IMG/VR virus record: IMGVR_UViG_3300030419_001670
Span: 1 to 27,790 of that record
Source: a virus
Reading direction: 5' to 3' (one strand)
DNA: 27,790 nucleotides
Part shown: piece by piece, positions 1-27,790 of the stretch
Layout: every line of letters begins with the position of its first letter
How positions within the stretch are numbered: position 1 is the first letter of the stretch
Translations under genes and position numbers: made by a program
The notes under the pieces: generated by a model
What the model was told of the DNA's origin: nothing
Seen by the model: only the letters and a program-made list of their open reading frames with translations
Databases searched by the model: none

Positions 1-203
1 GCAACGGCTAAGTCTTTAATATGGTCTGATGCAGTTTGAGCCTGCATGGTTACTTTACCAGCAGTAATTGCTTCGCCCGCATAAGCATAAACGAACTCAC
101 TACCATCTGGAAGTACCATTCTAGCTCCGATCCGATTCTTCTTTGTTAAAGAAGTAACCTTCTCGTCTCCAAAAGAGCCTTGTATTGTAACAGGAAATGC
201 CAT
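1..203 (-). CDS. Partial CDS, probable virion protein downstream of the capsid gene
   Basis: An open frame reads on the minus strand from an ATG at 203 to the left edge with no stop (67 codons seen), so the gene continues outside the window. An AGGAGGG ribosome binding site lies just upstream. The N-terminus begins MAFPVTIQGSFGDEKVTSL and continues with a mix of small, charged and glycine residues. I do not recognise the family. Its place as second gene after the major capsid protein in the late direction suggests a head-completion, decoration or other structural protein; that is inferred from position only. Confidence 0.6.
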   Translation of the reverse strand, partial: MAFPVTIQGSFGDEKVTSLTKKNRIGARMVLPDGSEFVYAYAGEAITAGKVTMQAQTASDHIKDLAV

Positions 204-224
204 GATTTCCCTCCTATTTATAAA

Positions 225-243
225 GTAGAGGACTTGCCTCTAC
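225..243 (-). terminator. Stem-loop between two late genes, weak terminator or processing hairpin
   Basis: Perfect 7-bp arms (GTAGAGG at 225-231 and CCTCTAC at 237-243) enclose a 5-base loop. Read on the minus strand, the stem is followed by TTTATAAATA and then the ribosome binding site of the edge gene. The T content downstream is modest, so a full terminator is unlikely; partial termination or mRNA processing fits better. Confidence 0.45.
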
Positions 244-308
244 GACCAACCGATAAATAAAATTCGTATAAGCTCGGTCAATCGTTACACTTATACTAGA
301 TCACAGAA

Positions 309-701
309 CTACTCCTCTGTGTCCACCTCAGTTACTTTAGTAATTACAGGTTTTTCTTTTGGAGTAGATTCTGTTTTCTTTACATTTGTTGTGGGTTTGC
401 ATACACAGGCTTTCCCTTGTAGTTTAAGTCTGCAATTACCATCCCACTCTATTGGGAATAACCCAATATTTCCTCGTCTTTGTTGCGTTGAAGGATCACT
501 TGGTTGGTTAGGATAAGCAGAGCCACAAGGCTTTGCTAACTCCCCATCAGTATTAAACTTAGGAATATGATTGTAATATGTAGTTTTGCTTTGCCAATCT
601 GGTAGCAATCCTTCAAATTTATCTATTCCCATATCTTTCCTCTGCTTGTTAATTTGATCTCGCAAAGGTTTATTTCTGTTTCCGTACAAATGATTGACCA
701 T
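309..701 (-). CDS. Hypothetical protein, 130 aa, between capsid and edge gene
   Basis: It starts at an ATG at 701 behind a GGAGG ribosome binding site, 19 bases after the capsid stop. The protein is hydrophilic, with a basic N-terminal third, a short cysteine pair near residues 99-101 (ACVC) and a Lys/Thr/Glu-rich tail ending in VDTEE. No membrane segment or known domain is visible. Position directly after the major capsid gene suggests a head accessory or head-tail joining protein. That is a positional inference; I do not recognise the family. Confidence 0.6.
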   Translation of the reverse strand: MVNHLYGNRNKPLRDQINKQRKDMGIDKFEGLLPDWQSKTTYYNHIPKFNTDGELAKPCGSAYPNQPSDPSTQQRRGNIGLFPIEWDGNCRLKLQGKACVCKPTTNVKKTESTPKEKPVITKVTEVDTEE

Positions 702-720
702 ATGATTCCTCCATTAATCA

Positions 721-1596
721 TTAGTTGTTAGTAGTTAATTCGTCTGCATCAAAAATAAGTCCAGCTCCTTTGGTGTCGTCTAATTCAAACACACCATAGT
801 CTGAAGTCATAACCACCTCAGTGGCTCTCAAACTTGCATCACGCTGTCTTTCTTGTCTTGTTTCTACAGAGTTAAGAACTGCCATTGCTCCCTTAGAAGC
901 TATAACACCTGTTGCATCATCTGATGAATCTACAGCAAGGTTACCATCTTCAAAGATTGGAACATTGTTTATAGGTCTTAATCCACTATAAAAGTTTCTT
1001 AGTAAATCAGCACTGTATCCTTCAGGAACTGCATTGGTAGCAGTAGATGCTACTGTTGCTGCTTCTTTTGAAAGATATGCTACTGAGTTTGGATGATGTA
1101 GTATGTATACATCACTACCAAATTTATTTGCTTTAGCATAAGCTATAGCTCCATGAACATTTTGTGTTTTCATGAATTTAGTTGCAGCACCTACAGTTGT
1201 GCCACCATTTAAAGAACCATACAATGCGTGTACATCAGTATCTTTCTTTCTTGCCATTGCATCTCCTAATTGTTTACCAATTATTGTGAATACATTGTTT
1301 TGTTGCTCACGAACAAGTTTGTCGGTTAAAATAACTTTTGCTCCTACTTCACTTGCAGTAAGATCAACAGTTGTCATTCCGATTTCCTCATCGTCAGTTA
1401 TGTCTACGCCATCTGTTAGATCACTAACAGTCATTTGTCCTACTTTAGGTACTGTAACCTGTTTTGAACCACTAGGTAGACTAAAGGATTCAATCAACGC
1501 CATTGCTGGAGCATTATGTTCCTCTGTATATCTGGCAGCAGAAATAATAATTCTACTGGCATTTTCCAGATTACCAGTTGTCGCGGTCTGAGCCAT
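721..1596 (-). CDS. Major capsid protein (HK97-fold type, probable)
   Basis: The 291-residue product would form the icosahedral shell. It begins MAQTATTGNLENASRIIIS, has an acidic stretch near residues 60-75 and a Thr/Val/Ala-rich composition. The middle segment (about 80-130) has the TDKLVREQQNNVFTIIGKQLGDAMARKKDTDV pattern (split here: TDKLVREQQNNVF then TIIGKQLGDAMARKK), typical of the long helix and E-loop region of phage capsid proteins. A segment near 130-190 (KTQNVHGAIAYAK, YILHHPN) and a C-terminal EVVMTSDYGVFE strand also fit capsid proteins of this class. It follows a scaffold-like gene, the usual order. Start is ATG behind AGGAGGG. Identity rests on size, composition, motifs and position rather than one diagnostic residue. 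Confidence 0.75.
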   Translation of the reverse strand: MAQTATTGNLENASRIIISAARYTEEHNAPAMALIESFSLPSGSKQVTVPKVGQMTVSDLTDGVDITDDEEIGMTTVDLTASEVGAKVILTDKLVREQQNNVFTIIGKQLGDAMARKKDTDVHALYGSLNGGTTVGAATKFMKTQNVHGAIAYAKANKFGSDVYILHHPNSVAYLSKEAATVASTATNAVPEGYSADLLRNFYSGLRPINNVPIFEDGNLAVDSSDDATGVIASKGAMAVLNSVETRQERQRDASLRATEVVMTSDYGVFELDDTKGAGLIFDADELTTNN

Positions 1597-1614
1597 TACG
1601 CCCTCCTATCAACT

Positions 1615-1636
1615 TATTTATAAACCACCTAAGTGG
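1615..1636 (-). promoter_or_regulatory. TATAAATA box preceded by a small hairpin upstream of the capsid gene
   Basis: On the minus strand a short CCAC/GTGG stem (1625-1636) is followed by TATAAATA (1615-1622), then an AGGAGGG ribosome binding site and the capsid ATG. The same order of hairpin, TATAAATA and ribosome binding site occurs at 215-243. TATAAATA is the T4 late promoter core, but no T4-type late sigma is seen, and AT-rich DNA makes the string by chance, so function is uncertain. Confidence 0.3.
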
Positions 1637-1653
1637 ACAAGTTACCTTGCTGC

Positions 1654-2448
1654 TTATAATCCTAAGATTCTTTTTGCAGCATTTATTGCTTCAGGACTTC
1701 TGTCCCCTGCATTGTATCTGTCTAAAAGTCTGTCCTCACTTGAGGAGGCTTCTGCTGGAGCTTGACTAGTGTCCATCTGTTGTGGTGGCACTTGCTCTTT
1801 CTTTAGCCTGGCAACTTCTGCCTCTAATTTTGCAACTTTAGACTGTGAACTTGCGTGTTTCTCCATTTCTTCTGGAGTATTGTAATTCATTAATTGTTTA
1901 GGCGATACACCATGTTTCTCTCCTATTTCCATAGCAGCATTCATTTTACCTTGATAATAAGCATCTAGGTTTTGAATGTTTTGCGAATGCTGAACTTCTT
2001 TTTGCCTGGATGTTTTTAATTGTTCTGTTAACTGCTGTGCCTGCAACTCATCCATTCCCTGATCTATTAATGCTTGGTTGTATTTCCTTGCTTCAGTTTC
2101 AATAGCTTGTCTTTGTTTTTCTACTTCGTTTTGCATTATTTGTCTTTGCAAAACTTCCTGTTGTTTTTTTGTTTCTTCAAGTTGTTTTGTTAAATCTCCA
2201 ACTTGGTCTGTATTTTCTGCAACAGGTGTATCAGCAGTATCTACAGTTTGTGTCTGTGTTCCTTCCTGTGTAACAGGAGCATCTGCTTCAGTAGTTTCTG
2301 TTACTGTTTCCTCTTCAGGTGTAACAGGCGTGATTACAGGTTCAGTAGATGTTTCAGTAACAGGAGCTTCCGTGCTTGGAGCAGGAGCTGCTGGTTCTGT
2401 AACAGCACTTTCTGTATTAATTTGTTGTTCGTTATTTTCGGTTACCAT
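1654..2448 (-). CDS. Capsid scaffold protein (probable)
   Basis: The 264-residue protein has three parts. Residues 1-85 are disordered and rich in Pro, Thr, Glu and Val. Residues about 85-150 form a long Gln/Glu/Lys coiled coil (LTKQLEETKKQQEVLQ), with a second coiled segment near 200-217 (KVAKLEAEVARLKKEQ). A short amphipathic helix lies at the extreme C-terminus (SPEAINAAKRILGL). A disordered acidic arm, coiled coil and C-terminal helix that docks on capsid subunits is the classic phage scaffold plan, and the gene sits directly upstream of the capsid gene. Scaffold would be present only in procapsids. ATG at 2448 follows AGGA. No protease domain is visible. Confidence 0.75.
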   Translation of the reverse strand: MVTENNEQQINTESAVTEPAAPAPSTEAPVTETSTEPVITPVTPEEETVTETTEADAPVTQEGTQTQTVDTADTPVAENTDQVGDLTKQLEETKKQQEVLQRQIMQNEVEKQRQAIETEARKYNQALIDQGMDELQAQQLTEQLKTSRQKEVQHSQNIQNLDAYYQGKMNAAMEIGEKHGVSPKQLMNYNTPEEMEKHASSQSKVAKLEAEVARLKKEQVPPQQMDTSQAPAEASSSEDRLLDRYNAGDRSPEAINAAKRILGL

Positions 2449-2489
2449 AATTTCCTCCTAATCTAGTATCCTATTTTGTTTATATTTTG

Positions 2490-5400
2490 TCAATTCTCTT
2501 TCTTAAAAGTATTACCATAAAAAATATCATCTAATACTTTTAATAGTTGTTGATTGCCTTGCAATTCTTGTTGCCTTAATAAATGAGACTGCATTATTTT
2601 TTGCCACTGCAATCTTCCTTGTCTTGTTTGTATTAACCTTTCTCTTACTTCATAAGGAATTGGAGATCTGTTTGTATTTTTCAATATATATTCCTGTTGT
2701 TCTTTAGTTGCACTTTGCATAAATTTAGTTATTAAAAGATCATAAACATTCCAATCCATTAATCCTGCTGGTGTTAGAGCTTTTTCTTTTATAGAATGAT
2801 ACCTTGCTAATGCTCTGATATTAGGGTCTGGGTCATTAATACCTTCCCCTGATTCCTCAAACTCTATAGCTATTGCTGATTTTTGAACTCTTATTTCATC
2901 TTCAATATCTTTGTATTTTTGATAAAACTGATAAGCAGATAATGTTTTGTCATTAGCTGCTTCTATTAACTTGTCTACTCTTTCTTTATTTATGGCATCT
3001 ATAGCTGCAAAATGCTGTGATCCTTCAGTAACTCTTTCTTTAGCTGCTTCTTGAAACGGACTAAGCTCTCCTTCTATTAACTGCCTTACCATATCTTTTT
3101 GCCAACTTTGTAAATCATAATAATTTTTATTAAAATTTATTTGTGCAGTATCTTCTAATAAATCTCCTATTGACATTGGAGAGTTAGGCACAGCAAAGAA
3201 ATCTGTTGCAATATTTGTTACTCCTGTTGTTGATCCTTTAACAATACCTTCTCGTTCTGCTTTTTGTTTTGCTTCTGCAATATTCATTCCCATATCTTGC
3301 AAAGCAAAAGGAACAAAAGTTTCTATAAAATTTAAAATATCTTCGGTAATAGGACTGTCTTTTCCTGTCAAACCAAAAGGATCAACAGGTTTGCCTTCAA
3401 ATGTTTCGCCTGTTATCAAATCCCATGATCTGGCAATTATAGGAGATGATATTCCTCTTAATGATTTAATAAATTCTGATGGATTTTTATCTTGCAATGC
3501 TAATCCTAATGAAAAAAACAATCTTACTATTTGCATCGAAGAACCAAAAGTATTGTAATCTCTGTCATTCCATCTTATTGTCATAAAGTTAGGATTCCAT
3601 GCTCGTTTTTTAGAAGCTACTTTAACTTTTCTTCCATCTTCTTTTGTTACAGTTTTATATGTAGTTATTTCTTTAATAGGATTAAAATCTGTTTCATTTC
3701 CTAGCATTTCATTTATCATAATAGTTAGTCCTGTGCCATAACCTGCAAACCTTAACAATGCTTGTCTTTGCATTCTTTCCTGTATGCTTAATGTTACACC
3801 AGGCACAGCACCTTTCCCTGAAGCTAAAATACCCATAAGTAAATTTTCTAATCTAGTTGCAAAATATCTTGGTGCAAACATTAACAACTCTCCCATTGTT
3901 CCAGCAAATGGTCTTGCACTATAACCTGTAATTCTATTAATAGAGGTTGCTGCTTCTCTCATTTGCCCTGATGACATATATTCTTTTACATTTAATTTAG
4001 TTACTTTGTTATATCTCATTTCTTGCAACATCATTTCTAATCTCATAACATCTGCTGCATTACTAAAGGCTCTGTTTGCAGCTTCAATAGGAGCAACACT
4101 TTTTTTTGTTTTTGGTATAGGAATTTTTAATGCTTGTATTTGCCTTCCTGCTCGTGCTATTACATTTCCACCTTCTTGCCCTATAGAAAATTCCATTGCT
4201 CCACCAGAGTGATGCAACCCATTGTTATACAAATCGTTTACTTCTATTCCATAATCATCTTTGAGTTGTTTATTTACAGTTTTTATTCTGTTACCCATAA
4301 CAGCAGGATTAGTCCAGGATTGTAAACTTGCTGCTGCTCCTTTTGCCCATGCTCTAGGAGCTTTTGCCCATCCAAAAAACAATGTAATAAAAGGAGCTGA
4401 GTTGTCTCCTGTAGCTCCAGTACCTCTTCCTATAGCATTAGCTGCTTTTAACGCATCAGTTTGATCTTTGAATTTTAATGTTGGATCGCTTTTAATTATT
4501 CTGTGCATTTCTCTTACCATGTCATCTGCCCACACATGATTAGACATTCCAGGAAGTTCCATTATGTGTTCCCCTGTTTTGTTGTGCATTTCTTTTATAT
4601 ATTTAATAGCTCTATTATATTCAGGTCTTAAATTATCTATTTCTTTTCTTGTTTCTTTTATTAACTTTGTTACTTCTAACTTGTTTGCTCCTGCATATTT
4701 TCCTCTTTGCACTGACGAGGCTTTTACTAATGCTTTTTTTATATCATCTATAACATCTGCAACATCAGAAGATTCTGTAAAAGGATTTTGTAAAATGTCA
4801 TCTATTTTTCTTATTAATCTTTCGTCTATAGCACCACTTAATCTGCTTAAGTTAATTAAATTTTTTCTGGCTTGTCGCATTTTGTTAATTGATATTTCTA
4901 TGTTTTCTGGAAAAACACCTTTGCCAAAATTATCTGTTAAATACTGATGGTATGTTGACCCTATTTTTTTTCCGTTTATTCTTAATTCTTGCAATGATAA
5001 AGCTCTAATAGTGTTAGCTTCTAGCCTATATATTGCTTCTATATAATCAGCAACAGCATCCCCTGTATTCATGTATTTGTATCTTGTAACACCATCATTA
5101 AACATAACACCTTGTGCTTTGCTATCAAACTTAGCTGCATCTAAAGGCAATGCTCCTGTTCCAAGACCTTTTGGTTTTTTAACATATTCTCCTATTGGCA
5201 TATCAGTTTTAGCAAAAGCATCTACTCCCTCTGTTATTGCTTTTGTCTCTCCACCTCTAGGCATATAAAACCCACCATCAATAATATCGTCTCTAATTCC
5301 CTTTTCAAGAAACCCTTGTTTTCTCATGTAATCATTAAAAGGATCTAGTTCTTTTTTTACAAAATTAAAAAATTCTATTTCTTCTCGTGATAAATTATTT

Positions 5401-7496
5401 ACATACTTAGGATATCTTGCAGCTATATCTTCTATTGCTGGTGCAATAAGTTCATCATCTACACCTCTAAGTGTTTCATCTACACCTATAAGGTGTCTGA
5501 ATAACGGAGTGTCATTTACAATTTCAATATCTACTCCTTCTACTTTACTTAGCTCTTTAATACGAGAAGTGTATTGATCTTTAAAAGATCTTCCTCTGCT
5601 TCTTCCTGCCTGTGTTACTTGCTCTGCCCATCTAAATATTTTTTGTATAACTGGCTTTGCTTGTGCTGCTAATGAAGTAGGGATTCCTAATTTTCCTAAA
5701 GGCAAAATTTCGTTGTCTCCTATAATTCCTCCTAGAAAATTTCTAACTTTGTCAAACTTTCCTGTTACATCTACAACAATTCCACTAGACAAATGCTCTC
5801 CTAAAAATGGTTTTGCATTTGCAGATGGTTCTACTATTTTAGTTCCAGGCACAGGTTTAAATTGCGAACCTTGTAATTCTCCTGGTCTTATAGCATCATC
5901 TAAAGTTCCTTCTCTTGGAACTCTTGGTTTTTGTTGCGAAGGTTTAGTTTTTTGCAAATCTTCTATTAATTGTCTTTGTGGAAAATAAGATTCTACATCT
6001 CTGCCTAATGGTTCTACAGGAGTTTGTGGAGGTGGATCTTTAAAGTATGTAGTAGGACTACTAGGAGTTGCTGATTGAATACCAGTGTTAGTTGGAGTAT
6101 CAGGAAAGTATTGCCCTGCTCTCATTTGTGGATCTATAGGAGTGTCTGTTCGTGAATCAAAAAAAGTATCTTTTGGAGTATTGTTTAATTCTTGTTTTAA
6201 AACATTAATTTCTTTTTGTAATTGATTAATTTCTAAATCAACACTGTCTACTGCTTCTAATCCTTTGTCATCTAGTAAGTTGCCTGTATATCTTTTTGAT
6301 TGCTCTAAGCTAAGTGCATTTAATTGTTTTTGTTTAGTTTCTAATTCTTTAGATAAATTATCATATACAGGATTAGGTTCTTTTTTTGGTGGCGTTTTCT
6401 TTGGTGGTGTATCTGGAAAGTATTGTTCTGCTTGTCGTAAAGGAGCAGTAGGTGTTCTAGGTGGAACTTCATCAAAGAATGTCATTGGTCTTTTGTCTGG
6501 GAAATATGTTTCTTCTCTTCTTAAAGTTTTTGGCACAGGTCTTACAGGCTGTTCTTTAGGAATGTCTGGAAAGTATGTTGAAGGTTTATCTGATGCTCTA
6601 AGTGTAGCGTTATCTATAGGAGCTTTTCTTCCTTTATTTGCTAATGCTGATAATGGTTTTCTAAGTTTTTTTGCAGCACCTAATCCTCCTGTTCCAACAA
6701 CAAATGGGTCAAACGCTAATTCTATAGCTCCCTTCCATCCAAATGTTTCAGGGTTCACATAACTTAAAAACGATGCCCATGAAGGTAATTTGCTTATTCC
6801 TTTTTCTGTTACGCTGTGCAAAGGATTGTTTACTTCAGATAAATTTATTTCTTCAAATGCTTTTTCTGATGCTTCTATTGTATTAAAGCCTTGATCTCTG
6901 TATTTTTTTAATACACTTTCAAAGTTTTCCCCTTCGTATACACCTGGTATGTTTCCTAATGTACTTCCACCATAAACAGAATAAAATGGTTTAAATACTG
7001 CTTGTTCTGCTGCAGATAAAACATCTAATGCAGGCATAACTGGAGCTAATAATTTTTGTCCAGTAGTTGCTTCAGGGTCTGTCATGGTTTTATACATATT
7101 GTAATATTGTCGAGGATTGGTTGGCGAGATGTTTGCAATAGCTCTTGCTAACTCAGGTATTCTTCCTGCCATTGTACCAGCAGAGCTTTTAAGATCTTCA
7201 AAAAATCCCATCCTACCTGTTTGTGCAGGCAACCCTGCTGCTATTCTTTGTTCAGGAGTTAATGTAGGGATAGCATCTATCTGACCAGGTTCGTTAGCAA
7301 AAACAAACTCTTGTCCTTCTGATCCTATTAAATTCATAAATTGTGGCAAAGGTGTTGTAACTGTTGGTGTAATATTTCCATAAATTAATTCTCCTGGATA
7401 TTCTCCTGGCATAGGAAATCTTTGTGGAGACATAGGTGGAGGTGTAGGCACATACCCTGCAAAAGGATTTATATTATGTCCTGGTATATGAGGCAT
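2490..7496 (-). CDS. Very large (1668 aa) internal virion or ejection-type protein
   Basis: This is the largest gene, 5 kb, starting at an ATG at 7496 behind GAGGT. Residues 1-60 are Pro-rich and carry INPFAGY (9-15). Residues about 300-510 are a Pro-rich linker with eight short aromatic repeats of YFPD type, interrupted by a coiled coil near 375-440. Residues 550-1668 are mostly helical and charged, with several helices containing small and hydrophobic residues (for example LLMFAPRYFATRLENLLMGI and LLRFAGYGTGLTIMINEML). That segment recalls large polyvalent phage proteins delivered with the DNA. I see no lysozyme or peptidase motif that I can name. The position between portal and capsid genes and the size support an internal or ejected virion protein; precise function is unknown. 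Confidence 0.6.
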   Translation of the reverse strand: MPHIPGHNINPFAGYVPTPPPMSPQRFPMPGEYPGELIYGNITPTVTTPLPQFMNLIGSEGQEFVFANEPGQIDAIPTLTPEQRIAAGLPAQTGRMGFFEDLKSSAGTMAGRIPELARAIANISPTNPRQYYNMYKTMTDPEATTGQKLLAPVMPALDVLSAAEQAVFKPFYSVYGGSTLGNIPGVYEGENFESVLKKYRDQGFNTIEASEKAFEEINLSEVNNPLHSVTEKGISKLPSWASFLSYVNPETFGWKGAIELAFDPFVVGTGGLGAAKKLRKPLSALANKGRKAPIDNATLRASDKPSTYFPDIPKEQPVRPVPKTLRREETYFPDKRPMTFFDEVPPRTPTAPLRQAEQYFPDTPPKKTPPKKEPNPVYDNLSKELETKQKQLNALSLEQSKRYTGNLLDDKGLEAVDSVDLEINQLQKEINVLKQELNNTPKDTFFDSRTDTPIDPQMRAGQYFPDTPTNTGIQSATPSSPTTYFKDPPPQTPVEPLGRDVESYFPQRQLIEDLQKTKPSQQKPRVPREGTLDDAIRPGELQGSQFKPVPGTKIVEPSANAKPFLGEHLSSGIVVDVTGKFDKVRNFLGGIIGDNEILPLGKLGIPTSLAAQAKPVIQKIFRWAEQVTQAGRSRGRSFKDQYTSRIKELSKVEGVDIEIVNDTPLFRHLIGVDETLRGVDDELIAPAIEDIAARYPKYVNNLSREEIEFFNFVKKELDPFNDYMRKQGFLEKGIRDDIIDGGFYMPRGGETKAITEGVDAFAKTDMPIGEYVKKPKGLGTGALPLDAAKFDSKAQGVMFNDGVTRYKYMNTGDAVADYIEAIYRLEANTIRALSLQELRINGKKIGSTYHQYLTDNFGKGVFPENIEISINKMRQARKNLINLSRLSGAIDERLIRKIDDILQNPFTESSDVADVIDDIKKALVKASSVQRGKYAGANKLEVTKLIKETRKEIDNLRPEYNRAIKYIKEMHNKTGEHIMELPGMSNHVWADDMVREMHRIIKSDPTLKFKDQTDALKAANAIGRGTGATGDNSAPFITLFFGWAKAPRAWAKGAAASLQSWTNPAVMGNRIKTVNKQLKDDYGIEVNDLYNNGLHHSGGAMEFSIGQEGGNVIARAGRQIQALKIPIPKTKKSVAPIEAANRAFSNAADVMRLEMMLQEMRYNKVTKLNVKEYMSSGQMREAATSINRITGYSARPFAGTMGELLMFAPRYFATRLENLLMGILASGKGAVPGVTLSIQERMQRQALLRFAGYGTGLTIMINEMLGNETDFNPIKEITTYKTVTKEDGRKVKVASKKRAWNPNFMTIRWNDRDYNTFGSSMQIVRLFFSLGLALQDKNPSEFIKSLRGISSPIIARSWDLITGETFEGKPVDPFGLTGKDSPITEDILNFIETFVPFALQDMGMNIAEAKQKAEREGIVKGSTTGVTNIATDFFAVPNSPMSIGDLLEDTAQINFNKNYYDLQSWQKDMVRQLIEGELSPFQEAAKERVTEGSQHFAAIDAINKERVDKLIEAANDKTLSAYQFYQKYKDIEDEIRVQKSAIAIEFEESGEGINDPDPNIRALARYHSIKEKALTPAGLMDWNVYDLLITKFMQSATKEQQEYILKNTNRSPIPYEVRERLIQTRQGRLQWQKIMQSHLLRQQELQGNQQLLKVLDDIFYGNTFKKEN

Positions 7497-7504
7497 TATT
7501 TACC

Positions 7505-7888
7505 TCAATAATATAAGAATCTGGTTGTTGGAGAAAATGAGCTTCGATCTGTTGCACCAAACGATCTTCTCATACTAGGACTCATTCTTGTGTATCTTCT
7601 AGTAAAAGGATCATCTGCTAAGAAATCTTCAAATCTTCTGGTAGGTGCTGTTCCTGTCTCTCTAATTTGACTACCTAGTTGTCCTAAATATTCATTGTAT
7701 ATATCGCCAAAAGATCTTTGAAAATATTGTCTTTGTCCTCCACCTCTTCCTGCGAATGCCTGTCCTGTAGGAGAACTGTAATATGCTAAAGATGGTTTGT
7801 ATTCAAGCATATCTCTTATACTTGTGGCTGGTGTGCCTCCTGTGTAATCCATAAAAGGATTAGTAAAATAATTATTTCCATTTGCCAT
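7505..7888 (-). CDS. Small virion-type protein, 127 aa, with NPFxxY near its N-terminus
   Basis: The protein begins MANGNNYFTNPFMDYTGG and is rich in Arg, Tyr, Phe, Ser and Gly, with little hydrophobic core. Its middle holds GRGGGQRQYFQRSFGDIYNEYLG and its end RSSFSPTTRFLYY (segments given separately in the chain). It lies 8 bases upstream of the 1668-aa gene and directly after the 408-aa gene, so the three are almost certainly co-expressed. NPFxxY occupies residues 10-15, the same position as in the 1668-aa protein. This fits a minor virion or assembly partner. I do not recognise a family. Confidence 0.6.
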   Translation of the reverse strand: MANGNNYFTNPFMDYTGGTPATSIRDMLEYKPSLAYYSSPTGQAFAGRGGGQRQYFQRSFGDIYNEYLGQLGSQIRETGTAPTRRFEDFLADDPFTRRYTRMSPSMRRSFGATDRSSFSPTTRFLYY

Positions 7889-7889
7889 A

Positions 7890-9116
7890 TTAATTACCTA
7901 CCATAAATTCTTGAAACGGATTTACATAATCATCTGCATCAAATGGTTGTCCTAACAACGCTTCTTGTGTCTGGAATGCTCTAGGTTGCCCTGCTGTTGG
8001 CAAAAATGCTTGTCCTGGTGTTTGAAATTGTTGTTGCCTATATTGTCTGTTTATCATATTAGCAAGAGCATCTCTTGTTGCTGCTGCAGTGCCTGTTCCT
8101 AATGCTTGTTCATATAAATTTCTTTGTGCTGAAGGACTTGCATAAGCAGCTTGTAAAAATTGTTGTCTTTGAGTAGGTGCTTCTGTTGATAACAAAGCCG
8201 TGTTAACTTCATTTGCATATTGTCTCATTTGTTCAGGAGTTAATCTTGTACCACTGCCTAAAAATCTTTCAAAAGAACTCATGCCTGAATCATCCGTAAC
8301 AGCATACGGAGATCCTGGCAATCCAGCTCCTTGTGCATAAAAAGATGTTACTAATTCAGGTGTAATGTCTTGCATATAACTAGCTATTTCAGGACTTACT
8401 GTAGTTACAGGCATAAACGCAGCGAATCTTTGTAACTGTTCTTGTGGAGATATTTCTCTTGCTACAAATTCACTTCTTCGAAATGGAGAACCAAACTCTG
8501 CTCCAGCTACAGGGTAATTAAAATTGCCTAGTCTTGTTTGTTGAATTGCTTTTAATTGTTTATCATCTAGTGATTTTGGAAGGTCGCCATCGTCATCGTC
8601 AGTGTCATCATCTCCTAACAATACATTTAATCTAGCTTCTCCTGCATCTGCATTTTGTATTGCTTGGTCTGCAGCATCCCAATTCATTCTTTCAAATCCA
8701 CCATATCCCATGCTACCTTGTTCTTTAGACAAGTATCCAGCAAACTCGTTAGCTGCTTTTCTTAATTCGTCTGAAGATTCTATTGCTTTAGCTATTTCTC
8801 CAGGATCGTTTGACGAAAATGCTGCATCTCTTAATTTTGCAAACTGTTCGTTCTTTGATGCTAGTTCGTTTAACTCTGCTTGTGACTCTTTAATATATTT
8901 ATCCTGATCTGCTTTTGACATTGTTCCACCAGTTTGAGGATCAATAGTATAAAATTGTGCTGCAAAAGGATCTATGTTAGCAACATCTTCTGATGCAATG
9001 CCCATAGCTTCTGCCATTCCTATGCCTCCTGCTGATAAATCTTGTGCATGTTGTGCAATAATAGAAGATTCAGATCTTCCCATTCTTTTTGCTTCTGCTA
9101 TTTGTTGTGGTGTCAT
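7890..9116 (-). CDS. Virion-associated or head-assembly protein, 408 aa, unknown family
   Basis: This gene is immediately downstream of the portal gene (one base between) with a GGAGGT ribosome binding site. The protein is Ala/Gln-rich and mostly helical. An acidic aspartate run (DDDTDDDDGD) sits near residue 170, a helical Gln-rich C-terminal half follows, and a C-terminal YVNPFQEFMVGN tail carries the NPF motif shared with the next two proteins. An internal DPFAAQFYTIDP segment lies near residue 50. There is no signal peptide or membrane span. Its place between portal and the internal-virion-type genes suggests a head or ejectosome component. The family is not recognised. Confidence 0.55.
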   Translation of the reverse strand: MTPQQIAEAKRMGRSESSIIAQHAQDLSAGGIGMAEAMGIASEDVANIDPFAAQFYTIDPQTGGTMSKADQDKYIKESQAELNELASKNEQFAKLRDAAFSSNDPGEIAKAIESSDELRKAANEFAGYLSKEQGSMGYGGFERMNWDAADQAIQNADAGEARLNVLLGDDDTDDDDGDLPKSLDDKQLKAIQQTRLGNFNYPVAGAEFGSPFRRSEFVAREISPQEQLQRFAAFMPVTTVSPEIASYMQDITPELVTSFYAQGAGLPGSPYAVTDDSGMSSFERFLGSGTRLTPEQMRQYANEVNTALLSTEAPTQRQQFLQAAYASPSAQRNLYEQALGTGTAAATRDALANMINRQYRQQQFQTPGQAFLPTAGQPRAFQTQEALLGQPFDADDYVNPFQEFMVGN

Positions 9117-9117
9117 T

Positions 9118-10878
9118 TTATATACCTCCAGCTCCAGGTCTTGGTGTATTAGGTGCTACTGTTCCCTGTGGTGGTGTTGGTGTGGGAGGTGGAACACCCA
9201 TCATAGCATTAGGCATAGCTCGTGGGTCTGCCGTAGGTGGTGTAGGTAGTGGTGGCTGTGTTGCCTGCATTTCTGCCTGTTGCCTTTCCCTGTCTTTAGT
9301 TCTAATAATATGTAATAATTCTCCGTAATAAAATTGTGCTAAATCACTTCTTCCTCTATTTTCTGCTGCAACAAGTAGCGACCATAATGTCGCTTCAGGC
9401 AATACTCTTTCTGCCTGTTGCTCTTTAATTGCATCATCTACTAAGTCAGTATCTTGTAACCCAAGAATTTTATCTCTAATAAATATATCAGGTAATAATG
9501 GACTTTCGCCTTCTCTAGCCATTTGAGCCATACTCATCTTAGACATATCATCTTCTGGCAGTTGTCCTACAAACTTAATAATAATATCTCCTGCATTTCT
9601 TATTGCATCTGGAGTTATTTCTTCCGAGAAGTAATTTCTATTCATATCTTCTCCTGATAATTGCAAAGTATCAAAAGCATCTGTTAAATATTGATCGTTT
9701 AATAACATACATATTCTTGAGTATGCTGCTTCAAGTGCTTTTATTCTGGGTTCTAATATAGAATTAACACCTTGTCTTAAGGTATTTATAGCAAAGCCTG
9801 ATAGTTGGAATTGTAATTCTCCGTATATGCTATGTGGCAATGCTCCTCTTTGTAGTTCTCCAGATAGCAATCCTAAGAAAGCTCCTGTTTCCCTAGACAT
9901 TTCTAGTAATCCTAATGGCTCTACATCTTCTCCCTGTGCCAAAGATATTTCAGTACCTTCTTTGTAAGGATCTTCGTCTAAAGTTTTATTACCATCTCTT
10001 GATTTAATTTTTAATCCTTGTCTTTTAGCACGAGCTGTTAACTCTAGCATTGTAGATAATATCTGATTGTTTTTATCGTATATGCCTCTGTTGTGTCTGA
10101 ATACAGATTCTCCAAAATCTTTTATGGTATCATCAATCGCTACTGTTTGATTGAGTGCCTGTATTTCAGGGTTATTTCCTACTGCTCCGATAAATACAGG
10201 AACATTAGGAGAGCCATGTGGTGTAGCTTTTTTAACTACTTTGCCATTAGAAAGTACAACCATGTTATACTCTCTGTCGTAGTAATCGTATACTTCTATC
10301 CAGTCATCATAATCATCAGAAATATTTAATCTAACATTGTATTGTGACTCTATCATTTCTTTAGATCGTTTAGTTTTATAACAAGCCCATATTAAACCAT
10401 CGTGACCTGTTGCCCAATAAGTGTGCATAGGATCAAATGGTGTTATGTCAATATAAGTTTTTTCGTCTTTTGTTTTTACTAAACAAGCTCTGCCTGCATA
10501 CCAGCCTCTTATTGTTATATACCAGGCTAGTTGAGCTTTAATATCTGGTTGTATTGCATTTCTTAGTCTTTCGTCTGCACTTCTTAAAGCACCTATAAAA
10601 AATCTTTCTTTCTGATCGTTAGCTTCTCGTTGTTCTCTTTGTTGTGAATTAACAGGGATACGAGCAGTTAGTTCTGATGAATTTAAAAACGATACTATTT
10701 TATCAGCGTATGTTGCTGGTTCATTGGATGTATATGAATGGAAATCTTCTCCTGCATCATAAGGATCTAATCTGTATAGTGCATAATCTTCATCCATTCT
10801 GTTACGAAGTGGCTCTGTTGAATCATAATGTGCTTCAACTTTATTTATTATTTCTTCGGCTTTTGGTTTCTTAGCCAT
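9118..10878 (-). CDS. Portal protein (probable)
   Basis: The 586-residue product is in the size range of portal proteins and lies directly after the large terminase gene, the usual site. It would form the dodecameric ring through which DNA enters the head. The N-terminus has the pattern seen in many portals of podo- and siphoviruses (RNRMDEDYALYRLDPYD). A charged mixed alpha/beta body with EVYDYYDREYNMVVLSNGK follows, then helical segments and a proline-rich disordered tail (about residues 540-586, PPLPTPPTADP and PPPTPTPPQG). No other function competes strongly. Start ATG at 10878, spaced one base from the terminase stop, lies behind GGTGGAGATA. Confidence 0.75.
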   Translation of the reverse strand: MAKKPKAEEIINKVEAHYDSTEPLRNRMDEDYALYRLDPYDAGEDFHSYTSNEPATYADKIVSFLNSSELTARIPVNSQQREQREANDQKERFFIGALRSADERLRNAIQPDIKAQLAWYITIRGWYAGRACLVKTKDEKTYIDITPFDPMHTYWATGHDGLIWACYKTKRSKEMIESQYNVRLNISDDYDDWIEVYDYYDREYNMVVLSNGKVVKKATPHGSPNVPVFIGAVGNNPEIQALNQTVAIDDTIKDFGESVFRHNRGIYDKNNQILSTMLELTARAKRQGLKIKSRDGNKTLDEDPYKEGTEISLAQGEDVEPLGLLEMSRETGAFLGLLSGELQRGALPHSIYGELQFQLSGFAINTLRQGVNSILEPRIKALEAAYSRICMLLNDQYLTDAFDTLQLSGEDMNRNYFSEEITPDAIRNAGDIIIKFVGQLPEDDMSKMSMAQMAREGESPLLPDIFIRDKILGLQDTDLVDDAIKEQQAERVLPEATLWSLLVAAENRGRSDLAQFYYGELLHIIRTKDRERQQAEMQATQPPLPTPPTADPRAMPNAMMGVPPPTPTPPQGTVAPNTPRPGAGGI

Positions 10879-10879
10879 A

Positions 10880-12223
10880 TTATCTCCACCTTCTCACAGG
10901 AATTGAGTTTCTTGTTGCTAAATAACTATACCCAAACCTGTTGACAAGTCCGTATATTAATGCTTTAACACTATGATTATACTTATCTTCAGGCTGATTG
11001 CCAACCACATTTCCGTCACGATCTGTTTTCCACTTGTAAACTTGTGTTTGTCCATTAAAAGGATTTGGAGCATATCCAAGTTCTGATAACAGTCCTTTAC
11101 ATCTTGCATTAATTATAATTTTAGGTTCGTGTGTACTAGGGTCTAATTTAAGCATAGACTTAAATCTTTCAGTACCATCGTTAATTTTAATTTTTTCAGA
11201 GTCCATGTATAATCCAGCTTTGTCTAACCATACTTCTGCTGGTGCTGCCATAGCTTGGTGTTGATATCCTGCTACATCAATTACTCCGAACTGCACATCA
11301 CTCCACCAATTTTTTTGCATAGCGATATCTATTATTTCTTCTGTGATTAAGTTCTGTTCGTATATTTCATCAAACACAATAACTTTGTCATTAATTATTT
11401 GCACTGCACATACAGCATAAGCACCTGCGTAACCAGGATCCATCCATATGTGTACAGGTTCTCCAGGAATGTAATCTACTTCTTGTACATGAGTATCGGG
11501 TCTAAACTCAGGAAACACTAATCCTTGTGGTGGCGAAGGAATGCCTTGTATTCTTTCTTTAAAAAAATCATCAGAGGTCATTCGTTGTAGTTTAATAATT
11601 TGTTCATCGTTTTCTCCACCTGGATAAAGATGTTTGTTAGTATAAGAAGGTAAGGAATAGGACTGTGAGTCATCTTCTCCGTATTGCCAAGTCTGGAACA
11701 TTTGTGGATACCAACCTAATGATCCTTCAAAAGTACCACCTAAGAACATCCATGCTTTTCTAGGCGCACAACGCCCTAGTAATCTGTGGAATGTTTCTAA
11801 ATCCAACTGTGATGCTTCGCAACCTATTATTCCGTTTGGTGCTCTCATAGCAAGGGTTCTGGGATCTTTAGCTGATTTAGTTTGTATCTTAGTGCCATCA
11901 ACTAGTTCTATTGTGCCAGGATCTACTCGTTTTGAGGCTTTTTTTAATACTCCTAGCTTCTCAAAATCATCTACAAGGTATTCATATTCAGCTCTTGTTC
12001 GTTCATAGTCTGCTGCGACCAGCCAATATAGTCCAGGTGTTTCTGTTTCAAACACTCTTGATAGTAAATACTTACTAGCAATCATGCTTTTACCTGCTTG
12101 TTCTCCTCCAGCTACTAAAATATATCGTTTTTTTGAATTTAAAATAGGTGTTTGTGCTTCAGTTGGCTTAAAATCTACCATATTATACAAGGCTTTTACT
12201 ACATCTTCTTTTTTTGTAGTCAT
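10880..12223 (-). CDS. terL: Terminase large subunit (packaging ATPase/nuclease)
   Basis: This is the motor that pumps DNA into the procapsid and cuts concatemers. Walker A is GGEQAGKS at residues 39-46. The Walker B region is GIIGCEAS at 131-138, with Cys135 where an Asp is usual before the catalytic Glu136. The RNase H-like nuclease domain shows WMDPGY (Asp262), VFDEIY (Asp285), VIDVAG (Asp316) and a late DKYNHSVKALIYG acidic residue, giving the expected metal ligands. Length of 447 aa is normal. The ATG at 12223 shares one base with the small-subunit stop, so the two are coupled. Confidence 0.93.
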   Translation of the reverse strand: MTTKKEDVVKALYNMVDFKPTEAQTPILNSKKRYILVAGGEQAGKSMIASKYLLSRVFETETPGLYWLVAADYERTRAEYEYLVDDFEKLGVLKKASKRVDPGTIELVDGTKIQTKSAKDPRTLAMRAPNGIIGCEASQLDLETFHRLLGRCAPRKAWMFLGGTFEGSLGWYPQMFQTWQYGEDDSQSYSLPSYTNKHLYPGGENDEQIIKLQRMTSDDFFKERIQGIPSPPQGLVFPEFRPDTHVQEVDYIPGEPVHIWMDPGYAGAYAVCAVQIINDKVIVFDEIYEQNLITEEIIDIAMQKNWWSDVQFGVIDVAGYQHQAMAAPAEVWLDKAGLYMDSEKIKINDGTERFKSMLKLDPSTHEPKIIINARCKGLLSELGYAPNPFNGQTQVYKWKTDRDGNVVGNQPEDKYNHSVKALIYGLVNRFGYSYLATRNSIPVRRWR

Positions 12224-12717
12224 TATTCTTTCCTTAATATATCACTTATATCAAAATCTTCTTGTTTTTTCTCATTTGTTTGTTTTTCTGTAGGTTTTTT
12301 AGCCTCTTTAATAGCTTGTCTAAAGGTTTTCATAACATCACTAGCCTCTTGTTCTGCACCTTTATGATCTTTATACTTTTCTGGGAACATTCCGTTAAGA
12401 ACAAACATAGTAAGTGTCTGAAAATACCTGGCATCCTTGTTGTATTCGACTTTTTTATCTATAACTTCAGGTGTTAACATATGCAATACTAATTGATAAG
12501 CCTTATGTTCTATGTTTTCGCCAAAATCTTTCTTACATTGTGTGTATTCTGTTAAAAAATCAGGGTCTTGTTTCCATCTGTACAAGGTTGTTCTACTAAT
12601 TTCACTAACTTTAAGTGCTTTAGCATCAGTTCCCCAAGCAGTTAACGCCTGTAAAAAACTAGTTCTGTGTTCTAGTTCGTCTTTTCTTAATTTATTTTTA
12701 GGTATTCCTCTGGGCAT
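12223..12717 (-). CDS. terS: Terminase small subunit (DNA recognition), probable
   Basis: The 164-residue protein would recognise the packaging site and recruit TerL. It begins with a basic segment (MPRGIPKNKLRKDELEHR), followed by a helix-turn-helix at about 31-53 (DAKALKVSEISRTTLYRWKQ), then helices suited to ring assembly and a charged tail. This is the common plan of small terminases, and the gene abuts the large subunit. Unlike nearly every other gene here it has no Shine-Dalgarno sequence, and a sigma70-like promoter ends only seven bases before the ATG (see that entry). This suggests a leaderless or nearly leaderless mRNA. Confidence 0.8.
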   Translation of the reverse strand: MPRGIPKNKLRKDELEHRTSFLQALTAWGTDAKALKVSEISRTTLYRWKQDPDFLTEYTQCKKDFGENIEHKAYQLVLHMLTPEVIDKKVEYNKDARYFQTLTMFVLNGMFPEKYKDHKGAEQEASDVMKTFRQAIKEAKKPTEKQTNEKKQEDFDISDILRKE

Positions 12718-12720
12718 AGT

Positions 12721-12754
12721 AACAAATATAACTTAAATTTGTTGTAAAGACAAC
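12721..12754 (-). promoter_or_regulatory. Sigma70-like late promoter with overlapping dyads, before terS
   Basis: On the minus strand TTGTCT (12748-12753) is separated by exactly 17 bases from TATATT (12725-12730). The matches are 4/6 and 5/6 to consensus. Two dyads overlap it: GTTGT/ACAAC (12741-12745 and 12750-12754) on the -35 side, and AACAAAT/ATTTGTT (12721-12727 and 12737-12743) around the -10. Such dyads could bind a regulator switching on late genes. The predicted start site lies at or beside the terS ATG. Confidence 0.5.
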
Positions 12755-12810
12755 TTGTTTGTGTTAAAAAGTAACTGTAATAATGTTTCATTTCATTATT
12801 TCTCCTTTAA

Positions 12811-12858
12811 TTGGATAGGAGTGGTAATATATGGTATGGATATATCACTCCTATTCAA
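12811..12858. other. Long hairpin between the 90-aa gene and terS
   Basis: Arms of 13 bp (TTGGATAGGAGTG at 12811-12823 and CACTCCTATTCAA at 12846-12858, one G:T pair) enclose a 22-base AT-rich loop. The hairpin begins three bases after the stop of the minus-strand 90-aa gene and has no T-run, so it is more likely an attenuator, processing site or operator than an intrinsic terminator. On the minus strand it is followed by an AAAGGAG ribosome binding site and a 34-codon frame (12687-12791) that overlaps the start of terS. Confidence 0.55.
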
Positions 12859-12861
12859 TAT

Positions 12862-13134
12862 TTACCTACTGTAAAATATCATAGGATAGTTCTCTGCACC
12901 TGTTGCAGTAATATTTACACCAATATAGTCCATAGCTTCATCCTGAGTTAGCTTCCATTCATTCATTATAATTTCTACTAACAAATCAAAATCATAAACT
13001 GCATAAACCTTTTTGTCGCCACCAACAGTATGCTCTGTAATACCTATACAAGCATCGTCAAAACCTTCGTCTAGCATTAAAGCCTGGTTATCACTCTGAA
13101 AAGTAATATGATCTCTCAATTCTAAATTATTCAT
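12862..13134 (-). CDS. Conserved-type small protein, 90 aa, unknown function
   Basis: It starts at an ATG at 13134 with AGGGAGTG upstream. The layout (LMLDEGFDDACIGI, then VYAVYDFDLLVEIIM, then TQDEAMDYIGVNI) resembles a widespread small phage and bacterial family that I know only as uncharacterised. The family pairs an FDxCIxG segment with a VYD segment and an EExxEY-NI segment. The gene is divergent from the early operon and separated from terS by a long hairpin, so it may be expressed early or independently. No DNA-binding motif is evident. Confidence 0.65.
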   Translation of the reverse strand: MNNLELRDHITFQSDNQALMLDEGFDDACIGITEHTVGGDKKVYAVYDFDLLVEIIMNEWKLTQDEAMDYIGVNITATGAENYPMIFYSR

Positions 13135-13181
13135 TACACTCCCTTATATATATATATATATATATACTATATTATATATAT

Positions 13182-13211
13182 TATATAAACCCTATTATAA
13201 GGGTTTATATA
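13182..13211. repeat. Perfect 12-bp palindrome with 6-base loop
   Basis: TATATAAACCCT (13182-13193) is the exact reverse complement of AGGGTTTATATA (13200-13211). It follows a run of alternating TA. It could extrude as a cruciform or act as a bidirectional terminator or protein-binding site. No T-run specific to one direction favours a classical terminator. Confidence 0.7.
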
Positions 13212-13229
13212 TACTAATGAATTAATTTT

Positions 13230-13380
13230 TTGTTAATTTTTTACTGCTATATCAGGAATAATTAACACTACTCCTTTCAGGGTGTTAATTTTCCTTATAT
13301 ATTAGGCTGGGTATATTAATTTATTGTTAATTATTTGTTAATTATTTGTTAATTTTTCCTCCAGTAACTGGTTGTTAATT
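13230..13380. repeat. TTGTTAATT iterons
   Basis: TTGTTAATT occurs at 13230-13238, 13324-13332, 13335-13343, 13346-13354 and 13372-13380. The middle three are spaced exactly 11 bp, one helical turn. A TGTTAATT variant at 13283-13290 forms a 9-bp dyad with AATTAACAC at 13260-13268. Regular helical phasing suggests cooperative binding by one protein on one DNA face, as in replication iterons or operators. Confidence 0.6.
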
Positions 13381-13846
13381 TTCATAGACCCTTTTTTTGT
13401 AAAAAAAATTTTGTCAAGGGTAGGTTCACTCTTCCTCCCTACTCCCCAAGACATGCCCCCTACTAACTCTCTTCTCTTACTAACTACCTCCACCCACCCA
13501 CTTAATATATTATATTTATTTATCTTTATAGTTTCCCTTATATTACATTTATTTTTATTTATACTTTTTCCTATATTGTATCTATTTATTATTTATATTA
13601 TTTTTTTAAATTGTATATTTATTCCTATCGTTCACTTCGTTCACGAAGGATAAATATTATAGTATCGTGCGAAATTTTCGGAGCACCGATAGCAACTTTT
13701 AATGCGTCAGGAATGGCTTTAAACCGCAATTTTCCAGGCTTAAAAGTAGGAGCAGTTGCTTCGGCTACTCTGTGCAAAATTTGCGATTAAATATATATAT
13801 TTATGATCAATTTTATTTTTGTTATATGTCAATTTCCAGGTAAAGC

Positions 13847-13874
13847 GTCCTAGATAATACGTCCTAGATAATAC
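13847..13874. repeat. Perfect 14-bp tandem direct repeat
   Basis: GTCCTAGATAATAC occurs twice head to tail (13847-13860 and 13861-13874), directly after a CCAGGTAAAGC motif at 13836-13846. Each copy contains GATAAT, close to a -10 box. The pair lies about 90 bases upstream of the early promoter and could be an activator or repressor site. Confidence 0.65.
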
Positions 13875-13962
13875 GTTTTATATTTTTATATCATTTCTAT
13901 TTTTTGTGAATATTAGTTTCATAAAGAGATTATTTTTTATACAAATATATATATTAATTTCA

Positions 13963-13991
13963 TAGACATTTTATAGCCATTGCCCTATAAT
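13963..13991 (+). promoter_or_regulatory. Early promoter (sigma70-like)
   Basis: TAGACA (13963-13968), a 17-base spacer and TATAAT (13986-13991) match the bacterial housekeeping consensus at 5/6 and 6/6. The predicted start near 13998 gives a 36-base leader with a GAGGAG ribosome binding site before the first early gene. It probably drives the whole plus-strand early operon, which has few gaps. Confidence 0.7.
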
Positions 13992-14033
13992 AAATATATA
14001 GATTAATTATTAACAAAAAATGAGGAGCTAGAA

Positions 14034-14171
14034 ATGTGTGAAGTATGCGAAATTACACCATTAGAAAAAAATAGTTTTATATGTGACGGATGTGGATTAG
14101 ATAGTGGTATTGTGTGTGATGATTGTCACGTTGGAATATGTTTTGAAGTAAGCAACGCAACACTTAATTAA
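14034..14171 (+). CDS. 45-aa zinc-ribbon microprotein, first early gene
   Basis: The ATG at 14034 follows GAGGAGCTAGAA. The product begins MCEVCEITPLEKNSF and contains three CxxC pairs (CEVC, CDGC, CDDC) plus a further Cys, ending at a TAA at 14171. Such density of cysteine pairs in 45 residues indicates zinc binding. As the first gene after the strong early promoter it may act on the host transcription machinery or as a regulator; this is speculation from position. The next gene follows 21 bases later with the same GGAGCTAGAAA leader. Confidence 0.75.
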   Translation: MCEVCEITPLEKNSFICDGCGLDSGIVCDDCHVGICFEVSNATLN

Positions 14172-14192
14172 AAAAAAGTAGGAGCTAGAAAA

Positions 14193-14606
14193 ATGCAAAT
14201 CAGGATACACGGAAACATTAATAAAAAAATGATGACTATTAAAGAAGGTAGTAAAGGTAAAGCAAAGCACGAAATTAATAAATTAATAGTATTGTCTGAT
14301 GCTGAATTTATCGTGCAACCTAAAGGGCATGAAAGAATTGTTAAAAATAATTCTCGAGAAGTTGTAGCATATGTGAAGGGTAAATATAATTATCATGAAA
14401 CCAGGTATAGCGACAATTTCAACGAAAATAAAAATTTTATTCGTGTAAGTTACAACCCTAAGAAATATAAAAATCGAAATTATTTTTATAACGATCTTAC
14501 AGGAGAACGAATAAGCAAAGCCAAAAAAGTATATGCAATTGCAACAGTTGCAACCCCAACACTCACTAGATTAAATACATACATTAAAAGAGAAGGAGCT
14601 ATATAA
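14193..14606 (+). CDS. Early hypothetical protein, 137 aa, basic
   Basis: It begins at ATG 14193 behind GGAGCTAGAAAA. The protein is strongly Lys/Arg/Asn-rich (MQIRIHGNINKKMMTIKEGS), with likely beta strands at the N-terminus and a positively charged middle, and no cysteine or membrane segment. The family is unknown to me. A CCAGGTATAGC motif lies in the coding sequence at 14401-14411. The stop TAA shares a base with the next start (TAATG), so the pair is translationally coupled. Confidence 0.6.
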   Translation: MQIRIHGNINKKMMTIKEGSKGKAKHEINKLIVLSDAEFIVQPKGHERIVKNNSREVVAYVKGKYNYHETRYSDNFNENKNFIRVSYNPKKYKNRNYFYNDLTGERISKAKKVYAIATVATPTLTRLNTYIKREGAI

Positions 14607-14785
14607 TGCAACCAAATTTCAGAAATTGGAAACGGAAACAATTAAAAGAAATAATTGAAATTCACAATAACAAAGCGATTATATATTTTGATTCGCAAAT
14701 TAAAAACAACTTACAAGATTTAGCGTTTGCATCAGTGGAATTTGGATCCAGGTATAGCAAAAATTTAAAAAATTCCAGGAAATAA
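14606..14785 (+). CDS. Early hypothetical protein, 59 aa
   Basis: The ATG overlaps the preceding TAA (TAATG) and AGAAGGAGCT lies upstream, a good ribosome binding site. The product starts MQPNFRNWKRKQLKEIIEIH and is basic and probably helical at its N-terminus, with KNNLQDLAFASVEFG following. It contains a second CCAGGTATAGC (14748-14758), which encodes S-R-Y-S as in the preceding gene's T-R-Y-S, and another CCAGG near its end. Function unknown. Confidence 0.6.
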   Translation: MQPNFRNWKRKQLKEIIEIHNNKAIIYFDSQIKNNLQDLAFASVEFGSRYSKNLKNSRK

Positions 14786-14812
14786 AATTAATAAAAAATA
14801 GGAGCAATAAAA

Positions 14813-15208
14813 ATGAAAGAGAAACAAAGAACAGGATTCGTGATCCAATTAATTAATTGGCAAAACTATAGAAAAAAATACGAGGACGAGGAAATAGAAA
14901 TTCAAAAAGATGATAAAAATATTTACGGATCTATCGAATACATGATATCAGGAATAAAAAATGGGCGTGATGGAGAATCTTTTGGATATGAATTATTTGA
15001 TTGGGATTTTAAAACATCTAGTTTAATTTGTACTAGGTGTAGCGATGAAGAGAAAATAATAACTAATTGTACTAATCCGACACCATACAGAACGGAGTTT
15101 TATAATACTGAAATGGTACGCAACGGATTAATAATGAATTCATTTATTAAAAGTTACAATCAAATAATTAAATTAGATAAAAATAAATTATTAGTTTTAG
15201 AAATTTAA
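14813..15208 (+). CDS. Early hypothetical protein, 131 aa, with a cysteine cluster
   Basis: ATG 14813 follows TAGGAGCAATAAAA. The protein is mixed acidic/basic. A segment at about residues 72-89 contains CTRCSDEEKIITNC, three cysteines that could help bind a metal. The remainder shows alternating hydrophobics compatible with beta structure. I do not recognise the family. The stop is followed four bases later by a CCAGGTAACGC motif (15213-15223). Confidence 0.6.
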   Translation: MKEKQRTGFVIQLINWQNYRKKYEDEEIEIQKDDKNIYGSIEYMISGIKNGRDGESFGYELFDWDFKTSSLICTRCSDEEKIITNCTNPTPYRTEFYNTEMVRNGLIMNSFIKSYNQIIKLDKNKLLVLEI

Positions 15209-15252
15209 AGTTCCAGGTAACGCAAAACCAAATTAAATAAGGAGTAAATAAA

Positions 15253-15933
15253 ATGACATTAACAACGCAATTGACAATTAAAGAAGCAACTAAAAATGTT
15301 GGAGGCTTAAGCAAAGTTTCAAAAATGCCTTCGCTATCTTGGAGTATATCGGCTTTAGATTGTTCAACAGGTACGAAGTTGAGAGAGTCTAACCAAGCAA
15401 CAGTTTGTGACGGATGCTATGCATTAAAGGGTATGCAATCGTTACCAACTCAACAAAACGCATATGCGAAACGCCTGGAATTATGGCGAACAAATAGAAA
15501 ACTTTGGCTTTTATCTATGGATTATTTATTAAAGAATAAAAAAGTAATACAAGATACAAAATATTTTAGATGGTTTGACAGTGGCGACATTCAGGGAGCA
15601 GAAATGTTTCAAGATATTATTACACTTGCTAACTTAAATCCATTAATTAAATTTTGGCTACCAACTAAAGAATTTAAACTTGTTAAAATATACGCCAATC
15701 AAATACCAAATAATTTAAATGTGAGAAAATCACACCCATTAATCAATGCATACAAAATGCAACCAATGGATAATATAACTGAATCATATGTATACGATGG
15801 CGATAAGCTCGACACCATTCCAAATGATTCTAGAGTATGTCCAGCAACTAAGCCAAATTCTAATGGTCAATGTAATGATTGCAGAATGTGTTGGAATAAA
15901 GATATCAAATCAATTACTTATATTAAACATTAA
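15253..15933 (+). CDS. GP88-like cysteine-motif phage protein
   Basis: The 226-residue protein resembles the phage gene product 88 family. An N-terminal cysteine group (Cys37, then CDGCYALKG with Cys52 and Cys55), FRWFDSGDI at 105-113, FWLPTKE near 134-140, and a C-terminal cysteine group (Cys196, Cys207, Cys210 and Cys213 in CPATKPN...CNDCRMCW) are the features I recognise. The two cysteine clusters suggest a bound metal or iron-sulfur cluster, but the biochemical function of the family is not established. ATG 15253 lies behind AAGGAGTAAATAAA. A CGCCTGG (reverse CCAGGCG) lies inside at about 15474-15480. Confidence 0.7.
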   Translation: MTLTTQLTIKEATKNVGGLSKVSKMPSLSWSISALDCSTGTKLRESNQATVCDGCYALKGMQSLPTQQNAYAKRLELWRTNRKLWLLSMDYLLKNKKVIQDTKYFRWFDSGDIQGAEMFQDIITLANLNPLIKFWLPTKEFKLVKIYANQIPNNLNVRKSHPLINAYKMQPMDNITESYVYDGDKLDTIPNDSRVCPATKPNSNGQCNDCRMCWNKDIKSITYIKH

Positions 15934-15955
15934 TTAAAAAAATAAAGGAGTAACA

Positions 15956-16177
15956 ATGTATAAAGATATGAAAGCCAAAAAATTACAGGATGGTTATAAT
16001 CAATTCTTAAAAAAATATGGACTACCTTTAATTTCTGCTGATGATTTAAGATATGAAATCATAAATAAAAAAGGGGAAGTATACACCAATCACGAACACA
16101 TATTCCTTAAACATGATGACAATATCATAGATTATTTAGACAGGTTTATAAACGAATGGGAAAGTCTAGATTATTAA
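15956..16177 (+). CDS. Early hypothetical protein, 73 aa
   Basis: ATG 15956 follows AAAGGAGTAACA. The product is charged and mixed alpha/beta (MYKDMKAKKLQDGYNQFLKK at the start, EHIFLKHDDNIIDYLDRFI near the end) with no cysteine. No family is recognised. It is the last gene before the palindromic element at 16209-16247. Confidence 0.6.
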   Translation: MYKDMKAKKLQDGYNQFLKKYGLPLISADDLRYEIINKKGEVYTNHEHIFLKHDDNIIDYLDRFINEWESLDY

Positions 16178-16208
16178 ATTATAAATAAAAAATTAAAGGA
16201 GGTTATCA

Positions 16209-16247
16209 AGATCCAGGTAACGCATAATTTAATTATTACCTGGATCT
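16209..16247. repeat. Intergenic CCAGG palindrome, copy A
   Basis: Perfect 12-bp arms AGATCCAGGTAA (16209-16220) and TTACCTGGATCT (16236-16247) enclose a 15-base AT-rich loop beginning CGCATAATTT. There is no downstream T-run. A related element in opposite orientation lies at 17299-17332. It could be an RNase III-type processing stem, a protein-binding dyad or a mobile palindrome. Confidence 0.75.
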
Positions 16248-16275
16248 AAAGCTAAATAAAAAGAGAGAAGAAAGA

Positions 16276-16308
16276 GAACGGAGAGAGAACGGAGAGAGAA
16301 CGGAGAGA
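16276..16308 (+). repeat. Three perfect tandem copies of an 11-bp purine-rich unit
   Basis: GAACGGAGAGA is repeated three times, inside a longer all-purine or nearly all-purine stretch (about 16260-16318) between palindrome A and the next gene. On the transcript it is an unstructured, ribosome-binding-site-like leader with three GGAG cores, none correctly spaced for the start at 16353. Confidence 0.7.
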
Positions 16309-16352
16309 GAGAAAAAAAATTTAACAAATTAAAAACATAAGGGAGTAAATAA

Positions 16353-16535
16353 ATGAATCAATTTAACGCAGTAGGAATTGCAGAAGGTTTTGTTGAAGCA
16401 TCTAGTGAAGAAGAAGTTATTGAAGCATGGCAGTATTTAGTTGATACAGGATTGGCATGGCAATTACAAGGATGGTTTGGCAGAACTGCAAATGAACTTA
16501 TTGAAAATGGAATTATAAAAATAAAGGAGAAATAA
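16353..16535 (+). CDS. Small conserved-type marine phage protein, 60 aa
   Basis: ATG 16353 is behind GGGAGTAAATAA. The sequence has a recognisable pattern: AEGFVEASSEEEVIEAWQYL, then DTGLAWQLQGWFGRTANELI. I associate this with a short uncharacterised protein common in marine phages; memory only. The stop TAA ends right at the next start (TAAATG). It is the first gene of a four-gene group bounded by the two inverted palindromes. Confidence 0.7.
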   Translation: MNQFNAVGIAEGFVEASSEEEVIEAWQYLVDTGLAWQLQGWFGRTANELIENGIIKIKEK

Positions 16536-16895
16536 ATGAGTGAGAAAACATTTGAAGAAATAAATTTATCTAAGTTGAATCTATTGTCGATATTGCGAGG
16601 AAGGTTAATACCAAATATTTTGGCAGTAGAAACCTTACATATAAAAGATGGTTGTGAAGAAGGTCAAATGCACTACCTAAATGATTTGCAAGATGAAGCA
16701 GAATTTTTAAGGTTATTATCAATAGCATTAAAAAGAATTGCAAAAGGATTATATGTTGATGAAAGAACATATATTGAAACTGTTCCAAACAAAAAATTTT
16801 TAAGCACTAAAATGTTTGTATATAGTTATTCAGAATTTAGTGCTATTAGAATTTATACTGATGCAGATTATTTAAAAAGAATGTTCATGGATTAA
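16536..16895 (+). CDS. Early hypothetical protein, 119 aa
   Basis: It starts at ATG 16536 immediately after the preceding stop, with AAGGAGAAATAA as ribosome binding site. The protein is helical and charged with a leucine-rich middle (NDLQDEAEFLRLLSIALKRI), then beta-like YVDERTYIETVP. No motif is recognised. It belongs to the four-gene group between palindromes A and B. Confidence 0.6.
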   Translation: MSEKTFEEINLSKLNLLSILRGRLIPNILAVETLHIKDGCEEGQMHYLNDLQDEAEFLRLLSIALKRIAKGLYVDERTYIETVPNKKFLSTKMFVYSYSEFSAIRIYTDADYLKRMFMD

Positions 16896-16909
16896 AGGGA
16901 GGTAACAGA

Positions 16910-17110
16910 ATGAATAAGGAACAAATGAAATTATTAATTAATGCAAAAATTATAAATGTACTTGACGACATTTCTTTAGTTTTGCAACTAGACAAAGGCG
17001 AATTATTACGAATGTTCCCATTAAGAGATGGCGAAGTCAGAATAGATAATGATGGCAATGCATTAGGCTCTTGGGGATTTGCATTAATTGAAGGAGGCAA
17101 CAATGAGTAA
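16910..17110 (+). CDS. Early hypothetical protein, 66 aa
   Basis: ATG 16910 follows a very strong AGGGAGGTAACAG. The small mixed alpha/beta protein (NKEQMKLLINAKIINVLDDI, later GALIEGG-type ending) has no cysteine. Its final codons include the GGAGG ribosome binding site of the next gene, and the two coding regions overlap by eight bases, so they are coupled. Function unknown. Confidence 0.6.
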   Translation: MNKEQMKLLINAKIINVLDDISLVLQLDKGELLRMFPLRDGEVRIDNDGNALGSWGFALIEGGNNE

Positions 17111-17297
17111 AAATATACAGGATGCCTACGATTACAATGATCCTATAGACAGACCCATGATAGATGATCAGAAGGACCAGCAAGAATGCGAACATCAACA
17201 CATAAGATTTTTGTATTCAGATCATGCAGAAAGTAATAAAGCAGTTGGTCATGATTGCGACATGGTTATATGTTGTGATTGTGGAGTAACAGTTTAA
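17103..17297 (+). CDS. 64-aa acidic protein with C-terminal Cys/His cluster
   Basis: I choose ATG 17103 rather than 17088 because AAGGAGG sits at the right distance from it. The N-terminal half is acidic (DAYDYNDPIDRPMIDDQKD). The C-terminal half has CEHQH and CDMVICCDCG, a probable zinc-binding ribbon. It ends one base before palindrome B. It is one of at least six small cysteine-pair proteins in the early region. Confidence 0.65.
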   Translation: MSKNIQDAYDYNDPIDRPMIDDQKDQQECEHQHIRFLYSDHAESNKAVGHDCDMVICCDCGVTV

Positions 17298-17298
17298 A

Positions 17299-17332
17299 AT
17301 CCAGGTAATAAATTTTATTGCATTACCTGGAT
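17299..17332. repeat. Intergenic CCAGG palindrome, copy B (inverted relative to A)
   Basis: Perfect 11-bp arms ATCCAGGTAAT (17299-17309) and ATTACCTGGAT (17322-17332) enclose a 12-base loop. Read on the minus strand it matches copy A through both arms and much of the loop (AGATCCAGGTAAYGCA at the left, TTATTACCTGG at the right). It begins one base after the stop of the preceding gene and is followed by a purine-rich tract, as copy A is. Confidence 0.75.
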
Positions 17333-17390
17333 CTTGCATCTGCTACAAATCAAAATAAAATAGAAAGAGAATAGAGAGGAAGTAATCATA

Positions 17391-17419
17391 TTGACATTTA
17401 AGTTAAACTTTAGTACCAT
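17391..17419 (+). promoter_or_regulatory. Candidate promoter for the methyltransferase gene
   Basis: A perfect TTGACA (17391-17396) is followed after 17 bases by TACCAT (17414-17419, 4/6 to TATAAT). The predicted start lies at about 17426, giving a short leader with AGAAGGAG directly before the ATG at 17438. It would allow methyltransferase expression independent of the upstream early promoter. Confidence 0.45.
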
Positions 17420-17437
17420 TATAGAAGGAGAAATCAT

Positions 17438-18922
17438 ATGAAACAAAAATACAAAAAACCAATTGTTGTTGCATCATTGTTTGATGGCATGAGTGGAGCA
17501 CAGTTAGCTTTGAAACACAGAGGAATTCCTGTAAAAAAATATCACGCATCTGAGATTGATAAGTATGCAATTTCTGTGACCAAGAAAAATTTTCCAAACA
17601 CAAATTTTGTTGGAGACATCACACAATTAAACGGATCTGATTTAGGTCATGTTGATTTAGTAATCGGTGGATCGCCATGTCAAGGATTTTCTATGGCATC
17701 CAATGGCAGATTGAATTTTGAACATCCACAATCTAAACTTTTTTTTGAATTTATTAGAGTGTTAAGAGAGTGTCAGGAAATAAATCCTAATTTATTTTTC
17801 GTGCTTGAAAATGTACGGATGGCAAATAAGCATCGTGACATAATAACAGAGGAGTTAAATGTTGAGCCAATACTCATAGACTCTGCTCTTCTTTCTGCCC
17901 AAAGGAGACGAAGATATTATTGGACAAACATTCCAGGTGTTGCACAACCAAGCGATGAGGGATGGAAATTAAAAGACATCCTGGAGGACAATGCAGAACT
18001 TCCTGTCTATTCAAATATATATGGAGGGTTTAATAAACCTGTACAAATCCACACAGAAAAATCTCCTACTTTAATTACACCTGGAGGTGGTGGTCACATA
18101 CCTTCTGTAAATAAAATATATTCTAAGAAAGAGAAAGTGAAAGTAAAAATCAGGAAGCATAAATTAGATGATCAATTTGTATTAGTGTTACGAGATTGTA
18201 AAGCTATGGCTAAATTTAATAAAGGTATTTCATTGAAAGATATAGCTACACATTGCGATGTGCCATTGACCCAAGCAGAGCATTGGTTTAGAAAAGACAG
18301 TTCGTTTTCTATTCCTCCAGCAGAAGTATGGGATAAGTTAAAAGAAATATTAGATGCAGAAATAATATTAAAAGAGTATGACAAATTTATTACAGAATTT
18401 ATTGAACGAGATGGTGTTTACAATATGGCAGAAAGAATAACTTTGCCTGACGGAAAACATCCTACTCTTACTGCTAGATCAGAAGGTGGAAAGATACAGA
18501 ATGTTGACGACAAATATTATCTTACAGAAAAAATGAAAAAATTTATTACAAAGAAACCACACAACTACGAACTTGGAGATCGCAACACAACAGATCCTGT
18601 AATTGCTAGACCACTTTCTGCGACATCACATAAGATGCATCGAGCATACCAGGACACATATGTTACTACTGATTACAAACCATATAACAAAAGTAATGTT
18701 CGTAAGCTAACAGGTCGTGAATGCGAACGATTGCAAACTGTTCCTGATGACTATACTGCTTTTGGCATAGATGCTAATGACCAGGTAACGCCTATTAGCA
18801 ACTCACAAAGATACAAAATGTTAGGCAACGGATTTACTATTCGTATTGTTAGTCACATATTATCTTACATGGAAGATAACGCACAACCAATGAAAACAAA
18901 AAAACAATTAAAATTATTATAG
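17438..18922 (+). CDS. C5-cytosine DNA methyltransferase
   Basis: This 494-residue enzyme transfers methyl from S-adenosylmethionine to carbon 5 of cytosine. Visible motifs are I (SLFDGMSGAQ, 13-22), IV (GGSPCQGFS, 77-85, catalytic Cys81), VI (ENV, 124-126), VIII (QRRRRYYW, 155-162), IX (RKLTGRECERLQTVP) and X (RYKMLGNGFTIRIVSHIL) near the C-terminus. The N-terminal half has the compact spacing of Dnmt3-like and phage enzymes. Between motifs VIII and IX lies an insertion of about 125 residues (225-350) with a helix-turn-helix-like part (SLKDIATHCDVPLTQAEHWF), probably part of target recognition. No restriction endonuclease gene is adjacent, so it is an orphan, likely for protection against host restriction. 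Confidence 0.92.
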   Translation: MKQKYKKPIVVASLFDGMSGAQLALKHRGIPVKKYHASEIDKYAISVTKKNFPNTNFVGDITQLNGSDLGHVDLVIGGSPCQGFSMASNGRLNFEHPQSKLFFEFIRVLRECQEINPNLFFVLENVRMANKHRDIITEELNVEPILIDSALLSAQRRRRYYWTNIPGVAQPSDEGWKLKDILEDNAELPVYSNIYGGFNKPVQIHTEKSPTLITPGGGGHIPSVNKIYSKKEKVKVKIRKHKLDDQFVLVLRDCKAMAKFNKGISLKDIATHCDVPLTQAEHWFRKDSSFSIPPAEVWDKLKEILDAEIILKEYDKFITEFIERDGVYNMAERITLPDGKHPTLTARSEGGKIQNVDDKYYLTEKMKKFITKKPHNYELGDRNTTDPVIARPLSATSHKMHRAYQDTYVTTDYKPYNKSNVRKLTGRECERLQTVPDDYTAFGIDANDQVTPISNSQRYKMLGNGFTIRIVSHILSYMEDNAQPMKTKKQLKLL

Positions 18923-18931
18923 GAGAATAAT

Positions 18932-19639
18932 ATGAATATAGATGACGGATCAATAATATGGCTTGACGAAGTTTTACAATCAGATGACTTTATGAAAGAA
19001 CAACCTAAGTATGATGATATAGTTAAGTTAAGAGTCGAGGTACAAACACATTCTAACAATGCACATGGCAAGTATGGAGAACCAAGTTCTTATGATTTTT
19101 CAGATAGGATGAGAGCATATATGTATGGTATAGAGATGTTCTTAATGGCAACTAAATTAGAATCAATGTGGGAATTAATAAAACCTGGAATAATTAAAAC
19201 AAAAATGTTAGCACAAGAGTCGAAAGACTGGAAGGAGAGAGCAGACAAAGTAAAAGATCTTATCATGAGTCTATCAACACTATTAACCACAGAGGAAATA
19301 GAACTTTGCATGACACAAACAGAACAATGGGATTATTTTGTAACTAACAAAATAGGAGGTAAAACTTTTGTGCCAAAACCTAGACATAAAAATTATAGAA
19401 ACAAGAAACTTAAATTTTATGCTGAAAATATAGATAGTGCAAAGGTAAACAAACAGACCAGGTCAGGCAAGAATGGTAAAAGAATCTCTTGCCCTAACTG
19501 TTTTGCAGTCTCATTAGTTTATCACTTTTCATGGGTATCTGTTGTTTGTCAAGGATGTGAAGAATGGATATCAAAAGACAGGTGGTTAGTTACCGACAAA
19601 CTTAATGAACTATTGGATGAAAAACATGACAAAATTTAG
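18932..19639 (+). CDS. 235-aa protein with C-terminal zinc ribbon
   Basis: ATG 18932 follows TAGGAGAATAAT, ten bases after the methyltransferase stop. The N-terminal 170 residues are helical and charged. The C-terminal domain has CPNC (Cys187, Cys190) and CQGC (Cys206, Cys209), a four-cysteine zinc ribbon, between basic flanks. Such ribbons often contact nucleic acid. Co-transcription with the methyltransferase is likely. The family is unknown to me. Confidence 0.65.
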   Translation: MNIDDGSIIWLDEVLQSDDFMKEQPKYDDIVKLRVEVQTHSNNAHGKYGEPSSYDFSDRMRAYMYGIEMFLMATKLESMWELIKPGIIKTKMLAQESKDWKERADKVKDLIMSLSTLLTTEEIELCMTQTEQWDYFVTNKIGGKTFVPKPRHKNYRNKKLKFYAENIDSAKVNKQTRSGKNGKRISCPNCFAVSLVYHFSWVSVVCQGCEEWISKDRWLVTDKLNELLDEKHDKI

Positions 19640-19862
19640 AACCTGGAGTGACGATGACGAGGCAAAATACAAAGAAGAATATAACTGTTTGGTTTGCAAA
19701 AACAAATGTGAATTTTGCAACACCTGGTCTCAATGTAGTAGCTGCGAGGATTGGGAGAAAGACAAGAGAAAAGGTGTTCCTCACAAAGAAACAAAAACAA
19801 AATTTACAAAACAATATTGGGAATCAATGGAAGCAAAATATCCCAATGCATTTGATTATTAA
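19626..19862 (+). CDS. 78-aa cysteine-rich protein (zinc finger-like)
   Basis: I choose ATG 19626 (MTKFRTWSDDDEA), which overlaps the preceding gene by 14 bases; in-frame ATGs at 19605 and 19617 are possible but neither has a better ribosome binding site. The core CLVCKNKCEFCNTWSQCSSC packs seven cysteines into 20-25 residues, suggesting one or two zinc ions. The tail is basic (KTKFTKQYWESMEAK). Function unknown; one of the early-region zinc microproteins. Confidence 0.6.
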   Translation: MTKFRTWSDDDEAKYKEEYNCLVCKNKCEFCNTWSQCSSCEDWEKDKRKGVPHKETKTKFTKQYWESMEAKYPNAFDY

Positions 19863-19879
19863 TAATTAGGAGAAGTATT

Positions 19880-20290
19880 ATGGTAAATAGTTTAGATAAA
19901 TTTAAAAGAAAAGGAACTACACACGAGGATTTCTATACAACAAAAGAGTTAACAGAATTGTTTGGTCTTAATAAGTATACAATCCACAAGGCAGTGGCGT
20001 CAGGGAAACTAAAAGCAAAACAAAAAGGGAAACATTCTAATTATAAATACTATAAAAATTTTATAGAAAAAAATTACATCCCAATAGCACATAGACACAA
20101 CACTACTTCAGTTGAAGAAGCCTATCTAAAGATAGCTTTTTGTAATAATTGTCAACTGAAACTAACATATAACAAAAGTAAAAAAACTTTTGTGTTTTAT
20201 GGAAATGACGAAAATGGTTATAGATACTGCAAGGATTGCACTGAAATAGCACAAGAAAGACAGTACATAGGAGTAACACATAGTGAGTAA
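19880..20290 (+). CDS. Helix-turn-helix (excisionase/MerR-like) protein with zinc ribbon
   Basis: ATG 19880 is behind TAGGAGAAGTATT. Residues about 17-62 form a winged helix-turn-helix of the excisionase/MerR type (FYTTKELTELFGLNKYTIHK, then a basic wing with KLKAKQKGKHSNYKYY). Residues 88-120 form a ribbon with CNNC (Cys88, Cys91) and CKDC (Cys117, Cys120). A DNA-binding regulatory or accessory role is likely, possibly in control of the early region or origin, but its target is unknown. No integrase accompanies it in the window, so true excisionase function is not supported. Confidence 0.7.
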   Translation: MVNSLDKFKRKGTTHEDFYTTKELTELFGLNKYTIHKAVASGKLKAKQKGKHSNYKYYKNFIEKNYIPIAHRHNTTSVEEAYLKIAFCNNCQLKLTYNKSKKTFVFYGNDENGYRYCKDCTEIAQERQYIGVTHSE

Positions 20291-20576
20291 AGCAGACATA
20301 AAAAAAATAGGAATAATATCAGTAGATAGTGGCACAATTTACATAGGAGATCCAGGTTACATAAGTAGTGACAAAAGGTTACATGACAGAGATGGGTGGG
20401 ATAAGTTTTGTGAAGAAGTATTTGAGCCTATGGACAAGAATAAAAAAGAATTTTCAAAAGTAAATTCTCTTTATCCACAAGGAGTTGTGTCCAGGACAAG
20501 CAGAGGAGACGGAGTCTATACTGTCTATGCACACATGAAAAATAATAAAGTAAGTGAAATAAGAATTAAATTTTAA
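20283..20576 (+). CDS. 97-aa protein with SG-GDPGY and GDG-Y motifs
   Basis: The GTG start at 20283 overlaps the preceding gene by eight bases and has AGGAG about ten bases upstream. The sequence runs SVDSGTIYIGDPGYISS, then DGWDKFCEEVF, then SRTSRGDGVYTVYA. This order of SGxIxIGDPxY and GDGxYxVxA recalls a small uncharacterised family found in phages and bacteria (GDPCY-type proteins), from memory. A perfect DnaA-box string TTATCCACA occurs inside at 20471-20479, probably by chance. Confidence 0.6.
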   Translation: MSKADIKKIGIISVDSGTIYIGDPGYISSDKRLHDRDGWDKFCEEVFEPMDKNKKEFSKVNSLYPQGVVSRTSRGDGVYTVYAHMKNNKVSEIRIKF

Positions 20577-20594
20577 TTAACAAGGGAGAAGTAA

Positions 20595-20792
20595 ATGAAT
20601 CAAAACAACGGCAAAGGATTTAGAGTTAGAATAAATGTATCTGTTTCTGTTAAAGGAATTAAGACACATGATTCTACTATTGAATTAGAAGATGAAGAGA
20701 TAAGTAAGCTACCAAAATTTGTTGACCAGGCATTGCAAGAAAGTGATCGCCTGGTTAATGAACTAGATAGAAGATATCCACCACAAGTATAG
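20595..20792 (+). CDS. Early hypothetical protein, 65 aa
   Basis: ATG 20595 follows AAGGGAGAAGTAA. The N-terminal half has beta-strand alternation (GFRVRINVSVSVKGIKTHDS), and the C-terminal half is an acidic helix (EDEEISKLPKFVDQALQESD). No family is recognised. A CCAGG-armed hairpin lies in its coding sequence (20722-20758), where the rare codons CGC and CTG are used. Stop is TAG at 20790-20792. Confidence 0.6.
   Translation: MNQNNGKGFRVRINVSVSVKGIKTHDSTIELEDEEISKLPKFVDQALQESDRLVNELDRRYPPQV
20722..20758 (+). repeat. CCAGG-armed hairpin inside a coding region
   Basis: Arms TTGACCAGGC (20722-20731) and GCCTGGTTAA (20749-20758) pair over 10 bp with one G:U, around a 17-base loop. The codons CGC and CTG at the right arm are uncommon in this AT-rich genome, so the nucleotide sequence rather than the protein may be selected. 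Confidence 0.5.
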
Positions 20793-20800
20793 GAGTAGTA

Positions 20801-21127
20801 ATGCAACAGAGTATGATGCCTGACTATGTTAACGACAAGTTTACTAATAAGAATGTAAAGGAGGAACTAAAGAAACTTTATAAAAAGAATCCTGGAATCT
20901 TTGATAAGTCTAATGACGATATTATGCTGGAGTATTGGCTAGAGAATCAACAACTAGCTAGTGTACTAGGAGATAAACTACCACAGTTTATTAAATGGTG
21001 GAAGAGAGCAATGAAACCTAGTAGCATAGATCGTGCTATCAGATTTGTTAGAGATGAGGAGAAGATCACTAAGAAAAATAAAAGATATTTAGAAAACGAA
21101 AGTCATCACTATTGGAGGAAAGAATGA
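20801..21127 (+). CDS. Early hypothetical protein, 108 aa
   Basis: ATG 20801 follows TAGGAGTAGTA. The protein is helical and strongly charged (KNVKEELKKLYKKNPGIFDK), with a Trp-rich middle (FIKWWKRAM) and a basic C-terminus. It overlaps the next start by four bases (ATGA), so the two are coupled within the replication gene cluster. No motif is recognised. Confidence 0.6.
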   Translation: MQQSMMPDYVNDKFTNKNVKEELKKLYKKNPGIFDKSNDDIMLEYWLENQQLASVLGDKLPQFIKWWKRAMKPSSIDRAIRFVRDEEKITKKNKRYLENESHHYWRKE

Positions 21128-21690
21128 CACAACAAAAAGAAACATTTACAGAACCAGCAGAAATAATAAGCTGCACAGAAGGAGAAGGAGGTCAGCAATG
21201 GGAAATTAATGTCAAGTGGCAGAATGTAGTGCTAAATCCTAACGGATGGACTGAAAATACATACATGAAAAAAAGTATCGAGGACAGAAAACCTTACGAG
21301 CCTGGACTTTATGTCTTAACTGTATCTAAAGGTAATGTAAAATACGATAAAAAAAATAACAAACCTTTTGATGGCACTAAAGAATGGATGTATTATTATA
21401 CAACCCATGAAGTAAGAACTTACGCAGAACAAGATGCATTACCTGGTCCTGATAAACAGGAAACAGAAGATTTGTTTTCTGAGGACAAGCCTGTTGCAAA
21501 AACTTACGAACAAATACAGGTCAGTCAAAACGATAGTATAACTAACCAAGTAATACTAAAAGAAATAGGACTAACACAAAGAACTATGATAGAGAAGGAT
21601 CAAATTAAATACACCACACTTTCTGAGGCTAGGGAAGATTTGATAAAAGAATCTAAACTTGCACAATTACAGTATCGTGACTCTGAATAG
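21124..21690 (+). CDS. 188-aa protein before the primase-type gene, possible ssDNA-binding or accessory factor
   Basis: I choose ATG 21124 because TTGGAGGAAAG precedes it and it forms an ATGA overlap with the previous stop. Residues 1-100 alternate like a beta barrel (EIISCTEGEGGQQWEINVKW, LYVLTVSKGNVKYDKK), which would be compatible with an OB fold. The rest is acidic and less ordered, then a helical tail. Position next to the zinc-finger and helicase genes suggests a replication accessory role such as single-strand DNA binding; this is inference and no diagnostic motif is seen. Confidence 0.55.
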   Translation: MTQQKETFTEPAEIISCTEGEGGQQWEINVKWQNVVLNPNGWTENTYMKKSIEDRKPYEPGLYVLTVSKGNVKYDKKNNKPFDGTKEWMYYYTTHEVRTYAEQDALPGPDKQETEDLFSEDKPVAKTYEQIQVSQNDSITNQVILKEIGLTQRTMIEKDQIKYTTLSEAREDLIKESKLAQLQYRDSE

Positions 21691-22240
21691 GGAAGATCTT
21701 TTAAAGAAACAAAAGGAATACGAAGAGCAATCTGAAAAGTATTTCCAGGAAACTATGCAAGACCTGGAAATACTAAAGTATTCAAATGAAATGATGACAT
21801 TTTTTAGAAGAGTTCCAATACAAATGGCAAAGAAAAAACCTGATTTATGGGATGTTGTCAGTGAACTTAGCGAACTTACTTTACAAGTATTAATACAGTG
21901 GATAAGAGAACACGATCACAATAGACCTGTAAAATTTTGGTCTGTGTATGTACTACCTACAATGGAGAAGAGAGAGAGAATGTTTAGTAAGGACTTCTCA
22001 GTTAATGCAAAAGAATACGAGAAAATTCGTAATCTTTTTACAGTAGAAGAGTTAGCAGAGAAGCATACCAGGTTAGGCAGAGTTTCAGGAAACAGAAGAT
22101 CAGGCATCTGTCCTTTGCACAAAGACACAGATCCTAGTTTTACTGTATACTTAAAATCCAATTCTTTTTTCTGTTTTGGTTGCAAAGCAGGAGGAGATGT
22201 AATAGATTTATTCTACGCATTAAAGGAGATGAATAAATGA
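21677..22240 (+). CDS. Stand-alone CHC2-type zinc-finger protein (primase N-domain-like)
   Basis: The C-terminal 45 residues form a DnaG-type zinc domain: CPLH (Cys145, His148) and CFGC (Cys166, Cys169) with the conserved DPSF between them and GGDVIDLF after it. The N-terminal 140 residues are helical, with no TOPRIM or other catalytic motif, so this is not a complete primase. Start is uncertain: GTG 21677 (used here) or TTG 21659; neither has a clear ribosome binding site, but overlap with the previous gene suggests coupling. It would recognise initiation sites on single-stranded DNA together with the helicase encoded next. A 12-bp CCAGG hairpin lies inside. Confidence 0.75.
   Translation: MTLNREDLLKKQKEYEEQSEKYFQETMQDLEILKYSNEMMTFFRRVPIQMAKKKPDLWDVVSELSELTLQVLIQWIREHDHNRPVKFWSVYVLPTMEKRERMFSKDFSVNAKEYEKIRNLFTVEELAEKHTRLGRVSGNRRSGICPLHKDTDPSFTVYLKSNSFFCFGCKAGGDVIDLFYALKEMNK
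21738..21774 (+). repeat. Perfect 12-bp CCAGG-armed hairpin inside a coding region
   Basis: AGTATTTCCAGG (21738-21749) is the exact reverse complement of CCTGGAAATACT (21763-21774), with a 13-base loop. Arm and loop lengths match those of palindromes A and B, although it lies within the zinc-finger gene. Confidence 0.7.
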
Positions 22241-23580
22241 ATGAAAGCACAGACGATTTAATGGATGAGCTAGAGAAAGCATTAAAGAATGTCCATCAAA
22301 AAAATTTAGGAATTGATTTAGAACCAGAAATAGAAGTTGTTGCAGATGACAATGTTGTTTTTAGGTACGAAAAAATTGGGATTAGGATGGAGTTATTAGA
22401 AATCCATGTTGATACTAAGCGAGTGCCTACAGCAGAGATAGTAGTATCAGCAAGTAAAAATAAATATCCTAACATAACCAGAGAAACTATTTATAGAGAT
22501 AGAGTAAACCTTGTTTCTAACAGATCTAAAACTTCGTTTGTAAAGACAATGTGTAATGCTTTACCACCACTTGCTGACTCCTGGACAGACATCGTGGAAA
22601 GTATAACTGAAGAAACTCTTAAAATATATAGAGAGGGTAATGACATCATGACTATAGGGAGTATAGAAGATGACGAAATACCTTCGTATCAGGTGTTTCC
22701 TCTTATTAGATCAGACGGAATTAATATATTGTTTGGAGCAGGCGCACAAGGCAAATCTTTTTTAGCAACCTTCATATGTATGCTAGTACAAGGTGGAGTT
22801 GATCATGCAGGATTAGCACCAGAGCAAGGCAATGTTTTATATTTAGATTGGGAAGATAGTTGGAGAACAGTTAATAAAAGAATTAAAGCATTAAGAAAAG
22901 GCAACAACGAATTACTTCCTGATATAAGACATATCGAAATGGCAGGTAAAACTATAGACACTGAGTTGCCTGACATCAATAAGAAAATAGAAACAGAAAA
23001 TATTAGTCTCGTAGTCATAGATAGTTTTGGAGTGGCTGCTGGAGGCAATCAAAACGAAAGCGATTATGTTAAAAACATAATGAATAAAATAAATAGATTA
23101 AATGCTAGTGTTTTAATCATTGACCACCCTACAAAGATGGATGGAGATACTCCTACAGGCTCATCTTATAAAGGTACAAGTGCCAGGAATGTATGGAAGA
23201 TGCAGAAAAGCCAGGATTTAGGAGCAAACATAGTTGATGTTGGTGTGTATCACACTAAAGCTAATAACAGTAAAATGTTTCAACCATTAGGAATGAGAAT
23301 AGAATTTTTGAATGACATAAATGACCAGGTTGATAAAGTAGTTATTACTTCTATAGATGTTAAAGATCACGAAGATCTTGTCGACTCACTACCTGTACAT
23401 GAAAAATTAGAAAAGTTATTGAAGCAAGGACAGCAGACAGTCTTGCAACTTGCACAGGGAACTAATACAAATGTTAATGTCGTAAGAACAGAGTTATCAA
23501 AAAGAGGAAACAAATTTATGAGAGTAGAAAAAAATACTTACGCACTTAACCCTCGATACTACGGAACTACGCACAATTAA
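22237..23580 (+). CDS. RepA-like RecA-fold replicative helicase/ATPase
   Basis: The 447-residue protein has a RecA/AAA_25 core: Walker A GAGAQGKS (167-174), LYLDWED (201-207), Walker B LVVIDSFG (258-265) and IIDHPTK (294-300), followed by an SSYKGTSARNVWK segment. This layout is that of plasmid RepA hexameric helicases and related phage proteins. The N-terminal 140 residues are a separate charged domain. The C-terminal 60 residues look like a winged helix (QTVLQLAQGTNTNVNVVRTE). It would unwind phage DNA at the fork. ATG 22237 follows AAAGGAGATGAATA and overlaps the zinc-finger gene stop (ATGA), so the two probably act together. Confidence 0.85.
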   Translation: MNESTDDLMDELEKALKNVHQKNLGIDLEPEIEVVADDNVVFRYEKIGIRMELLEIHVDTKRVPTAEIVVSASKNKYPNITRETIYRDRVNLVSNRSKTSFVKTMCNALPPLADSWTDIVESITEETLKIYREGNDIMTIGSIEDDEIPSYQVFPLIRSDGINILFGAGAQGKSFLATFICMLVQGGVDHAGLAPEQGNVLYLDWEDSWRTVNKRIKALRKGNNELLPDIRHIEMAGKTIDTELPDINKKIETENISLVVIDSFGVAAGGNQNESDYVKNIMNKINRLNASVLIIDHPTKMDGDTPTGSSYKGTSARNVWKMQKSQDLGANIVDVGVYHTKANNSKMFQPLGMRIEFLNDINDQVDKVVITSIDVKDHEDLVDSLPVHEKLEKLLKQGQQTVLQLAQGTNTNVNVVRTELSKRGNKFMRVEKNTYALNPRYYGTTHN

Positions 23581-23612
23581 TATATATATGTTATCATAAC
23601 AAAAGAGATTAC

Positions 23613-23921
23613 ATGAAAAAAATACCAGACTACAAAAAAAGAATTAAATATTCTAGTACAAAGACCTGGAAACAAAGACGACCTAATCAAAGGTTAATTA
23701 ACTGTCCTGTTATTTACAATGCAGACGGCAAACCTGTGTCTGCTGTAAGCGATTTAATGAGTGCAGTATTTGAAACAGGATTAAAATTAGAAGGCTACAA
23801 GTATTTTTCAACTACTTGTCATGAACATCCAGGAAAAAAATGTGGGAGTTTTTGGACAGAGGTTACAGGGATAAACAGACAATATGTATACAAAGAAGGA
23901 AAAAAATTAAAAAATCAATAG
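23613..23921 (+). CDS. 102-aa basic protein upstream of rusA
   Basis: ATG 23613 has only a weak AAAGAGATT upstream. The protein starts MKKIPDYKKRIKYSSTKTWK, very basic, then INCPVIYNADGKPV and a later cysteine/histidine segment TTCHEHPGKKCGSFW. A nucleic-acid-binding role is plausible but unproven. It ends with a TAG at 23919-23921 in the same frame as the following RusA reading frame, so readthrough would give a fusion. TAG is used as an ordinary stop by several other genes here. Confidence 0.6.
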   Translation: MKKIPDYKKRIKYSSTKTWKQRRPNQRLINCPVIYNADGKPVSAVSDLMSAVFETGLKLEGYKYFSTTCHEHPGKKCGSFWTEVTGINRQYVYKEGKKLKNQ

Positions 23922-23939
23922 CATTTTAGAGAGCATAAT

Positions 23940-24389
23940 ATTAATACTAGAACATACACTTTAACATTTTACGACATTCCACCTTCTGAAATAAGAGGCA
24001 ACAGCAGGGCAATCCACCCTGTTAAAAGAAAAATAAACAGAGAGAGAAGAGATGTGGCAAGGATGATTGGGTTAGATGCAAAGGACAAAGACGAGCCTAT
24101 AAATAAAGTAGAAGTAAGTTATTATTTCTATCACATAAGAGAAATAGATTTAGATAATTTAATTATAGGAATGAAATCTACTATGGATGGGATAATAGAC
24201 AGTGGAATAATGTTAGATGACAAGCCTTCTCTCATGGAATACGGAAAGATAAAATTTTACAAGTTGAAAATGTGTACTGGATGCAACAAAGAAACTTCTT
24301 ATATGGGAGACACGCATAAAAATCCTAAGTATTGTTTAAAGAAAAGAAAAGAAATAAAAACTATTGTAGAATTAAAGGAAATCATATGA
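23940..24389 (+). CDS. rusA: RusA-type Holliday junction resolvase, apparently with a non-standard start
   Basis: RusA cuts four-way DNA junctions. The RusA pattern is clear: N-terminal NTRTYTLTFYDIPPSEIRGN, RDV-type helix, then DLDNL (Asp70, Asp72), Lys79, Asp83 and the LDD pair (Asp93-Asp94), the catalytic acidic cluster. A GTG at 24054 would cut off the first 38 residues including the conserved PPS region. No ATG, GTG or TTG occurs between the in-frame TAG (23919) and 24054, so I propose ATT 23940, six bases after AGAGAG. A C-terminal CTGC...H...C segment (Cys112, Cys115, Cys132) is unusual for RusA. Stop overlaps the next ATG (ATGA). Confidence 0.75.
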   Translation: MNTRTYTLTFYDIPPSEIRGNSRAIHPVKRKINRERRDVARMIGLDAKDKDEPINKVEVSYYFYHIREIDLDNLIIGMKSTMDGIIDSGIMLDDKPSLMEYGKIKFYKLKMCTGCNKETSYMGDTHKNPKYCLKKRKEIKTIVELKEII

Positions 24390-25141
24390 AGCACATAGTA
24401 AGTTTGAGTGGAGGCACTGCTAGTGCAATCGTTGCAGATCTAGTATTAAAGAAATATGGCAGAGACAATGTTATTCTTTGTTTTATGGACACCAGCTGGG
24501 AGGATGAAGATCTATATAGATTTCTTGATGACCTGGAAAGTTATTGGGAGATAGAAATGGTTAAATTAAAAGATGGCAGGACACCACTGCAAGTAGGAGA
24601 AGATCAAAAATTTATATTAAACTCTAGAGTAAAAGCCTGTAGCAAAATCCTAAAACAACAAATGTTTAGAAGATTTATAAAAAAAATAGATAAGCCTTTG
24701 ACTATACACTTAGGTTTAGATTGGTCAGAAGAACACAGAATGGCTGCTCCTAAAAAAAATTACGAAAAAATTAAAGGTGTAACTGTAGACTATCCTTTAA
24801 TATGGAAACCTTTGATAAAGAAAAAATATTCTGAAGTAGTAGAGTCTTGGGGAATAGAAATACCTAGACTTTACAAGTTAGGATTCCCTCATAATAATTG
24901 TGGAGGAAGATGTATAGCTCAAGGAAAGAAAGAATGGAAACGATTATTAAATATATTTCCAGAAAGATACAAAGAAGTATCTGATTGGGAGCAGAAGATG
25001 AGAAAAAATTTAGACACTGCTAAAGATAAAAGTATAGTAAAAGGAATAACATTAAAAGAATTAGCTGAAGAAAAAAAGGACCAGCTGCATATGTTTGAAG
25101 GCACAGCAGAGGATTCCTTTGGTTGTTTTTGCGATTACTAA
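24386..25141 (+). CDS. PAPS-reductase-like PP-loop protein, possible Fe-S protein
   Basis: ATG 24386 follows TTAAAGGAAATC and overlaps the rusA stop (ATGA). The PP-loop SGGTAS is at 8-13, which would bind adenine nucleotide. Cys85 lies in RVKACSKILK. NNCGGRC (Cys172, Cys176) and a terminal FGCFC (Cys247, Cys249) could hold a 4Fe-4S cluster. Relatives include PAPS reductases, DndC and sulfur-transfer enzymes, but genes for sulfur chemistry or phosphorothioation (dndABDE) are not seen, so the substrate is unknown. Many phages carry such a gene near replication functions. Sulfur modification of a nucleic acid or anti-defence are options, not shown. Confidence 0.75.
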   Translation: MKHIVSLSGGTASAIVADLVLKKYGRDNVILCFMDTSWEDEDLYRFLDDLESYWEIEMVKLKDGRTPLQVGEDQKFILNSRVKACSKILKQQMFRRFIKKIDKPLTIHLGLDWSEEHRMAAPKKNYEKIKGVTVDYPLIWKPLIKKKYSEVVESWGIEIPRLYKLGFPHNNCGGRCIAQGKKEWKRLLNIFPERYKEVSDWEQKMRKNLDTAKDKSIVKGITLKELAEEKKDQLHMFEGTAEDSFGCFCDY

Positions 25142-25150
25142 AGGAGTAAT

Positions 25151-25249
25151 ATGAAACAAAATAACGATGTTAAAGTATTCTTATTTGTATGCTTTTTAAT
25201 ATGGATAGCATACATAGTAAGAGAAATAAGAATTGTTATTCTTAATTAA
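25151..25249 (+). CDS. 32-aa membrane microprotein ending the early operon
   Basis: ATG 25151 follows AAAGGAGTAAT. The product MKQNNDVKVFLFVCFLIWIA continues with YIVREIRIVILN, one clear membrane segment with a positively charged end. Its stop overlaps by four bases the stop of the convergent 60-aa gene. It may modulate the cell envelope early in infection; function is not known. Confidence 0.6.
   Translation: MKQNNDVKVFLFVCFLIWIAYIVREIRIVILN
25227..25244. terminator. Weak bidirectional terminator at the convergent ends
   Basis: TAAGAAT (25227-25233) pairs with ATTCTTA (25238-25244) around TGTT. T-rich sequence follows on both strands (TTTTT about seven bases past on plus; TATTTCTCTT on minus). 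The stem is AT-only, so termination would be inefficient, but no other terminator separates the two convergent operons. Confidence 0.4.
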
Positions 25250-25428
25250 ATTTTTCCTTTGATAGCATAAACTATTTGCCAAAGTTGTTTCATAATCATG
25301 CTCCGTTCTTTAGTAGTTAACTTCTTATCCTTCCCACTTTCCTCTACAATCTCCAAAAGTTTAATTACCTCTCCGATAACATGACCATACTTTTTGACTA
25401 AGCTATATGCCTGCATAAGATTCTTCAT
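25246..25428 (-). CDS. Late hypothetical protein, 60 aa, helical
   Basis: ATG 25428 lies behind GGAGGTAAAAG and overlaps the nuclease stop (ATGA). The product MKNLMQAYSLVKKYGHVIGE, with KLLEIVEESGKDKKLT and a second helix SMIMKQLWQIVYAIKG, is helical with no cysteine. It is the last gene of the minus-strand late cluster and converges with the early operon. Family unknown. Confidence 0.6.
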   Translation of the reverse strand: MKNLMQAYSLVKKYGHVIGEVIKLLEIVEESGKDKKLTTKERSMIMKQLWQIVYAIKGKI

Positions 25429-25778
25429 CTTTTACCTCCATAGTATTCTGTTGCATGACCTTCTTTTACTAAAATTTTATTAACACTATTCCACTTGTCA
25501 TTGTGGTTTTTAACCAATATCTCTCCTAATACTCTACCATACTTACCTTTATCATGGCTAATTAATCTAGTGTCCTTCTCTCGTACAAGTTCTTTTAACC
25601 TGGCTTTTGCCTGTAGTCCTCTGTACTTTTCTTCTTTGTCTCTTGTCCTGGACTCTGGAGCATTGATGCCATATAGCCTTACTCTTGCCTTGTGCATTAT
25701 CTTAAACCCAAGATCAATAGTAACATCACAGGTATCGCCATCTACCACACGAGTTACTTCGCAATCATAAGTAAACAT
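25425..25778 (-). CDS. Thermonuclease (staphylococcal nuclease-like, SNase)
   Basis: A 117-residue SNase domain protein. It shows VVDGDT (11-16), RLYGINAPE (34-42: Arg34, Glu42) and KGKYGRVLG (77-85: Arg82), the calcium-binding and catalytic set of micrococcal nuclease, and a C-terminal GHATEYYGGKR. No signal peptide is present, so it acts in the cytoplasm or through the late lysis route. The start has TAATG overlap with the 52-aa membrane gene. In a late phage operon it may degrade DNA released at lysis, or trim host DNA; role inferred. Confidence 0.88.
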   Translation of the reverse strand: MFTYDCEVTRVVDGDTCDVTIDLGFKIMHKARVRLYGINAPESRTRDKEEKYRGLQAKARLKELVREKDTRLISHDKGKYGRVLGEILVKNHNDKWNSVNKILVKEGHATEYYGGKR

Positions 25779-25936
25779 TAATCTGCCTCCAAGACCTTCA
25801 TGCCTAGTGCAATCAAGCCACCTATAGTAGCTGTTGCTACCTCTACATACCCTACCTTTAGAGCATATAAAGATATAGCTCCTAGTATAATTATTGCCAG
25901 GAATATCTGTGGTCTAATCTTTGCAATCCAATTCAT
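25778..25936 (-). CDS. 52-aa two-segment membrane protein, possible holin
   Basis: ATG 25936 follows GGAGGTAAAGA. The sequence MNWIAKIRPQIFLAIIILGA, then ISLYALKVGYVEVATATIGG and LIALGMKVLEAD has two membrane segments (about 11-27 and 33-47) joined by a short turn. Class II holins have two segments. It overlaps the 76-aa gene by 23 bases and abuts the nuclease. Function inferred from topology and context. Confidence 0.6.
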   Translation of the reverse strand: MNWIAKIRPQIFLAIIILGAISLYALKVGYVEVATATIGGLIALGMKVLEAD

Positions 25937-26144
25937 TCTTTACCTCCGTAAATATTTTTCTTTTAATCATATGTAACATTTCATTTCTTGTATAAAATTT
26001 ATCTCCACCATTACCTCTTTTATAATCATCAGAAGTATCATTGTAATTTCTTATATAAGATTTCATTAATTGAATTAATTTTTCATCTGAAGATATATTT
26101 TCATCTATAATATCTGAAAGAGTTGTCAATGAAAACTGAATCAT
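25914..26144 (-). CDS. Late hypothetical protein, 76 aa
   Basis: ATG 26144 follows the same GGAGGTAAAGA leader as the neighbouring 52-aa gene and overlaps the holin-like gene stop (ATGA). The protein is soluble, acidic-to-basic (MIQFSLTTLSDIIDENISSD, then MIKRKIFTEVKNELDCKD). It may accompany the membrane proteins, but nothing specific can be seen. Confidence 0.55.
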   Translation of the reverse strand: MIQFSLTTLSDIIDENISSDEKLIQLMKSYIRNYNDTSDDYKRGNGGDKFYTRNEMLHMIKRKIFTEVKNELDCKD

Positions 26145-26425
26145 TCTTTACCTCCAAATACTGAACCTGTTAATAAAGCTCCGAATGATAAGTGAAATAG
26201 TCCACCACCTTTCAGAGTAAATGGTTCGTGCTGTGATACAAGTTTTTTTAAGTATTCCATTTGTACTAATGGATCTTCAATTTCTTTTAGATGACCCATG
26301 TAATCAGCCAAGTCTAAACCCATTCGTGCTATTCCATAATAAATAGGAACAACCATAAAATCATATATACATATAGTTAGATAAACTATTAAGGCTGTCC
26401 ACCTCCACTTGTGTATGGCAGTCAT
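26141..26425 (-). CDS. Holin-like membrane protein, 94 aa
   Basis: One strong N-terminal membrane segment (RWTALIVYLTICIYDFMVVP, about 8-27) follows a positively charged start. A loop, then a glycine-rich second hydrophobic stretch (GGGLFHLSFGALLTGSVFGG, about 73-92) follows. This RWTAL...GGGLFHLxFGAxLTG layout resembles phage holins of the three-segment GTA type. Overlaps with the genes on both sides (ATGA) show tight coupling in a lysis cluster. Endolysin is not seen in the window. Identity is probable, not proven. Confidence 0.65.
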   Translation of the reverse strand: MTAIHKWRWTALIVYLTICIYDFMVVPIYYGIARMGLDLADYMGHLKEIEDPLVQMEYLKKLVSQHEPFTLKGGGLFHLSFGALLTGSVFGGKE

Positions 26426-26577
26426 TTGTTTCCACCATTAAATATGTCTTTGATATCATCTAGTTTGTTGAGTGTCTTATCTTCCAAGCCAGAATGCTTG
26501 AACCAATGCTGTACGAGATAACTTACTGTAGTAGTAAGTATGATAGTGCTTAATGCTATCTTTAATTTCTTTTTCAT
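26422..26577 (-). CDS. 51-aa membrane-anchored small protein
   Basis: ATG 26577 follows GGAGGCAAC. The sequence is MKKKLKIALSTIILTTTVSY, then LVQHWFKHSGLEDK and a charged helical tail KTLNKLDDIKDIFNGGNK. One N-terminal membrane segment with a positive start and a periplasmic-type helical tail recalls a spanin or lysis regulator. Cleavage site is not clear and no lipobox is visible. The stop overlaps the holin-like start (ATGA). Confidence 0.55.
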   Translation of the reverse strand: MKKKLKIALSTIILTTTVSYLVQHWFKHSGLEDKTLNKLDDIKDIFNGGNK

Positions 26578-26594
26578 GTTGCCTCCATTTTGTA

Positions 26595-26667
26595 GGGAGA
26601 GGTAAAATTCTCGTTAGGTTTGAATGATTATCAACTTCAAAAGGAAATGAACAAAAAACCCTCTCCC
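26595..26667 (-). other. Long-range inverted repeat before the lysis gene cluster
   Basis: GGGAGAGG (26595-26602) is the exact complement of CCTCTCCC (26660-26667), 57 bases apart. It lies between the edge gene and the 51-aa gene. On the minus-strand RNA the distal arm sits some ten bases before the GGAGG of the 51-aa gene, and TTTTTT follows the first arm. It could regulate lysis-gene translation or transcription. Confidence 0.4.
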
Positions 26668-26674
26668 ATTATTT

Positions 26675-27790
26675 TTATTGTGTAGTAGGTTCTGCTATGT
26701 ATACCTCCACATTGTTACTGACATTCCACACCTGTGCTGTCACAGTTGTGGCTACAGTAAATTCTTTAGAATCAAATCCATTACCTTGACCTACTTCATT
26801 TAATTTTATATTCAATGTTCCGATATCCATTTGCCGAAAGGTGCAAGTACCGCCCTTAGTCCATAAGTTAGATAGTATAAGTTTATCTACCTTCCCGTTT
26901 ACCCCACTATTAGGAGCATCAATCCATATCCTGTCGTATGTTCCACCTTTAGTTTCCATAGCTTGTGCTTGATGATGTCCACCACCTATTGCTCTCATTC
27001 GTGCAGTACCTGCTGTTTGAGATATCGATTGTCCGTCACTTGCATTACCTATAATATTAATTGTGTGTGCATTTATATCAGAAAAATCCATACTCTTGCA
27101 GCGTGATTTTTCTATGGTTAATTCTCCTATGTGGATTCTAGTAGCCGTACCACCAGACACATCTGTTCCTTCTACTAATACTGCTTCAGTTTTACCTGAT
27201 GGCAGAGTTGATGATGTATATGCTGTACCTATAGTAACATCATAGATTCCTATCTCTGACACAGGAGTAGCTGCTAATACGATTCTTAAAGTATTATCTT
27301 CTTTGTTTTCTTTTCTAAAAGCCATAGCTGACTCAAGAGTTTCTGAAGGTATATTGTTAGGAGCTGCGTATATTCCAGCATCTCCATTAGTAAAGTTTCT
27401 TTCTGCTAGTATAGTTTCGTTTACCACTACACCACCACCAACAGAACCACCTACTGTTAATAAACCTAATGCCATCTGAGGACTAAACCCCATAGCACGA
27501 AGTAATGTGTAAGGAGATTTAGCTATGTTAAATGCTGTTCTCCACTTCTTGCTTTCGCTGTTAAGATATTCTATCTTGTCAAATAACCAATCTCTTCCTG
27601 CTCTTAACTTTCTGTATGTATTTACAGGAGCATTTAGTATAACTCTTGGACTAGCTTTAATTGCACGGATTAATTTACCTATACTTCTTATGTGTATAGC
27701 TAACCCTAGAACAATCATCCCTCCAGATACAGACCATGCTATATAACCTTGTTCTTGCCACCACTTAACATCTTTGTAAAGAGTTTCAAG
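26675..27790 (-). CDS. Partial CDS, membrane-anchored late protein of unknown family
   Basis: The stop is at 26675 and the frame stays open to the right edge, 24 codons beyond an internal ATG at 27718, so the gene is truncated by the window. The extra residues (LYKDVKWWQEQGYIAWSVSGG) join smoothly to a membrane segment MIVLGLAIHI. A basic helical region, a second hydrophobic Gly-rich segment (MALGLLTVGGSVGGGVVV) and a long beta-rich C-terminal domain full of Thr, Ile and Gly follow. It may be a membrane-anchored virion or lysis-cluster protein. No catalytic motif is recognised. Confidence 0.6.
   Translation of the reverse strand, partial: LETLYKDVKWWQEQGYIAWSVSGGMIVLGLAIHIRSIGKLIRAIKASPRVILNAPVNTYRKLRAGRDWLFDKIEYLNSESKKWRTAFNIAKSPYTLLRAMGFSPQMALGLLTVGGSVGGGVVVNETILAERNFTNGDAGIYAAPNNIPSETLESAMAFRKENKEDNTLRIVLAATPVSEIGIYDVTIGTAYTSSTLPSGKTEAVLVEGTDVSGGTATRIHIGELTIEKSRCKSMDFSDINAHTINIIGNASDGQSISQTAGTARMRAIGGGHHQAQAMETKGGTYDRIWIDAPNSGVNGKVDKLILSNLWTKGGTCTFRQMDIGTLNIKLNEVGQGNGFDSKEFTVATTVTAQVWNVSNNVEVYIAEPTTQ

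Follow-up and report, generated by a model that had tools for sequence, protein, structure and literature searches.

AUU is a rare start codon. In Escherichia coli it begins infC and pcnB (PMC4245954), and in Staphylococcus aureus it begins cvfC1, where it is accompanied by an extended Shine-Dalgarno (SD) sequence, as are all three of the non-canonical starts that this source discusses for the species (PMC13009471). Start codons of the AUU type are discriminated against by initiation factor IF3 (PMC4611024). In an E. coli reporter, reinitiation dropped as the intercistronic distance grew and had reached background at 40 nt (PMC2268962). Phage genes for RusA-type Holliday junction resolvases are also known, and among the literature matches listed no phage RusA beginning with AUU was found. 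The gene described here is most likely another AUU-start candidate and, as such, a modest curiosity. It was found in a single virus record of the IMG/VR kind, the full 27,790 bases of which are referred to below as the window.

The RusA frame and its missing canonical start

The end of the rightward gene set in the window consists of a DnaG zinc-finger gene, an AAA_25 ATPase gene, an open reading frame (ORF) of 102 aa (23613-23921, plus strand), the RusA frame (23922-24389, plus strand) and a PAPS-reductase-like gene (24386-25141, plus strand; Pfam PF01507, 4.1e-8; phrog_424, 1.8e-45). The ATG of this last gene at 24386 overlaps the RusA stop codon (ATGA) and has an SD pairing of -5.6. The PAPS-reductase-like gene occupies the place of a 162-aa ORF in a related locus (L004), with no tblastn similarity between the two.

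Directly before the RusA frame lies an in-frame TAG (23919-23921, plus strand), after which the reading is HFREHNINTRTYTLTFYDIPPSEIRGNSRA... up to the TGA at 24387-24389. The codons that follow the TAG are CAT TTT AGA GAG CAT AAT ATT AAT ACT AGA ACA TAC ACT TTA ACA TTT TAC GAC ATT CCA CCT. Between this TAG and the GTG at 24054-24056 (plus strand), the frame holds no ATG, GTG or TTG; the GTG is the first canonical codon, and conserved RusA coding is already present upstream of it. A scan of the frame from 23919 to 24054 thus bears out the preliminary description, which had reported a RusA frame lacking a standard start, and its coordinates for the TAG and for ATT 23940 stand as well. The absence of a canonical start is a genuine property of the printed sequence. 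Twelve open codons devoid of a canonical start are common in themselves, being seen in 53% of comparable open stretches; the oddity is that conserved RusA sequence precedes the first canonical codon, whereas the relatives possess one.

In the other two frames, the sole canonical start between 23871 and 23985 is an ATG at 23884, which opens a mini-frame of 8 codons closed by TAA 23908. Together with the AGAAGGA at 23894-23900, this ATG occupies roughly the place at which RusA begins within the upstream gene of relatives, and is perhaps, as judged by eye, the relic of an ancestral overlapping start.

Identity and predicted fold of the protein

The gene is predicted to encode an ordinary phage RusA-type Holliday junction resolvase, with Holliday junction cutting as its predicted activity; counted from the ATT, the product would be of 149 aa (23940-24389, plus strand). 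The frame read from 23922 matches PHROG 34 (E 2.7e-6) and a profile of PDB 1q8r (E 0.009), and a Pfam search returned no match for the protein, the Pfam RusA family itself failing to recognise it. An AlphaFold2 (AF2) model of the form beginning at ATT, which rests on a 17-row alignment of the window and 16 relatives, has a mean pLDDT of 81.9, with residues 5-10 forming the first strand and residues 26-47 a helix. E. coli RusA is the best match of this model; Foldseek relates it to 2h8e (E 2.4e-4) and 1q8r_B (E 2.5e-4), with TM scores of 0.50-0.55 on the query and a best unrelated E of 3.1e-3, and VIA aligns it to 1q8r_B over 105 residues (Z 10.5, rmsd 2.4), the next unrelated entry scoring Z 4.9. 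The RusA fold, N-terminal strand included, is accordingly present in the predicted model. Residues D70, D72, K79, D93 and D94 are invariant in all 17 rows, and the DxD and DD pairs align with those of 1q8r; the acidic residues of this DxD...DD arrangement and the lysine are presumably those of the active site.

Towards its C-terminus the protein carries an insertion of roughly 25 aa, MCTGCNKETSYMGDTHKNPKYC (24270-24335), with a CxxC...C pattern that is absent from all 16 relatives in the alignment. The insertion resembles a small zinc-binding element and falls in a low-confidence part of the AF2 model.

Related loci and the position of their starts

Related loci were assembled by several routes. 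Three near-identical contigs (L002-L004) were reached through an ATPase of 60% identity, 80 loci were kept from the 263 matches to the neighbouring SNase gene, and one locus whose RusA frame runs off the contig end (L008) was added through a RusA alignment search. Using tblastn, RusA was found in 23 of the 84 loci, at E below 1e-20 in 18 and at E 5e-9 to 3e-8 in the other five. One further RusA gene was found by DNA pattern (L104), and another (L112) is a second RusA on the contig of L018, bringing the related RusA loci to 25; these include near-copies, and 18 are distinct with the N-terminus covered. Neither RusA nor the PAPS protein, used singly as a query for related loci, brought up a relative, and the window showed no DNA similarity to phage records, among which seven of Gordonia and Microbacterium phages have annotated RusA genes that the window protein matches weakly by tblastn.

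Four of the loci (L092-L095) are from genome contigs, and all four are metagenome-assembled genomes (MAGs) of Chloroflexota. They are the RusA relatives from the genome collection and indicate a Chloroflexota host, a binning error being possible. The 47-kb contig G003, which holds L018 and L112, has two different RusA genes (1734-2069 and 42936-43229), 59% and 42% identical to that of the window. Each lies near genes of the leftward structural side, and the contig may be chimeric or a joining of two viruses. Within the window, the SNase-like gene (25425-25778, minus strand) is 91% identical to that of L004, as against 59% for RusA and 37-41% for the 102-aa ORF, a marked mosaicism across the convergent junction.

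The RusA proteins of L002-L004, L008, L015-L022, L024, L026, L092-L095, L104 and L112 are homologous to that of the window at 41-59% identity. Among the 25 related loci, not all of them independent, a canonical start stands 8-25 codons before the PP motif in every case. These genes, on contigs of related viruses and Chloroflexota MAGs, begin with ATG in 24 loci and with TTG in L008, whereas the window has no canonical start. The comparison of RusA starts in relatives that the preliminary description had proposed therefore speaks against conservation: a non-canonical start shared among relatives is usual, though not strictly defining, for AUU-start genes, and here 25 of 25 starts are canonical.

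The same loci bear on the GTG at 24054, from which translation would yield a shortened RusA of 111 aa. This GTG is the first canonical codon, and the SD-like match in front of it (-5.3) is better than that of the ATT. However, the purine-rich DNA that provides the match encodes a conserved NRERRD, and L004, which lacks the GTG, has this DNA unchanged. The GTG codon is residue 39 counted from the ATT and lies within the helix of the AF2 model, and beginning there would delete the first strand and half of the first helix. Additionally, the 33 codons that precede it look normally constrained, with pN/pS values of 0.25 against 0.24 in the downstream block (comparison with L004) and 0.37 against 0.28 (comparison with L104), figures that are rough because silent changes are near saturation. 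The preliminary description had placed the conserved start of RusA upstream of the GTG, a view to be abandoned were relatives to start at that codon; none of the 25 loci does so. The codons upstream of the GTG thus most probably encode a genuine N-terminal part of RusA, and a start at the GTG is very unlikely.

The upstream ORF and the TAG

The ORF that ends at the TAG is homologous to the 109-aa gene preceding RusA in L002-L004 (tblastn, E 1e-19) and matches nine more loci at E 6e-13 to 7e-9, such that a homologue is present in 12 of the 84 loci (L002-L004, L015-L022 and L024). It has no match in Pfam or PHROG, and tblastn against phage records gave none. The upstream gene is therefore common to the window and 12 relatives, but in all of those 12 it lies in a frame other than that of RusA and extends past the RusA start.

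This difference weighs on an alternative raised in the preliminary description, readthrough of the TAG that fuses the 102-aa protein to RusA; RusA would then arise solely as the C-terminal part of that fusion. In the window, one TAG is all that separates the 102-aa ORF from RusA in a shared frame, and the stop context begins CAA-TAG-CA. Equal frames are, however, expected by chance one time in three, and in the 12 relatives simple readthrough would be unable to fuse the two proteins, so that a readthrough fusion is not conserved. The context also departs from CAR-YYA, the readthrough consensus, and the stretches following the TAG show no notable stem-loop structure (z -0.05 and 0.96). The search for tRNA genes was negative for the window, possibly a partial record, and for four related loci on three contigs. 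The earlier statement that TAG serves as an ordinary stop elsewhere is correct, in that it ends seven of the 36 ORFs picked on coding strands, the 102-aa ORF included. Taken with the frames of the relatives, these results leave readthrough a remote prospect, and the proposal in its original form is not upheld. A search of the literature for a RusA Holliday junction resolvase with stop codon readthrough found no paper.

The A7 run at 23900-23906 might allow a slip of -1 or +1, but this was rejected: both alternative frames stop soon, at TAG 23927 and TAA 23908, and neither enters RusA.

Proposed initiation at ATT 23940

The ATT at 23940-23942 (plus strand), 13 codons before the PP motif, is the sole near-cognate codon that the frame offers after the TAG and ahead of the conserved core. 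Support for it comes from position. In L104 and L112, a TAA closes the RusA frame two codons before the ATG, which stands at -12 from the PP motif, and the region reads MTREYTFTIQEVPPKEIRGN; the window counterpart is (ATT)NTRTYTLTFYDIPPSEIRGN, with the ATT at -13. The proteins of these two loci begin MTREYTF..., against (I)NTRTYTL... in the window, sharing a TR-YT pattern after the start, with the ATG placed one codon later than the ATT. In the VIA alignment, residue 1 of E. coli RusA is the first to be aligned and stands opposite residue 3 of the model as counted from the ATT. Conserved coding ahead of the first canonical codon and a near-cognate codon near the homologous start position, both expected of an AUU-start gene, are therefore present, the placing having a 22% probability by chance: of comparable stretches, 22% are expected to have an ATT, ATA or ATC between -13 and -11, and 82% a near-cognate codon of some kind.

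The preliminary description had named ATT 23940 as the best start and pointed to an AGAGAG six bases before it. The hexamer is indeed there (23928-23933, plus strand), but its pairing energy of -2.9 kcal/mol is at background, being equalled by 39% of the 863 ATT, ATA and ATC codons of the rightward region. Only six of 36 picked ORFs have an SD as weak or weaker, the median being -7.6, a value that is approximate because ATG 19605 and several of the TTG starts are mechanical longest-ORF picks and the start of the PAPS gene was misplaced in this set. A strong or extended SD sequence, usual but not strictly defining for AUU starts, is thus wanting. The claim for the ATT holds as to position and fails as to the AGAGAG, and ATT 23940 is the best-placed and most likely RusA start, albeit unproven.

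Weak SD sequences are normal for this gene. The scores for 14 upstream contexts in its kin, a set without the five most distant loci, range from +0.4 to -5.4, and the 102-aa ORF has a weak SD at its own start as well (-2.9). Because the RusA start sits inside the upstream homologue in all 12 kin that have both genes, translational coupling is suggested as the mode of RusA initiation. In the window, the TAG lies 18 nt upstream of the ATT, and the 66 nt surrounding the ATT fold weakly (-0.3 kcal/mol).

From what was computed, namely the frame, its conservation, the predicted RusA fold, the missing canonical start and the start positions of relatives, we infer a protein of the ordinary RusA type beginning at about 23940. 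Initiation at the ATT is favoured because a canonical start is unavailable. The ribosomes, presumably arriving mainly from the upstream gene, would be released from it at TAG 23919 and take up translation again 18 nt further on, in mRNA of weak structure, where the ATT may be read as fMet at a low level to give (M)NTRTYTLTFYDIPP..., of 149 aa. Such weak AUU initiation, aided by ribosomes leaving the upstream gene, has in our estimation an even chance of being correct.

An account that we regard as nearly as likely, although tentative, holds that a canonical start was lost recently, either through a wrong base in the assembly or through a real start-loss mutation, with RusA now poorly made or dying. 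An assembly error and a fresh mutation would each give the appearance seen here. The start-less sequence is known once, from a single virus record. No conspecific contig was found in searches by RusA alignment or by DNA pattern, the patterns of which fit the window RusA; near-identical records may be left out by such searches. The ATT lacks a strong SD, and the canonical starts of all 25 related loci are matched by a wider sample, in which none of 152 N-terminally covered kin genes from ten families is without one (an 11th family yielded no usable locus). This test was lenient, counting any start from the stop of the frame to four codons into the match, and it dropped duplicate loci, contexts that occurred more than once, matches whose first residue lay beyond 16 and those running off a contig end. 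With all 25 loci and 152 of 152 kin genes canonical, the window is an exception. Against such a loss, the remainder of the RusA frame is open, the conserved acidic residues are kept and constraint is normal, so that any loss of the start would have to be recent; the window also contains no N. A single-base insertion or deletion that restores a start was rejected, since the other two frames have no ATG, GTG or TTG from 23887 to 23985 and a single indel cannot supply one.

Beyond weak AUU initiation as such, the AUU might be a regulatory feature of the virus lineage, a lineage-specific replacement of the overlapping ATG of relatives that would keep RusA low and couple it both with upstream-gene translation and with the fidelity of IF3, thereby limiting Holliday junction cutting. 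We consider this unlikely.

Should the AUU start prove genuine, gene callers restricted to ATG, GTG and TTG would give a RusA 38 codons too short, and conserved phage genes without a start would merit a systematic survey. The locus would also be a natural test of whether termination-reinitiation can substitute for a near-absent SD sequence. If the start was instead lost to an error or a fresh mutation, the locus is merely a warning on single metagenome contigs.

Comparison with known systems

Relative to E. coli RusA (PDB 1q8r, 2h8c and 2h8e; PHROG 34), the window protein has a like predicted fold over residues 3-149 and has the acidic motif DxDN...K...DD in common with it. It differs in being only 19% identical to 1q8r_B, in its C-terminal CxxC...C insertion of about 25 aa, and in being encoded by a gene without a canonical start. 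The RusA genes of related loci share with it a mostly weak SD. As in infC and pcnB of E. coli and cvfC1 of S. aureus, AUU is the only plausible start of a conserved protein. The cvfC1 gene, as described in the source cited for it, has both a strong, extended SD sequence and a conserved non-canonical start (PMC13009471), whereas the RusA gene of the window has neither.
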